This document shows, piece after piece, positions 1-60,005 of a DNA stretch of 60,005 nucleotides. A program made the position numbers and the translations under genes. The first letter of the stretch is position 1; every line of letters begins with the position of its first letter. The notes beneath the pieces were generated by a model that saw only the letters and a program-made list of their open reading frames with translations, was not told the DNA's origin and did not search any database. This DNA is from Oceanospirillum beijerinckii DSM 7166 (lineage in GTDB: Bacteria > Pseudomonadota > Gammaproteobacteria > Pseudomonadales > Halomonadaceae): assembly GCF_000422425.1 (NCBI RefSeq), contig NZ_AULT01000043.1, positions 1 through 60,005 of the forward strand, in the 5' to 3' direction.

Positions 1-339
1 GGCAACGTGAAATCCTCCTCATTAGCCAAAACCAAGATGGCGAAGTCTGTGCTGGATGCAGGTTGGGCCATGCTGAAAACGATGCTGGATTATAAATGCG
101 CTCACGCAGGTATTGTTTTCAAAGAAGTTGATGAGTCGTACACCACCCAAACCTGTTCGAGTTGTGGCAGTTTGCCCGATTCGAGGCCGAAAGGTATCGC
201 AGGGCTTGGAATAAGAGAGTGGATCTGCAGTGCGTGTGGTGTCACGCACGACCGCGATGTGAATGCGGCCAGGAACATTCTTGCGGTCGGACATGGCCGT
301 CTAGCTGTAGGAATCCCCCGCTATAATCAGCTTGCCTGA
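1..339 (+). CDS. tnpB: TnpB (IS200/IS605 RNA-guided nuclease), C-terminal part cut by the window edge
   Basis: The open frame runs in from the window edge, so only about 112 C-terminal residues are visible and the true start lies outside. It carries the OrfB zinc ribbon, with CSSCG and CSACG pairs about 22 residues apart, followed by DRDVNAARNIL, which holds the last RuvC acidic residue. TnpB is the omega-RNA-guided DNA nuclease of IS605-type elements and helps retain the element after TnpA transposition. The stop codon lies inside the element's terminal hairpin, as is usual for this family. Whether the gene is intact cannot be judged here, and no tnpA is visible. Confidence 0.9.
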   Translation, partial: GNVKSSSLAKTKMAKSVLDAGWAMLKTMLDYKCAHAGIVFKEVDESYTTQTCSSCGSLPDSRPKGIAGLGIREWICSACGVTHDRDVNAARNILAVGHGRLAVGIPRYNQLA

Positions 340-361
340 TTTAGCGGAGGGAGGATGTCAA
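1..361 (+). mobile_element. Right end of an IS200/IS605-family (tnpB-carrying) element
   Basis: The tnpB end is followed by an imperfect hairpin at 315-351 (CCCCCGCT / AGCGGAGGG arms around ATCAG-cttgc-CTGAT) and then GGATGTCAA, which ends near 361. A GC-rich terminal hairpin followed by GAGGATGTCAA is what I recognise as a common right end of tnpB-type elements in gammaproteobacteria. The exact boundary is inferred. The left end, and therefore the target motif (TAM), lies outside the window. Confidence 0.65.
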
Positions 362-381
362 TAGAGTGGTAGACCAAGATG
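240..381 (+). ncRNA. Probable omega-RNA: tnpB 3' end scaffold plus guide from the flank
   Basis: In IS605 systems the omega-RNA is made from the 3' part of tnpB and the right end, and the first bases outside the element act as the guide. The terminal hairpin at 315-351 fits the scaffold. If the element ends at about 361, the guide would be roughly 362-381. The 5' limit given here is nominal, and nothing in the sequence proves transcription. Confidence 0.4.
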
Positions 382-483
382 AAAGCTCAAGTGAAATGCC
401 CTTTCGTTCTGGTTGCTTGTATTACCGCTGTAGCGAGTTGTAATAGATTAGATAATACTGCTGAAATTGATACAGGTGCCTGA
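379..483 (+). CDS. 34-residue lipoprotein-like peptide or truncated gene
   Basis: An ATG at 379 opens a 34-codon frame. Its product has a basic start, a hydrophobic stretch (PFVLVACITAV) and a lipobox-like VASC, then only 14 residues (NRLDNTAEIDTGA) before TGA. It could be a tiny lipoprotein or the start of a longer lipoprotein gene broken near the IS insertion. No clear Shine-Dalgarno sequence precedes it. I do not recognise a family. Confidence 0.3.
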   Translation: MKAQVKCPFVLVACITAVASCNRLDNTAEIDTGA

Positions 484-651
484 TCTGGACAGAGCAAAGT
501 GAGCGAATTGTGTTTCTCCAGAGATGCTTTGGTTAAACACTATCTGCCCACTTTTTGCCGGGCTAAGCTCCAATAAATAGTCGTATTTCTATAAGCTCTC
601 CAAGTGATAAGGGGTGCTTAAGCTTACACGCTAGTTATCGGTGAATGAGAG

Positions 652-1041
652 TTAAAGCTCTTCAATCTGGCGACGTATATCTTCAATTTTGCGTTGCATC
701 ACCTTTTCCAGATGATCGATCTCTTCCAGCAGAATCGCCTTCTTATCTTCGGCCTGTTTGTCTTGTGCAACGAGTTTATCCAGTTCGTCGACTGCACGCA
801 GATAGAATGGCGAAGGCTCTGTGGTATGACGATAGGTTGTGGTGCCTTCGTTAACACGCAGGTCTTTGTGTACGCGCTGGAATTTAAATTTTTTGCTCTT
901 GGCAAACCAGTCACCCTGATGGCGATGGAAGTATATCTTCAGAATATCGATGTCACCCTCAATACGTGAGGTGTATTTCTCAATATCTCTGACGTTGTCG
1001 ATACCCATCTCTTTCAGGGTTTCAAATTGAGTGTCTTTCAT
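652..1041 (-). CDS. DUF3461 family protein
   Basis: This 129-residue cytosolic protein has the usual length of DUF3461 (PF11944). Family-like features are the N-terminal 'LKEMGIDNVRDIEKYT', the central 'DILKIYFHRHQGDWFAKSKKF' region, and a long charged helix after residue 85 that probably forms a coiled coil (LDKLVAQDKQAEDKKAILLEEI...). The family is conserved in gammaproteobacteria but has no established function. It stands alone, flanked by non-coding DNA on both sides. Confidence 0.85.
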   Translation of the reverse strand: MKDTQFETLKEMGIDNVRDIEKYTSRIEGDIDILKIYFHRHQGDWFAKSKKFKFQRVHKDLRVNEGTTTYRHTTEPSPFYLRAVDELDKLVAQDKQAEDKKAILLEEIDHLEKVMQRKIEDIRRQIEEL

Positions 1042-1400
1042 GGCGCCGGCCTCAGTATTCGGGGGTACAGGTCATTGTGTGTTTTTGCTGTGATAATTAT
1101 GTTAACCCACTTATGATTTTGTCTTCTCCGTGTTAGGCGACATATATTTTTGAAATTAAGACAAAGCTTATTAAATTGCTCTGGTATTGATTGGGCTTGA
1201 TTCCTTAGAGATGTCTGTCTAAGAGGGGGAGTTCCCTGTGTCTGAGTTGCTCAGGTAAAATGTTCAGCAGTCCCCCTCAGATTACAAACCTCTAAACCTA
1301 AGTTAAGTACAGGCTTTGATTGGACTCGTAAGCTTACTCCATCCAATGCACACGCATTGAAGAAATTAGCGCCTTACTGAGAATAATAGAGAGTCCAGCT
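1042..1400. other. Intergenic stretch without a recognised gene
   Basis: This AT-rich gap separates the divergent DUF3461 and nitroreductase genes and must hold both promoters. The only structure I see is a short inverted repeat, CTTAGA at 1204-1209 and TCTAAG at 1218-1223. No coding frame or RNA gene could be supported. Confidence 0.5.
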
Positions 1401-2015
1401 ATGAATACTTTTGATGCGATCTACGGTCGTCGCGCCATTAAACACTTTGATCCAGAGCATAAAATCAGCGCTGAGGATGAGCAAAAACTACTTCAGGCAG
1501 TGATACAGTCGCCGACCAGTTACAATGTGCAGCACTGGCGTTTTGTCGTGCTGCGTGATCCTGAACACAGAGCCGCAATTCGCAGTGATTTGGGTTTTGA
1601 TCAAACACAGATTACCGATGCCTCGTTGCTGATTCTGTTTACAGCAGATACTCAAGCCTGGCAAAAACAGCCGGAGCGTTACTGGGCTGAAGTGCCAGAA
1701 GAGATTCAGGCCATGATGGTCGGTATGATGCAGGATTTTCATCAGGGACGGGAGTGGCTGCAAAGAGATGAAGCCCAGCGCTCAATCGGTATGGCGATGC
1801 AGACTCTTATGTTGGCAGCGCAGGCGATGGGCTATCAATCCTGTCCTATGATTGGCTTTGATATTGAACGCCTGGCAGATGCTATCAATCTGCCTGAAGG
1901 CTATGTTATTGGTCCTATGGTTGCTATTGGCAAGGGTACTAAAGCCCCCTGGCCAAAAGCCGGTCAGTTACCATTACAGGAGTTGGTAATTGAAGATCGT
2001 TTTGCGGCGGTTTAA
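1401..2015 (+). CDS. Nitroreductase family protein (FMN, NAD(P)H-dependent)
   Basis: The 204-residue product has the nitroreductase fold signature. 'RRAIKHFDPEHKIS' near residues 10-24 supplies the FMN phosphate-binding arginine, 'AVIQSPTSYNVQHWRFVV' follows, and 'QTLMLAAQAMGYQSCPMIGFD' near 133-153 is the conserved flavin-contact helix and turn. Such enzymes reduce nitro groups, quinones or other electrophiles with NAD(P)H in the cytosol. The physiological substrate cannot be told from sequence. The gene is monocistronic, and its stop overlaps the end of the convergent ligase gene by four bases. Confidence 0.88.
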   Translation: MNTFDAIYGRRAIKHFDPEHKISAEDEQKLLQAVIQSPTSYNVQHWRFVVLRDPEHRAAIRSDLGFDQTQITDASLLILFTADTQAWQKQPERYWAEVPEEIQAMMVGMMQDFHQGREWLQRDEAQRSIGMAMQTLMLAAQAMGYQSCPMIGFDIERLADAINLPEGYVIGPMVAIGKGTKAPWPKAGQLPLQELVIEDRFAAV

Positions 2016-2884
2016 TTCATCCGTATAAAGCGGGCAAAGCGCGGCAGCCCTGTGCTTGTCATGCCATTATAGCGATAGGTAATGATACTACCTACCGGGG
2101 GCGGGTTTTCCCGCTCCAGCTTGCTAAAACCTGAGCCAATTTTCATCTGTCGGCCATTGTCCAGTTGTACTATTAATGCCCCCATCTGGCCGGTAAACTG
2201 GCCTTTGCCTTGGGTGTAACCGAGTACCACGGCTTCGGCATCTTCGTAGAGTTTATATTTCATCAGGTAGTCGCTGCGGCCGATTTGATATAGGGCATTT
2301 TTGTGATTTAGCATTAACCCCTCGGCACCTGAATGGCTGATCTTCTGCAGATAAATATGCAGTGCCTGCGGGTCGGATAGCTGAAAGTGTTCAACCTTGC
2401 TGATCCAGGGCGTGCCTGTTTGCTGTATCAGATGGGCCAGTTTTTCTTTGCGCAGACTGAAAACAGCAGGCTCTGCAGGCAGATCAAACAGCACATAACG
2501 TACTTTTCGCCAGGCCTGATCGTTGGGTTGCTGCTGGCGCACAATCCCTGATAGTTCGGCAAAGCGTCCCCGGTCAATCCAGAGTTCACCATCCAGGGGG
2601 ATATTGGGTAATGGCTCGGTAAACCATTCGGGAGCCTGAATCACCAGCCCTTGTCGGGTGCGTAAATGTTGTCCATCCCAATAAGCCCTGACGCCATCCA
2701 GTTTTTCACTGATCCAATAATCTGCTAAATCATTTTGCTGTTGATACTGACTGGCCAGCATAACCGGGCTGGATTCCAGAGCATAGATCGGTGATATGTG
2801 TAGTCCGGGTAGCAGGCACAGGCCAGTGCCTAGCAGAGGGAGTAGGCGAGATCCCAATTGTTTGCCTGATGTTGGCGAATCCAT
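2012..2884 (-). CDS. Exported ATP-dependent DNA ligase, Lig E type
   Basis: This 290-residue protein is a minimal ATP-dependent DNA ligase. The nucleotidyl-lysine motif KLDGVR (Lys61) starts the adenylation domain. It is followed by LDGELW (motif III), YVLFDLP, EGLMLNHKNALY (motif IV) and YLMKYKLY (motif V), then an OB-fold tail. The first ~36 residues form a signal peptide (basic start, Leu/Gly-rich core, IYA-LE cleavage). Lig E enzymes are generally exported, lack extra domains, and are thought to act on periplasmic or extracellular DNA. Here that role is inferred from the signal peptide. The downstream end is convergent with the nitroreductase. Confidence 0.9.
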   Translation of the reverse strand: MDSPTSGKQLGSRLLPLLGTGLCLLPGLHISPIYALESSPVMLASQYQQQNDLADYWISEKLDGVRAYWDGQHLRTRQGLVIQAPEWFTEPLPNIPLDGELWIDRGRFAELSGIVRQQQPNDQAWRKVRYVLFDLPAEPAVFSLRKEKLAHLIQQTGTPWISKVEHFQLSDPQALHIYLQKISHSGAEGLMLNHKNALYQIGRSDYLMKYKLYEDAEAVVLGYTQGKGQFTGQMGALIVQLDNGRQMKIGSGFSKLERENPPPVGSIITYRYNGMTSTGLPRFARFIRMN

Positions 2885-3075
2885 CCTTGAATCCTCGAAG
2901 TTATGAGTTTGCTTTCAGCTTAGAAGCAATTGGCGCAAGGTAAAGGTGAAGGTGCCCTGATTAGACTAAAGCGTTAGCATGGCGAGTATTTTGTTCTTAT
3001 ATCTCGCTTTGATATCTTGTTTCCATATCTTATTTCCATATCAGGGGGGCTAGCCGATTGGTTAATGGGCTGGTG

Positions 3076-3366
3076 CTAGAGCAGATAATAGAATAAGGCA
3101 TAAAGAATCACGCCCCAGCTGATCAGTGGATGAAACAGTAAGCGCCAGAGTGGATAGCCTGGTACAAACCCGACACCGTGAATAAATCCCGCGCTGATGG
3201 CCAGCATAAACAGGCTGAACAGGTTGTGATTGATCTGATGGACATCGGTCGCGATGATCTCAGGGTATAGGGTGATAACCCCGCTGATGATTACTGCGCT
3301 GAGTAAAGAGATGAATCGGCTCCAGCCGGATTCAGGGTAGGGGATAACAGGAAAGGCGCGTTTCAT
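3076..3366 (-). CDS. ybgE: Cyd operon protein YbgE
   Basis: The 96-residue product contains three hydrophobic segments and matches YbgE in size, topology and position as last gene of the cytochrome bd operon. 'GFIHGVGFVPGYPLWRLLF' near 60-78 is the typical conserved part. GGAGC lies nine bases before the ATG at 3366. YbgE is an inner-membrane protein of the cyd operon whose exact job is unsettled. It follows cydX after about 150 bases, so it may be expressed at a different level from the oxidase. Confidence 0.88.
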   Translation of the reverse strand: MKRAFPVIPYPESGWSRFISLLSAVIISGVITLYPEIIATDVHQINHNLFSLFMLAISAGFIHGVGFVPGYPLWRLLFHPLISWGVILYALFYYLL

Positions 3367-3515
3367 ATAGATCAGCTCCGTTTAAAAAGACAGATGAAGT
3401 CTTGATGATTCAACTCACCAGATGCCACGACAAAAAACACCGATAAAAACCTATCTGGCAAAAAAAGCCGCCGACCGAGAGGAAACGGCCAGCAGCTAAA
3501 CAGGGTGAAAGGCTT

Positions 3516-3632
3516 TTACTGAGGGGCTTGACTGTCCAGATCAAATGCTGGATCAGCTTCTAACCACATGGCGTTGATAATGCCGAAAGAAACGGCCAGT
3601 AACACACCTAAAATCCAGGCGAAGTACCACAT
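3516..3632 (-). CDS. cydX: Cytochrome bd oxidase small subunit CydX
   Basis: This 38-codon gene starts at the ATG at 3632 and ends with TAA at 3516. The product begins MWYFAWILGVLLA and continues with an FGIINAMWLE segment, the hallmark single transmembrane helix of CydX, then a short acidic tail ending SQAPQ. CydX stabilises the CydAB haem centres. It sits 27 bases downstream of cydB, its normal place. Confidence 0.95.
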   Translation of the reverse strand: MWYFAWILGVLLAVSFGIINAMWLEADPAFDLDSQAPQ

Positions 3633-3659
3633 TGTCTTATCCTCATTGCAGGTTCTGTT

Positions 3660-4802
3660 TCAGTATGACAGCGGATTGCTCTCAACCTGTTTCGCGGTCA
3701 CTCGTCCCCACATTACCCGGTAGGTCCAAAGGGTGTAGAGCAGAATGATGGGGACAAAAATCATCGCCGCGATAAACATAATATTCAGCGTCAGGTGGCT
3801 GGATGCCGCATCCCAAAGGGTCAGGCTGCTGTTAGGGTCAACCCGAGATGGCAGTACAAAGGGGAACAGCGAGAAGGCTGCGGTACACACCACTGCGGTC
3901 ATCGTCAGGCTGTGGCTGACAAAGGCCAGCCCTGCCCGGTGATTGCGTATCAGGAACAGGCTGATCAGCGCCGTCACAAAACCGGCGACAGGTGCTGCCT
4001 GCATCCAGGGATAAAGCTGATAGTTCGTCAGCCAAGCGCCGGGCACGGTAACCACCTCTTTTGCTAACGGATTAGGCAGTGCATCCGGTGCCGGCATGTG
4101 ATCGATATGCAGTCCTGGCATATTGCTGATGAGTAACCAGAGTCCTGCCGCAGCAAAAGCGGTCATCATAAGGATCAGGCTGATCTGTCCGGCCTGGCGT
4201 GCCCGGTCAGCGATCTGCTGTTCGGCCCGCATCTGTAACCAGATAGCGCCATGAGTCGTCAGCATCATCAGGCTGACTACACCACACAGCAGAGCAAAGG
4301 GGTGAAACAGGTCAAAGAAGCTGCCCTGATAGTGTGGGCGCAGCAGATCATCCAGATAGAAATCCACTCCCAGCAGCAGGTTGCCAAAGGCAACGCCAAA
4401 CACCAGTGATGGAACCGTACCGCTGATAAACAGCCCCCAGTCCCAAGTGCTGCGCCAGCGTGGGTCTGCAATCTTGCTACGGTAGTCGAAACCGACCGGG
4501 CGGAAAAAGAGCGCAAACAGCACCAGCATCATAGCAAAGTAGAAACTGGAAAACGCGACAGCGTAGACCGCGGGCCAGGCGGCAAACAGCGCACCGCCTG
4601 CGGTAATAAACCATACCTGATTGCCGTCCCAGTGTGGGCCAACCGTATTAATGATAACCCGGCGTTCGGCATCGTTTTTACCCAGAAAGGGCAGCAGGAT
4701 ACCCGCGCCCATATCAAAGCCGTCGGTGACCATAAAGCCCACCAGCAGCACACCGACCAGAACCCACCAGGCCAGCTTCAGTGTTTCATAATCGAGAATC
4801 AT
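3660..4802 (-). CDS. cydB: Cytochrome bd ubiquinol oxidase subunit II (CydB)
   Basis: The 380-residue protein has the length and multi-pass membrane profile of CydB. The N-terminus contains 'GFMVTDGFDMGAGILLPFLG', then 'NTVGPHWDGNQVWFITAGGA', and later a Trp- and Arg-containing loop 'FFRPVGFDYRSKI', all hallmarks of subunit II. With CydA it makes the haem b558/b595/d quinol oxidase that reduces oxygen to water with high affinity. It starts 19 bases after cydA, which indicates co-transcription. Confidence 0.97.
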   Translation of the reverse strand: MILDYETLKLAWWVLVGVLLVGFMVTDGFDMGAGILLPFLGKNDAERRVIINTVGPHWDGNQVWFITAGGALFAAWPAVYAVAFSSFYFAMMLVLFALFFRPVGFDYRSKIADPRWRSTWDWGLFISGTVPSLVFGVAFGNLLLGVDFYLDDLLRPHYQGSFFDLFHPFALLCGVVSLMMLTTHGAIWLQMRAEQQIADRARQAGQISLILMMTAFAAAGLWLLISNMPGLHIDHMPAPDALPNPLAKEVVTVPGAWLTNYQLYPWMQAAPVAGFVTALISLFLIRNHRAGLAFVSHSLTMTAVVCTAAFSLFPFVLPSRVDPNSSLTLWDAASSHLTLNIMFIAAMIFVPIILLYTLWTYRVMWGRVTAKQVESNPLSY

Positions 4803-4820
4803 AGTTTATCTCCTGTGGGC

Positions 4821-6419
4821 TCAAACATTCACCGATGCGTGTTCAGAGGCACCGGTATTCTTGGTCTGATGGGCTTGCTCAAAATGATAACGGCCGGTAT
4901 GCAGTGCACTGGGACCCAGGCGGGCATATTTAAACATCAGATACATCTCAGCGATCAGTAGCAGGGTATAAAACGCAACCAAGGCAATAATACTGGTGTA
5001 CAGGCTGCTGGCATCCAGTGACGAGGTGCTCAGATGAGTTGGCAGTATGCCGCCGATCGACCAGGGCTGGCGTCCGTATTCGGCTACAATCCAGCCGGTT
5101 TCAGCAGCGACCCAGGGCAGAGGTATGCTCCAGAGTACAATCTTCAGGAAGGTGCGGCGGCGCTCCAGCTGGCGGGTTGCATTGAAGTAGAAGGCCAGAA
5201 TAAAAATCGCCAGCATGGTAAAACCACAAGCCACCATCACCCTGAAACTCCAAAACAGCGGTGCCACATTGGGGATCGTATCCCGGGCAGCAGCTTTGAT
5301 CTCTTCTTCGGTGGCATCAATCACATCCGGGGTATAGCGTTTCAGTAGCAGGCCATAACCGAGGTCTTGTTTGACCTGCTCAAAACGGGCGATCGTCTGT
5401 TCATCGGTTTGCCCCGCTCTGAGTTTGGTTAGCAGGTCATAGGCGATCATACCGTTACGGACTTTATGTTCATGTTCGGCGATCAGATCCTTAATGCCGG
5501 TGACCTCCTCATCCAATGAGCGGGTTGCAATAATGCCCAGGGCATAGGGGATCTTAATGGCATAATCCGTGGTCATGGTTTCCTGATTAGGAATGCCAAA
5601 CAGCGTGAAGGATGCCGGAGCCGGGTGGGTATCCCATTCCGCTTCAATCGCCGCTAATTTGGTTTTCTGAACATCACCCAGCTCATAGCCGGACTCGTCA
5701 CCCAGAATAATAACCGACAGAATAGATGCCAGACCAAAGGCCGATGCCACGGCGAAGGAGCGACGGGCAAAAGGCAGGTCGCGTCCCTTTAGCAGGTAAA
5801 AAGCACTGATACCGAGAACAAACATTGAGCCTGTGACATAACCCGCAGCCACGGTATGGACAAACTTCACCTGGGCTACCGGGTTGAAGACCAACTCGGC
5901 AAAGCTGGTCATCTCCATACGCATAGTTTCGTAACTGAATTCGGCACCGACAGGATTTTGCATCCAGCCATTGGCGATCAGAATCCACAGTGCTGACAGA
6001 TTGGAGCCCAGAGCCATAAAGAATGTCACCATTAAATGGCGTCTGGGCGAAAGGCGGTCCCAGCCAAAGAAGAACAGGCCAATAAAGGTCGACTCCAGAA
6101 AGAAGGCCATCAGACCTTCAATGGCCAGGGGGGCGCCAAAAATATCGCCTACATAATGTGAGTAGTAGGCCCAGTTGGTGCCAAACTGAAACTCCATGGT
6201 CAGGCCGGTCGTCACACCCAGCGCAAAGTTGATACCAAACAGTTTGCCCCAGAACTGAGTCATATCCTTGTAGATCTGTTTACGGGTCATCACATAGATA
6301 GACTCCATAATGACCAGTAAAAAGGCTAAACCCAGGGTCAAGGGGACAAATATAAAGTGATAGAGTGCAGTGATGGCAAACTGCAGCCGGGATAGATCAA
6401 CAACTTCTTCAGTGATCAT
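4821..6419 (-). CDS. cydA: Cytochrome bd ubiquinol oxidase subunit I (CydA)
   Basis: This 532-residue protein is CydA, slightly longer than the E. coli form (522). It keeps the N-terminal haem ligand His21 in '[13 protein letters not shown]', the second ligand in '[12 protein letters not shown]', and the '[13 protein letters not shown]' signature near the C-terminal third. The insert between about residues 255 and 330 makes it a long-Q-loop type. It forms the quinol oxidation site facing the periplasm. The gene is second in the operon, 30 bases after cydP. Confidence 0.97.
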
Positions 6420-6449
6420 AGATTGCCTCTGTTTTAAGACGACTCTGCA

Positions 6450-6707
6450 TTACAGCCGGGTGAGATGAGTGGCAGGTTCCCCGGTGCTTTGGGGTTGAGA
6501 TTCTTTCAGGCGCAGGTCAGATGAGGGCGACACCAGATTCTTCTCGGTAGGAGTGATCAGCAAGAGCTGGCTCATACGTTGAGCATCAACACTTGTTTTA
6601 GCCGGAACAACAAAGTTAATCAGGCCATACAGCAGAACCAGCTTGATCAGTAGTACCAGGCTGATCTCTCTTATCAGTGGGTGTTGAAAAATAGACGGTG
6701 TTCTCAT
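6450..6707 (-). CDS. cydP: Putative small oxidase subunit CydP
   Basis: The 85-residue product begins with a short soluble part and a single transmembrane helix in 'HPLIREISLVLLIKLVLLYG', which matches the CydP family pattern (xPLxREIxxVLxIKL). Its polar tail is longer than in the CydP proteins I know. CydP genes lie directly upstream of cydAB in several proteobacteria and are proposed small subunits. An AGGATAGA ribosome site precedes the ATG at 6707. Being first in the operon, it is the gene served by the sigma-54 promoter at 6879-6896. Confidence 0.75.
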   Translation of the reverse strand: MRTPSIFQHPLIREISLVLLIKLVLLYGLINFVVPAKTSVDAQRMSQLLLITPTEKNLVSPSSDLRLKESQPQSTGEPATHLTRL

Positions 6708-6878
6708 CTTCTATCCTATGCCTGTCGAGGTGATGGGCAGAGTAAACACAGTGAAAAATAAGTACCGAAACCATGGGCTGATTCGTTAAGTGATCATGCC
6801 TGTTTTGTTTCGATGTGTTGTGCTGGCGGCGGTTTGTTATCGGTTTTATAGCACTCGCTGCGAGTACTTCTTGTATAG

Positions 6879-6896
6879 AGCAAAGGTTATGCCTAT
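6879..6896 (-). promoter_or_regulatory. Sigma-54 (-24/-12) promoter of the cyd operon
   Basis: Read on the minus strand the site is TAGGCATAACCTTTGCTC. It has GG (-24) and GC (-12) separated by exactly ten bases and the full TTTGCT downstream element, against the consensus TGGCAY-N5-TTGCW. The start would fall near 6868, leaving a leader of about 160 bases before cydP. The divergent neighbour encodes a sigma-54 activator, which supports the call. Confidence 0.75.
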
Positions 6897-6956
6897 CTGT
6901 CATTTTTTGTTAGTTCATTGATTTTTATAGGTTTTATTTCTGTCGTCTCAGATTTT

Positions 6957-7014
6957 CTGTCTGTTTTTGACAGTAATGTCTGTATTGGGAGTTGTTTTTT
7001 GACATAAATGACAG
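6957..7014. promoter_or_regulatory. Probable enhancer sites for the sigma-54 activator
   Basis: A perfect inverted repeat, CTGTC-N7-GACAG, occupies 6957-6973. Further half-sites are ATGTC at 6976-6980, GACAT at 7001-7005 and GACAG at 7010-7014. They lie 60-130 bases upstream of the cyd -24/-12 element and directly upstream of the activator gene at 7081, so they fit an upstream activating sequence that may also serve autoregulation. Assignment to this activator is inferred. Confidence 0.5.
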
Positions 7015-7080
7015 TGAGCAATTTTTTATATAAGATGTTTTTAAATTATTGGCTTAGGCATTTGAGTAGGGCATGACGCT

Positions 7081-8454
7081 ATGGAAGCTGACACAAAACG
7101 CATTGACACTTTTGACGTAACGCTGCCACCAGGAATACTGTCCATGTTGGAGAGTTACCCTGATCCAGCGGTATTGCTGTCGTTGGATTATCGTATTCTG
7201 GCGACCAATGAGGCTTACCGCCAGGCTTATGGCGATGCCAGTGTTACCAAGCGGCACTGTTATGAAGTGTCTCACCATTATGATCAGCCCTGTGATCTGA
7301 TGGGAGAGTCCTGTCCCATGAAACGCTGTATTGAAACCGGTAAGGTGCAGCGGGTGTTTCATCTGCACCATACCAGTCAGGGTGAAGAGCATGTGGATGT
7401 TGAGCTGTATCCTGTCGCATCAGAGACTGGCGAGCCGGAATACTTTCTCGAAGTGATGCGCTATAGCAAGCTGGCCAGCCCTCGTCCTGGCGGCACGCCC
7501 TTGGTTGGGCGTTCGGCACGTTTTAATGAAACCCTGGGTTTGATTGAGCGGGTGGCACCCAGTGAAACCACGGTGTTGTTATTGGGTGAATCCGGTACGG
7601 GTAAGGAGCTAATGGCTCAGGCGGTGCATAAGGGCAGTAACCGCAATCAGGGGCCTTTTGTGCCGGTGGAGTGCTCCGGTTTGACCGAAACTCTGTTTGA
7701 AAGTGAGTTGTTCGGTCATGAGAAAGGTTCTTTTACCGGCGCAAACAATCGCAAGATAGGACTGGTGGAATCAGCTGCTGGTGGCACCCTATTTCTGGAT
7801 GAGATCGGTGATATTCCGCTGCCACAGCAGGTAAAATTGTTACGCCTGCTGGAAACCGGCACCTATCGTCGTGTCGGTGGGGTAGAAACCCTGAAAGCGG
7901 ATTTTCGTTTGGTATGTGCGACCCACAGACATCTGGAACAGCAGGTAAAAGATGGTGAATTCCGTATGGATCTCTACTACCGTATCAACGCCTTTCCGGT
8001 AGACCTGCCTGCGTTAAGAGAACGAAGCGATGATCTGCCGTTACTAATCGAGAATCTGTTACCGCACTTTGCCGGGGATCGTCAGCTGAAAGTAAGTCCT
8101 GAAGCGATCGCCTGTCTACAGCAATATCACTTTCCCGGTAATGTGCGTGAGCTACGCAATATCTTAGAACGTGCCTGTTTATTGGTCGATGACCAGGTGA
8201 TTGAACCAGAGCATTTGCCAAAACACTGTCTGTTAGCAAGCCGTTGGCAGGGCAATCAGGATATTCAACAGCAACAGTTATCGGAAATGGGTGTGCTGCA
8301 GCCGATGCCGCTGTATCAGGTGGAAAAACTCTATCTACAGTGGCTGTGGCAACAGCTAAAAGGCGATAAACCGGCGATGGCTCGTCTGCTGGAGGTTAGT
8401 GAACGCACCCTTTATCGGAAATTAAAGGAATTTAATATCGATACAAACCACTGA
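7081..8454 (+). CDS. PAS-domain sigma-54-dependent activator, probable regulator of the cyd operon
   Basis: The 457-residue protein has an N-terminal PAS domain (about 20-128), an AAA+ domain (about 140-370) and a Fis-type helix-turn-helix at the end (about 415-455). The AAA+ part has Walker A GESGTGKE (169-176), the sigma-54 contact loop GSFTGA (216-221) and Walker B TLFLDEI (236-242). All are intact, so it should open sigma-54 promoters. The PAS domain has four cysteines (Cys60, 71, 78, 83) that could bind a metal or sense redox. It is divergent from cydP-cydABX, whose promoter looks sigma-54 type; that it controls that operon is inferred from this layout. Confidence 0.88.
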
Positions 8455-8703
8455 AAAATAAGTTTTTTTAATTTATTGAATCTTTTTTCAAAAAAACGTA
8501 ATTTTTTTGCATCCACTGAATAGTCACCCGCGTAAATGTTATTGAGCGCGCTTAAAACAAAATTTAAAACTCAGCAATAAAACGTGACACCTAAACAAAA
8601 ATAGTCTGCTATCGGCCCAAAAGTGATTCAGCAAGGCGCTGAACAATAGAGCCATTTAAGTAGAGAGCAACAGCTTAGGTGTACATTACTCAAGGTGACT
8701 ATC

Positions 8704-8961
8704 ATGACTAAATCTAAACTGGCTATGGCCTCTGTAATGACTGGCATTATCGCACTGGGCGCGGCGACTGCGACCCCTGCACTGGCAGGTGGTAAAGAGA
8801 AATGCTACGGCGTAGCCAAAGCAGGTCATAACGATTGCGCAACCAATAACAGTTCTTGTGCGGGTACCTCTAAAACCGATAACCAAGGCGATGCATTTCT
8901 GGCAGTGCCTAAAGGTATGTGCTCCAAACTGTCCGGTGGTAGCCTGACGCCAAAAGGCTAA
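8704..8961 (+). CDS. bufA1: Bufferin precursor BufA1 (DUF2282)
   Basis: I chose the ATG at 8704 because AAGG lies eight bases upstream; a GTG at 8695 overlaps that site. The 85-residue product has a long Ala-rich signal peptide ending PALA-GG near residue 28, then a mature part with four cysteines (34, 45, 52, 73) in KCYG, NDCA, SSCAG and KGMC contexts, typical of DUF2282. In characterised bufferins some of these cysteines are modified by BufB/BufC and the peptide chelates copper in the periplasm. The gene heads an operon with bufB, bufC and a DoxX gene. Confidence 0.88.
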
Positions 8962-9082
8962 ACCTACCTCCCGACTTACTAAGTCTGACCTCAGAAGTCA
9001 GTTTCCCCTCTGGCTTCTGAGAGACTTGGATCTTCTGAGTCAACTCTATCTTCTTCATGGTTAACCAAATGGAGTATTCGCT

Positions 9083-10045
9083 ATGGATGCTGCACAGGAT
9101 CTCTCTGCGTCTCAAACAGGTTCAAGTCTGGCTATTCCCGCAGCCAGTGTTGGTATGGGGCTGCGTGCGCCACACTTTAATGATCTGCTGACGGAGCTGC
9201 CTGAGGTGTCCTGGCTGGAGGTTCACAGCGAAAACTATCTGGATGAACAGGGCGTACAGCGTTATATCCTGCGTCAGGTCGCGCAACACTATCCATTAAG
9301 CTTTCACGGAGTTGGTTTATCGCTGGGTTCCAGTGATCCACTGAATCCTGAACATCTGACGGCACTAAAAAAACTGATCGACGAGTTTCAACCGGCATTA
9401 CTCTCTGAACACCTGAGCTGGAGTTCAGTATCCGGTCGTTACTTTAATGATCTATTACCCATTCCTTATACCCAGGAGAGCCTTGAGCACTTCTGTCGTC
9501 AAGTGGATCAGGCCCAGCAAGTGCTGGGACGTCAGATTCTGGTGGAAAACCCAACCGCGTATCTGAACTACAAAGATTCTATCTTTTCCGAGTGGGATTT
9601 TCTGAATCAGATTGTTGAGCAAACCGGCTGTGGTCTACTGTTGGATCTGAACAATATCTATGTCAATTCGGTCAATCACAGCTTTGACTGCCAGGACTAT
9701 CTGGACAATATCAATCTGGATGCGGTGGGCGAGCTGCATCTGGCAGGGTTCTCGGTCAATGAATATGACCAGGGGCGAATGCTGATTGATACCCATGGTA
9801 ATCGTGTTAGTGATCCTGTGTGGCAGCTGTTTGCTCAGGTACGTCATCAGCTGAATTGTCAGGCACCTGCCCTGGTTGAGTGGGATACGGATATTCCTGA
9901 AATGTCCGTGCTGCTTGAAGAAGTGGGTAAAGCTGAAGCTATTCAGCAAGCGAAAGATATAGAACAGGTCGATATAACCAAACTGGCTGATGATGTATCT
10001 GCTGGAACGGGTTTCACTGTGGCACAGGAGGCGAGCCATGTCTGA
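9083..10045 (+). CDS. bufB: MNIO-family (DUF692) peptide-modifying enzyme BufB
   Basis: The 320-residue protein is a DUF692 TIM-barrel oxidase. It retains 'SFHGVGLSLGS' near 77-87, 'LVENPTAYL', 'LLLDLNNIYVN' near 189, 'ELHLAGF' and 'DTHGNRVSDPVWQLF', which carry the His, Asp, Glu and Asn residues used for the multinuclear iron site. These enzymes modify cysteines of a precursor peptide together with a DUF2063-type partner. GGAG lies nine bases before the ATG. The end overlaps bufC by eight bases, which indicates translational coupling. A ~35-residue tail beyond the barrel is not family-typical. Confidence 0.92.
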   Translation: MDAAQDLSASQTGSSLAIPAASVGMGLRAPHFNDLLTELPEVSWLEVHSENYLDEQGVQRYILRQVAQHYPLSFHGVGLSLGSSDPLNPEHLTALKKLIDEFQPALLSEHLSWSSVSGRYFNDLLPIPYTQESLEHFCRQVDQAQQVLGRQILVENPTAYLNYKDSIFSEWDFLNQIVEQTGCGLLLDLNNIYVNSVNHSFDCQDYLDNINLDAVGELHLAGFSVNEYDQGRMLIDTHGNRVSDPVWQLFAQVRHQLNCQAPALVEWDTDIPEMSVLLEEVGKAEAIQQAKDIEQVDITKLADDVSAGTGFTVAQEASHV

Positions 10046-10994
10046 TCAAGCCGTGTCTGATCAAACTATAACTGATCAAGCCATGTCCGATATGGCAGCT
10101 ACAGCAGCAATGCCTCAAGACCTGAAAAATCTGCAACTGCAGTTTGCCCAGGCGTTAATCACACCCGGTGAGCAGCCAGAGCTCTATCAACAGATTCAGG
10201 ACAGCCAACAAATACAGGACAGCCATTTCGATGCGGATCAGCTGCTGCAGATCTATCGCAATAACTTTGTGCTGAGTCTGACAGAATCTCTGGAAATCAC
10301 CTTTCCTGTATTACGGGTGATGGTGGGTGAGGAGTTTTTCGCCCAACTGGCGAAAGCCTTTATCTGCCAGGTTCCGATGGAAAAGGCCGCAGTGGCTGAG
10401 TTTGGTGATCTGCTGCCAGAATTTATGGCCAATTTGGAACAGCTCAGCGAAATGTCATATCTGGTGGATTTGGCGCGTTTTGAATGGGCCTACTCGGTAC
10501 GGATTAATCGCATGCCCCAGGCAGAGCCGTTTCCTTATCAGGCGCTGGCTGAACTCAGTGAAGACGACTATGAGCGTATGAGCTTTAGCGTCAATCCTGA
10601 TCTGACGCTATTTCAATCCCAATGGGCCATTATTGAACTGTTCCAGCGTTTAAAAAACTGGCTGGTACAAAGAGAAGCTTGTTGTACTGTTAACAGTAGT
10701 AGGGAGAGTGCAGCTAATGCTGCTGGTTATAAAAGTGATAGCGAACAGACAGAAGATGATCCGTTAGCAGGTTTGCAGCTGGATCAACCTCAGCAGGGTT
10801 ATATCGCAACCACGGGATTGGCAGAAGTAGAATATCAGGTGGTTGATAGCGGTATCTTTGTCCTATTGGAACACTGCCAACAATCGCAATTATTTAACCA
10901 GTTTGAACATGATGATGCCGAAGCTTTACTGCAGCAAGGCATCAGCTCGGGCCTGATTACAGGTTTTATCCTGCGCTCTGAGTCTGGAGTATAA
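10038..10994 (+). CDS. bufC: DUF2063 family partner protein BufC
   Basis: I start it at 10038 because GGAGG sits just upstream and this start overlaps the end of bufB. The 318-residue product has a DUF2063 N-terminal domain (about 30-125, with 'LQIYRNNFVLSLTESLEITFPVL') and a more variable C-terminal domain. BufC recruits the precursor to the MNIO enzyme. Two local duplications are seen: SDQ/TDQ repeats in the first 17 residues and QIQDSQ-QIQDS near 48-60. A Ser/Asn/Glu-rich insert near 215-240 interrupts the second domain. Confidence 0.88.
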   Translation: MSDQAVSDQTITDQAMSDMAATAAMPQDLKNLQLQFAQALITPGEQPELYQQIQDSQQIQDSHFDADQLLQIYRNNFVLSLTESLEITFPVLRVMVGEEFFAQLAKAFICQVPMEKAAVAEFGDLLPEFMANLEQLSEMSYLVDLARFEWAYSVRINRMPQAEPFPYQALAELSEDDYERMSFSVNPDLTLFQSQWAIIELFQRLKNWLVQREACCTVNSSRESAANAAGYKSDSEQTEDDPLAGLQLDQPQQGYIATTGLAEVEYQVVDSGIFVLLEHCQQSQLFNQFEHDDAEALLQQGISSGLITGFILRSESGV

Positions 10995-11005
10995 GGAATA
11001 CAGTA

Positions 11006-11452
11006 ATGACGACATTGATAACACTATATAGCCGTTTTTTTGAATGCTTGGAAAAGTTGGCTACGCCTCTGGTATTGCTGTTTGTACGCATCTGGGCGGC
11101 CAAAGCTTTTTTGCAATCCGGTTTGGTCAAAATCCAGAGCTGGGACAGCACTCTATATTTATTCGAAGAAGAGTATCAGGTACCGCTGTTACCATGGGAG
11201 ATGGCGGCTTATCTGGGCACCGCAGCAGAACTGATTTTGCCTCCGTTGTTGATTATTGGTCTGATGAGCCGCGGCGTCGCTTCTGCACTGTTCGTATTCA
11301 ATATCATGGCGGTAATCTCTTACCCTGTGTTATGGGATCAGGGGTTCTATGACCACCAGCTGTGGGGCTTGATGTTCCTGATGACGGCGATCTTTGGGCC
11401 TGGTGCACTGTCGGTGGATCATCTACTGAAAAAACGTTTTCCAACTAAGTGA
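11006..11452 (+). CDS. DoxX family membrane protein of the bufferin operon
   Basis: The 148-residue protein has four hydrophobic segments and the DoxX pattern: a first helix with 'RIWAAKAFLQSGLVKIQSW', then 'LGTAAELILPPLLIIGL', and a last helix before a short basic tail. DoxX proteins are quinone- or redox-associated inner-membrane proteins that often accompany bufferin operons. The gene begins 11 bases after bufC, so it is in the same operon. Its precise role here is unknown. Confidence 0.88.
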   Translation: MTTLITLYSRFFECLEKLATPLVLLFVRIWAAKAFLQSGLVKIQSWDSTLYLFEEEYQVPLLPWEMAAYLGTAAELILPPLLIIGLMSRGVASALFVFNIMAVISYPVLWDQGFYDHQLWGLMFLMTAIFGPGALSVDHLLKKRFPTK

Positions 11453-11560
11453 GTGATGGTACTTGATATCACCTCTTACTATCCGCTATAACCTTTGCTC
11501 GTTTGAGGTTTTACGGGAGCCGCTGGGCTTCTGGTTCTGGGATAGTTAAGAGGTTTTTTT

Positions 11561-11815
11561 ATGCCAACCTATGATTACCGTTGCGAAGCCAATGGTGAAG
11601 TTTATGAAGTACGTCACCCGATGGCACTGACTATTAAAACCTGGGGTGAGCTGTGCGAAGTGGGTAACCTGGATCTGCAGGGGATCGACCCAAAAGCGGA
11701 AGTGAATAAGGTATTGACCACGGCGGGCGTGGTTAGCAGTGCCGCGCTGAAAAACCCCGGTGTGCCTCCGTGTATGAGCGGTGGCGGATGTTCCGGTGGT
11801 GGCTGTAGGGTTTAG
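11561..11815 (+). CDS. FmdB-like small protein with a Cys/Gly-rich tail
   Basis: The 84-residue product begins MPTYDYRCEANGEVYEV, which resembles the FmdB zinc-ribbon start, but the second cysteine of the usual first CxxC is missing (CEANG). The C-terminus is a Cys/Gly-rich run, PPCMSGGGCSGGGCRV, that could bind metal. FmdB-like proteins are small putative regulators. It follows the bufferin operon by 109 bases on the same strand, so it may or may not be co-transcribed. Function cannot be assigned. Confidence 0.6.
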   Translation: MPTYDYRCEANGEVYEVRHPMALTIKTWGELCEVGNLDLQGIDPKAEVNKVLTTAGVVSSAALKNPGVPPCMSGGGCSGGGCRV

Positions 11816-11844
11816 GGGCTATTGCGTTTATACATCCGCCTAGT

Positions 11845-11876
11845 GTGAATTAGCTTTTAAGTTAAAGCTGATTCAC
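11845..11876. terminator. Stem-loop between convergent genes
   Basis: GTGAATTAGCTTT and AAAGCTGATTCAC form a 13-bp stem with one mismatch around a six-base loop. It lies just downstream of the FmdB-like gene and of the small membrane peptide gene on the other strand. No long T-tract follows, so terminator function is tentative. Confidence 0.45.
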
Positions 11877-11897
11877 AGGCGCTGGTTTCTTAAGTGC

Positions 11898-11987
11898 TCA
11901 GAACTCAATGTAGCGCACGACCATAGCACCCAATAGGGTGAGTGAGACAACGACCAGAATCATTTGGTTTTTAAACTTAGGGTCCAT
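11898..11987 (-). CDS. 29-residue single-helix membrane peptide
   Basis: An ATG at 11987, preceded by AAAGGTC at a suitable distance, opens a 29-codon gene ending with TGA at 11898. The product MDPKFKNQM-ILVVVSLTLLGAMVV-RYIEF has a polar basic start, a 15-residue hydrophobic helix and a short charged end, like small inner-membrane proteins that attach to larger complexes. I recognise no family. Its downstream end faces the FmdB-like gene. Confidence 0.45.
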   Translation of the reverse strand: MDPKFKNQMILVVVSLTLLGAMVVRYIEF

Positions 11988-12084
11988 ATTTGACCTTTTT
12001 ATCTCTACAGATTAACGACCAGAAGACAGTCCAAATAGTGTACGCTGTAATCCAACAAGCTTGCTACCGGTTTTTATCTGGCAC

Positions 12085-13089
12085 TTACTCAGGGGTATGT
12101 TCCCGAAACTGTTCTTTAATCTGACGTATTGCATCCAGATGTGTCAGGAAAAGTTCGACCAGTTTTGGATCGAAGTGTTTGCCAGCTTCCTCTTTGATCA
12201 GATCAATCGCTGCTTCTTCAGACCAGGCTTTTTTATAAGGCCTGACACTGGTCAGTGCATCAAATACATCGGCAATCGCGACAATACGGGCGGACACAGG
12301 AATCTCTTCACCGGCTAAACCACTGGGGTAGCCGCTACCATCCCACTTCTCATGGTGACTCAGAGCGATCTCCCGCGCCGTCACCATCAGGTCTGAGGTA
12401 TCTTCCTGACCCAGGATCAATGCGCCAATTTCAGCATGTTGCTGCATGATGTTCCATTCATCTGCATCCAGTTTGCCCGGTTTTTGCAGTATCGCATCAG
12501 GAATACCGATTTTTCCGATATCGTGCATGGGAGCGGCGTGCAGCAGGTTTTCCGCCTGACGTTCAGAATACCCGGCAGCCCGTGCCAGGACCTGAGCGTA
12601 ATGGCTCATACGGATCACATGCAGACCAGTTTCATTGTCTTTATATTCTGCCGCACGGCCCAGACGCTGCACAATGGACAGTCGGGTTGATACCAGCTCA
12701 TCCACCCGAACCAAAGACAGGTGATTTTTGACTCGTGCTCTGACGATGGCAGGGTTCACCGGCTTGGAAATATAATCCACCGCACCCAGTTCCAGCCCTT
12801 TGGCTTCATCGTCACTTTCCGACAGTGCAGAGATAAAGATCACAGGAATATGTCGCGTATCAGCGGCTTCTTTCAGTCGTTGACAGACATCATAGCCTGA
12901 TAGTCCAGGCATCATAATATCGAGCAGAATCAGATCCGGGTGCTCTTTTTCGGCCAGTAAGAGCGCACGTTCTCCATCTCTGGCGTAGATCAGGCGATAG
13001 TGGGACTGAAGAATATTTTTCAGAACCTGCAGATTATTGGCTTCATCATCGACCAGAAGCAGAGTGGCCTGATCATTATGAGGTTGCAT
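12085..13089 (-). CDS. Response regulator with HD-GYP c-di-GMP phosphodiesterase domain
   Basis: The 334-residue protein has a receiver domain (about 8-125, acidic pocket in LLVDDE and phosphoacceptor Asp in LILLDIMMPG) joined to an HD-GYP domain (about 150-325). The catalytic motifs HDIGK and HHEKWDGSGYP are intact, so it should hydrolyse c-di-GMP. The start at 13089 has GGAGA upstream and overlaps the kinase gene end by 14 bases. The MHYT hybrid kinase is therefore the likely phosphodonor, through its receiver or Hpt domain. Confidence 0.93.
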   Translation of the reverse strand: MQPHNDQATLLLVDDEANNLQVLKNILQSHYRLIYARDGERALLLAEKEHPDLILLDIMMPGLSGYDVCQRLKEAADTRHIPVIFISALSESDDEAKGLELGAVDYISKPVNPAIVRARVKNHLSLVRVDELVSTRLSIVQRLGRAAEYKDNETGLHVIRMSHYAQVLARAAGYSERQAENLLHAAPMHDIGKIGIPDAILQKPGKLDADEWNIMQQHAEIGALILGQEDTSDLMVTAREIALSHHEKWDGSGYPSGLAGEEIPVSARIVAIADVFDALTSVRPYKKAWSEEAAIDLIKEEAGKHFDPKLVELFLTHLDAIRQIKEQFREHTPE

Positions 13090-16000
13090 GAGTCTTCATC
13101 TCCTGAAGGTATTCATTAAGCAGACGGGCGGCATTATCCGGTTCAAAGTTTTCCAGGCAGAGTTCAACATCCGATGCCAGAGTGTCAGGCAGCTGGTGGC
13201 TGATCTGCTGGAAAAGTGTTTCAGGTATTTCCCCGGTCTGTAGTACTGAAATCAGCGCCTGCAGTTGAGTGACATCGACGGTGGCAGTAGGTTCCTTATC
13301 ACTGCTTGCGGCTTCTGTGTCCATCTCTTGTAGTGGCATAGCATCCTTGATCTGATCGATCAAACGTTGATATTGCTGTAATAAAGTCTCTTGTGTGTCT
13401 TTGTCCCAGGCTGCATTTTCTTTAAAAAAACGTTCCTGTTGCGTAGCCCAGAGGGCAAGATCCGGTGGGCAAAGATTCCCGGCGGCACCTTTAATGCGGT
13501 GCAGCTCCATCAGGCGGATTGTCTGGCTTTGTGATAATCGCTCTGACAGATAACCGATCTGATTGCTTGGATCACGCAGAAACTTTGCGATAGCTTTATA
13601 GTGCTGCACCTGTGAACCCCACAGGGTGATCCCCTTGTGCTCATTGATGGTTTCAGCGGGTAATGCTATTTCGGTTTCTGCCTCTATAGCTGTAGTGATA
13701 GTCTGATCATCAGCATCGCTGTTTTGACACAGCCCCAGAACATGGGCGATCTCCATCAGAAGCTTTTCCACCTCCAGCGGTTTGGTGGCAAAACCATTCA
13801 TTCCGGCAGCTAAAGCCAGTCTGCGATCCTCTTCCATCACACTGGCGGTCAGAGCGATCACTGGCGTCACTTTTTTCCGTTCGGCTTTCTCTATGGTACG
13901 GATACGCTGCGTAGCTTCGTGGCCGTTGAGTTCAGGCATCTGCACATCCATTAAAATAACATCAGGATGCTCAGAGAGATAATATTCAATGGCTTCCAGA
14001 CCGTTACTGGCCGGAATAACGGTATGGCCGTGATTTTCAAGAATGGTGGTGATCAGTTCAATATTCTGTTCAACGTCGTCGGCTACCAGCACCTTCAACG
14101 GAGGCAATTTAACAATGGGGACCCTTCTCTGAGCCTCGTCCAGTGCTGCCTGGTCAGGGGTTGTCGCTTGCAGAGGCAGGGTCACTGTAAAGACGGAGCC
14201 TTGTCCCAGAGTGCTGGTGACATGAATGCGGCCACCCATCAGGTCTATCAGCTGTTTGGATATGGTGGTGCCCAGACCTGTACCGCCAAAACGGCGCGTC
14301 ATACTGGAGTCGGCCTGTGCAAAGGGTTCAAATATACCTTCCAGACGATCCTCTGCAATACCGATACCTGTATCACGTACTTCAAAACAGACCTCGCCGG
14401 ACTGACCTGGAGATAATGTCAGCGTGACGCCGCCCTGCTCCGTAAATTTTACGGCGTTACTCAGCAGGTTGAGGATGACTTGCTGTATTCTCAGACTGTC
14501 ACCGCAGAAATATTCATCCAGCTCCGGTGAGTAGTGCAGTGTCAGATCCAGTTTCTTTCTGGCCGCCGTCAGAGACATTGTGGCGATCAACTGCTCGCAC
14601 AGGGCATTTAAAGAGAAGATACGCTCTTCCAGTTCCAGCGAGCCACTTTCCAGCTTAGCGGTATCCAGTACGCCATTCAGCGGGGAAAGTAAGGACCGGG
14701 CGGATGAACGAACAATATTCAGTTTCTTCTGCTGGCGCTCATTCAGTGGGGTGTCCAGCAGCAGATCGGTAAAGCCGATAATGGAGTTCATCGGGGTGCG
14801 GATTTCATGGCTCATATTGGCCAGGAAGGCACCTTTGGCTTTCGCTGAAGCGATAGCCTCATTTTTGGCTGCCAGCAGCTGAAGCTCCAGCACCTTGCGG
14901 CTGGAGATATCCAGTAAAATGCCGTCGATCCATTTGACGTTACCCTGCTCATCCAGTACCGGCGTGCCAAACTCTTCCAGCCAGCGTACGGCACCATTTT
15001 TATGGGTAATGCGATACTCGACCACATAAGCTTCCTGCTTTTCTGCTGCCATAGCCAATGCCTGGCTGACGGTTAGATTATCATCGGGGTCGATCAGATC
15101 TGCAAAATTGACAGTACTGTCTAAAAACTCTTTAGCCGGATAACCGGTGATCTCTTTAACCCGGTCACTGATAAACAGCATGCTCCATTGCTCGTCCCAT
15201 AGACAGCGAAACGATGCACCGGGAATATTGCGGATCAATGTACGTAGCTGATTTTCCCGCTCTTTCAGTTCACGGGTGATTTTTTTCTGTTGACTGATAT
15301 CGGTGATAAAGCCACAAAAATAGGTCTTACCGCTCTGAGTCATCTCTGCGACAGACAGCCGGATATGAATCTCATGGCCCTCTTTATGACGAGCACTGAC
15401 CTCCCGGCCAACACCGATAATCTTACGTTCACCGGTTTTCAGGTAATGGGCCAGATAGCCATCATGGGCGCTTCTGTGGGGTTCCGGCATCAGCATATTG
15501 ATATTATTACCAATCACTTCTTCGGCTTTGTAACCCAGAATCTGTTCCGCAGAGCGATTGTAGGATTGCACAATACCGGTTGCGGACATCTTGATAATGC
15601 CATCCACTGCAGTATCAAACATCGCCTGTAGCTCGGAGCTGATATCTTCACTTTGCCTGAGCATCGAGCGGTAGCGCCCCAGTGCATTGATGGTGACAAC
15701 CATCAGGCTGATCACAATGGTGACCGCCCCTATGATCAGCGCCAGTGTGTAGTGGCTTTCCTGCACTGGATCAAAATCGGCCATGGGTGTGCCAATAAAC
15801 CGTGCTGAAGCCATTCCGATGTAGTGCATTCCGGCAATGGCCAGCCCCATCACCAGGCTGGCAATTGCTCTGAGTTTATAACCCCGCCAATGCAGATGCT
15901 GGCGTAAACCAAAGCTGACCCATAAGGCCAGAGAGGCCAGGGCTACTGCCACTACAATCGACAGTAAGAACATCGGCAAATCATATTTCAACTCCGGTGC

Positions 16001-16444
16001 CATGACCATTGCCGCCATGCCGGTATAGTGCATAGCACCGATACCTGCGCCGACCGCCAGGCCTCCCAGGCCGATGTGTCGTAGCGATATCGTGCTGTGA
16101 GAGAGAATACTGAGTGCCGCTAATGATGCGATAAAAGAGGGTAGCAGCGAGGCTATTGTGGTAAACAGATCGTAATTGACCTCGGTGCAGAGAGAAAATG
16201 CCAGCATGCCGATAAAGTGCATCGACCAGATGCCGATGCCCAGCGACAAAGAGCCTGAGGTCAGATGAATCTGCTTGGCTGTTTTTGAAGCGCTGCGTTG
16301 GGCAATGGCCGAGAGTGTCAGCGCCATATAGGAGCTGATGATGGCAATTATCAGAGACAGTCCAACCAGCCGATTATCATACTGCCCAATTAATAACATC
16401 GATGGGGACAGGTCGTTAAGCACAAAAAGGTCTGCTATCGCCAT
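13076..16444 (-). CDS. MHYT-domain hybrid sensor histidine kinase with receiver and Hpt domains
   Basis: The 1122-residue membrane protein begins with seven hydrophobic segments holding three MHYT motifs (MHFIGM, MHYTGM, MHYIGM), a module predicted to bind copper and sense a diatomic gas. Next come two PAS domains (about 265-385 and 390-515), a HisKA domain with SHEIRTP near 545, an HATPase domain (about 655-770), a receiver (about 785-900, with LMDVQMP) and a C-terminal Hpt domain with LHRIKGAAGN near 980. All catalytic parts look intact. It overlaps and presumably feeds the HD-GYP response regulator downstream. Confidence 0.93.
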   Translation of the reverse strand: MAIADLFVLNDLSPSMLLIGQYDNRLVGLSLIIAIISSYMALTLSAIAQRSASKTAKQIHLTSGSLSLGIGIWSMHFIGMLAFSLCTEVNYDLFTTIASLLPSFIASLAALSILSHSTISLRHIGLGGLAVGAGIGAMHYTGMAAMVMAPELKYDLPMFLLSIVVAVALASLALWVSFGLRQHLHWRGYKLRAIASLVMGLAIAGMHYIGMASARFIGTPMADFDPVQESHYTLALIIGAVTIVISLMVVTINALGRYRSMLRQSEDISSELQAMFDTAVDGIIKMSATGIVQSYNRSAEQILGYKAEEVIGNNINMLMPEPHRSAHDGYLAHYLKTGERKIIGVGREVSARHKEGHEIHIRLSVAEMTQSGKTYFCGFITDISQQKKITRELKERENQLRTLIRNIPGASFRCLWDEQWSMLFISDRVKEITGYPAKEFLDSTVNFADLIDPDDNLTVSQALAMAAEKQEAYVVEYRITHKNGAVRWLEEFGTPVLDEQGNVKWIDGILLDISSRKVLELQLLAAKNEAIASAKAKGAFLANMSHEIRTPMNSIIGFTDLLLDTPLNERQQKKLNIVRSSARSLLSPLNGVLDTAKLESGSLELEERIFSLNALCEQLIATMSLTAARKKLDLTLHYSPELDEYFCGDSLRIQQVILNLLSNAVKFTEQGGVTLTLSPGQSGEVCFEVRDTGIGIAEDRLEGIFEPFAQADSSMTRRFGGTGLGTTISKQLIDLMGGRIHVTSTLGQGSVFTVTLPLQATTPDQAALDEAQRRVPIVKLPPLKVLVADDVEQNIELITTILENHGHTVIPASNGLEAIEYYLSEHPDVILMDVQMPELNGHEATQRIRTIEKAERKKVTPVIALTASVMEEDRRLALAAGMNGFATKPLEVEKLLMEIAHVLGLCQNSDADDQTITTAIEAETEIALPAETINEHKGITLWGSQVQHYKAIAKFLRDPSNQIGYLSERLSQSQTIRLMELHRIKGAAGNLCPPDLALWATQQERFFKENAAWDKDTQETLLQQYQRLIDQIKDAMPLQEMDTEAASSDKEPTATVDVTQLQALISVLQTGEIPETLFQQISHQLPDTLASDVELCLENFEPDNAARLLNEYLQEMKTHATS

Positions 16445-16895
16445 ATATGTACCGGTGTGAAGTCAGTGAGTTTAAACGCCGGAAAGGCTCTTTAAATCAT
16501 TTTCCGGTCGATGTAAGGCAATGGTGTTGATGGGGTGTGATTTTTTGTAGTTTTTTTGATTCATATCATCTAATAAGCCACGATTATAATAGATTTCAAG
16601 CTCTAATTGCCAGTGAACATACTTGATGCAGGCTATGTGGTACGCGCTACAAAGCTTTTGAGTGGTATAAAAAGCTTATGTCCGAACCCGACTCCAGATA
16701 AATCAGAAACTCAGGTGAATCAGGAAAAGTGATGGGTGCTGTGATAGCAGCGGATGGAGATGATAGTAGACTGAGATTTATAGAAGCTGAATGAATTCCT
16801 GTTTCTCCCCAGTGCCCACCCTTTGTAAACACTGGGGGCTCTGGGGGCTCTGGGGGCTCTGGGGGCTCTGGGGGCTCTGGGCCATAGTATAAGGC
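16445..16895. other. Intergenic stretch with a G-rich tandem repeat
   Basis: No supported gene lies between the MHYT kinase start and the small membrane gene end. Short frames here lack ribosome sites or family likeness. The notable content is the 9-bp repeat listed separately at 16832-16881. The part next to 16444 must contain the kinase promoter, but no clear -35/-10 pair was seen. Confidence 0.5.
16832..16881 (+). repeat. Tandem 9-bp repeat, CTGGGGGCT x5.5
   Basis: Five perfect copies of CTGGGGGCT plus a partial CTGGG follow each other without interruption. Each unit has five consecutive guanines, so the strand could fold into a G-quadruplex. It lies between the ends of two minus-strand genes' territories and outside any supported coding frame. 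Copy number is likely to vary between strains (inference). Confidence 0.9.
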
Positions 16896-17159
16896 TTAGC
16901 TGAGTGAATAGGTTGTGGATAGATGATGATTCAGGGCTATCGTCGCAAAAACGGTATTGATTGCCAGGCTACTCAGACTGTGACGCGGATTCTCCAGGTA
17001 GAGGGATAAACAACCGCCTAAAGCAAAAGGAAAGATGATCAGACCGGCGATAAACCATCGGGCCTGATCTCCTGCCGGTAAATACAACGACAGCCAGCAA
17101 CTGGCGGCAATCGCCAGAGATAAGCCTCCGGCCACTCCCGAGAAAAGTTTGGCAACCAT
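16896..17159 (-). CDS. Small three-helix membrane protein, Fur-linked (DUF3649-like, tentative)
   Basis: The 87-residue product has about three hydrophobic segments (near 5-27, 33-53 and 60-77). 'GGLSLAIAASCWLSLYLP' followed by a Gly/Phe-rich second helix reminds me of small DUF3649-type proteins found with iron-uptake genes, but the match is loose. Its start region faces a near-consensus Fur box at 17258-17276 shared with the divergent MFS gene, so iron repression is expected. Function is unknown. Confidence 0.6.
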   Translation of the reverse strand: MVAKLFSGVAGGLSLAIAASCWLSLYLPAGDQARWFIAGLIIFPFALGGCLSLYLENPRHSLSSLAINTVFATIALNHHLSTTYSLS

Positions 17160-17257
17160 ATGCGTACTCCTGTCTGTAAATTGCCTTATCTATGGTTGAG
17201 TCTCACTGTATGACTTAACCGGCCTGAAGATGAATGTGAGCTGTCCTTGAATATTAT

Positions 17258-17276
17258 GCAAATGATAATAATTATC
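17258..17276. promoter_or_regulatory. Fur box between divergent genes
   Basis: The 19-mer GCAAATGATAATAATTATC matches 16 of 19 positions of the consensus GATAATGATAATCATTATC, and 17263-17277 is a perfect 7-1-7 palindrome (TGATAAT-A-ATTATCA). It lies about 100 bases upstream of the small membrane gene and about 145 bases upstream of the MFS start, so it could repress both under iron sufficiency. Confidence 0.75.
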
Positions 17277-17310
17277 AAGTGTAATTTAATCCTTTTCTCT
17301 CTTCTGAATA

Positions 17311-17332
17311 ATTAATTAACATGCTAATTAAT
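17311..17332. promoter_or_regulatory. Palindrome upstream of the MFS gene
   Basis: ATTAATTA and TAATTAAT form a perfect 8-bp inverted repeat around ACATGC. The size fits a dimeric repressor operator, but no dedicated regulator gene is adjacent. Being all A/T, the arms could also be chance. Confidence 0.35.
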
Positions 17333-17421
17333 TGGTGGTGTTATAATTGACTGCTCCGGTTGGTTTCTTGGACTATTTTTCTGTCAGAGTGCTCCACTCT
17401 GATGTGACTACAGGCAAAACT

Positions 17422-18654
17422 ATGTCTTCAGATAATTCACAAAAAACACTCCCTTTTGGCGAGTTTATTGCGCTTCTGGCATTTCTGATGTCGTTAGTTG
17501 CAATGGCGATTGATGCGGTACTGCCTGCTATGGGGCAGATCGGACACGCATATCAGGTGGAAAATGTTAATGACCTGCAGTTGCTGGTCGGGGTGCTCTT
17601 TGCTGGTTTGGCGATTGGTCAGCTGATCTATGGCCCTATTTCTGATAGTGCCGGGCGTAAACCTGCTATCTATCTGGGTTTGTTGACCTTTCTGGTAGGT
17701 TCTTTGATATCTGTGTTTGCGGATGACTATAACACCATGCTTCTGGGGCGGTTTATTCAGGGGGTTGGGGTTTCAGGTCCTAAAGTCGTTGCTGTCGCCT
17801 TGGTAAGGGATCAATTTCAGGGCCGGGAGATGGCCCGTGTGATGTCCTTTGTCATGGCGGTCTTTATTGTTGTGCCTGCCATTGCTCCCAGCCTTGGCGC
17901 AGGCATTCTTTATATTGCAGGTTGGAGAGAGATTTTCGGCTCTTTCGTCTTACTGACAGCGGTGATCTTCCTGTGGTTTGCACTGCGTCAGCCAGAGACT
18001 TTAGCAAAGGAGAAGCGTATTCCTTTGTCATTGAGGAATATCTGGCGGGGAAGTAAAGAGACACTGTCCAACCCTATCGCCCGGGCCTATACTTTTGCGG
18101 CAGGTTTAATCTTTGGTGCGTTTGTCTGCTATCTCAGTACCGCACAGCTGCTGTTTAAAGATATCTTCCAGGTCGACGTTTTATTCCCGCTGTTCTTTGC
18201 GATTTTGGCATTGTTTGTTGGAGTGGCCTCATTGGTTAATGGTCGCTTGGTGATGAAGTTTGGTATGGAGCAGTTGGCGACACGAGCCATGCAGGGCATG
18301 GTGACACTCTCCAGCGGCTTTGTCGCGTTACTTTGGCTGAGCGGCGGTGAAGTACCTCTGTGGTTGTTTATGGTATTCACAGCACTGATTTTCGCTTGTA
18401 TTGGTCTGCTGTTTGGCAATATGAACGCTTTGGCGATGCAGCCACTGGGCCATATCGCGGGGATCGCCTCTTCGGTGATTGGTGCTTTATCCACTTTTGT
18501 GTCGATGATTTTTGGTGGCCTGATTGGTCAGGCGTATAACGGCACGCTATATCCGCTTTTTATCGCTTTTGCACTATTAGCGTTAGGCGCACTATTGATT
18601 ACAGCGCCGGTACGTAGCGCCGTGTCACTGGAACAGGCAAACGAAACTAAGTAG
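17422..18654 (+). CDS. MFS efflux transporter, Bcr/CflA type
   Basis: I start it at the ATG at 17422, giving 410 residues, the usual family length. An upstream in-frame TTG would add an unlikely 25-residue extension. Twelve hydrophobic segments are present, with 'AIDAVLPAMGQIG' in helix 1 and 'GQLIYGPISDSAGRKPAIYLG' at the loop 2-3 motif A of DHA1 Bcr/CflA exporters. These pump small drugs or metabolites out with proton exchange. The Fur box upstream suggests iron-linked expression, for example export of a siderophore or metallophore, but no biosynthesis genes are in view. Confidence 0.88.
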   Translation: MSSDNSQKTLPFGEFIALLAFLMSLVAMAIDAVLPAMGQIGHAYQVENVNDLQLLVGVLFAGLAIGQLIYGPISDSAGRKPAIYLGLLTFLVGSLISVFADDYNTMLLGRFIQGVGVSGPKVVAVALVRDQFQGREMARVMSFVMAVFIVVPAIAPSLGAGILYIAGWREIFGSFVLLTAVIFLWFALRQPETLAKEKRIPLSLRNIWRGSKETLSNPIARAYTFAAGLIFGAFVCYLSTAQLLFKDIFQVDVLFPLFFAILALFVGVASLVNGRLVMKFGMEQLATRAMQGMVTLSSGFVALLWLSGGEVPLWLFMVFTALIFACIGLLFGNMNALAMQPLGHIAGIASSVIGALSTFVSMIFGGLIGQAYNGTLYPLFIAFALLALGALLITAPVRSAVSLEQANETK

Positions 18655-18726
18655 GTTGCCCGCATTCAGTAGGCAGCACACAGAGCTACATTGAAAGTTC
18701 CGGATTGAGCACGCTTTGGTGACGAG

Positions 18727-18996
18727 TTACGCCAGCTTTTGGTTATCCAGATATACCGTGCAGACGACACGTAATAACGAGGTGAAATTGCCGGTCTCAC
18801 CTCGTCTTTCCATCACTTCCCGATAGAGCGTATTAATAAACTGTGGCGTACTGCGGTCTTCGCTGCGGGCAATTTCGTCCAGAATATCCCAAAACCTCTG
18901 TTCTAAGCGAATACTGGTCACAACGCCATCAATTCGAATGGAGCGGGTGATGGTTTCATAAAGGGCAGGATCGGTGCTGGCATAGATATCACACAT
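18727..18996 (-). CDS. Ribbon-helix-helix domain protein
   Basis: The 89-residue product has 'IRIDGVVTSIRLEQRFWDIL' near 21-40 followed by 'EDRSTPQFINTLYREVMER', the strand-helix-helix pattern of RHH_4 proteins. Such proteins usually bind DNA as dimers or act as small accessory proteins. No partner toxin is adjacent, so an antitoxin role is not supported. It is convergent with the MFS gene, 72 bases away. Confidence 0.75.
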   Translation of the reverse strand: MCDIYASTDPALYETITRSIRIDGVVTSIRLEQRFWDILDEIARSEDRSTPQFINTLYREVMERRGETGNFTSLLRVVCTVYLDNQKLA

Positions 18997-19149
18997 GGTT
19001 TGACCTAACGATGACTGAGTGGCGGTTTTGGCAGATTACGACCAGCCCCCTTGAGAGGTAAGCGTCTTGCTTTGGCTTTATTCTGCTTTTGGGGCATGAT
19101 CAAAACAGAGTAATGGCTTTGCTAAGCTTCAGTCAACGACGCCGTAGTC

Positions 19150-19193
19150 AAACGACAGCAGGCTATGAGTGCGCTCATAGCCTGCTGTCGTTT
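19150..19193. terminator. Perfect 20-bp hairpin, probable terminator
   Basis: Two 20-base arms, beginning AAACGACAGCAGG and ending CTGCTGTCGTTT, pair perfectly around the loop TGCG. It lies downstream of the DJ-1/PfpI gene (minus strand). The flanking T/A runs are short, so it is a strong stem with a weak tail and may act on both strands. Confidence 0.65.
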
Positions 19194-19252
19194 ATTGTTA
19201 AAACCACTGTTTATGGCGGTGTTAATTGTTTAAAGCTTGGAGGAAATCAGGG

Positions 19253-19837
19253 CTAAAGCTTAATTTCTGCCCCCAGAGCCTGGGCAAACTGCGCCAGCCA
19301 AGCGGGGTGGGCAGGCCAGGCCGGTGCGGTAATCAGGTTCTGATCTGTGATGGCCTGATCGACATCAATCTCCTGATAATGGCCGCCTGCAAACTGAACT
19401 TCTGGTGCACAGGCTGGGTAGGCTGAAACCTTTTTACCTTCCAGAATGCCTGCTGCCGCCAGTAACTGAGCGCCATGACAGATTGCTGCAATGGGCTTGT
19501 TGTGCTCTGCAAAATGACGGGTTGCGGCCAGTACATCCTGGTTGAGGCGCAGATACTCCGGGGCGCGGCCACCGGGAACCACCAGACCGATATAACTGGC
19601 CGGGTCAATATCAGCAAAGGTCGCGTTCAGCGTGAAGTTATGCCCAGGCTTCTCGGTGTAGGTCTGATCACCTTCGAAGTCATGTATGGCGGTGCGAATC
19701 TGCTCTCCGGCTGTTTTGTCCGGGCAGACCGCATCGACCTGATAGCCCAGCATGGTCAGGGCCTGAAATGGCACCATGATCTCGTAGTCTTCAACAAAGT
19801 CTCCTACCAACATCAGAATTTTCTTGCTTGCAGACAT
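19253..19837 (-). CDS. DJ-1/PfpI family protein
   Basis: I start it at 19837, where AGGAGT precedes the ATG by six bases, giving 194 residues. The nucleophile elbow '[10 protein letters not shown]' puts the reactive Cys120 next to His121, and Glu16 in 'DFVEDYE' is the usual partner acid. '[12 protein letters not shown]' near 87-98 is the conserved loop. Members act as glyoxalase-like deglycases, chaperones or proteases. The substrate here is unknown. It is a single gene with a hairpin downstream. Confidence 0.9.
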
Positions 19838-19989
19838 GTGTGTACTCCTGTGCACTTATTGTTGTTTTACTGGCTTTTTGATAACAGGCCAGAGTGTCAC
19901 AGCAGTGTAGGTAAATCGGCGAAGGGGTGGGTAATAGCCGGTTACTACATCCTTTTAATCTTTGCTTATCCCATAGCTCTTTTTGTTGT

Positions 19990-20469
19990 TTATTCGGGCT
20001 GAATCAGATCTTCCGCATGGCTACTGAGTGTTTGCATTAGTTTGTGCAGCGTTTGCTGTTCCTCGTCACTCAATGCCTGCAGGATCTTTTCCTCCTGGGC
20101 CATAACCAGAGGCACGATCTGATTGTACAGAGCCAAACCTTGATCGGTCAGGGTCAGTACGGAGGTGCGTTTGTCCTGTTCGCTCTTACTCTGATTGATT
20201 AGTTCAGCGCTTTTTAAACCACTGATCGCACGGCTGACCTGCATCTTATCCAGGCGGGTAAAATTGGCCACCTGTTTAGCCGACATAGTGTGATGCATTG
20301 CCAGAGTCGCCATCACCCGCCATTCGTAGCGGGTGAGGTTAAAACGGTCTGCATAGTGTTGTGCGATGGACTCACTGACTCTTTTTTCCAGAATGGATAA
20401 GCGAAACGGGAAAAAGGTGTTCAGGTCCATCACATTATTCAGGTGTTGATCAGCGTTATCGGTACTCAT
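19990..20469 (-). CDS. MarR family transcriptional regulator
   Basis: The 159-residue protein has the MarR winged helix: 'LTRYEWRVMATLAMH', recognition region 'SAKQVANFTRLDKMQVSRAISGLKSAELI', and wing 'QSKSEQDKRTSVLTLTDQGLALY'. MarR dimers repress nearby genes until a small ligand or oxidant binds. It is divergent from the VOC gene. The palindromes at 20589-20630 between them are the likely operators, so it should control both itself and the VOC gene. Confidence 0.92.
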   Translation of the reverse strand: MSTDNADQHLNNVMDLNTFFPFRLSILEKRVSESIAQHYADRFNLTRYEWRVMATLAMHHTMSAKQVANFTRLDKMQVSRAISGLKSAELINQSKSEQDKRTSVLTLTDQGLALYNQIVPLVMAQEEKILQALSDEEQQTLHKLMQTLSSHAEDLIQPE

Positions 20470-20580
20470 ATCACAATGACTGTCTTATATTTTTGAGTTG
20501 TTTCTATTGGCTGTTTTTTATCGGATGGTATGCGTTCTTATCGGGTCGTAATCATAGAGCCTGGCTGATGATAAATCGAA

Positions 20581-20630
20581 TTGACAATAGTAACAAATGA
20601 TACTAATCTGATTTGGTAACATTTGTTACT
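20581..20630 (+). promoter_or_regulatory. VOC-gene promoter overlapped by MarR-type operators
   Basis: AGTAACAAATG (20589-20599) and CATTTGTTACT (20620-20630) form a perfect 11-bp inverted repeat. Each half holds its own smaller palindrome, TAGTA...TACTA on the left and GTAAC-ATTT-GTTAC on the right. TTGACA at 20581-20586 with TAATCT 17 bases on looks like a promoter toward the VOC gene, so bound repressor would cover it. Confidence 0.65.
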
Positions 20631-20781
20631 AAATGCGTAGACTTAATTAAGGCTAATCAGGCATCTGGTTAGCTCGTCTATACTGAATTCCACAATAAAA
20701 ACGGCTTGATGGGCGGCGGTACCTGCTGAGTAGGGTACAACGGTAACCCAGGAAGAAAGCTCAGAGATAAAGGTAGAGAAC

Positions 20782-21318
20782 ATGATTGATATCAAGCAGA
20801 TACACCACGTGGCTTATCGCTGTAAAGATGCAAAAGAAACCGTAGAGTTCTATCAGGATGTGCTGAGTATGGATTTTCTGGTGGCTATCGCAGAAGATCA
20901 GGTGCCTTCTACCAAAGAGCCAGACCCTTATATGCACGTTTTCCTGGATGCGGGTAACGGTAATATTCTGGCATTTTTTGAGCTGCCGACTCAGCCGGAA
21001 ATGGGCAAAGACCCCAATACGCCAGCCTGGTGTCAGCATATCGCCTTTGAAGTGGCTGACCGTGAAGCTCTGCTGGAAGCAAAAGCTGAATTAGAAGCAA
21101 AAGGTATTGATGTACTGGGGGTGACTAACCATGAAATTATTCACTCTATCTATTTCTTCGACCCCAATGGTCATCGTTTGGAGCTGACTTACCGTGATGG
21201 AAGCGATGAGCAGATGAAAAAGCTGAAAGAGGTCGCGCCACTGATGCTGGAAGAGTGGTCGGTTACCAAACGTGCGCCTAAGCATGCCGCTTGGTTACAT
21301 GAGAAAGAGTTTTCTTAA
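20782..21318 (+). CDS. VOC superfamily protein (glyoxalase/dioxygenase-like)
   Basis: The 178-residue protein has two beta-alpha-beta-beta-beta modules. Candidate metal ligands are His in 'IHHVAYRC' (near 8), Glu in 'ILAFFELP' (near 68), His in 'CQHIAFEV' (near 88) and Glu in 'HRLELTYRD' (near 138), the set used by metal-dependent VOC enzymes. Possible activities include extradiol dioxygenase, glyoxalase or fosfomycin-resistance-type chemistry, and the sequence does not decide. Divergence from a MarR regulator suggests induction by an aromatic or electrophilic compound. Confidence 0.85.
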   Translation: MIDIKQIHHVAYRCKDAKETVEFYQDVLSMDFLVAIAEDQVPSTKEPDPYMHVFLDAGNGNILAFFELPTQPEMGKDPNTPAWCQHIAFEVADREALLEAKAELEAKGIDVLGVTNHEIIHSIYFFDPNGHRLELTYRDGSDEQMKKLKEVAPLMLEEWSVTKRAPKHAAWLHEKEFS

Positions 21319-21399
21319 AGTTCGGGGCTGTTGTATGTGGGTGATCCAGCTTGCCAGTTTTTGGCAGTCTCAGTGCTAACAGATAGGCTTTGGACAGAA

Positions 21400-21423
21400 G
21401 ATAGCGGCTTTAAAGCCGCTATC
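21400..21423. terminator. 24-bp palindromic terminator between convergent genes
   Basis: GATAGCGGC-TTTAAA-GCCGCTATC is a perfect palindrome midway between the ends of the VOC gene (plus) and the basic small protein gene (minus). It would form a strong hairpin in either transcript. T-tracts are short. Confidence 0.55.
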
Positions 21424-21461
21424 CTGATTGATGCCGCTGGTCTTAACCCGTGCTTCAGATG

Positions 21462-21713
21462 CTATTTTTTCTTTTTCAGGGCTTTTAACTGAGTCACACC
21501 TTTTTTGCGCTGGCTGTGGGCCAACACAATTTCTCTTTTCAGCTGTCGGCATTGATCGCGGTCACTGCACTCTTCCAAGGTTTGTTTTAACGCTTTCTCA
21601 TGTTGGCGTAATTTACGTACCACTTGTTTAAGGTAGCGGCGTTTTTCTTTGCGTTTACGCTCATCTGAGCTGAGATATTCCTCGGCCCGGCGCATCAGTT
21701 TTTTAATATTCAT
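21462..21713 (-). CDS. Basic helical small protein coupled to the Na/Pi transporter gene
   Basis: The 83-residue product is very rich in Lys and Arg (e.g. 'DERKRKEKRRYLKQ' and a KALKKKK end) and is predicted almost wholly helical, with two cysteines in 'EECSDRDQC'. Its ATG overlaps the transporter's stop (ATGA-type, four bases), so it is translationally coupled to it. I recognise no family. An RNA- or nucleic-acid-binding role is possible from charge alone. Confidence 0.7.
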   Translation of the reverse strand: MNIKKLMRRAEEYLSSDERKRKEKRRYLKQVVRKLRQHEKALKQTLEECSDRDQCRQLKREIVLAHSQRKKGVTQLKALKKKK

Positions 21714-23527
21714 AACGGCTTATCCTTGTGCTGTTCAACCATGGCGTTTACCTCATCGTCATCCAGTGACAGACTCCGCTCGGCTTCTTTTAATTGCAGT
21801 TCTGCCCGTGAGAATAAAACTTCACCCATCTGAACCAGATTACGGGTGACGTCGTAGGCATAACTGCTGTCGTTCATTAAAGAAACAGACATTGCCGGAT
21901 TGAGTTGCTTATTACGAATCAGAGTATTGAGGCTATTATTCAGGCTTTGATCATGTTCTTTCATGTCAATCTTGAGACTGTCCAGTGACAAAATGATGGC
22001 AGAATTATGACCATGATTTCGAACCTCATGCAGGGTTCTGAGCACTGAGGCCAGACGCTTTCTCAGATTGTCGTATTCGTGCTGAATATAGGGGTTGTCA
22101 GCATTGATATAGGTCGACAGGTTCTTTTGCAGGTGCTTGGTATCTTTAATAGCTTCGACGATATCCCGTCCAGCGGCTCTCAGCAGGAACAGTTCCTCGG
22201 TTTGTTCAGGAGACATCTCACCCTGAGCCAGGCTGATATAGTCCACTATGTCTGCATAGAGCCCTTTCACGCTGTCCTGATACAGGCGGTCAATATCGGT
22301 GGGTAGTACTTTGCGGGATCTATGGATTATCTCATCCAGAGGCATCTCGCTGTGGATATCTTTCAGATGAAGGCTTAGCCCTCCGGCAATAATCTTGGCC
22401 GCATTGTCATACAGATGCAGGGTTTCCTGGCGTACTGCGGCAATTGCGGTATCTGGTAGCTCAGACGCAGCCTTATTCAGATAACGGGGTTTAGAAGGGC
22501 CGGATGCGGCCTCCGCTTTCAGGTATTGCTGCAGAAAGTCCACCAGTTGGCTAATAAAGGGCAGCATTACGATAACGCCAATGGCATTAAAGATGGTATG
22601 AAATACCGCTAGTTTCAGCGTGTAGTTATCGTCGTCAATGCCTAAGAATGCACTGGTCGTATCGACCAGATGAGTAAGCTGATAGATAAATACTATCGCG
22701 ATCAGGCCGGTGATGGCATTAAAAATTAAATGGGCACCCGCCAGGCGTTTACCCTGAATATTGGCGCTTAAGGAGCCGATAACAGCGGTGATCGTGGTGC
22801 CGACATTAGCGCCGATGGCTAGTGCCAAGGCATTTTCATAAGTAATTTGCTGAGCGCTCAAAGCGGTAATGATCAACACCAGTGTGGCATGACTGGATTG
22901 CATCACGACGGTGGCTGCCAGGCCAATCAGGGTAAAGAGGAAGACGCCGGTATAGCCATCAACGGCGTAGGCGGTCAGATCTATGGTGTCTTTAAAGGCT
23001 TCAAAGCCTTCTTTCATATGATGGATGCCCAGGAAAAGGAAACCCAGACCGGCCAGAACATAGCCTATGCCTTTAAGCTCTTTACTCTTCTGGAATACCA
23101 GAATGATGCCAAATACTAGCATCGGCATAGCATAGGTGGATATCTTCACCTTTAAACCCAAACCTGCTACCAGCCAGGCTCCGGTTGTCGTGCCGAGGTT
23201 TGCACCAAAGATAATACCAACACCTGCAGCCAGAGAGATCAACCCTGCAGATAGAAATGAGATCGTAATCACGGAGACCAGAGAGCTGGATTGCATTACC
23301 GTCGTACTGATAACGCCAAAGCTCAGGCTTTTCCAAAGCTTGTCGGTAGTGCGCTGCAGAATTTTCTCCAGTAACCCCCCGGTAAAGGCTTTAAAGCCTT
23401 CTTCAAGCGCCAGCATACCAAACAGAAAAATCGCCACACCGGCAGCAATCTCTTTAAAATCAGAGCTTATCCAGAAACCGTAAGCCAAAAAAATAAATAT
23501 CGAGGGAAGAACCAGTTTACGTATCAT
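21710..23527 (-). CDS. Na+/phosphate cotransporter family protein (NptA/YjbB type)
   Basis: The 605-residue protein has an N-terminal membrane half (to about 345) with two Na_Pi_cotrans repeats, each showing a QSSS/QSSH signature ('STTVMQSSSLVSVI' and 'ATVVMQSSHATLVL') and 'GANLGTT'/'GANVGTT' turns. The C-terminal half (about 365-590) is a PhoU-like helical domain. Such proteins move phosphate with sodium, in bacteria often as exporters. The PhoU-like part suggests control by internal phosphate. A basic small protein is coupled downstream. Confidence 0.92.
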   Translation of the reverse strand: MIRKLVLPSIFIFLAYGFWISSDFKEIAAGVAIFLFGMLALEEGFKAFTGGLLEKILQRTTDKLWKSLSFGVISTTVMQSSSLVSVITISFLSAGLISLAAGVGIIFGANLGTTTGAWLVAGLGLKVKISTYAMPMLVFGIILVFQKSKELKGIGYVLAGLGFLFLGIHHMKEGFEAFKDTIDLTAYAVDGYTGVFLFTLIGLAATVVMQSSHATLVLIITALSAQQITYENALALAIGANVGTTITAVIGSLSANIQGKRLAGAHLIFNAITGLIAIVFIYQLTHLVDTTSAFLGIDDDNYTLKLAVFHTIFNAIGVIVMLPFISQLVDFLQQYLKAEAASGPSKPRYLNKAASELPDTAIAAVRQETLHLYDNAAKIIAGGLSLHLKDIHSEMPLDEIIHRSRKVLPTDIDRLYQDSVKGLYADIVDYISLAQGEMSPEQTEELFLLRAAGRDIVEAIKDTKHLQKNLSTYINADNPYIQHEYDNLRKRLASVLRTLHEVRNHGHNSAIILSLDSLKIDMKEHDQSLNNSLNTLIRNKQLNPAMSVSLMNDSSYAYDVTRNLVQMGEVLFSRAELQLKEAERSLSLDDDEVNAMVEQHKDKPL

Positions 23528-23853
23528 GGGGGGATGTTTTCCTTATCCTGAGCTTTTGTAATGGTTTTGCAATCCTGCTGTCATTTAACCACCCTTTTGA
23601 CCGTTTGTATCGGCTCAGATTCAGCCAAATATCAGATCAACCAGAAAAACCAATCTTTAGATACCAAAAAGACAATTTAAAGATCCAAGGGCGTTATGAT
23701 ATGAATAGCGGCAGCCCCATTCGCTTTTCTCACTTATTTTATTAGCAATATGTGGCAAAAGAACGCATTTTGATACCCTAGACGTCGCGTTAAGATGTTA
23801 TCATTCTGCAATATTCTTTATTTGCTTCTGGCTTTTCAAGTTTAAGGTTAACC
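23528..23853. other. Intergenic region between divergent genes
   Basis: It holds the promoters of the Na/Pi transporter (minus) and the GAF-PAS-GGDEF-EAL gene (plus). A TATGAT at 23695-23700 could be a -10 element, but no convincing -35 pairs with it. No operator palindrome or small gene could be supported. Confidence 0.4.
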
Positions 23854-26070
23854 ATGACATCTGATTCCGGCTCTCAAGCTAAGCGCTCTACCACGGAGGC
23901 CATGACATCGGCAGGGCAAAGTGTGCCTGTGACCGTTGATCAACAGGAACAGATCATGGAGATCCAGCAGACCATTTTTGGCATGGTGGCACGTAATGAG
24001 GGCTATCTGGATGTGATTAACCAGTTATGTCTGATGGCTGAGAAGTTACTGCCTAATTCGGTGGCTTCGGTCATGTTATTAGACGAGATGGGGCAGCTGA
24101 ATGTGTTGGCTGCGCCCAGTATACCGGCAAACGGTCATCAGGTGTTGAATGGCTTGATTCCAGGGCCTCAGGCAGGTTCCTGTGGTAATGCGGTTTATCA
24201 TAACCAGCCGGTTTATGTCACTGATACGTTTGAAGACAAGCGTTGGCTGGATCTGCGCCAGGTGGCTTATGACTTTAACCTCTGTTCATGCTGGTCTAAC
24301 CCTATTCAGGATGCGGAAAACCAACCGATCGGTTCTTTTGCCCTGTCTTCATTTGAACATCGTAAACCCACGCCTTTCCACACCCGGGTTTTACAGGTCG
24401 GTGCCGATATCATCAGTATTGTGCTGTCACGTCAGGAACAGATACAGGCCTATAAGAAGCAGAAGAAGCGTTTACAGTTGTTCGGTACGGCGATTGAGAA
24501 CGCTTCGGAAGGTGTTGTGATTACCGATGCAGAAAACTGCATTATCGAAGTGAACCGTTACTTCGAACAGGCCACCGGCTACACCTTGGCAGAAGTACAG
24601 GGCAAAAACCCCAGTTTTCTGGCCTCTGGCCTGCAGGATCGAAACTTTTATCACACAATGTGGCAACAGTTGCTGGAAGATGGTTGCTGGAATGGCGAGA
24701 TTGTTAATCGGCGCAAAGATGGCACCTTGCTGCCTCAATGGCTCAGCCTGAATGTAATGCGCAATACTGCGGGTGATATCCAGAACTTTGTTGCGGTATT
24801 TAATGATCTGTCCGAACTGAAAAAAGAGCGCGACCGCCGTATTCAGGCGCTGGAGCATGACCCTTTAACGGGTTTGCCCAATAAAACTCGTTTGCAAGAG
24901 GCACTCAGTGTCTGTGAAGCCGAGTGTGCTCCTTGCAGTGAGGGCTGCTCTCTGCTTGTTATGAATGTGAATAACTTCAGTTTGATCAACTCCGCTTACG
25001 GTTTGGATTTTGCTGATCGTTTGCTGATTGCGATCACTGCACAGCTCAAGGCGTTACTCATTGGTGCACAACTGTATCGCCTGAATGCGGATGAGTTTGC
25101 CGCACATTACCCGTCGAAAGTTGATCTGGATAGTATCTTTAAACGAGTACGTCAGTATTTTTTCCTGAATCAGATTAAAGTGGACGACCTGAGCTTTAAT
25201 ATCAGCTTTACGTTTGGTGGAGCGATAGATCGACAGGACCTGATGCGCAAATCCCTGTTGGCGATCAAAAAGGCGAAGAAAGAGGGCCGTGGCCGTTTCC
25301 ATCTTTATTCTGGTGAAAACGATGAAGTGGAGCAAACCCGTCGTCTTGAATATATGCATTGGAATGCTTTGCTGCACAGGGCATTAAATGAAAGCTGTTT
25401 GGTGCCTTACTTTCAGGGAATTCGTGATAATCATGCCGGTGAGATCAATCATTACGAAACCCTGATTCGTATGCATATTGATGGTGAGGTTTACGGTCCT
25501 TTCCAATTCCTGAATGCCGCTAAACTCTCTGGTTTGTTGCCTGCTCTGACCCGTTTGATGATTGATCGCAGTTTTGCGGTGATGGAGCATCATCAGTGTA
25601 CTTTCTCGATCAATATTACCGAAGATGATTTGAGTCAGCAGTTCCTGGTGGAGTATCTGACGAAAAAGGCCGAGCAATACAATATTTCACCAGAACGCGT
25701 GACACTTGAGATTCTGGAAGGCGTCAGTGCATCCGGTAAGGCCAATAATGTCACTCAGTTGATTGAGCTGAAGAGCCTGGGCTTTAAACTGGCGATTGAT
25801 GATTTTGGTACAGAATACTCCAATTTTGAACGCATTCTTGAGCTGGATGTGGATAGCATCAAGATCGACGCCAAGTACATCAAAAATATCGATACAGATC
25901 GTACCAGTTATGAAATTACCCGAGCGATCGTCTTCTTTGCCCAGAATGCAGGTATTCCTGTAGTGGCTGAGTTTGTGCACTCAGAGTCGGTACAAGCTAT
26001 AGTAGAAGCATTGGATATTCGCTATTCACAAGGTTATCTGTTTAGTGAACCAAATCCTGAGGTGATTTAG
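23854..26070 (+). CDS. GAF-PAS-GGDEF-EAL protein, probable c-di-GMP phosphodiesterase
   Basis: The 738-residue soluble protein has a GAF domain (about 40-200, with 'GPQAGSCGNAVYHNQPVYVTD'-like core), a PAS domain (about 210-325), a GGDEF-like domain (about 330-480) and an EAL domain (about 500-735). The GGDEF site is degenerate: NADEF replaces GGDEF and the metal Asp is lost in 'VMNVNNFSL', so no cyclase activity is expected. The EAL site keeps its acidic set: Glu in 'HYETLIR', 'NITEDD', 'TLEILEG', 'AIDDFGTE', Lys in 'IKIDAKYI' and 'SQGYLFSEP'. It should be a phosphodiesterase gated by the other domains. Confidence 0.9.
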   Translation: MTSDSGSQAKRSTTEAMTSAGQSVPVTVDQQEQIMEIQQTIFGMVARNEGYLDVINQLCLMAEKLLPNSVASVMLLDEMGQLNVLAAPSIPANGHQVLNGLIPGPQAGSCGNAVYHNQPVYVTDTFEDKRWLDLRQVAYDFNLCSCWSNPIQDAENQPIGSFALSSFEHRKPTPFHTRVLQVGADIISIVLSRQEQIQAYKKQKKRLQLFGTAIENASEGVVITDAENCIIEVNRYFEQATGYTLAEVQGKNPSFLASGLQDRNFYHTMWQQLLEDGCWNGEIVNRRKDGTLLPQWLSLNVMRNTAGDIQNFVAVFNDLSELKKERDRRIQALEHDPLTGLPNKTRLQEALSVCEAECAPCSEGCSLLVMNVNNFSLINSAYGLDFADRLLIAITAQLKALLIGAQLYRLNADEFAAHYPSKVDLDSIFKRVRQYFFLNQIKVDDLSFNISFTFGGAIDRQDLMRKSLLAIKKAKKEGRGRFHLYSGENDEVEQTRRLEYMHWNALLHRALNESCLVPYFQGIRDNHAGEINHYETLIRMHIDGEVYGPFQFLNAAKLSGLLPALTRLMIDRSFAVMEHHQCTFSINITEDDLSQQFLVEYLTKKAEQYNISPERVTLEILEGVSASGKANNVTQLIELKSLGFKLAIDDFGTEYSNFERILELDVDSIKIDAKYIKNIDTDRTSYEITRAIVFFAQNAGIPVVAEFVHSESVQAIVEALDIRYSQGYLFSEPNPEVI

Positions 26071-26300
26071 TGTTAAAGACAGGGTGCCTCTCTGTCTTGC
26101 CCAATTTGCGCCTGGCCTTCTCCGCTAAGGAAAATAGTACAAGTAACGATCGGTACAAAAACTTTCTGGCATTTATAAAAACACTAAATTTTATAATTTT
26201 GCAGTGCTTTATATTGAAATTATCGGTAAACGTGCCCCTCTGTTCTCCTCTATGCCTGATTATAAGAGGTATGCTGTCAGTTGATCGCTCTACAGAGTGC

Positions 26301-26315
26301 AGTGGTGTAACCACT
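26301..26315. repeat. Short inverted repeat near the thiQ end
   Basis: AGTGGT-GTA-ACCACT is a perfect 6-bp inverted repeat in the 268-base gap between the convergent EAL gene and thiQ. There is no T-tract on either side, so terminator function is doubtful. Confidence 0.35.
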
Positions 26316-26338
26316 AACTGTATATAATCACTACACTG

Positions 26339-27112
26339 TTAGTCCGCACTTTTACTTTGTTGCAAAACTAAAGTGCTATCGGCCACGACTTCAACGTCTT
26401 CTTGCTGATGGGTGACCAGTAAAAGGGTTTTACCCTGTTGTTTGGCGACCTCTCTTGTCCATTGAGCGGCTTGTAGGCGGGTATTCTGATCTAACTCTGC
26501 GAAGGGTTCGTCAAGCAAGATAATAGGCTCCGGACGTAGCAGGGTACGTATCAACCCTACGCGTTGTCTTTGCCCTCCTGACAGCTCCGTTGGCATCTTA
26601 CTGATCTGGTCGGCTAAGCCTAAATGCTCAGCAGCTGCGATTAAGGCTTGTTTAGGTATCAGACCCGTAAAGCCGAGCGTTAAGTTATCCAGTACGGAAA
26701 TATGTTCAAACAGGTTGTATTCCTGAAATAGCATACTCACCGGACGTTTATCGGCCGGTAGTCCCAACAGTTCACTCCCTTGCCAGAGCAAGGTCCCGCT
26801 TTTGGCGTGCTGAAAGCCGGCAATCGTATTCAGTAATGTGGTTTTACCCACACCGCTGGTGCCCTGAATTGCCAGAATTTCGCCGGTTGTCACACTTAGG
26901 TTATAGCTGAGAGTCAGTTGCTCTAGCTGAACGTTCAGCTGTTGGATCTCTAGTCCGTGTTTGTGGCTGGCTTGTCTTTTTTTATTGATACTATGACTCC
27001 CAATATTCTGAATCGTTATGTTCTGACTGTGCATACTTTTTATATCTGAACTCCTTGTATCTGGGGTCGTTGTATCTGGGGTCGTTGTATTAGTGCGTTC
27101 AGGATAGCTCAT
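26339..27112 (-). CDS. thiQ: Thiamine ABC transporter ATP-binding protein ThiQ
   Basis: The 257-residue protein is an ABC ATPase with Walker A 'GTSGVGKTTLL', the signature 'LSGGQRQRVGLIRTLLR' and Walker B 'PIILLDEPFAELD', plus a His switch in 'VTHQQEDV'. Its place behind thiB and thiP identifies it as ThiQ. The first ~55 residues form an unusual polar extension with a TTTPDTTTPDT duplication before the ATPase proper, which usually starts near the N-terminus. GGAG precedes the ATG at 27112. A later start would remove the extension but lacks an obvious ribosome site. Confidence 0.92.
   Translation of the reverse strand: MSYPERTNTTTPDTTTPDTRSSDIKSMHSQNITIQNIGSHSINKKRQASHKHGLEIQQLNVQLEQLTLSYNLSVTTGEILAIQGTSGVGKTTLLNTIAGFQHAKSGTLLWQGSELLGLPADKRPVSMLFQEYNLFEHISVLDNLTLGFTGLIPKQALIAAAEHLGLADQISKMPTELSGGQRQRVGLIRTLLRPEPIILLDEPFAELDQNTRLQAAQWTREVAKQQGKTLLLVTHQQEDVEVVADSTLVLQQSKSAD
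27056..27090 (-). repeat. 15-bp tandem duplication in the thiQ 5' end
   Basis: TGTATCTGGGGTCGT occurs twice in succession and TGTAT begins a third copy (plus-strand reading). The 15-bp unit is in frame and encodes TTPDT repeats in the N-terminal extension of ThiQ. Confidence 0.85.
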
Positions 27113-27145
27113 GAGTTAAATCTCCTGTATCTAAATCCATTTGAC

Positions 27146-28801
27146 CTATTTACCTGACCCGTTTTTTACTTTTGATTTACGTGAACCGCTATCCCGAAAA
27201 TGTCCGCCTGGCGTGTGCTCAAACAGGTAGATCAACGCGATACACAGTAGTAATAATAGTAAAGATGCCAGAGCCGCTTCAGCCATGCGATAACTGCCTG
27301 CATAACCGTAGATTAACCAGGGTAGAGTAGACCAGTCGCTATCACCAAAAATAGAGAACACGGCTACATCTCCTAAGGCCAGCAATACGGCCAGAGAAAA
27401 GCTGCTAATCAGCGCTGGGCGGATAAAAGGCCATAAAATATACAGGCGTTGTTTGGGGGTGAGCTTAAGATTCTCGCTCAATAAAGCGTATTGTTGATCA
27501 AACTGAATCAGACGAGGTTTGAGCTGGCCGAAAATAAAGGGTATTAGGAGTAGTGCGTTGAGTGTGATCAACCAGAAAATACCGCTGCTATCCAGATCGG
27601 TTCTGGGTAGTAGGTAGATATATAGCCCTGTGGATAGCACCATTGCCGGAGCCACTAAGGTGTGGGTCGCTAACCACTGAAGAATGACTCTAAATTTCTC
27701 TTGTTGATGCCGATAAGTGCTTCGAATCGGTTGCAGTAAATACCAGGTCAGTAATAGTGCAAGCAGCGCACTGGTTAAAGCCAGGGCCAGAGAGCGTAGT
27801 GCTGATGTAAAGAGAGTTATCCAGTTAAAAGTCTCCCAATTAACGCTGAGTATTGTCGGCAATAATGCCAATACTGGTGATAGGAGAAGTAGCCAGACCA
27901 GACAATACAGAATGCGATAAGCATGTTGTTGATATTTCGGCCAGGTGGGCAACCAGCGCTGATGACCGGTATCGGCACTGAGCCAGTTTAGTTTGCCCAG
28001 CTTTGCCATTAATAAGAATATACTACCGGCCAGGGCAAACTGTAGCCAAGCGAGAGTCAACGCTTCGCTGAGGTTAAAGTCATATTTCAATGCCTGATAA
28101 ATCGCCACTTCCAGCGTGGTCGAACCAGGGCCTCCCCCCAGAGCCAGAACCACAGCAAAGCTGTTAAAACATAGGACAAAGATAAAAGCAGATAGCATCA
28201 GCAGGCTACTTTTTATTGCAGGCCACTCCACCTTGAGAAAACTTTGCCATGGAGACAATTTTAACTGTTGGGCCAGACGCCAGCCGGTATCGGGAATATG
28301 GCCGAGTTGTTGGCTCAGTACTCGTACGGCTAACGGCATATTCAGATAGATATGGGCGAGTAAAATGCCGTTCAGGCCATAGAGATTCCAATCCTCACTC
28401 AGTAATGGTGTGATATAACCGGAGCGCCCCAGCAGTGCGACTAAGCCTGTCACTAGCACGAGTGTTGGCATAATAAAGCTCAGCAGACATAGGCGTAGGA
28501 AAACCAGGCGTCCCGGTAACTGAGGCATAAAATGTATGGTGCGGGCAATGGGTATAGCGAATAGGATGGACAGCAGAGCACTCAGTCCGGACTGTTGAAT
28601 AGAGAACATCAGGATCTGTTGGATATAGCTATCCCGTAACAGGCGGGCATCAAACTGGGCCTGATCAAAGCCAATCAGGCCATAAAAGGCTAATGCCGTC
28701 ATAAATATTACAACGGCATAGGCCAGCATGGCGGCTTTGGATACTGAGAATGTGTTGAGTGATCGTTTGAATAAAGATCGCTTGAACAGAAATAATTTCA
28801 C
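27146..28801 (-). CDS. thiP: Thiamine ABC transporter permease ThiP
   Basis: The 551-residue protein has about twelve membrane segments in two homologous halves, as in ThiP and other fused FbpB-type permeases. Each half has an EAA-like loop ('LAQQLKLSPWQSFLKVEWP' near 180-198 and 'LSENLKLTPKQRLYILWPF' near 430-448) that docks the ATPase. It lies 22 bases after thiB and 34 bases before thiQ, so the three form one operon. It carries thiamine or its phosphates across the inner membrane. Confidence 0.92.
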   Translation of the reverse strand: MKLFLFKRSLFKRSLNTFSVSKAAMLAYAVVIFMTALAFYGLIGFDQAQFDARLLRDSYIQQILMFSIQQSGLSALLSILFAIPIARTIHFMPQLPGRLVFLRLCLLSFIMPTLVLVTGLVALLGRSGYITPLLSEDWNLYGLNGILLAHIYLNMPLAVRVLSQQLGHIPDTGWRLAQQLKLSPWQSFLKVEWPAIKSSLLMLSAFIFVLCFNSFAVVLALGGGPGSTTLEVAIYQALKYDFNLSEALTLAWLQFALAGSIFLLMAKLGKLNWLSADTGHQRWLPTWPKYQQHAYRILYCLVWLLLLSPVLALLPTILSVNWETFNWITLFTSALRSLALALTSALLALLLTWYLLQPIRSTYRHQQEKFRVILQWLATHTLVAPAMVLSTGLYIYLLPRTDLDSSGIFWLITLNALLLIPFIFGQLKPRLIQFDQQYALLSENLKLTPKQRLYILWPFIRPALISSFSLAVLLALGDVAVFSIFGDSDWSTLPWLIYGYAGSYRMAEAALASLLLLLLCIALIYLFEHTPGGHFRDSGSRKSKVKNGSGK

Positions 28802-28822
28802 GGATGTTTAATCAATCCTGGC

Positions 28823-29860
28823 TTACTGGCTGGCCGCACTGCGCCATTCCCGTAACCAGGCTTTACGCTGTTGACTGATCTCTTTGGGTGTAAAGCCAAT
28901 TGTTTTGGGTTGAATCAACTTAGAGAATGCCTGGGGCAGTTCAACACCATCGATCACTGGCAGCATCCAGTTGGTCACTGGAATAATCTTCTGGGCTTCA
29001 GCTGATGTCAGAAACTCAAGGAAATCCCGCGCTAGTTCAGGGTTTTTACTATTGTTAGTGATTCCAGCGACTTCAATCTGAGTCACATGACCTTCACTAA
29101 ACAGTGCCGCTTGATAATGTTCATGACCTTCAGCAACGGCATGATAAGCGGGTGAAGTGGCGTAACTCAGGACGTAATCGCTGCCTCCTTCCAAAAACAT
29201 ACTGTAAGCTTCCCACCAACCCTTAGTGACTGTAACGGTATGTTGAGCCAGCTGTTGCCACTGTTGTGTGCTTTGATCACCATACACCGCTTTCATCCAG
29301 GTCATCAGACCTTGACCAGGGGTGCTGGTACGAGGATCCTGGTAGATCACCTGTGCATCAGATTGGATCAGCTCACTCAGTGATGTCGCGGGTCGCTCAA
29401 TCTTTCGGTTGTCATAGATAAAGGCAAAATAACCGTAATCAAATGGCATAAAGCTGTCATCTTGCCAGTTTAGTACTGGAGTCAGGTGATCGGTTGTTAG
29501 CTTATGAGGTCGTACTAACTTCAGCTGACGAGCTTCTTCAATCAGTCCATTATCCAAGCCCAGCAACACATCTGCTTTAGTCTTTTTACCTTCAATGCGT
29601 ACCCGATTCAGAATACTGACCCCATCTTCTACCGCGACAAATTTCAGCTCACACTGACACTGTTGCTCAAATATTTTTTTCAGTTGTGGACCCGGTCCCC
29701 ATTCAGAAACAAAGGAGTCGTAGGTATAGACAGTTAATATGTCATTTTGATTTTGGGACTGAGCTTGAGCCTGAAAGCTAAACAAAGCCAGAATTGCTGT
29801 GACAAAACCTGCAAATAGTGTTTGTAGCCGGGAGTGAATAAGGTTCATGATTTGACTCAC
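28823..29860 (-). CDS. thiB: Thiamine-binding periplasmic protein ThiB
   Basis: The 345-residue protein has a signal peptide (about 1-33, ending FQAQA-QS) and the ThiB/TbpA pattern: 'LTVYTYDSFVSEWGPGPQLK' at the mature start, 'DVLLGLDNGLIEEA', 'MPFDYGYFAFIYD', and 'YQDPRTSTPGQGLMTWM' near 155-171. It delivers thiamine, TMP or TPP to ThiPQ. No TPP riboswitch was found upstream, which is unusual for thiamine uptake genes. The gene is divergent from a ThiK-like kinase. Confidence 0.92.
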   Translation of the reverse strand: MSQIMNLIHSRLQTLFAGFVTAILALFSFQAQAQSQNQNDILTVYTYDSFVSEWGPGPQLKKIFEQQCQCELKFVAVEDGVSILNRVRIEGKKTKADVLLGLDNGLIEEARQLKLVRPHKLTTDHLTPVLNWQDDSFMPFDYGYFAFIYDNRKIERPATSLSELIQSDAQVIYQDPRTSTPGQGLMTWMKAVYGDQSTQQWQQLAQHTVTVTKGWWEAYSMFLEGGSDYVLSYATSPAYHAVAEGHEHYQAALFSEGHVTQIEVAGITNNSKNPELARDFLEFLTSAEAQKIIPVTNWMLPVIDGVELPQAFSKLIQPKTIGFTPKEISQQRKAWLREWRSAASQ

Positions 29861-30153
29861 TTTGTTTTATTGCTCAAGGTGTTATGTAGGCATACCGAAA
29901 AGTATTGCTCAAGCACATACGCAAACAAGAATATTTAGATCTTCTTCGGTCTGCCGTTGTAGGGTGCAAGAGAGCAGTGTCTTTTTATTCGAGAAACTTT
30001 TTCTTTGAGTGCTTATATATGATCCGCCAGATCAATAGGTGGTGACGGTCTTTGAGGGATACCGCCCAACTACTGCTCAGGGGATTGGTAACTGATTGTA
30101 CAGGGTTCGCCAATTTTAGGGCGTGATATTAGCTGAAACAGCGGGGGCTCGCC

Positions 30154-30912
30154 ATGCATGAGTCTATTTTTGCTCAGGTTAATCAGAGGCTGGAATATCC
30201 AGTGCATTGGTTACCTTTAGCCAGTAAGGGCACTAGTAACTGGCTCTATCAAGGCTCAGATCATCAACAGCCTTTGATTTTAAGGGTAAATGCCAGAGAT
30301 GATCTGGTATTTGGTGTTGATCGTACTTGTGAACAGGCAGTGTTATCTACTATTCAGCCCTTCCCTTGGTCTGTTCAGGTCATTGCCAACGAGCCGAAAT
30401 CCGGCTGGTGTGTGATGAAGCATCACGGCGTAGGCTTAGAGGGCTCCGTGCTGACATGTGTGATGAAACTGCAATTGCTAAACGCTGTAGCAGATTGTCA
30501 GAGTATTATGTCGCCACCGGCCATCAGTTATCCTGATCTGTTTGAGCGCTACCAAAAAGCCCTGAATCGATTGTCAGATGCCGCCCCTTGGTTGGAAAAA
30601 TTAAGTTGTCTGGTAGAGGTTTTTCAGGCGTTGCCTGCAGTCCAATCTTGTTTGACCCATCATGATCTGCATCCTGGTAATCTCTGCTGGCAAGATGAGC
30701 AGCTCAGAATTATTGATTGGGAGTATGCTGCCCTGGGAAATCCCTGGTTGGATGCAGCGATGCTGCATAACAGTTGCGCCCTCGACAGTAGTATTCTGAT
30801 GACCTTACCTGCGTTTAAACAATTCAGTGAGGCAGACTTTCTCAATGGTCTACAGCAGGCCGCTCAGGTCAACCGTTTATTGGAACAGCTCTGGTATCGG
30901 GTGCGGGCCTAA
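30154..30912 (+). CDS. Aminoglycoside phosphotransferase-fold kinase, probable thiamine kinase
   Basis: The 252-residue protein has the APH/choline-kinase catalytic loop 'HHDLHPGNLCW' (169-179) and metal site 'IIDWEYAALGNPWLD' (186-200). The glycine-rich N-terminal lobe is short ('ASKGTSNWLYQG'), as in ThiK and YcfN-type kinases. Thiamine kinase makes thiamine monophosphate from imported thiamine. That substrate is inferred from divergence with thiBPQ; a choline or other small alcohol remains possible. Confidence 0.75.
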   Translation: MHESIFAQVNQRLEYPVHWLPLASKGTSNWLYQGSDHQQPLILRVNARDDLVFGVDRTCEQAVLSTIQPFPWSVQVIANEPKSGWCVMKHHGVGLEGSVLTCVMKLQLLNAVADCQSIMSPPAISYPDLFERYQKALNRLSDAAPWLEKLSCLVEVFQALPAVQSCLTHHDLHPGNLCWQDEQLRIIDWEYAALGNPWLDAAMLHNSCALDSSILMTLPAFKQFSEADFLNGLQQAAQVNRLLEQLWYRVRA

Positions 30913-30947
30913 ATAAAAAGATCATGCTTGAGTACATGAATTAGCTT

Positions 30948-30976
30948 GGGCTAAGTGGGGGGGAATGCTTTAGCCC
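30948..30976. terminator. Stem-loop between convergent genes
   Basis: GGGCTAA (30948-30954) pairs with TTAGCCC (30970-30976) around a G-rich loop, between the ends of the kinase gene and the HTH-only AraC gene. No T-tract follows directly, so confidence is modest. Confidence 0.4.
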
Positions 30977-31072
30977 TAGTCAGTATGTTGTACGGGTGAT
31001 TGTCGTAATTATCCCTCTTTATCTGTTGGTCCTCTTTTTGCGGCTAAATTGTCCTTAGCTGACTTATTCGGT

Positions 31073-31456
31073 TTATTTATAGCGTGAAGGAAACATATTC
31101 AGGTTTTGTAAAAAAGCATCCTGTAAGCTGGGAATGTCACCGAATCCTGATTTATCTGCGACAGTTTCCAAGCTTAACAGCGTTTGCTCCAGTAAATACT
31201 GTGCCTTATTCAGCCTGACCCTCTTTTGAAACTCTGTAGGAGTCTGAGATAGATGGTCTTGGAACATCGCTTCCAACTGAGTGACATTCATATCATAGCG
31301 GTCAGCTAAACTGTGATGATCCATCTCCATGTGTAGATTGTCAGAAATATGTCGGGTTATTTTGGCCAGAGTTTCTGGCAGGGGATTTGTATCATGCCAG
31401 GGTAACATAGTGTCCTCGGTACTATACGGTGTTACAGGCACTATCTTGTCTTCCAT
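31073..31456 (-). CDS. AraC-type HTH-only protein
   Basis: I start it at 31456, where AGGAGA precedes the ATG, giving 127 residues. After a ~30-residue head comes one AraC DNA-binding domain: 'LADRYDMNVTQLEAMFQDHL' (first HTH) and 'LETVADKSGFGDIPSLQDAFLQNLNMFPSRY' cut short here only by quotation length (second HTH). There is no ligand-binding domain, so it resembles the short MarA/SoxS-like class in layout. Targets are unknown. Confidence 0.75.
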   Translation of the reverse strand: MEDKIVPVTPYSTEDTMLPWHDTNPLPETLAKITRHISDNLHMEMDHHSLADRYDMNVTQLEAMFQDHLSQTPTEFQKRVRLNKAQYLLEQTLLSLETVADKSGFGDIPSLQDAFLQNLNMFPSRYK

Positions 31457-31930
31457 GTGTGATCTCCTGTGATTGGGAGGAACGCCTCCCTCTTTGCCCT
31501 TGATGAGTGATTGCTTTAGATAAAACACTCTAAGGGACAAATTTATATCGCCTGTTGCTCATTTGAGCAAGCCTGATGTATGTGTGAATTTTTCATCACT
31601 TTGCTTGCGAAACTTGCAGTCGTCTAATCATGTTATCTGGCTGTAAGTTTGGGATATCTCTTTTTGTGTTAATCATAATGTAAATTTAGACTGATGCTGT
31701 CGTAAGGAAGAATGCCTAATCTTGCTCTATTCTTGGTTTAAGCTATCGCAAAAAAGATGCTTTTTTGCATGGTGATAATGTCTCCCAGGTTAGCAACTGA
31801 AAAAATAACAAATAGTTCTGAATCTCAAGGAGATAGGAGAGATATTCAGCGTTTTAGGATGGTGGTTATCAGGAAGATAGGGATGAATAGATAAAGCAAG
31901 GATGAGATTTTCAGACTTAGCAAAGAGGCG
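31457..31930. other. Intergenic region upstream of the chemoreceptor
   Basis: No gene is supported in this 474-base AT-rich gap. A perfect 9-bp inverted repeat, GCAAAAAAG-ATG-CTTTTTTGC, lies at 31748-31768, about 165 bases before the chemoreceptor start. It could be an operator or an RNA hairpin. Confidence 0.5.
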
Positions 31931-33817
31931 ATGCCCATGAAGGTTTCTCATAAGGTCGCGTTACTGGCATCCTGTATAATTGTAGTCACTTTTGCCGCTT
32001 ATTCCTGGCTACAATATCACTCGGTCAGAGATACTCTGATGGAGAAAACACAGCAGAGCACAAAAGATGCTGCCAGTGTAATGTCCTTCCAAATTACCAA
32101 CTGGTTAAACGGCAAACTTCGTTTAATCGATATGATGGCTCAGACCATAGACGCTGACTTTAATGCCAATACCATTCAAACCACTTTTGATACGCCGCTA
32201 CTGAAGGAGGAGTTTCTTCTGATCTTTGGTGGGCTGGATACGGATGGTAAGAGAATCACCAATGATCCCACGTGGAATCCAGAGGGGTGGGATGCTCGTA
32301 AACGTCCCTGGTATCCCTATGCTAAAAGCCATAAGCGGGCAGTACTTACCGATCCTTATGCAGATGCAGCGACTAAGGAAATTTTAATTTCAGCTGTTGC
32401 AAATTTCTACGATAAAGGTGTATTCAAGGGCGCATTTGGTGGCGACTTGAGCCTTAAAACGGTTTCAGATGCTTTAAATACACTAAGTTTTAATGGTACA
32501 GGTTATGCCTTTTTGGTGAATGCCAACGGTAATATTATCAGCCATCCCAATGATAAGCTGAACGGTGAACAGATCAGTAAGCTATTTGATGGCAATGCGC
32601 CAGGGCTTACAGGATCGTTTCAGGAGGCCCGGTCGGAGGATATTACCGTATTGACCAGCTTTTATAAGTTGCAAAACCTCTACGGTAGCGATTGGTTGAT
32701 TGGTGTTGTACTGGATAAGCGCAAGGTGATGGCGGAAGCTAATGACTTGGGGATGATGGCGGTGATAGCCACTATTATCAGTGCTTTGATCTGCAGTACT
32801 GCTCTCTATATTGCGGTGACTCGCCAACTGTTACCGCTGAAGCATTTGTATGGCTCTCTATCAGAGATCAACAGTGGTAACGGTGATTTGACTAAGCGTT
32901 TAGCCATCGAGAGTAAAGATGAGTTTGGTAAAGTCTCCAGTGAATTTAATCAGTTTTTGGACTACCTGCAGAGTTTGATCAATCAGATTAAGCAGATCTC
33001 TCATGATGTGCGCAGTAATAGCGATATGTCGGCATGTTCTGCTCAGGATGCCTCCAGTAACCTGAGTGTACAGCTGCATGAGCTGGATCAGTTGGCGACA
33101 GCGATGCATCAGATGTCTGCGACGGCCAATGAGGTTGCGCAAAATGCCCAGGGGGCTGCCGATGCGGTACAACAGGCGGATAGTGCAACGGCTGACGGCA
33201 GTAAGATTGTCGAACAAACCACGCATTCAGTTGCAGGTCTGGCTGAGGACATGGATAAGGTGGTATCTACTATCGGTGAGCTATCTACCTACAGTGATAA
33301 TATCGCATCTATTTTGACGGTGATTACCGATATTGCGGATCAGACCAATCTGCTGGCGTTGAATGCGGCTATTGAGGCCGCACGGGCGGGGGAGATGGGG
33401 CGAGGCTTTGCCGTGGTTGCCGATGAGGTACGAGCCTTGGCATCCCGGACACAGGAATCTACAGAAGAGATTCAGAGTATGATCAATCAGCTGCAAAGTG
33501 GGGTGAAAAGAGCGCAGGCGATTATTACTGAGAGTCGGCAAAAAGCGCACGATACTCAACAGGTATCCAGTCAGGCCAATGATGCTTTAGAGCAGATTCG
33601 CAGCAGTATTTTTAATATCAGTCAGATGACTGTACAGATCGCAACGGCTGCGGAGCAGCAAAGTGCCACGGCAGAGGAGATCAATCGCAACACCTCGAAT
33701 ATCCGTGATATCAGTCAGTCCGTTGCAGAGGGAGCCCATGAGCAGGCGAATATTTGCCAAGCGATGGCGAAGCTAACCGCGCAGCAAGACAGTGAGTTAA
33801 ATAAGTTTAAGGTGTAG
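31931..33817 (+). CDS. Methyl-accepting chemotaxis protein with PctA-like dCache domain
   Basis: The 628-residue receptor has a first membrane helix (about 9-28), a periplasmic dCache_1 domain (about 35-275), a second helix (about 280-300), HAMP and a signalling domain whose tip contains '[19 protein letters not shown]'. The ligand region '[11 protein letters not shown]', '[12 protein letters not shown]' and 'GGDLSLKTV' closely follows the PctA amino-acid receptor pattern, except that Trp replaces the first Tyr of the YxxxxRxWY motif. Amino acids are therefore likely but not certain ligands. No CheR/CheB tether pentapeptide ends the protein. Confidence 0.92.
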
Positions 33818-33834
33818 CCATTTATATTTATAAC

Positions 33835-33868
33835 AAGGTTCCCGAAATGCCCGTTTGGGAGCCTTTTA
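33835..33868 (+). terminator. Rho-independent terminator after the chemoreceptor gene
   Basis: AAGGTTCCC (33835-33843) pairs with GGGAGCCTT (33857-33865) with one G-T wobble, followed by TT and then AAAA. It sits 18 bases after the receptor stop and before the end of the convergent GGDEF-EAL gene, so it probably serves both strands. Confidence 0.65.
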
Positions 33869-33884
33869 AAATCATAATGAGAAT

Positions 33885-36443
33885 TTACAAGGCGCGAAGA
33901 TTGCCAGGATTGCGTGCCTGGCAAAACTCAACCAGCTGATCAAAGGGGAGTGGTTTGGAGAAGTAATAACCCTGAATCTCATCACAACCCGCTTGAGCCA
34001 GGAACTCGAGCTGCTCCTGATATTCCACGCCTTCTGCTGTGACTTCCAGCTTAAAGTTTTCCGTCAGGCTCATAATAGCGTTTACGATTGCGATACTGTC
34101 ACTGTCATGAGGTAGGCCATCCACAAAAGATTTATCGATCTTTAAGCGTGAAATAGGTAACTTTTGCAGATAACTCATAGAAGAGTAACCGGTTCCAAAA
34201 TCATCAATGGCAATACCTAAACCCATATCACGGAAGGTTTGCAGGGTTTTGATGGCAGAATCAGCATCGGTGGCGATATAGCTCTCGGTGATCTCCAGCT
34301 CAAGTTGTTTTGCCTGAATACCACTCTCTTTCATCACTCGCATCAGCTCGGGAATAAACGGCTCATTTTGCAGCTGAATGTTGGATACATTGATGCCCAC
34401 ATGTTCCAGGGTAATATTATGCTCTTGTAAACGCATGTAGTCGTGACAACCCTGCTCCAGTACCCATTTGCCGATAGTGTGAATCATACCGGACTCTTCG
34501 GCCAGGGAGATAAACTTATCCGGTGGTACAAAACCAAATTTAGGACTGATCCAGCGGATCAGGGCTTCCATTGAGGCAACTCGACCACTACCGGCGCACA
34601 CTTTGGGCTGATAATGCAGCACGAACTGGTCACCGGCCTGAATCGCCTGGCGCAGTTCGTAAGTCATCTCGGTTTTTTCGCTTAACTGTTCGAACAGATC
34701 ATCGGAGAAAAAGCAGAAGTTATTACGTCCCTGCTCTTTGGCCTGATACATCGCCAGATCAGCGTTTTTGATCAGGTCAACAGAGTCTGTGCCATCCCGA
34801 GGATAAAGTGCGATACCGATACTGGAGGAGATGGTGATCTCCTGTCCTTGTACTGTGAAGGGTTCAGAGAACATCTGAATATATTTTTGTGCAATGATGG
34901 CCAGTTGTTGGCAGCTGGTCAGGTCTTCTATCAGAATATTAAACTCGTCTCCGCCGATTCGGGCGAGGGTATCTTGTCGGCCAACATAACTGCGCAGGCG
35001 CTCAGCGACCTGGGTTAATAATAAGTCACCAATATGGTGGCCTTGGGTATCATTCACCTGTTTAAACTGATCCAGGTCGATAAACATAACCGCCAGCTGG
35101 GTCTGTTTGCTCTGTGCCTGTTTGAGGGAATACTCCAAGCGATGGGCAAAAAAACGTCGGTTGGGCAGGTTGGTGAGTACATCATGGTTGGACATGTATT
35201 CCAGTTTGGCTTTGGAGTTAACCAGGTCCTGTTCCCGCTCCTGTACGCTGCGCGCCAGCTGATTCAGTTTGGCCGATACTGTTTCAAGTTCATCACCGGT
35301 TGTGAGTTGCTTTGCATGACGGTAGTCCCTGTGCTCAATATGCTCAATCTGCTCCATTAGAGCATGTAGAGGGCGCTGCAGACTTCGGTGAATAATCAGG
35401 TAGATAAACAACAGGCTAAAGACAGCAGCCAACAGTAACAACAGTAAAAACTGTTGCTGGCTGGCTTCCAGAATCTGTTTAATATCGCCTCGCGCCAAAC
35501 TGGCAGTGAGGTAGACAGGCCCATCCAGGCTATCGATCTTCAGGCTGGCATGATAGGCCTCTGAACTTTCCTGTATTCGCAGTGGTCGAGAAGGGCCTTG
35601 TGAGCCACTGTCAGGAAACAGGTCACCAGAGATTAAACTGCCAGATGTCAGTGCTTGTGACAGTGTCAGGTTGACATTCAGGTTTTCTGACAACTGGCGG
35701 AAGAAGTCCTCGTCCAGGATACGGGACATTTCGATATGAGCGGTTTGAGGCTGATTGGGCGATAAGCGAATACTCATATGAGAGCGCATATCCAGTGCAT
35801 GTTCACGCTTCTGGTAGGTGACCAGAATTTTCTCCTCGACCTCTTTATTGTCATAAAACATCTGGTGCCGGAGTGCCATGACATCTTTTTCTAATTTATC
35901 CAAAGGCGTTTTTTGATACTCAGACTGGTATTCCCAGCGGCGCATCAACTGTATCTGGCTATTGTCGTAGGAGATAAAGTTCAGATGATAATCCTGATGA
36001 TCCCGGGCGACATAGGCGATCAATTCGCTGTTCTGGTTATACAGGGCGATGGTGTCGTTAAAAGAGAGTTTGACCCGTTTTAGGAGTTCTTCAGCGAGAG
36101 CCTTTTTCTCTTCATCCAATAGGAAGGTGTTATAGGTGTTTTTATCTTCGTAGTTGTTGATTAATGCGATGGAAGCCAGGGTGGGTTCATGGTTGCGGAT
36201 AAAGCTGATGCCCTCCTGCAGGTTAAACTCTACCTGACTGATATTAAAGGCCAGGCGTTCAAAGGCGTGTTGTACCCGACTTTGAGCATTATCTTTAAAA
36301 CTGTGCTGTAAAAACTGATCAAAGTAGAAGCCAAGAGCGGACAGCACCAAGGTACCACCCAGAGTAACTAATACAGCAACGCGGGTGGAGAGGCTTTTAA
36401 TACGCTTATTCAGTTTTATTGTTTTCATGTTCTGTAAGCTCAT
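33885..36443 (-). CDS. Membrane GGDEF-EAL c-di-GMP protein
   Basis: The 852-residue protein has a membrane helix near 18-40, a large periplasmic sensor part to about 330, a second helix and HAMP (about 335-405), then GGDEF (about 420-575, with 'FIDLDQFKQVND' and 'RIGGDEF') and EAL (about 590-840, with 'MEALIRW', 'NVSNIQLQ', 'ITESYI', 'AIDDFGTGYSS', 'TAEGVE', 'IQGYYFSKP'). Both catalytic sites look intact. The RxxD inhibitory site is shifted (GRQD). An orphan periplasmic binding protein gene lies 130 bases upstream on the same strand and could feed its sensor part (inference). Confidence 0.92.
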   Translation of the reverse strand: MSLQNMKTIKLNKRIKSLSTRVAVLVTLGGTLVLSALGFYFDQFLQHSFKDNAQSRVQHAFERLAFNISQVEFNLQEGISFIRNHEPTLASIALINNYEDKNTYNTFLLDEEKKALAEELLKRVKLSFNDTIALYNQNSELIAYVARDHQDYHLNFISYDNSQIQLMRRWEYQSEYQKTPLDKLEKDVMALRHQMFYDNKEVEEKILVTYQKREHALDMRSHMSIRLSPNQPQTAHIEMSRILDEDFFRQLSENLNVNLTLSQALTSGSLISGDLFPDSGSQGPSRPLRIQESSEAYHASLKIDSLDGPVYLTASLARGDIKQILEASQQQFLLLLLLAAVFSLLFIYLIIHRSLQRPLHALMEQIEHIEHRDYRHAKQLTTGDELETVSAKLNQLARSVQEREQDLVNSKAKLEYMSNHDVLTNLPNRRFFAHRLEYSLKQAQSKQTQLAVMFIDLDQFKQVNDTQGHHIGDLLLTQVAERLRSYVGRQDTLARIGGDEFNILIEDLTSCQQLAIIAQKYIQMFSEPFTVQGQEITISSSIGIALYPRDGTDSVDLIKNADLAMYQAKEQGRNNFCFFSDDLFEQLSEKTEMTYELRQAIQAGDQFVLHYQPKVCAGSGRVASMEALIRWISPKFGFVPPDKFISLAEESGMIHTIGKWVLEQGCHDYMRLQEHNITLEHVGINVSNIQLQNEPFIPELMRVMKESGIQAKQLELEITESYIATDADSAIKTLQTFRDMGLGIAIDDFGTGYSSMSYLQKLPISRLKIDKSFVDGLPHDSDSIAIVNAIMSLTENFKLEVTAEGVEYQEQLEFLAQAGCDEIQGYYFSKPLPFDQLVEFCQARNPGNLRAL

Positions 36444-36575
36444 GCCTGCTCTGTAACATTATGGCAGAATGGAGAAATCACGTTGTGCCTTAAAACTAAG
36501 ATTCATTATCGGGCCTACGTTACTTATCCCATCTGTATATCCTTTTATCATCAAACCAGATGATTAATAGGGGTA

Positions 36576-37508
36576 TCAAAACACGGGCTGAACGTGATTG
36601 ACATTCTGACGGGTGACCAATAGGTCGGCGGGTATTTGCAGGTGTTTTGGGAGTGTTTCTCCTGCTAAAAGTCGGGCAGCAGCATCAATGGCGGCTTTTC
36701 CTCCTAAAGGAAAATAGACAGAGCCGGTTTGGCTACCGGCTCGAATAGCCGCTTGTGCTTCAGAGATATAGTCACAGCCGATCATTATAATGGAGCCTGG
36801 ATCAATCTGGTGTTTAGTCAGTACGGCACGTACACCGCTTAGCATACTGTCACTTTCAGAAAAGATCGCATCAACCTGAATTCCTTCTGCCAGTAGCTTT
36901 TCCATTTCGATGAGCGCATCCTTACGTAAATAGTTACCGGTACGACGAATCACTTTAATATCAGGATAATCCTGCATCACCTTAAGAAAACCTTCACTAC
37001 GTTGCTGGGTTACATCAGCGGTTAAGATACCTTCTAACAGCAAAGCGCGCCCTTTGCCTTCCAGTTGTTCAGCGATATAACGACCGGCGATAGCACCTAT
37101 TTCCCGGTTATCGGAGTTGATAAAGGTCGTGTACTGATCTGTATCGACACCCCGGTCCAGAATAATGACCTTGATGCCAGCGCTATGGGCTTTATTAATT
37201 ACGGGCACGACGGCCTGAGCGTCATTAGTGCCGACAATAAGAATATCGACTTGACGGGAAATAAACTGCTCAATCTGGTGAATCAGCAGTGAGGTACGTC
37301 CCTGAGCGTCGGAATAGGTAAAACGCATATTGTTATGCGCCTGAGCGGCTTGTTTGGCTTCCATTACCTGAGCCCGCCGAAAATCATTCTTCAGGGTATC
37401 CTGGGCAAAAGCGATCAGTGCTTTTTCCTCTGCATAACTATTGTCAGCTAAAAGCAGTGAAAAGGGCAGTATCAGGACCGAAAACAGACAGCAGAGTACA
37501 ACACGCAT
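36576..37508 (-). CDS. Orphan periplasmic sugar-binding-type protein
   Basis: The ATG at 37508 follows GGTGA and gives 310 residues; an in-frame TTG two codons earlier is less likely. A signal peptide (about 1-26, ending SYA-EE) precedes a ribose-binding-protein fold: 'LIHQIEQFISRQVDILIVGT', 'VIILDRGVDTDQYTTFINSDN' (quoted in part), 'GAIAGRYIAEQL' and 'IFSESDSMLSGVRAV'. No permease or ATPase gene is nearby. The next gene downstream is a membrane GGDEF-EAL protein, so it may be the receptor part of a LuxPQ-like or TorT-like sensing pair rather than a transporter. Confidence 0.8.
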   Translation of the reverse strand: MRVVLCCLFSVLILPFSLLLADNSYAEEKALIAFAQDTLKNDFRRAQVMEAKQAAQAHNNMRFTYSDAQGRTSLLIHQIEQFISRQVDILIVGTNDAQAVVPVINKAHSAGIKVIILDRGVDTDQYTTFINSDNREIGAIAGRYIAEQLEGKGRALLLEGILTADVTQQRSEGFLKVMQDYPDIKVIRRTGNYLRKDALIEMEKLLAEGIQVDAIFSESDSMLSGVRAVLTKHQIDPGSIIMIGCDYISEAQAAIRAGSQTGSVYFPLGGKAAIDAAARLLAGETLPKHLQIPADLLVTRQNVNHVQPVF

Positions 37509-37758
37509 AATCAATCACCAGGGGCTATGTTTTGATTGTTTTTGATCTTAATTAATCGCTTGGCTGGATATATTAAACCTAACATAGATGTATTTGAATC
37601 GATTGTTTTAGCTTTTTCTTTTAAAGCTGATATTGCTCAATTTCTTTTCTGTTTTTAGCAGGTTATGGTGCTCATCCGGTGTTGCATGCTGTTGTCGTAT
37701 AATGCTGGCATTATGTTATAGAGAGGTCTAATCAGATTGAAACAGGTCGAGTTGAAAA

Positions 37759-38682
37759 GTGGAACGGTTAAATCTTAATTTACTCAGGGCGTTGGTAGTG
37801 TTACTGGAGAGCCGAAATGTGACGCAGGCTGCCAACCGTTTGCATCTGACTCAATCGGCTATGAGTCGTCAATTGGGGCAATTAAGGGACTTCTTCAATG
37901 ATGCGCTGTTGATCCGTGAAGGCAATGATTATCTGCTCAGTGCCCGTGCTCAGGTCTTGCTGCCCAAAGTGCAGCGTATTCTGGCTGATGTGGGTAGCTT
38001 ATCTGACTCAGAAGGCTTTGACCCCAGTTCTTGTCAGAGACGATTTCGCTTTGCCTGTACTGACTACGTGGCTCAATTTATCTTTCCAGAAGTGTTACAA
38101 CGTCTGCAGCAGCAAGCACCCGGTGTAGACATTATCTATCAGGTTCTGCAAAGTCAGGATTTGGAACAATTGGGGCAGTTACCACTGGATTTTATCTCGA
38201 CGATGATACCTGCGGTACCGGAAAACCTGCATGGTATCGCTTTAGGGCAGGACCGGTCTGTGTGTTTAATGGCTGAGGATCATCCCTTGGCACAAAAGCA
38301 GGATTTAAACTTAGCTGAGCTGTTAGATTATCCCTTCGTACATATTAACAGCGGTGGTGATAAGGACTCTTTCTTTGATCGCACCTTGTCTCAGCAGGGA
38401 TTGAGTCGCCGTATTCTGTTTGAGGTACCTTTCTTCTCTGCTGCATTTCAGGTGGTTTCTGATAGCCAGGCCTTGTTGATATTGCCGGAACATATCGCCC
38501 ATAACGCCAGACGCTTTTTTTCGGTGACTTACTGTAATCTGCCGATGGTTTCTCCCGAGAATCACTATCACTTTTGCTGGCATGGGGTTCATCATCAGGA
38601 CCCTGCTCACCAGTGGGTGCGTTTGTGCATTGCTGAACAGATCCGGCAGTCGATCTTTTCACCTCAGGCGATGGATAAATAG
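37759..38682 (+). CDS. LysR family transcriptional regulator
   Basis: The 307-residue protein starts with GTG at 37759 and has the LysR HTH ('ALVVLLESRNVTQAANRLHL', 'TQSAMSRQLGQLRDFFNDALL') and an effector-binding domain from about residue 90. The family activates genes when a small metabolite binds. The nearest candidates are the orphan binding protein (divergent, 250 bases away) and the LysE-type gene downstream on the same strand. The sequence does not show which. The upstream gap is AT-rich without a clear T-N11-A palindrome. Confidence 0.9.
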   Translation: MERLNLNLLRALVVLLESRNVTQAANRLHLTQSAMSRQLGQLRDFFNDALLIREGNDYLLSARAQVLLPKVQRILADVGSLSDSEGFDPSSCQRRFRFACTDYVAQFIFPEVLQRLQQQAPGVDIIYQVLQSQDLEQLGQLPLDFISTMIPAVPENLHGIALGQDRSVCLMAEDHPLAQKQDLNLAELLDYPFVHINSGGDKDSFFDRTLSQQGLSRRILFEVPFFSAAFQVVSDSQALLILPEHIAHNARRFFSVTYCNLPMVSPENHYHFCWHGVHHQDPAHQWVRLCIAEQIRQSIFSPQAMDK

Positions 38683-38892
38683 ATCACTTGGTTTTTGGTC
38701 TGAGTCAATACGGGCCGATAAGCTCAGATTATTGGGTCAAGTGTTTTTATCCAGGAAGATGACTGATTTGGGTATGCATTAATTTCATGTGTTGCAGTGT
38801 GATATTGCATTTCTCGCATGGTTGGAGAGGGATTACACTGACGATCATTACAACGTGTTTTGTGTATTCAGGTTTGATTTGAGGGACTGACA

Positions 38893-39501
38893 ATGACATT
38901 TACGGTTTGGCTGTCACTGGTTGCGATCTGCTGTTTAGGGGCAATGTCTCCTGGACCCAGCCTGGCAGTGGTTTTACGCCATACGATTGTAAACAGCCGT
39001 TTGCACGGCATTTTTGCAGCATTATCCCATGCGGTAGGTGTGGGGATCTGGGCTGTGTTAACGATATGGGGCTTAGCAATTCTGGTGACAAAAACACCGG
39101 TACTGTACCAGGTCATCACTTATGCCGGGGCGGCTTATCTGGCCTGGATGGGGTTTAAGGCGATTCGCTCCAGTGGGGGTGGTGAGTTGGCACTGGATAA
39201 ACAACAGGCTCCATTAATGGATGCGGCTCGTGATGGTATTTCGATCTCTTTGCTGAACCCTAAGCTGGCAGTATTCTTTATCGCGCTGTTCTCGCAGTTT
39301 GTCTCCAGTGGTCAAACCTTGACCGATCAGCTGATTATGTTGGCTACGGCAGCGGGTATTGATGGTCTGTGGTACTGCATTGTGGCGATGGTACTGTCAC
39401 ACTCCAAGTGGATCGGTGTGCTGCAACGCAAGTCAGCTTTGATTGATAAAGTCAGTGGGGTGATTTTTATCGCTCTGGCTGTGAGAGTGGTGACGCTTTA
39501 G
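38893..39501 (+). CDS. LysE/RhtB family exporter
   Basis: The 202-residue protein has about six membrane segments and the RhtB signature at its start: 'AMSPGPSLAVVLRHTIVNSR' near 17-36, then 'AGAAYLAWMGFKAIRS' and 'NPKLAVFFIALFSQF' near 116-130. Such proteins export amino acids such as homoserine, threonine or lysine. The LysR gene upstream could regulate it. A terminator hairpin follows. Confidence 0.92.
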   Translation: MTFTVWLSLVAICCLGAMSPGPSLAVVLRHTIVNSRLHGIFAALSHAVGVGIWAVLTIWGLAILVTKTPVLYQVITYAGAAYLAWMGFKAIRSSGGGELALDKQQAPLMDAARDGISISLLNPKLAVFFIALFSQFVSSGQTLTDQLIMLATAAGIDGLWYCIVAMVLSHSKWIGVLQRKSALIDKVSGVIFIALAVRVVTL

Positions 39502-39581
39502 CAGCTGCTGTTAACAGGTCTTCAATGCGCTTTTAATGAACTTTAAAGCATTGGCAGGCATCTTCCCGTTGATACTGCGAA

Positions 39582-39612
39582 AATGCCCACGGAGCAAGGC
39601 TCCCTGGGCATT
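39582..39612. terminator. Bidirectional terminator hairpin
   Basis: AATGCCCA-c-GGAGC-aag-GCTCC-c-TGGGCATT pairs along 13 of 14 positions around a three-base loop. It lies between the convergent LysE gene and the small protein gene coupled to ppk2. Flanking runs are short (GAAAATG on the left). Confidence 0.65.
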
Positions 39613-39638
39613 GGGTATCACGCGTGTGTCTGAAAGGA

Positions 39639-39869
39639 TCAGAACTGTTTACTGTGTTGGACCTCTTGCCTCAGTTGCTGAGCCAGACTCTGAACACGAT
39701 CTGCCGTGTGCTCCATCTGTTGCAGGCTCACACTGGTCAGAGCGGACTCAATCAAGAGCTGCAGCTCTGAGAAATGGTGCTGACCCACATGCTCAATCCC
39801 ACTTTTGCTCAACTGCTGTTTGAAGGCTGAGACGACATCCTGGGCTTTCTGCTGTAATTCCTGGCTCAT
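39639..39869 (-). CDS. Helical small protein coupled to ppk2
   Basis: The 76-residue product is polar, Gln-rich and predicted mostly helical ('LQQKAQDVVSAFKQQL', 'HTADRVQSLAQQLRQEVQ'), somewhat like a phasin or coiled-coil adaptor. Its start overlaps the ppk2 stop by four bases (ATGA), so the two are translationally coupled. I recognise no family. A link to polyphosphate granules or to PPK2 itself is inferred from coupling only. Confidence 0.7.
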   Translation of the reverse strand: MSQELQQKAQDVVSAFKQQLSKSGIEHVGQHHFSELQLLIESALTSVSLQQMEHTADRVQSLAQQLRQEVQHSKQF

Positions 39870-40909
39870 GATTCAGCCCCAGCCTTTTCTTCAACTTCCG
39901 GTACTGTCTTATCAGTAATCGGTTCATTAATAACCGGGACTTTCGGTTCTTTCTTCAGAACCTTCTCATCCACTTCATGGACATCAGTTGCGCGTCCTAC
40001 CAATAGAGGGTCAGGAGGACATACCACATCTAGGTTTTTGTTCGGGTAAGGCATACTGTTCAGGATGTGCAGCATGGCATTGATACGGGCTCGTTTCTTA
40101 TCATCAGATTTGATGGTCGTCCAAGGGGCATCAGCCGTATCAGTGTAGAAGAACATCGCTTCTTTGGCTTCAGTATAGGCATCCCATTTATCCAGAGAGG
40201 CCAAATCGATAGGGCTCAATTTCCACTGTTTCAGAGGGTCGAGACGGCGAGCCTGGAAGCGGCGCAGCTGTTCCTGACGGCTGACAGAGAACCAGAATTT
40301 AAACAGATGGATACCGTCACGCACCAACATGCGTTCCAGATCCGGTGCCTGACGCATAAATTCAAGATAGTCGGTGGAAGAACAGAAGTTCATCACACGT
40401 TCGACACCTGCGCGGTTATACCAGGATCGGTCAAACAGTACGATCTCGCCCTGTGTTGGCAGATGGTTGATATAGCGTTGGAAATACCACTGACCGGCTT
40501 CCTGCTCAGAGGGTTTTTCCAGAGCGACAATACGCGCACCACGGGGGTTGATGTGCTCCATAATACGCTTGATGGTGCCACCTTTACCGGCGGCATCACG
40601 GCCTTCAAACAAAATGACAACGCGCTGGCCGGTTTCTTTCACCCAGTTCTGCATTTTCAGCAGCTCGATCTGCAGCTCTTGCTTACGGGCTTCGTACTCA
40701 GCACGCCCCATTCTCTTGCTGTAGGGATAGCTACTCACAAGAGGCAGATTGCGTTTGCGGGGACGCTTGGTCGTATTACCCAGAGGTGGCGGTGGTGTCA
40801 GCATCTCAGAAACCTCATCCAGAGGGTGATTGCTGGGCTTGACCACGGGCTGTGCCTGCTGCTGTTCGGCAATTGGGTCGACTTTTGCTTCAGCGGGATC
40901 CGTCATCAT
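39866..40909 (-). CDS. ppk2: Polyphosphate kinase 2 (PPK2 family)
   Basis: The 347-residue protein has the PPK2 core with Walker A 'FEGRDAAGKGGTIKR' (101-115) and Walker B 'LFDRSWYNRAGVERVM' (158-173), plus 'FWFSVSRQEQLRRFQ' of the lid region. It moves phosphate between polyphosphate and nucleoside di- or monophosphates. As a single-domain form it resembles class I (ADP/GDP). It has a ~60-residue Pro-rich N-terminal extension and an acidic ~45-residue tail (PVINEPITDK...) beyond the core. AAGGAG precedes the tandem ATGs at 40909/40906. Confidence 0.93.
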   Translation of the reverse strand: MMTDPAEAKVDPIAEQQQAQPVVKPSNHPLDEVSEMLTPPPPLGNTTKRPRKRNLPLVSSYPYSKRMGRAEYEARKQELQIELLKMQNWVKETGQRVVILFEGRDAAGKGGTIKRIMEHINPRGARIVALEKPSEQEAGQWYFQRYINHLPTQGEIVLFDRSWYNRAGVERVMNFCSSTDYLEFMRQAPDLERMLVRDGIHLFKFWFSVSRQEQLRRFQARRLDPLKQWKLSPIDLASLDKWDAYTEAKEAMFFYTDTADAPWTTIKSDDKKRARINAMLHILNSMPYPNKNLDVVCPPDPLLVGRATDVHEVDEKVLKKEPKVPVINEPITDKTVPEVEEKAGAES

Positions 40910-41251
40910 TTTCTCCTTAAATATGGCCGATTTAAATCAGGTGACTCTATCTTTGAAACTACTAATAAAGAGCGGAAGGTACAAGTGTTTGTTACTCAAT
41001 TATTACTAAAGCTGTATTTTCTTTGCATAATGTGACAGCTTAGTGATTAGTCAGATAAAGGTGATAATAAGATGAAGGAAAACACTGGTACATGGGGTAA
41101 GCCGGAGAAAGTTTAGGTTTTTTGCTCTTTAGTCTGGACTAAGCTTTTTTCCTTCAGTAAGTTAGCCTGTGACCTACCTATGGGTAGAAGGAATATAAAA
41201 AGCAGAGCAGTGGACGTTAGTTCAGGGCGATTATGAGGATGGATAGCTGCT
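40910..41251. other. Intergenic region between ppk2 and a GGDEF-EAL gene
   Basis: It holds the promoters for both divergent genes. TTAGTC-TG-GACTAA at 41129-41142 is an inverted repeat followed by GC and six Ts, which resembles a small terminator on the plus strand about 100 bases before the GGDEF-EAL start. No small gene is supported. Confidence 0.4.
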
Positions 41252-43537
41252 ATGAGCCTGCTACGGAAAAATATCTGGACACTATTCGGGATGCTGATTC
41301 TGGGTGGCTTTGGTTTTTTGCTACTGGTGTCTTATCTAAAATGGCAGTCCCTGAATGATGATTACCGTAAGCAACAACATAATCTGGTTGAGCTGGTGTC
41401 CAGTGCCAGTTATTCACTGTTTGTCCATCAGGAGATGGTGCTGGATATTTTGGGTAGGGAGTTGATCCGACCTGATGGATCTGCCATTAACCGGGCAGAC
41501 GATCAAGCCTTTAAGAAAATCTTACATCTAAATCCTGATTTGGTGGGTGTGGGGTTACTGACACCGCAGGGCGAGATAACCTATATCAGTACGGATACCC
41601 CTCTGCACCTGTTACCTAATATGTTGGAACAGGAAACTACTCGAGACTCTTTTATTCACGCTGTGAATAGCGACAAAATGGTGTTAGGCCGAACTTACTT
41701 TATGTCAGGCTTAAATGAGTGGCTGATTCCTGTCCGTAAGGCGATACGGGATGAAACGGGAGAGGTAATCGCAGTGGTTGCCGCAGGCTTTCGCATAAAG
41801 GGGTCGAGCCGCTTCTTTAGCGACAAACTCCATTTGGGAGAATACAACCAGGTATCGCTGATTCGGGGATTTGACCGTTATATCCAGTTTCGATCCACTG
41901 ATCAGGATGACTTCCAACGTCTTTATTCACTCTCTGTTGAACCTATCTATAAAAAAGTGTTGCAGCAACTGGAACAAAACTATGGTTTAACGCCTGAGCA
42001 GATTAAGGCCAGTGAGCAGGCCTATGACTTTGAGGTCTTTTACAATGACAAGGTGAGTCAGGGCGTTGCTAAGTATGATAGTCGTTATGAGCTTTGGGTA
42101 TTGTCTGAGATAGAGCAGTCTCAGGTCGTGGCTGATTTTACCAAGGTCGTGCTGATCTATCTGGTCTTGTTTATCTCCTCGCAGTTTGTGCTTTATCTAT
42201 TATTTCGCATTATTGCTAACGCGGAGAAGAAAAGACGTCAGGCGCTGATCTATCAGGCAACCCATGATGAGCTGACCGGCTTACCCAATCGGGGCTACCT
42301 GCAACAAAATATCGATCAGTGGATTAGACCTGACGCACCTGCTTTTAGTGTGCTCTATATCGATATGGATCACTTTAAAAGTGTCAATGACAGCCTTGGT
42401 CATGGCTTTGGTGATCATGTACTAAAAGAGCTGACACGTCGTTTAACGGCGGTTACTCCCGATGATGTGGTTCTGGTACGTCAAGGTGGTGATGAGTTTA
42501 TTGCGCTAAACCCCTGTATCAATGATGCGCATCTGCAGGAACAGTCCCAGATGATCATTGATTCTCTCTCCCGCCCCTACGAGGTGAATGGTATTAGCTT
42601 TACTCTGGGGGTGAGTATAGGCATCGCTCAGTATCCTGAACACGGTGATAACCTGGATCAGCTACTACGAGCAGCCGATATTGCGATGTACGAGGCGAAA
42701 AAATACAGGAACAGTGTCTGTTTCTTTGCTTGTACCATGCAAGATGATTATCTGCATAAGGTTGTTATGGAGCAGGAGCTGCGTCAGGGGCTGGAGTCTA
42801 ATGAGCTGCATATGGTGTATCAACCTCAGGTGACACAGGATGGCCAGGTATTTGGTGTAGAAGCCTTAGTGCGTTGGAATAATAAGCGCCTGGGTTTTGT
42901 TCCGCCGGACGAGTTTATCTCCGTTGCAGAGAATGCAGGCCTGATGCCTGCGTTGGGTGAGTTCATTACTCTGACAGCATTAAGGGAAATAAAGGCACTG
43001 CAGCAAAAGCTGGATTGTAAGCTGGATCTTTCTATTAATATCTCACTGCGTCAGTTTATGCAGCCTAACTTTCTGACTCAGTTACAGGATTGCCTGGCTG
43101 AAACGGATATGAGTCCTGACCGGATCACTCTGGAAATTACCGAAAGCCTGTTTATTGAAGATCTGGGTTATATTTTGCCGCTATTGTCCCAGGTACATGA
43201 GATGGGGTGTCATATCTCGATGGACGATTTTGGTACCGGCTTCTCATCACTGAGTATGTTACGCACCCTGCCGATGGATGAACTGAAAATTGATAAAAGT
43301 TTTGTCGATACCCTGTGTGCGAATGAAGCAGATCAAAAGTTAGTACAGAATATTATCGCAATTGGTAAAAACTATGGCATGACTGTGTTGGCTGAAGGGG
43401 TTGAGACGGAGCATCAGGCTGAGATGCTACGTCGCTTCGGTTGTGATCGTTTTCAGGGCTACCTGTTTTCCCGTCCCTTACCTCTGGATGAATTGGAGGT
43501 TTTTATTTTCAATCATTTTGAACCAGTGACTGACTGA
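41252..43537 (+). CDS. Membrane sensor GGDEF-EAL protein
   Basis: The 761-residue protein has a membrane helix near 12-30, a Cache-like periplasmic domain to about 295, a second helix near 298-318, GGDEF (about 330-490, 'YIDMDHFKSVND', 'RQGGDEF') and EAL (about 505-755, 'VEALVRW', 'NISLRQF', 'ITESLF', 'SMDDFGTGFSS', 'LAEGVE', 'FQGYLFSRP'). Both active sites keep their key residues. No RxxD site is seen five residues before GGDEF. The periplasmic part has no clear ligand signature. It stands alone and is convergent with the AraC gene. Confidence 0.92.
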   Translation: MSLLRKNIWTLFGMLILGGFGFLLLVSYLKWQSLNDDYRKQQHNLVELVSSASYSLFVHQEMVLDILGRELIRPDGSAINRADDQAFKKILHLNPDLVGVGLLTPQGEITYISTDTPLHLLPNMLEQETTRDSFIHAVNSDKMVLGRTYFMSGLNEWLIPVRKAIRDETGEVIAVVAAGFRIKGSSRFFSDKLHLGEYNQVSLIRGFDRYIQFRSTDQDDFQRLYSLSVEPIYKKVLQQLEQNYGLTPEQIKASEQAYDFEVFYNDKVSQGVAKYDSRYELWVLSEIEQSQVVADFTKVVLIYLVLFISSQFVLYLLFRIIANAEKKRRQALIYQATHDELTGLPNRGYLQQNIDQWIRPDAPAFSVLYIDMDHFKSVNDSLGHGFGDHVLKELTRRLTAVTPDDVVLVRQGGDEFIALNPCINDAHLQEQSQMIIDSLSRPYEVNGISFTLGVSIGIAQYPEHGDNLDQLLRAADIAMYEAKKYRNSVCFFACTMQDDYLHKVVMEQELRQGLESNELHMVYQPQVTQDGQVFGVEALVRWNNKRLGFVPPDEFISVAENAGLMPALGEFITLTALREIKALQQKLDCKLDLSINISLRQFMQPNFLTQLQDCLAETDMSPDRITLEITESLFIEDLGYILPLLSQVHEMGCHISMDDFGTGFSSLSMLRTLPMDELKIDKSFVDTLCANEADQKLVQNIIAIGKNYGMTVLAEGVETEHQAEMLRRFGCDRFQGYLFSRPLPLDELEVFIFNHFEPVTD

Positions 43538-43572
43538 GCGTCATAGTTGATTATCAAAAACTTTCCAAGGCG

Positions 43573-44607
43573 TTATAGTGTGCTGTTTGCGGTGGTTTCG
43601 TACTGTGCCCGACATTCTGCCGGTGCCATCTGGGTCCAGCGTTTAAAAGCACGGGAGAAGTTACTGACATGGGAAAACCCCAGGCGGTAACTGATTTCGG
43701 CAATGGGAATATGGGACTGACGGATATAGAGCAGTGCCAGTTCCTTTCTAACATCATCCACCAGTTGCTTATAACTACTGCCCTGTTCCTTTAGTTTGCG
43801 CTGTAATGTGCGGGTGCTGAGATTGAGTGAACGGGCAACGGATTCCATATCCGGCTCACCTTCAGGTAATACTTCCAGCAGACGATAGTAAACCCGGTTA
43901 ACGATATCACTGCGGTCAAAGCGGGCGATATACTCCGCACAGATCTGGTCGTTTTTCTGAGCCAGCTCCGGGTTTGCAGTAGGCAGGGGTTCCAGCGCTG
44001 TTTGCAGATCAATATCCAGCCAGATAGTTTCCTGGTTCAGCTCTATGGGACATTTAAACATACGTTCAAAGGCCCCCATATCTTCCAGCGGCTCTTTACG
44101 TGGCAGGCCAATGCCCATGGGTTTAAAGCGACCGGGGTAAATATGGCGGCAGGTCAGAACGACTGTCGCTAAGAAGGCTTCGTATTGTTGATCGCCCAGG
44201 ATCGGTGTATAGGCAGGATAGGTTTTTCCCCACAGACGAATTTTATCCTCGTAGCGGGTACAACGAGCGTAAGCACAGTTGGTAAAAACCTTGAAGTACT
44301 TCTCAACCCTGAGCAAACCTTCTTCAATATTGTTACCGGCCCAGATGGAAAAGCCCAACGCATGCCATGATGTCGGACGCATCATACGTCCGACATTCAA
44401 GCCGAATAGCGGGTCGTTACTGGCTTCGGCAGCAAGCTGGAACAGCCTGGAGGTTTTTGTTACCTCAAAGCGAGTATTAGGGTCTTGCAGCTTTTCCTGA
44501 TCAAGACCAGCCTGTTGAAATAGAGGCGTGCTGTCGACACCATACTCTTCCAGTGCTCTGGAGATGGCAATTACCCAGCCGCAAACGGTAGTGGCGGTTT
44601 TGATCAT
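43573..44607 (-). CDS. AraC family regulator (arabinose-binding-like N-terminus)
   Basis: The 344-residue protein has an N-terminal ligand-type domain of the PF12625 class (about 15-205) and a C-terminal AraC domain (about 235-335, 'VARSLNLSTRTLQRKLKEQG' and 'IAEISYRLGFSHVSNFSRAF'). OruR/ArgR-like members of this class often sit near genes for catabolism or transport of hydrophobic compounds. Here it lies behind the RND-Ycf48 operon after a terminator, on the same strand, so control of the RND/DUF1302 set is a plausible inference. TGATAATTATCA at 44715-44726 lies 100 bases upstream. Confidence 0.9.
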   Translation of the reverse strand: MIKTATTVCGWVIAISRALEEYGVDSTPLFQQAGLDQEKLQDPNTRFEVTKTSRLFQLAAEASNDPLFGLNVGRMMRPTSWHALGFSIWAGNNIEEGLLRVEKYFKVFTNCAYARCTRYEDKIRLWGKTYPAYTPILGDQQYEAFLATVVLTCRHIYPGRFKPMGIGLPRKEPLEDMGAFERMFKCPIELNQETIWLDIDLQTALEPLPTANPELAQKNDQICAEYIARFDRSDIVNRVYYRLLEVLPEGEPDMESVARSLNLSTRTLQRKLKEQGSSYKQLVDDVRKELALLYIRQSHIPIAEISYRLGFSHVSNFSRAFKRWTQMAPAECRAQYETTANSTL

Positions 44608-44785
44608 AAATAAGCCTTTATTTCTTTTATTGTTTTTAGAAATTGCTAAAGAAATAGTGCGGGATTAGTCACAACAGTGCAATGTTTGCTATTAAGCATA
44701 CGGTCTGTGTTGATTGATAATTATCAGGTTTTATTGGTTAATCATGCGGTGCCCAGTGGTTAAAGATAAAATTAGCGGTTAAAGA

Positions 44786-44813
44786 TAAAAAAAGAGCGGT
44801 ATTACTACCGCCC
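44786..44813 (-). terminator. Rho-independent terminator after the RND gene
   Basis: On the minus strand GGGCGGTA-gtaa-TACCGCTC forms a stem followed by TTTTTTTATC. It stands 150 bases after the RND stop and ends the Ycf48-RND transcript before the AraC gene. A 14-base direct repeat, GGTTAAAGATAAAA, at 44758-44771 and 44777-44790 flanks it. Confidence 0.85.
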
Positions 44814-44962
44814 TAATTCGCCTCAAGGTCTTTAGGTACAAGGCGACCTATCGGCGTACCCTCCGCTTTTTTAATGCTGTTGTAATTCCATTCTGATCAG
44901 ACCTTTTTTGAATAATGGTCATAAATACTTCACTTTGCTTGAGGCTAAGATCGCTTCTGAAA

Positions 44963-47359
44963 TTAAGAAGCGCTGTACTCTGCCTCAAGCAGTGGCTTTT
45001 TTACCGGTTCAGATTTTTTCAACAGTAAGTGAGCCAGTGCAGGTAGTAGAATCAGTGCGCCCAGCATGTTCCAGACAAACATAAAGGTCAGCAGAATGCC
45101 CATATCGGCCTGGAACTTGATGGGAGACAGTGTCCAGGTGGCGACACCGATACCCAGTGTCAGACCTGTGAACGCGACGGCTTTACCAGTACTCTTCAGA
45201 GTCTGATAGTAGGCATCACTCAGGGGTAAACCTTGTTTCAAAAACTCCTCCAGACGGGTATAGATATAGATACCGTAATCCACACCGATACCCACGCCCA
45301 GTGCGATCACAGGCAGAGTCGCGACTTTTACGCCGATACCCAGAGCTGTCATCAATGCCTGACACAGCACAGAGGTCAGGGCCAGCGGTGCGATAATGCA
45401 TACCACGGTACGCCAGCTACGGAAGGTGATAAAGCACAGCAGACTCACGACACCATAAACCCAGGCCAGCATCTCGTATTGCGCGCTGTCAATTACCATA
45501 TTGGTTGCGGCTTCAATACCTGCGCTACCGGCGGCCAGCTTAAACTCAACGGCCATATCAGGATTTTGCTGGATAAACTGCTCAGCGCTGGCAACTACGG
45601 CACTTAAAGTCTCTGCTTTGTGATCGTCCAGATAGATCACTACAGGAACCAGATTACAGGCTCCGTTGATCATTCCCGGTGGTACATGCTTACCACTGGT
45701 GGCGGCATTCAGTACGTATTGATTAGGAATCAGCGTCGCCCATTTCAGGCTACCCTCGTTCATGCCGACAATACCGCGCTTGGCCACATCCACCATAGAC
45801 ACGACAGACTGGACACCGCTTGTGCTTTCCATATGCCACTGGAAGCGTTCGATATCCGCCAGGGGTTGATAGCTAACACACTGAGCATCGGCGGTTTTTG
45901 CCATCACCACAAAGACATCGGTACTGGTGGAGTAGTTGCTGGTGATAAAGTGGTTATCTTGGTTATAACGAGAGTCGGCACGCAGCTCCGGCGCACCGGC
46001 ATCCAGATCACCAATCTTCAGATCCTGACTGTAGTAAGAACCCAGGGCAAAAGCAGCAATGGCGACAAGTACTGCAGTGGCGGCTGGTTTTGGTTGGGTA
46101 AACTGATTTAACAGAGCCCAAGGCTGCTCTTGTTTTTGGCTATCTCTATGTGCGTTCTTACCGTTTACACCGCTATAAGACAGCAGAATCGGTAGTAGAA
46201 TCAGGTTGGTCAGCACGATGGTGGCCACACCCACACTCGCTGCAATAGCCAGGTCTTGAATCACTGCAATATCGATAATCATCAGGGTGACAAAACCCAG
46301 GCCATCACTGAATAGGGCGATAAAACCAGGGATATATAAAGCACGGAAAGCCTTACGGGCCGCCCAGACCTTATCGGTGCCTTTACCGGTTTCCAGGGCA
46401 ATGGCATTGACCACCTGCACCCCGTGACTCACCGCGATAGCAAACACCAGGAAAGGCACCAGCATGGAGTAAGGGTCCAGGCCATAACCCAGGCTTTGCA
46501 GCAGGCCTTGTTGCCAGATCACTGCCACAATGGAACACAACAGCGGAATCAAAGTACCGCGCCAGCAGCGGGCATACAGATACAGCAGCACCAGAGTGAT
46601 ACCGATAGCCGCGACAAAAAATAGGGCGACTTGCACCGCCCCCTCAATCAGATCCCCTACCACCTTGGCAAAACCGGTGACATGGATCTGGATATTGCCG
46701 TGCTGGTATTTATCCCGCACCAGACGTTCAATATCCTGTGAAAGTTGCTGATAGTCGATGCTCTGGCCGGTTTTTGGGTCCACACTATAGAGTGGTGCCA
46801 GAATCATGGCGGACTTCAGGTTATTGGCGACCAGAGAGCCCACGGTACCAGATTTAAATACATTGTCTCTCAGTTGTTGCAGACTACCCTCAGAGCCGTC
46901 GTAGGTTTTGGGAATGACGGTGCCGCCGACAAAACCTTCTTCTGTCACTTCAGTCCAGCGGACATTAGGGCTCCAGATCGACTTCAGACCTGAGCGATCA
47001 ACGCCATTAATAAAGAAAACTTCATCGTTGATCTGCTTCAGGGTTTCCTGAAACGCTTTATCAAAGATATCCCCTTCAGTGGTTTCTACCACGATACGCA
47101 GGGAATTACCTAAACCACTGAGGTCTTTTTTGTGTTCAAGAAAGTTGGCGATATAAGGATGATTAGCGGGAATCATCTTTTCAAAGCTAGCCGCTACCTT
47201 CATCTGGCTGGCCTGATAGGCAAAAAATGCCGTCAGAGCCAAACACAATAAAAGAATCGGCAGGCGCACACTAAACAGTGCTTTTTCAACAATCGCCTCT
47301 GAATCTTCCAGAGGATGCATAATATGATGGTCGATCAGATCGTCACGTTTACTCATCAC
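44963..47359 (-). CDS. RND superfamily (MMPL-type) exporter
   Basis: The 798-residue protein has twelve membrane segments in two halves, each with a large periplasmic loop. Typical parts are 'SDGLGFVTLMIIDIAVIQDL' in the first half and 'VIALGVGIGVDYGIYIYTRL' in the second, the MMPL/HAE-3 signature with acidic residues in helix 4/10. Family members move hopanoids, lipids or other hydrophobic molecules. The start overlaps the end of the Ycf48-like gene by four bases, so they work together. In other bacteria the same pair travels with DUF1302 and DUF1329 genes, which here lie at 56-59 kb. Confidence 0.92.
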   Translation of the reverse strand: MMSKRDDLIDHHIMHPLEDSEAIVEKALFSVRLPILLLCLALTAFFAYQASQMKVAASFEKMIPANHPYIANFLEHKKDLSGLGNSLRIVVETTEGDIFDKAFQETLKQINDEVFFINGVDRSGLKSIWSPNVRWTEVTEEGFVGGTVIPKTYDGSEGSLQQLRDNVFKSGTVGSLVANNLKSAMILAPLYSVDPKTGQSIDYQQLSQDIERLVRDKYQHGNIQIHVTGFAKVVGDLIEGAVQVALFFVAAIGITLVLLYLYARCWRGTLIPLLCSIVAVIWQQGLLQSLGYGLDPYSMLVPFLVFAIAVSHGVQVVNAIALETGKGTDKVWAARKAFRALYIPGFIALFSDGLGFVTLMIIDIAVIQDLAIAASVGVATIVLTNLILLPILLSYSGVNGKNAHRDSQKQEQPWALLNQFTQPKPAATAVLVAIAAFALGSYYSQDLKIGDLDAGAPELRADSRYNQDNHFITSNYSTSTDVFVVMAKTADAQCVSYQPLADIERFQWHMESTSGVQSVVSMVDVAKRGIVGMNEGSLKWATLIPNQYVLNAATSGKHVPPGMINGACNLVPVVIYLDDHKAETLSAVVASAEQFIQQNPDMAVEFKLAAGSAGIEAATNMVIDSAQYEMLAWVYGVVSLLCFITFRSWRTVVCIIAPLALTSVLCQALMTALGIGVKVATLPVIALGVGIGVDYGIYIYTRLEEFLKQGLPLSDAYYQTLKSTGKAVAFTGLTLGIGVATWTLSPIKFQADMGILLTFMFVWNMLGALILLPALAHLLLKKSEPVKKPLLEAEYSAS

Positions 47360-48642
47360 TGATTCTCCTCTGTGGTTGATTTAGGTTTCTGAGCCGACTT
47401 GCCGCTCTGAACTGATAGGGGATCAAACGCCAAGGTGCGGATACCACCAAAACCCACCAGCGTCAGTTGATCCTGACCACTGCTATAGGCCGCACTAATG
47501 GGCAGAGCCCGTGACAGAGGATATTTAGCAAACTGGTTTGAGGACTCATCCAGGTTCGATAAGTCAGTGAGGTTTGAAATCGGTGTATGCCAGAGAGAAC
47601 CGGAGCCACTTAACAGAATCAGGTGTTGATTATGGACCAGAGAGGCCATAACAGATTCATGGCCGGGCAGTATCAGTTGTGACCAGCTATCGCCACGATC
47701 CGATGAGATAAAGGCGTTGCCTCTCAGACCATAAGCCACCAGGTGATTATCGGGCAGAAGCTGAAAACCAAAGAAGGAGCCTTCATAGGGTGAGTCCAGT
47801 GCCTTCCAGCTTTGTCCCTGATCATCAGAGCGATACAGGGTGCCTGCTTCGCCGACCATTAACAGGGTTCGGCTATCCAGAGCCGCTATCTTGTTATAGT
47901 GGAAGCCATCCGGGTTGGGCACCTTCAGGTTGTGTACCTGCCAGTTTGTCCCGCCATCCTGAGTGGATAGCATCATGCCGTAGGCGCCCACAGCCCAGCC
48001 CTGTTGACGGTTATTAAACCAGACACTTAACAGAGGGGTACTCGGGCCATCTTCCAACGCCACTTCGGCATCTTCCAGTTTAAATTGCAGTGCTTCGAGG
48101 GCAATCTCTGCTTCCTCCTGTGCATCGCCAGACAGTTGATTGATCTGTTCTTCCAGTTTTTCGACGCTTTGCTGGTAATAGCGCACCACACGATGGTTGG
48201 TACGTTTACCATCGGTTTGCAACTGCCAGCTTTGGCCGCCATTCTGAGTATGCAGAATCACACCACTATGACCCACAGCCCAGCCGTATTGATCATCAAC
48301 AAAAAACAGATCCGTTAATGCCACGCTGACCGGTGTTGGTATTTGCTGCCAGCTTTGGCCTTGATCCATAGAGCGTAGGATATAACCGCGATCTCCTGCC
48401 GCGATCAGAGCGTCGCCTGCCAGGGTAATGTCCAGCATTAACGCCCGTTCAGCTTTAGTGGATTGGCTGGAAGCGAGGCCAATACGATCGGTGCTGGCGT
48501 GGGCGTGTAGTCCCACAAGATCGGATAAACCGGGCGTATGACTTAAACCACTGGCAAGCAGGGTCAAAGAGCTGGCGAGTATCAAAGCGGAAGTAAGTTT
48601 TGATACCGGCCGACTCGCGGCCCGGAAAAAGCTTTGAATCAT
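47356..48642 (-). CDS. Exported Ycf48-like beta-propeller protein
   Basis: I start it at 48642, where AAGG precedes the ATG and a signal peptide follows directly (KLTSALILASSLTLLASG, cleavage near HAHA-S). An in-frame ATG at 48828 would bury the signal behind 62 residues. The 428-residue product has repeated 'SWQ/GQSW' blades ('SMDQGQSWQQIPTP', 'TQNGGQSWQLQTDG', 'STQDGGTNWQVHN', 'SDDQGQSWKALDS', 'SSDRGDSWSQLIL') typical of Ycf48/BNR propellers, with a charged helical insert near 160-195. It overlaps the RND gene and probably acts with it in the periplasm. Confidence 0.88.
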   Translation of the reverse strand: MIQSFFRAASRPVSKLTSALILASSLTLLASGLSHTPGLSDLVGLHAHASTDRIGLASSQSTKAERALMLDITLAGDALIAAGDRGYILRSMDQGQSWQQIPTPVSVALTDLFFVDDQYGWAVGHSGVILHTQNGGQSWQLQTDGKRTNHRVVRYYQQSVEKLEEQINQLSGDAQEEAEIALEALQFKLEDAEVALEDGPSTPLLSVWFNNRQQGWAVGAYGMMLSTQDGGTNWQVHNLKVPNPDGFHYNKIAALDSRTLLMVGEAGTLYRSDDQGQSWKALDSPYEGSFFGFQLLPDNHLVAYGLRGNAFISSDRGDSWSQLILPGHESVMASLVHNQHLILLSGSGSLWHTPISNLTDLSNLDESSNQFAKYPLSRALPISAAYSSGQDQLTLVGFGGIRTLAFDPLSVQSGKSAQKPKSTTEENQ

Positions 48643-48838
48643 TTGACCTTGAAGGATCAAGGGGAGAAAAAAAGGTTTCTCAGGGTTAAAAGGAAGAGAT
48701 GATGAGTGCTGTTGTTTTTCGATGCTTTGACTGCCCGTTTCTGATAAGCCTTGTGTTATCAATTGAGCATCCACGCATTTCCCAGTAAGCCCTCTGATAG
48801 CCAGAGAGTAATGGCGGAGATTAATCATGCTGGTATAA

Positions 48839-48857
48839 CCTAATTATTATCATTATT
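48839..48857 (-). promoter_or_regulatory. Probable Fur box upstream of the Ycf48-RND operon
   Basis: The minus-strand 19-mer AATAATGATAATAATTAGG matches 15 of 19 positions of the Fur consensus. It lies about 200 bases before the chosen Ycf48 start, in a 440-base gap that also holds the divergent MASE1 kinase promoter. The rest of the gap shows no other structure, apart from the unlikely N-terminal extension frame at 48643-48828. Confidence 0.55.
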
Positions 48858-49083
48858 TTGCAGGCTGCAGGGGTAATAGCCCGAAGCAGCTAGGCGATGG
48901 TGTTAATCATAAAGAGGCAAAACCAGTACAAAGACTCTTTAGACGCCAACTTATTATCTGTATGCTCCATAGAGATCACTAAAAGCGACTTTAGGGTCAC
49001 CTAAAGGCGTAGCGTAAAAGACTAAAAGCTCTTTGTGTGTATGTGGTATTTTTATAGTTAAAAACTATTAAGATGAGTGACTT

Positions 49084-52000
49084 ATGAGCCAAATTTTCAC
49101 CGGTCGGGTGGTTCTGCTGACAGCCATTGGTTATGGATTGCTGGGGTATATCGGCCAGCTGATCGCCATCCCCCCTGGCTTTGCCACTGTGATCTGGCCT
49201 GCTTCGGGCCTGGCACTAGGGGCCGTGCTGGCGTTTGGCCTGCGCGCGTTACCAGGGGTGTTTCTTGGCTCCTTCTTAATCAATATCTATATCGCCTCAG
49301 ATCCTGAGCAAGGTGTGTGGCTGTTTGAGATACCGGCATTAATTGGTTTGAATGCCATGCTCCAGGCACTGGTCGGGCGTTGGCTGATATGTCGGTTTAT
49401 TGGCTTTCCTTTTGCTTATCAAAGGCCTGCGTTAGTTGTCCGTTTTCTATTGCTGGGTGGCTTAGTCAGTACACTGGTCAATGCGTCGCTCAGTAACTTT
49501 GTGCTATGGCAATTCGGCATCCTGTCTGGCCAGGCCATATGGGTTAATTGGCTCAGCTGGTGGGCAGGCGATTCTATCGGCATTATTCTGGTTATCCCTT
49601 GGTTGTTGGTGCTTTTCGCCCGTTATGCTAAGGCGCCTTTGCTGAAAGGGCGATTTATCCTTTCTGTCTTAAGCGGTATCGCACTATTTACCATTCTATT
49701 CAGTGTGTTGGCCACTCAGGTGGAAAAGCAGAAGCAGCACAATGAGTTTGTTAATAACTCTGATTTGCTCGCGCAGTCATTGACGGCCCGGCTACATGAT
49801 GCGTCCAACGTGCTATACAGCATGTCCGGTTTTATCCTAAGTCAACAGACTCAGTCTTCTGCTGAAGAAGGCTTATCTTCAAACGCTCAGTCATCCATAT
49901 CTCAACAGACCCGTGCCCCGGGTCTCACGCCCCAACAGTTCCATGTGTTTACTCAGGATATTCTGAAGCGTAATCCAACGCTGCACGGTTTGTCGTGGAA
50001 TCTTAATGTACCGGGTACTCAGCTTGAGACATTTTCAGCACGTATGAACCAGCTGTATCAGACGTTTGATAGCGATATACATTTTGGTGTAACCGAGCGT
50101 AATCAGAACAAGGTCCTGCAACCCGCAACGCCGCGTAATCAGCACGTAGTGGTCAGCTTTATTGAGCCTCTAGGCAACAATCGTAAGGCGTTGGGTTATG
50201 ACGTGTACTCCCAGGAGGATCGCCGCTTTGCATTGGATAAGGCGTGGCAGAGCCGCCAGGCTTACCCGACAGAACCGATCTCTTTAATTCAGGAGCAAGG
50301 CCGTCAGGCCGGTGTACTCATGTTCCTGCCGGTTGTAGAGTCTGTCGCTTCATTAGGGCATGATCAGCTATTAGGTTATGCCACTGCTGTGATCAGGGTT
50401 AATGATTTGGCTGATTTGGCTTTTGGTGAGTGGGTTTTGCCCAATACAGGTATTGCTTTGATTGATCCTGAAGCCGATAAGGAAAAAGCACTGCTCTACA
50501 GCAAGGGCCTTACAGCGGATCAACGTAACGAATTGATCAAACAGATGCGCTCTCAGGGTGATATTTTGGCTCAGCATACCTTAGAGCTGGATGCTTTCCC
50601 TATGTATAAGATCCACCGGGTGAATGTGGGTGCAAGGCACTGGTGGTTAGTTCAGGTCAGTGCAAATGCCTATATTTACCAGCCTTGGGGAGTACATATT
50701 CTATTGGCCGGAGGAGTACTTTTCTCCGGTCTGCTGGGCTGGTTTATGCTGATTATTGCCGGTCATACTCATGAAATTGAACATCAGGTCGCGGTACGCA
50801 CTCAGGATCTGTCGCTGGCTAATGAAAAGTTGATTCGATCTGAGCAGTTACAACAGGAAGCGAAGTTGCGGGCAGAGGAGGCGAGTCAGGCGAAAAGCGA
50901 ATTTCTGGCAAATATGAGCCATGAGATTCGAACGCCGCTGAATGGTGTTATCGGTATGCTGGATTTAATGCTGGATGACCAGCAAAGCCCTGAAAATCGG
51001 CAGATGCTAACCGTGGCAAAAGACAGTGCTGATAGTCTGCTGACAGTGATTAACGATATTCTTGATTTCTCCAAAATTGAAGCGGGTAAGCTGGATTTAA
51101 ATACCACAGATTTTGATCTACTGGATCTGCTGGAAGGTTTGGGCAACCAGTTTGTGCTGGCGGCCGAAGAGAAGGGGGTAGAGTTGCTATGCCCCGCTAA
51201 TATTTTGTCTTCCTCTCTGGTTCATGGCGATCCAGATCGTTTAAAGCAGATCCTGAGCAATCTTGTCAGCAATGGGATTAAGTTTACCCATCACGGTCAG
51301 GTCAGCGTATCGTGCACTGTAGAGCATAAAGATGATCTGATGTATTTGTGCTTTGAAGTGTCAGACACGGGGATCGGTATGAGCCTGGAGCAGCAGAGCC
51401 ACCTGTTTGAGCGTTTTACTCAGGCTGATACATCGATCACGCGACAATATGGTGGCACAGGTTTAGGGCTGGCGATCTCTCATCAGCTGGTGAATATGAT
51501 GGACGGTACACTGACCGTCTCCAGTATGGAGGGGCATGGCTCATCCTTTGTTGTTCGTCTGGTGCTACCTGCTGTAAGTGATCTGCTGCTGGAAGATCAG
51601 GTGGGCGGTAACGGATTGTCAGGTTTGTCTGTATTGTACTTCAGGGCACCGAGTGCCTCTGCTGATCTGGTTGAGCAGTGGTTTGAAGGTAACGACGTGG
51701 ATTATCAGGTGTGCTCAGGGCTTGCGGAGTTAGCCGCTATAGAAAAGCGGCAATATCGTTTCAATGTGCTGTTGGTTGACACCAGTGTCGCCGAAGCCTT
51801 GTATTTAAAACCTCATTTTCTGGCTCAATGGTTGAGCGATGTGACCTGCCGCATCCTGATCACGCCTTATAGTCAACAGAATGAGGTGACTGATCTATCG
51901 AACCTGTTTAACCATCAGTTATATCGACCTATTTCCCTAAGGCAACTGGATTCAGTACTGAACCAGGCCAGTCAAGCCGTTGAAGCTCTGCCTAAGCAGG

Positions 52001-52914
52001 ATGTCAGGAGCACCTGTATTGATCGGCGGTGCAGGGTGTTGCTGGTGGAAGATAATCCAACCAATTTGGTAGTGGCTCAGGAGATGCTGGCGCGCTTGGG
52101 TGTCGAGACCTGTGAAGCGGGCAATGGCCAGGAAGCCTTAGACCGGTTAAGCAAGGAGCACTTTGATCTGGTGTTGATGGATTGCCAGATGCCCGTCATG
52201 GATGGTTATAAGGCAACACAACTGATCCGAAGTGAGCAGAGCAGAGTACTGAATCATGAGGTGCCGATAGTCGCAATGACAGCACATGCCCTGGCGGGAG
52301 ATAAAGAGAAATGCCTGGCGGTTGGCATGGATGATTATATCGCCAAACCGGTGACTTTAAGTGCTATTGAGACGGTGCTGGCACGTTGGCTATCAGAGGA
52401 GAAAGCGCCGGATACAGTGAACTCCAGTGCGACGAACTCACACAGTGCATTTACTGAAGCAGATGAAAACGGGACATCTGAGTCTGGCATTGAGACCGAT
52501 TCTGAGGCCGAGATGGGGGGAGAGGTGAAGGATGACAATACCAAGGATCCGAAAGAAGGTTGTCAGATCTTTGATGAAGCTCACTTAACCAGTCTGTTAC
52601 TGAACGATCATGTTTTGATTAATAAGGTGATTACGACATTCCTGGCGGATATGCCCAATAACTTTGATATGTTGAACCAAGCCTTTCAGGATGGGAGGTA
52701 TACGACGGTCTGTAAGCAGGCGCATAAAATTAAAGGCGCTTCGGCAAACGTTGGGGGAATGCGCCTGAATCAACTGGCTTGTGAGATTGAAACCTTGAGT
52801 AAAACTGATCGACCGGACGTTGCGCAATTAGGTGCTTTGCTGGCTGAAATGGAATCCTGTTTCCAGCAGCTGACAGAGGCTTTAGAGAAAAAACAGCAAG
52901 AGATAGATGCATGA
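49084..52914 (+). CDS. MASE1-CHASE hybrid histidine kinase with receiver and Hpt domains
   Basis: The 1276-residue protein begins with a MASE1 membrane domain (about 1-185), then a CHASE domain (about 250-470, with '[12 protein letters not shown]' and '[17 protein letters not shown]'), a last helix near 545-565 and a coiled coil. The kinase follows: HisKA with SHEIRTP near 612, HATPase (about 715-835). Next are a degenerate receiver-like domain (about 845-960), a true receiver (about 980-1100, LMDCQMP) and Hpt with [10 protein letters not shown] near 1214. Its stop overlaps the REC-GGDEF gene by four bases, making that protein the likely output. Confidence 0.93.
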
Positions 52915-53858
52915 AAGTCATAATCGCGGATGATGATCCAACCACTCAGATGATATTGACAGGGATCGTATCTAAACAAGGTTATGAGCCGCTGTTAGCT
53001 GCCGATGGTGAGGAAGCCTGGGCGCTGTTGCAAAGCAGCTTAGAGCAGGATGATTCCTGTTTGATGCTGATCGATTGGGAGATGCCGGTTTTAAACGGTA
53101 TTGAGCTCTGTCAGCGAATCCAGCAACAGGAATTTATGACACCGCCTTATACTATCTTGATTACCGGGCGTAATGATGTGGAGGATATTGTTGAGGGACT
53201 GGAGCAAGGTGCAGATGATTATATCTGTAAGCCGTTTAAGGTGACTGAGTTGGTTGCCCGTATCAAGGTGGCTAAGCGAACATTGGATCTGCATCATGAG
53301 CTGAATCTTGTACGACAAAGGTTAAGTCATCAGGCTAATTATGATGATCTGACCGGGCTGTTAAACCGCAGAGCGGCTTTTGATATGCTGGAAAAAGAGT
53401 TTGCCCGGGCGCAACGCTCTGGAGATGAACTACATGTGGCTATTTGTGATGTTGATAACTTTAAAACGATCAATGATACCTACGGTCATTTCTCCGGTGA
53501 TATAGTGTTACGGGAAATTGCGGGCAGAATGAAGGAGCTGATGCGCAGTTACGATATTGTTGCTCGGATTGGGGGCGAGGAGTTTCTAATCGCTTTCAGT
53601 GGTAACCAGCTCAATGGTCAGGATACTTTTGAGCGCTTACGGTTGTGTATTGCTGATAAACCTATAGTCATTGATAACGGGGAGCTGTCCGTTTCCATCA
53701 GTGTTGGTGCAATTACATTTTCTTCACCTCTTGGTAGTATCATCAAGTCTCTTGAACTGCACGACATATTGCTTAAGGCGGATGAGCATCTGTATCAGGC
53801 TAAGGGAGCGGGTAAGAATTGCACAGTGAGCACAATTCTTACTACAGAGCATGGTTGA
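52911..53858 (+). CDS. Response regulator diguanylate cyclase (REC-GGDEF)
   Basis: The 315-residue protein has a receiver (about 1-125, with '[11 protein letters not shown]', phosphoacceptor in 'LMLIDWEMP' and Lys in 'YICKPFK') and a GGDEF domain (about 150-310, '[16 protein letters not shown]', 'RIGGEEF'). Five residues before GGEEF lies RSYD, an intact RxxD product-inhibition site. It should make c-di-GMP when phosphorylated, as PleD and WspR do. Overlap with the MASE1-CHASE kinase gene indicates that kinase as donor. Confidence 0.94.
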
Positions 53859-53870
53859 TATTGTTTCTCT

Positions 53871-55523
53871 TCAGATTCGGTGTTTTAGGGTATTCGTTCT
53901 GATGAGTTCTGCCGCTTTTTCAGCAATCATCACTGTGGGGGCGTTGGTATTGCCACCGATTAAGGTTGGCATGATAGAGGCATCCACAACACGTAAGCCT
54001 TCTGTGCCTTTTACTCTGAGTTGATGATCGACCACGGCCAGAGGATCTGAATCCGGCCCCATCTTGCAGGTGCCAACCGGGTGATACTGAGTATCTGCCC
54101 GGTTGCGGATATCTTCAATCACGGCTTCAGGATCGTTGGCATTGACAGGGTATAAAGGTTTACCGCGATAACGATCAAAGGCTTTGGCTTCCAGAATATT
54201 TCTCTGTAAGTGCCAGCCTTTCACCATCAGGTGCAGATCTTTTTCATCGGCAAAGAAGTTCGGATCAATTAATAAACTGTCATTGGGACTATTACTGGCC
54301 AGAGTCACCTTGCCTCGGCTTTTCGGGCGTAACACAGTGATATGGCTACTAAAACCATGGCCCAGTCGTAGCTTGCGGTTATGGTCATCGACCATGCCTA
54401 CAACAAATACCAGCTCCAGATCCGGTACTTCTAGCTCAGGCTCTGACTTTACAAAACCAATGCCTTCGGCAAAGTTACTGGTCACCCGACCTTGGCGCTT
54501 TAGCTGCCACTGCGGGATAGCTTTCGCCATTGAAACAGAACAGTTCAAGGAGTAACCAAAAGTACTACCGTCGCTTCGGGCGCGGTAAACATGCACCAGA
54601 TCAATATGATCCTGTAGGTTTTCACCCACGCCAGGCAGATCATGTACTTGAGGGATATTATGTTGTTGTAGCTCTTTTGAAGGGCCAATACCGGAGAGTT
54701 TTAAGATATGTGGAGAGCCAAATGCTCCAGCGCTTAGAATCACTTCTTTATGAGCGAATATCTGACGTGTTTGCCCCTTTTTACTGAATTCAATCCCGAT
54801 CGCTTTTGGTAGTGTGCCGTTATCTGAGGCATGACTGAGATCCTTATCAAACAAAACCTTATGAGTTAATGCCCGTGTAATCACAGTAAGGTTGGGGCGA
54901 TCCAGATTCGGTGTTAGATAGGCCTTGGCGACACTGCAGCGTTCACCGTTTTTCTGTGTTACCTGAGTGGTCATCACGCCGAACTGTTCTGCGCCATTCA
55001 CATCCGGGTTAAAGGGAATGCCGTTTTCTTCACTGGCTTGAATAAAGATCTGATTGAGTGGGCTGGGGCATTGCAGATTCGTCACATTAAGTGGGCCGTT
55101 TTTGCCGTGGTACTCATCCTGAATGACTTCGTTATGTTCGGCGCGGATAAAGTAAGGCAAGATTTCATCGTAACTCCAACCGGGGTTACCCAGTTCAGAC
55201 CAGTGATCATAGTCCCAGCGGTGTCCTCGGGCATACATCATGGCATTAAGTGAGCTGGAGCCACCCAGGCTTTTGCCTCTGGGTTGATAACCCCTGCGTC
55301 CATTCAGACCTTTTTGTGGCACTGTCTCAAAGGCCCAGTTATTGATGCGGGTGGGCAACATGGCGGCTACGCCTGCTGGGGCATGAATCAGCACATTGCT
55401 GTCTTTTTTACCGGCTTCCAGTAAGCACACCCGGATATTGGGATCTTCCGATAGGCGGCTGGCTATTACACAACCGGCTGAGCCTGCTCCTACCACGATG
55501 TAGTCATAGTTCTCTATCGACAT
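53871..55523 (-). CDS. GMC family FAD-dependent oxidoreductase (alcohol/choline dehydrogenase-like)
   Basis: The 550-residue protein has the FAD-binding start 'IVVGAGSAGCVIASRLSE' (about 9-26), the GMC signature 'PRGKSLGGSSSLNAMMYARG' near 81-100, 'GAFGSPHILKLSGIGP' near 265-280 and the C-terminal 'YHPVGTCKMG' with the catalytic His, ending 'GGNTNAPTVMIAEKAAE'. It lacks a signal peptide. AlkJ and BetA are the nearest types I can name: oxidation of aliphatic or terpene alcohols with quinone as acceptor is plausible. It is divergent from the DUF1302-DUF1329 pair. Confidence 0.9.
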   Translation of the reverse strand: MSIENYDYIVVGAGSAGCVIASRLSEDPNIRVCLLEAGKKDSNVLIHAPAGVAAMLPTRINNWAFETVPQKGLNGRRGYQPRGKSLGGSSSLNAMMYARGHRWDYDHWSELGNPGWSYDEILPYFIRAEHNEVIQDEYHGKNGPLNVTNLQCPSPLNQIFIQASEENGIPFNPDVNGAEQFGVMTTQVTQKNGERCSVAKAYLTPNLDRPNLTVITRALTHKVLFDKDLSHASDNGTLPKAIGIEFSKKGQTRQIFAHKEVILSAGAFGSPHILKLSGIGPSKELQQHNIPQVHDLPGVGENLQDHIDLVHVYRARSDGSTFGYSLNCSVSMAKAIPQWQLKRQGRVTSNFAEGIGFVKSEPELEVPDLELVFVVGMVDDHNRKLRLGHGFSSHITVLRPKSRGKVTLASNSPNDSLLIDPNFFADEKDLHLMVKGWHLQRNILEAKAFDRYRGKPLYPVNANDPEAVIEDIRNRADTQYHPVGTCKMGPDSDPLAVVDHQLRVKGTEGLRVVDASIMPTLIGGNTNAPTVMIAEKAAELIRTNTLKHRI

Positions 55524-55702
55524 GGTTCCACTCTTGTTGTTTTTGTTAAGCGATGCTCGGTTCTTGTACTGACCTGATTGATCAGATGATTAAATGAACT
55601 TGAGTACTGAGAGGTGTGTCCATCAGCCACTTAAGTAAAAGCGGTTTAGTTATCTTTGAACAGACAGTGATAGAGGGTGGAAGAGTTTAAATCACAGCAG
55701 AT

Positions 55703-55742
55703 AACTTATTGTGATCAGCTAAAGATAAGTTGCTTTTATCTT
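55703..55742. promoter_or_regulatory. Overlapping inverted repeats between GMC and DUF1302 genes
   Basis: AACTTAT (55703-55709) pairs with ATAAGTT (55725-55731), and AAGATAA (55722-55728) pairs with TTATCTT (55736-55742); both are perfect 7-bp arms. They lie in a 470-base gap between divergent genes, where a shared regulator would bind. A frame running from 55765 to 56004 in the rest of the gap has no ribosome site or known family and is not called. Confidence 0.4.
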
Positions 55743-55993
55743 ATTTATCAATTAACTAAGCAAGTTGTGGTTTTTCTTTAGATGCATTGTCTTATCTTTT
55801 TACGCCATTTCTGATGATACGAAGTTGGCGCGCAGGGATTCCAGTCTACGCATTCAGCTGACATACCATGCTGGCACAGCAACCAAAACAGCCTTATCTG
55901 ACGCAGGCTTTACACTGCCTGGTATAGAGCAAGGTGTCTGTTTTGGCATCAACAAAACCAACGAGCTGAATGCCTTATTAGGTAGGACAATCT

Positions 55994-57805
55994 ATGAAGT
56001 ATAATAAAAACAATATTCAGGGCATGAATGCCCGCTCTGCCGGAATGACGAAGAGTAAGCTAAATGCCGCGATTGCTGCGGTTCTGTTTAGCAGTACTTT
56101 GGTAAGTGCTCCCGCACAAGCTTTTGACTTCACTCTAGGTGAAGTGGAAGGTACTCTGACTTCTCAAATCTCAGCAGGTGCCAGCTGGCGAATGGAAGAT
56201 GCGTCTAAGGATCTCTATGCCCCCGGTAACGGTGGTACGGCAGGCCGTAGTAATACCTCAGATGATGCCACTCAAAACTTTGAAAAGGGTGAAACTTTTT
56301 CTCAGATTATCAAGGGGGTACATGATCTTGAGCTGACCTATGAGAACTACGGTGCCTTTATCCGTGGTAAGTATTGGTACGATGCAGAGATGAAAGATGG
56401 TAAACGTGCTCATGGCCACTTAGGCAACAACTATGAAGCGAATACCGCACTGAACGATGATAATTTCAGTGACTTTGCCAAATTCTCGGGGGCTGAGCTA
56501 CTGGATGCCTTTGTGTATGGTTCCTTTGAAATCGGTGATAAACCGCTGGACGTACGCCTGGGTAAACAGGTGGTCAGCTGGGGTGAAAGTACCTTTATTC
56601 AAGGTGGTGTAAATTCTATTAACCCTGTTGATGTCTCTGCCTTCCGCCGTCCTGGTGCTGAGATTAAAGAAGGTTTGCTGCCGGTTAATATGCTGTTTGC
56701 CAATATGGGGCTGACCGATAACCTGAGTGTGGAAGGTTTCTATCAGCTGGAGTGGGCAAAAACCGAGATTGATGGTTGTGGAACCTACTTCTCTACCGCC
56801 GACTTTGCTGCTGATGGCTGTAACGGCGTAACCTTCGCCTCCAGCCTGCCGGATGCGCAGAGCCTGATGGTGCCAGGCGCTAAACTGAGTCGTCAGGTGG
56901 ATAATACGCCTAAAGATTCTGGTCAATTTGGTTTTGCTCTGCGTTATTACGCAGAAGATGTGGATACCGAGTTTGGCGCCTACTACCTGAATTATCACAG
57001 CCGTTCACCTTATATTAATGGCTATCGTTCGAATACCGGGTTTAACTCTTTAGCCGTAACAGGGGATATGGATCTGGATTTTGACGGTTCCTACCAGATC
57101 GCCTTCCCGGAAGATATTCAGGTGTTGGGCTTAACTGCTGCAACAAATCTGGGTTCCTGGGCTGTATCTGGTGAGATGAGCTATCGCCCGGATATGCCGA
57201 TTCAAATTAATGGTAATGACCTACTTTATAGTCTGCTGACCGATGGTATTACTGGTGCGGGTGCCGTAGATGATCTTTTGGCCGTTGCTGCTCCTGGTGA
57301 TGAAGTTGAAGGTTTTGATAAATACGATGTGGTGCAACTACAAGCCACTGCGCTGAAATTTTTTGATCAGGTGCTGGGTGCCAGTCGTCTGACATTGGTG
57401 ACTGAAGCGGGTATGACTTATATCAATGACTTTAATGATGCCAGTGAAGGCGGGCACCGTTATGGTCGTAACTCCGTATTTGGTACTGCCGCACCGGGGG
57501 TGGGCGATGGTTTTGTCACCGACTTTGCCTGGGGTTATCGTGCACGTGCCAACCTGCGTTACAGTGATGTATTCTCTGGTGTCAATCTGACGCCATCCAT
57601 TGCCTGGTCTCATGATGTAAAAGGTTACTCTCCTGCTCCTGCGCAGCAATTTAACGAAGGTCGTCGAGCGGTCAGCCTGGGTCTGAAAGCGGACTACATG
57701 GACACCTATACCGCCAGTATTTCTTACACCAATTACTTTGGTGGCGATTTTAATGAGCTGAAAGACCGTGATTTTGTGTCATTAACCGTTGGTGCTTCGT
57801 TCTAA
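55994..57805 (+). CDS. DUF1302 family outer-membrane protein
   Basis: The 603-residue product has a long N-terminus with a signal peptide ending 'APAQA-FDFTL' near residue 45, and alternating beta-strands throughout, with an aromatic C-terminal 'FVSLTVGASF' as in outer-membrane barrels. 'VRLGKQVVSWGESTFIQGG' near 184-202 is the most family-typical part of DUF1302 (PF06980). These proteins occur with DUF1329 and RND/Ycf48 genes in bacteria using hydrophobic substrates and are thought to act in their passage across the outer membrane. AGG precedes the ATG by nine bases. Confidence 0.9.
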   Translation: MKYNKNNIQGMNARSAGMTKSKLNAAIAAVLFSSTLVSAPAQAFDFTLGEVEGTLTSQISAGASWRMEDASKDLYAPGNGGTAGRSNTSDDATQNFEKGETFSQIIKGVHDLELTYENYGAFIRGKYWYDAEMKDGKRAHGHLGNNYEANTALNDDNFSDFAKFSGAELLDAFVYGSFEIGDKPLDVRLGKQVVSWGESTFIQGGVNSINPVDVSAFRRPGAEIKEGLLPVNMLFANMGLTDNLSVEGFYQLEWAKTEIDGCGTYFSTADFAADGCNGVTFASSLPDAQSLMVPGAKLSRQVDNTPKDSGQFGFALRYYAEDVDTEFGAYYLNYHSRSPYINGYRSNTGFNSLAVTGDMDLDFDGSYQIAFPEDIQVLGLTAATNLGSWAVSGEMSYRPDMPIQINGNDLLYSLLTDGITGAGAVDDLLAVAAPGDEVEGFDKYDVVQLQATALKFFDQVLGASRLTLVTEAGMTYINDFNDASEGGHRYGRNSVFGTAAPGVGDGFVTDFAWGYRARANLRYSDVFSGVNLTPSIAWSHDVKGYSPAPAQQFNEGRRAVSLGLKADYMDTYTASISYTNYFGGDFNELKDRDFVSLTVGASF

Positions 57806-57831
57806 GCGTGGATTTGCAGAGGTTTAATATA

Positions 57832-59193
57832 ATGTTTAAGAAAAATAAAATTGCTAAAGCGTTAATGATCAGTGGTCTGCTGTCCAGTGCTATGTTCGTA
57901 AATGGTGTGATGGCGGCGGTAAGCTCAACAGAAGCTGCCAAGCTAGGTCAGGAGCTGACTTATATTGGTGCGGAAAAAGGGGCAAATGCTGATGGTACTA
58001 TTCCCGCCTGGGATGGTGGTTTGACGAACTTTACCGATGGACAAAACCCGTTTGCCAGCGACCAGCCGCTGTTTACTATTACCGCTCAGAATCTGGATCA
58101 ATATAAAGATAAACTGTCAGCTGGTCAGCTTAAAATGTTTGAAAAGTACCCAGATACTTACCAAATGCCAGTTTACCCAACACGTCGTACAGCATCGTAT
58201 CCTCAAAAGGTTTATGACCTGGCGAGAAAGAATGCCACAACGACTGAACTGGCTTCTGGTGGTAACGGTTTAAGTAACTTTGATGAAACCGTACCTTTTG
58301 CGATTCCGCAAAATGGACTGGAAGTAATCTGGAACCACATCACTCGGTATCGTGGTGGCTCGGTGGGGCGCACTATGGCTGTAGCACCGGTGCATGCCAA
58401 CGGCGACTATACTATCTATCGTATCGAAGATAAGTTGGTTTGGCCCCAGTATCTGTCAGATGGTTATGAAGCAGATAAAGACAGTAATATGCTGTTTTAC
58501 TTCACTATGACGGCACTGGCTCCTGCGCGCTTAACCGGTAATGTGTTGTTAGTGCATGAAACACTGGATCAAGTAAAAGAAGCCCGTAAGTCCTGGGTTT
58601 ATAACGCCGGTCAGCGACGTGTGCGCCGTGCACCGCAGGTGTCCTACGACGGTCCAGGTTTTGCAGCCGACGGCCAGCGTACTTCTGATAACTTCGATAT
58701 GTACAATGGTGCACCGGATAAATACAACTGGAACCTGATTGGCAAGCAAGAGCTGTATATTCCTTATAACTCGTTTGATCTGGCATCTAAAGAGTTGAAG
58801 TATGAAGATATTTTGCAGCCTGGTCACCTGAATCCAGAACATACCCGCTACGAGTTACACCGAGTGTGGGTTGTTGAAGCTGATCTGAAAGAGGGTGAGC
58901 GTCACATCTACGCTAAGCGTCGTTTATATATCGATGAAGATACCTGGCAGGCAGCGGTAGTGGATCACTACGACGGTCGTGGTCAGCTATGGCGTTTGGC
59001 GGAAGCCCATAAGGTTCAGTATCAAGCGGGTCATGCTCCTTGGTACGCCATGGAGACTCTACATGATCTGTTGTCAGGGCGTTATTTGACAACGGGTATG
59101 ACTAACGAAGAGAGTGTCGGTTTGGAGTTTGGTATAAAGGCCAAGCGCTCAGATTTTACCCCTGCGGCGATTCGTCGTGCGGGTAAACGCTAG
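57832..59193 (+). CDS. DUF1329 family periplasmic protein (LolA/LolB-like fold)
   Basis: I start it at 57832, where AGAGG precedes the ATG, giving 453 residues and a signal peptide (about 1-30, ending MAA-VSS). Family features are 'GAEKGANADGTIPAWDGGL' near 46-64, 'PQNGLEVIWNHITRYRGG' near 163-180 and 'AKRRLYIDEDTWQAAVVDHY' near 362-381. DUF1329 (PF07044) adopts a lipoprotein-carrier-like fold and may shuttle hydrophobic molecules through the periplasm. It lies 27 bases after the DUF1302 gene and is followed by a strong terminator, so the two form a complete operon. Confidence 0.9.
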   Translation: MFKKNKIAKALMISGLLSSAMFVNGVMAAVSSTEAAKLGQELTYIGAEKGANADGTIPAWDGGLTNFTDGQNPFASDQPLFTITAQNLDQYKDKLSAGQLKMFEKYPDTYQMPVYPTRRTASYPQKVYDLARKNATTTELASGGNGLSNFDETVPFAIPQNGLEVIWNHITRYRGGSVGRTMAVAPVHANGDYTIYRIEDKLVWPQYLSDGYEADKDSNMLFYFTMTALAPARLTGNVLLVHETLDQVKEARKSWVYNAGQRRVRRAPQVSYDGPGFAADGQRTSDNFDMYNGAPDKYNWNLIGKQELYIPYNSFDLASKELKYEDILQPGHLNPEHTRYELHRVWVVEADLKEGERHIYAKRRLYIDEDTWQAAVVDHYDGRGQLWRLAEAHKVQYQAGHAPWYAMETLHDLLSGRYLTTGMTNEESVGLEFGIKAKRSDFTPAAIRRAGKR

Positions 59194-59257
59194 ATCTATA
59201 TTTTAATCGCATAGCTTTAAAAAGAATTACAGTTAACGGTAACTCTCTACTCCCGTT

Positions 59258-59290
59258 CCCCCGGCTTGGTTTCAGGCCGGGGGTTTTTAT
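59258..59290 (+). terminator. Rho-independent terminator of the DUF1302-DUF1329 operon
   Basis: CCCCCGGC (59258-59265) pairs with GCCGGGGG (59276-59283) around a ten-base loop and is followed by TTTTTATTT. It lies 65 bases after the DUF1329 stop. Confidence 0.92.
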
Positions 59291-59380
59291 TTGTGATGAA
59301 TTATTATTGTTCTACCTCTATTCCGACTGGCTCCTATATGATGAGTTATATATTTTTCAGAATATTAAGGGTTTAGTGAA

Positions 59381-59863
59381 ATGTCAGAGTTGAATATTCG
59401 TGCTGCAACAATTGCGGATGCCCAGCAGATCATGCAGTTTATTATCGAGTTGGCAGAGTATGAAAAAGCCAGAGATGAGGTGAAAGCTTCAGTAAAAGAT
59501 ATCGAACAATCCCTGTTTTCAGGTTCGGCAACGGCAAAAGCCCTTATTTGTGAGAAGGATGGCCAGGCTATCGGTTTTGCAGTGTACTTCTACAACTATT
59601 CAACTTGGCTGGGATGTAACGGTATCTATCTGGAAGATCTGTATATCACACCAAGCAGCCGGGGCTCAGGTGCTGGTAAAGCACTTTTGAAGTATCTAGC
59701 GAAGAAAGCCGTTGATGAAAATTGTGGTCGTTTTGAATGGAGTGTATTGGACTGGAATACTCCGGCGATTGAGTTTTATGAATCCTTTGGTGCTAAAGCG
59801 CTGAATGAATGGGTTGGTTATCGTTTAACTGGTAAGGCCTTAAAAGCCTTTGCCGAAAGTTAA
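59381..59863 (+). CDS. GNAT family N-acetyltransferase
   Basis: The 160-residue protein has the GNAT fold: 'IRAATIADAQQIMQFIIELA' at the start, 'IYLEDLYITPSSRGSGAGKALL' near 86-107, whose RGSGAGK forms the acetyl-CoA pyrophosphate loop, and 'WNTPAIEFYESFGAKAL' near the end. It resembles the diamine (spermidine/thialysine) acetyltransferase group in 'LAEYEKARDEVK' and 'CNGIYLEDLYI', so a polyamine or related amine is a reasonable but unproven substrate. It is monocistronic between a terminator and a promoter region. Confidence 0.9.
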   Translation: MSELNIRAATIADAQQIMQFIIELAEYEKARDEVKASVKDIEQSLFSGSATAKALICEKDGQAIGFAVYFYNYSTWLGCNGIYLEDLYITPSSRGSGAGKALLKYLAKKAVDENCGRFEWSVLDWNTPAIEFYESFGAKALNEWVGYRLTGKALKAFAES

Positions 59864-59944
59864 ATCCGACAGCTGCTGATAGGGCCCTGTTTGGTTGTGA
59901 TTTTGTACTCCTGAAACTTTTTTACAAAAAAGTGAAAATAGGGG

Positions 59945-59972
59945 TTGTGCTTTGGTCTTCCGTGCGTATAAT
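59945..59972 (+). promoter_or_regulatory. Strong sigma-70 promoter pointing out of the window
   Basis: TTGTGC (59945-59950) and a perfect TATAAT (59967-59972) are 16 bases apart. The following ACGCCCTCGC is a GC-rich discriminator as seen at stringently controlled promoters of stable RNA or translation genes. The gene it serves lies beyond the window. Confidence 0.65.
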
Positions 59973-60005
59973 ACGCCCTCGCTGTCACGGGGTAAGACCT
60001 CAAAC

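What the first reader, a model, noticed from the sequence alone, without database searches (positions are those of the whole stretch)
6450..7080. Cytochrome bd operon apparently driven by sigma-54
A near-perfect -24/-12 element lies upstream of cydP-cydABX and the divergent gene is a sigma-54 activator. Known cydAB control is mainly by Fnr, ArcA, CydR or RegA types, so an enhancer-activated oxidase operon looks unusual.
Basis: partly seen in the sequence, partly recalled or inferred. Interest (0 to 1): 0.7.

Follow-up and report, generated by a model that had tools for sequence, protein, structure and literature searches.

The report
Sulfide-sensor gene driving a respiratory oxidase
In a marine Oceanospirillum-like bacterium, genes for the sulfide-tolerant respiratory enzyme cytochrome bd lie back to back with a gene for a relative of the known sulfur sensor FisR, and conserved DNA signals suggest that this sensor switches the enzyme on through the sigma-54 system.

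Summary
The observation largely holds. A sigma-54 site (minus strand 6894-6879) faces cydP-cydA-cydB-cydX, and the divergent gene (7081-8454) encodes a PAS/AAA+/HTH_8 sigma-54 activator. The site is good, not near-perfect, and weak evidence alone. Comparison carries the case: a cyd-facing site scores 11 or more in 45 of 45 loci where cyd genes lie next to this activator (opposite strand: 2 of 45), and a shared upstream palindrome, TGYCA-N4-TGRCA, is found in 40 of 45. FisR is a published sulfane-sulfur-sensing sigma-54 activator of sulfide-oxidation genes. Three cysteines (60, 71, 78) are invariant in 33 of 33 aligned relatives, and relatives lie beside persulfide-dioxygenase/SQR-type genes. 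Best reading: sulfide raises sulfane sulfur, FisR activates sigma-54 polymerase, and a sulfide-tolerant oxidase is made. In this genome the likely sulfide-oxidation genes lack these signals, so the sensor may serve the oxidase alone. Ten literature searches found sulfide-induced cydAB and FisR-controlled pdo-sqr, but no report of FisR or sigma-54 control of cydAB. New variant of a known kind; nothing was tested experimentally.

The parts
7081..8454 (+). FisR-type sigma-54 activator, 457 aa: PAS_4 (residues 23-127), Sigma54_activat (141-307), HTH_8 (426-451); Cys60, Cys71, Cys78; GSFTGA variant of the GAFTGA loop
6450..6707 (-). cydP, 85 aa, putative small subunit of the oxidase, first gene of the operon
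   Evidence: 27.3 bits, cut-off 29.6; E 2.5e-6; no Pfam hit
4821..6419 (-). cydA, 532 aa, cytochrome bd subunit I
3660..4802 (-). cydB, 380 aa, cytochrome bd subunit II
3516..3632 (-). cydX, 38 aa
6879..6894 (-). -24/-12 sigma-54 promoter AGGCATAACCTTTGCT facing cydP
   Evidence: conserved (GGCATA and TTGCT invariant in four Oceanospirillum-type sequences)
6868..6868 (-). predicted transcript start
   Evidence: inferred from the position of the -12 GC; not mapped
7000..7013 (-). putative activator site TGTCATTTATGTCA (one mismatch to TGYCA-N4-TGRCA), centred about 139 bp upstream of 6868
6968..6981 (+). degenerate second site TGACAGTAATGTCT, where O. maris and O. sanctuarii have a perfect motif copy
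   Evidence: read; three mismatches to the motif in the window

Best explanation
The divergent gene encodes a FisR-type activator. Sulfide, or sulfane sulfur formed from it, modifies Cys60/71/78 of the PAS sensor. The activator, bound at TGYCA-N4-TGRCA about 139 bp upstream of the start, hydrolyses ATP and opens RpoN-polymerase at the -24/-12 site. That turns on cydPABX and so makes a quinol oxidase that goes on working when sulfide blocks other oxidases. Shown: gene order, domains, conserved cysteines, conserved promoter and upstream motif, and kinship with proteins encoded beside persulfide-dioxygenase and SQR-type genes. Inferred: the ligand, the binding of this protein to this motif, RpoN dependence and the physiological role.
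For: Domains. Cys60/71/78 and His65 invariant in 33 of 33; C53-C64 tetrasulfide reported for C. pinatubonensis FisR (PMC8614764, passages), the same 11-residue spacing as 60-71; three conserved cysteines (PMC9774590, passages). Divergent PDO-like gene in 25 of 34 loci of the order, phosphatase-flavoprotein fusion in 25, SulP permease in 22, cydA in 18. A 51% identical homologue in Cupriavidus metallidurans is divergent to PDO- and SQR-like genes. cyd-facing sigma-54 site in 45 of 45 and motif in 40 of 45. 13 control cydA loci: 1 site, 0 motifs, 6 FNR-like boxes. A cydA 7.5 kb from its activator still has both site and motif (L167). Published: FisR is needed for sulfide induction of A. baumannii pdo-sqr, and cydAB is induced by sulfide there (PMC7315123, sections 7 and 9 read).
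Against: No expression or binding data. The window's own promoter is weaker than most (12.1; mean of 65 loci 14.5), and its motif has one mismatch plus a degenerate second copy. In this genome the PDO-like and SQR-like genes lack site and motif, so the sulfur link rests on relatives and cysteines. In A. baumannii the sections I read do not say that cydAB induction needs FisR, and report many sulfide-driven protein changes common to wild type and fisR deletion. 46 of 104 homologues have neither cyd nor PDO label nearby. The motif was counted on the loci it was derived from.
Confidence: 0.72

Rival explanations
1. The operon is sigma-54 driven by this activator, but the signal is not sulfane sulfur: the cysteine-bearing PAS domain reports oxygen, redox state, nitric oxide, cyanide or a metal.
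For: cydAB is commonly tied to low oxygen; in this genome the sulfide-oxidation genes lack the motif; 46 of 104 homologues have neither cyd nor PDO label nearby, and some lie beside a FixG-like gene.
Against: The three FisR cysteines are invariant in 33 of 33, and many relatives with the same motif drive PDO/SQR-type genes.
Confidence: 0.17
2. cyd is really transcribed from a sigma-70 promoter under FNR/ArcA-type control, and the sigma-54 site is minor or a decoy.
For: 6 of 13 cydA loci without the activator nearby have an FNR-like box with at most one mismatch; B. cenocepacia cydPABX has a putative Anr box (PMC9104464, passages). The site alone is not exceptional in the window.
Against: Best FNR-like box in the intergenic region has 3 mismatches; no sigma-70-like site faces cyd; site and motif are conserved.
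Confidence: 0.07
3. The upstream motif belongs to the activator's own promoter or to another protein, and the activator's real targets lie elsewhere in the genome.
For: 39 perfect motif places exist in the genome.
Against: Sites face cyd or PDO, not the activator gene (62 against 3 of 65). The 39 places barely exceed the reversed control, 29; 38 of them examined with flanks gave five sigma-54 matches at 10.6-11.7.
Confidence: 0.03

Closest known systems
FisR of Cupriavidus pinatubonensis JMP134 and Acinetobacter baumannii
   Same: Sigma-54 activator with sensor, AAA+ and DNA-binding parts; cysteine pair with 11-residue spacing (C53-C64 there, 60-71 here); encoded divergently to its target; sigma-54 promoter (PMC7315123, PMC8614764)
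   Different: Published targets are pdo-sqr genes; here the neighbour is cydPABX, and the PDO-like gene lies on another contig without the signals. The 2017 founding paper was not read.
cydPABX of Burkholderia cenocepacia
   Same: Same gene order with cydP first (PMC9104464, passages)
   Different: There a putative Anr box is proposed; here no FNR-like box but a sigma-54 site. That paper says cydP is not found outside Burkholderiales; a CydP-like gene is here, in O. sediminis and annotated in Pseudoalteromonas.
Sulfide-induced cydAB of A. baumannii
   Same: A sulfide-tolerant oxidase made in response to sulfide (PMC7315123)
   Different: The responsible regulator is not named in the parts I read; here a dedicated one lies alongside.
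NorR
   Same: Sigma-54 activator with a similar AAA+/HTH part; its GTCA/TGAC half-sites (recalled) resemble the motif
   Different: Score 270.6 against a cut-off of 476; PAS_4 in place of a GAF domain (GAF in NorR recalled)

Membership tests
FisR-type sulfane-sulfur activator | Sensor domain, AAA+ sigma-54 interaction domain, Fis-type HTH | tested here: met
   PAS_4, Sigma54_activat and HTH_8, all over Pfam's cut-offs
FisR-type sulfane-sulfur activator | Conserved sensing cysteines with the FisR spacing | tested here: met
   Cys60/71/78 in 33 of 33; spacing compared with C53-C64 as given in PMC8614764; the third FisR position, C71, is recalled
FisR-type sulfane-sulfur activator | Sigma-54 promoter and upstream sites at the divergent target | tested here: met
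   binding itself not shown
FisR-type sulfane-sulfur activator | Encoded beside, and controlling, pdo-sqr genes | tested here: not met
   The neighbour here is cydPABX; PDO-like and SQR-like genes lie elsewhere without site or motif. Met in 25 of 34 homologue loci of the order for PDO. This describes known members' targets rather than the protein, so I call it FisR-type, not FisR.
FisR-type sulfane-sulfur activator | Activation by sulfide or sulfane sulfur | not testable with these tools
   needs an experiment
FNR/ArcA-type cyd control | FNR box upstream of cyd | tested here: not met
   best match has 3 mismatches; ArcA sites not tested
NorR | Whole-protein NorR model score | tested here: not met
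   270.6 bits against a cut-off of 476; only residues 138-453 match
Cytochrome bd oxidase operon | CydA, CydB and CydX | tested here: met
   Pfam cut-offs passed for all three

The most novel reading that the evidence does not exclude
A widespread, undescribed respiratory switch: FisR-type sulfane-sulfur sensors that directly command a terminal oxidase through sigma-54 and a TGYCA-N4-TGRCA enhancer. In lineages such as this one the sensor has been cut loose from sulfide oxidation and serves the oxidase alone, so that sulfur stress rewires the respiratory chain.
Probability: 0.5. Interest if true: 0.7.

Novelty: new variant of a known kind. Interest (0 to 1): 0.55.

Why it matters
Sulfide is known to induce cydAB in several bacteria (PMC7315123), but in what I read no sensor sitting with the oxidase genes is named. 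This locus offers a complete, testable circuit: sensor, cysteines, enhancer motif, promoter and a sulfide-tolerant oxidase. It recurs in Gamma- and Betaproteobacteria, and the motif could be used to predict further FisR-type targets.

Tried and rejected
Consensus count alone: no excess of -24/-12 matches in the window, hence the comparisons. Sulfide-oxidation genes of this genome as targets: no site or motif upstream of the PDO-like gene or the SQR-like gene. The phosphatase-SQR fusion of other loci: no match in this genome at 1e-15, but an SQR-like flavoprotein is there. Further targets: 39 perfect motif places against 29 for the reversed control; 38 examined with flanks gave five sigma-54 matches of 10.6-11.7, and the 39th (L156:4320) has no site of 11 or more near it; not pursued. 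C. necator CO-tolerance paper (PMC10164946, passages): a mutation upstream of cydA2B2 raises expression and rpoN mutations arose, but the authors predict a new sigma-70 promoter, and the rpoN mutations did not significantly change growth rate under CO. Nitrospira paper (PMC6606698, passages): its sigma-54 regulators are tied to nxr. Sigma-54 regulon survey (PMC12316311) and bd-oxidase evolution paper (PMC5322542), searched by terms only: no FisR or cyd in the former, no sigma factor or sulfide in the latter. No structure prediction was run.

Limits: sigma-54 matrix weights are from memory; the motif was counted on the loci it was found in; the 65 loci were chosen because cyd, cydP or PDO began within 1.6 kb of the activator, and where the gap is long (for example L056, L096, L114, L119, L142) another gene lies between; a few PDO matches are weak (25-31% identity). 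104 of 116 candidate loci entered the tree, the rest having short or interrupted matches or none. The tree was the quick method without bootstrap, and the places of long rows (the outgroup, L165, L166) are unsure. Linkage labels are rough where a locus ends inside a gene (L034, L084). The two plasmid records are weaker: L165 site 11.2, lacking the -12 GC, with a one-mismatch motif; L166 site 11.4 with a perfect motif.

Full report
What is there. The window lies in a 5.3-Mb genome with one rpoN gene. The nearest named relatives of the activator are from Oceanospirillum sediminis, O. maris and O. sanctuarii, so the organism is probably an Oceanospirillum or close kin. On the minus strand cydP (6450-6707), cydA (4821-6419), cydB (3660-4802) and cydX (3516-3632) follow one another; CydP scores just under its NCBIfam cut-off. 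Divergently, 7081-8454 encodes a 457-aa protein with PAS_4, Sigma54_activat and HTH_8 domains. It passes none of the cut-offs of the 25 NCBIfam families shown, of 28 hit.

The promoter. AGGCATAACCTTTGCT at 6894-6879, minus strand, scores 12.1 on my approximate matrix (perfect 19.3). It ranks third in the window, and the next-best site in the intergenic region scores 4.9. Markov resampling of that region reaches 12.1 in 0.5% (cyd-facing strand) or 2.3% (both strands) of 1000 cases. A plain count over the window shows no excess (30 against 42.4). So 'near-perfect' overstates it, and the site alone proves little.

Who the activator is. In 194 genomes of the order, own included, 34 have a homologue of at least 360 bits; the next hit has 271 bits and no match over the sensor. 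I fetched stretches around the other 33 and clustered their ORFs with the window's. Clusters on the divergent side: a metallo-beta-lactamase-fold protein like persulfide dioxygenase (25 of 34 loci), a BLH-phosphatase/flavoprotein fusion of SQR type (25), a SulP permease (22), cydB (19), cydA (18). The names PDO and SQR are my reading of Pfam hits and context. That is FisR's company: in A. baumannii FisR is divergent to pdo1-sqr-tauE and needed for their sulfide induction (PMC7315123, sections 7 and 9 read). C. pinatubonensis FisR forms a tetrasulfide between C53 and C64 (PMC8614764, passages). Here Cys60, Cys71, Cys78 and His65 are invariant in 33 of 33 aligned homologues, and 60-71 has the same spacing (one locus, L063, gave no usable ORF). 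In Cupriavidus metallidurans CH34 a homologue 51% identical over 96% of the query is divergent to PDO- and SQR-like genes.

How widespread the cyd link is. With the earlier loci and two plasmid records, 104 of 116 homologues entered a quick tree. cyd genes lie divergent within 8 kb in 46 of 104: 29 long-type cydA alone, 3 long-type with PDO, 12 short-type with PDO, 2 short-type alone. PDO without cyd: 12. Neither label: 46. The cyd-linked ones are spread over the tree, among them Oceanospirillum, Marinobacterium, Nitrincola, Thalassolituus, Thiobacillus, Sulfuricella and Thiomargarita. A Pseudoalteromonas xiamenensis record annotates cydP, cydB and cydX divergent to a sigma 54-interacting regulator.

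Promoter conservation. In 65 loci where cyd, cydP or PDO begins within 1.6 kb of the activator, the best outward sigma-54 site scores 11 or more in 62; on the other strand in 3 (means 14.5 and 5.3). The three misses are PDO loci. Where a cyd gene is the nearest of those, it is 45 of 45 against 2 of 45, with shuffles averaging 2.5 and at most 5. Keeping one of each set of activators 80% or more alike: 34 of 34. In the window and the three Oceanospirillum relatives, GGCATA and TTGCT are invariant.

The upstream motif. Dyad counting between promoter and activator gene gave TGTCA-N4-TGACA / TGCCA-N4-TGGCA far above shuffles. As TGYCA-N4-TGRCA with at most one mismatch it is in 60 of 65 loci, twice or more in 31; 200 shuffles average 1.6 loci and reach 5 at most. 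Successive copies, two mismatches allowed, are most often 21-23 or 9 bp apart. In the 40 of 45 cyd loci that have one, the best copy is centred 77-271 bp upstream of the predicted start, 35 of them at 106-198. The window has TGTCATTTATGTCA at 7013-7000 (one mismatch), about 139 bp upstream of 6868, and a degenerate second copy at 6968-6981. Among the 46 homologues without a cyd or PDO label (a few of which are also in the 65), 40 have the motif and 23 an outward sigma-54 site, against 3 on the other strand.

Controls. Thirteen cydA loci without an activator homologue in the flank (ten from the order, one each from this genome, O. sediminis and O. maris): 1 has a sigma-54 site of 11 or more, 0 the motif, 6 an FNR-like box with at most one mismatch. 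In the window's intergenic region the best FNR-like match has three mismatches, and no sigma-70-like site faces cyd. In one genome whose activator is 7.5 kb from cydA, cydA still has a site of 12.0 and a one-mismatch motif (L167), which speaks for function rather than adjacency. Against this, one activator-adjacent locus (L175) has a site of 13.0 but no motif with fewer than two mismatches, as have 4 further of the 45.

What is special here. The PDO-like gene of this genome is on another contig, divergent to a gene that reads as a SulP permease (not tested by family search), and an SQR-like gene lies elsewhere. Neither has the promoter and motif upstream. Perfect motif places in the genome (39) barely exceed the reversed control (29), and the 38 examined with flanks show only five sigma-54 matches, all under 12. 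So the FisR-type protein may serve the oxidase alone here. O. sediminis has kept activator, promoter and a cydP-like gene, but no cydAB in that locus, and the only cydA match in its genome is 37% identical.

Mechanism. Sulfide enters, sulfane sulfur rises, cysteines of the PAS sensor are bridged, the AAA+ part bound upstream opens RpoN-polymerase at the -24/-12 site, cydPABX is made, and electrons leave the quinone pool through an oxidase that sulfide does not block. That cytochrome bd resists sulfide is stated in PMC7315123 and PMC8148161 (passages). Ligand, binding and RpoN steps are inferred. A. baumannii gives no direct support for the cyd link: its cydAB is induced by sulfide, but FisR dependence is not stated in what I read.

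Novelty. Ten searches of the held library turned up sulfide induction of cydAB and FisR control of pdo-sqr. I saw no statement that a FisR-type protein or sigma-54 controls cydAB, and no FisR binding motif; most of these papers I saw only as listings. The founding FisR paper (Mol Microbiol 2017) was not read and supplements were not available, so priority is uncertain. New variant of a known kind.

Noticed in passing
window 8704-11452: Downstream of the activator, same strand: a DUF2282 bufferin-like peptide gene (8704-8961; under NCBIfam's BufA2 cut-off), an MbnB/TglH/ChrH-type gene (9083-10045), a DUF2063 gene and a small membrane protein gene; O. sediminis has two such peptide genes in the same place.
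   Followed up: partly
L065 (Oceanospirillum sediminis) 6397-6955: cydP-like gene, sigma-54 site and activator kept, but cydAB missing from the locus; only a 37% identical cydA elsewhere.
   Followed up: partly
L103, L120 and other Azonexaceae/Rhodocyclaceae loci: Divergent to the FisR-type gene lies a FixG-like ferredoxin protein gene (tested in L120) rather than cyd or PDO; the motif is present.
   Followed up: partly
L138:8288-9765 and similar Betaproteobacteria loci: Downstream of the activator, a glycosyltransferase-3-like gene and a Rieske-type gene recur as a pair.
   Followed up: no
L160 (G000 contig 43, 11260-12537): A second, short-type cydA (35-37% identical) in the same genome, without sigma-54 site, motif or near-consensus FNR box in 700 bp upstream.
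   Followed up: partly
window 7-339: ORF that looks like the C-terminal part of a TnpB-type transposon protein with a CxxC zinc ribbon (recognised by eye, not searched).
   Followed up: no
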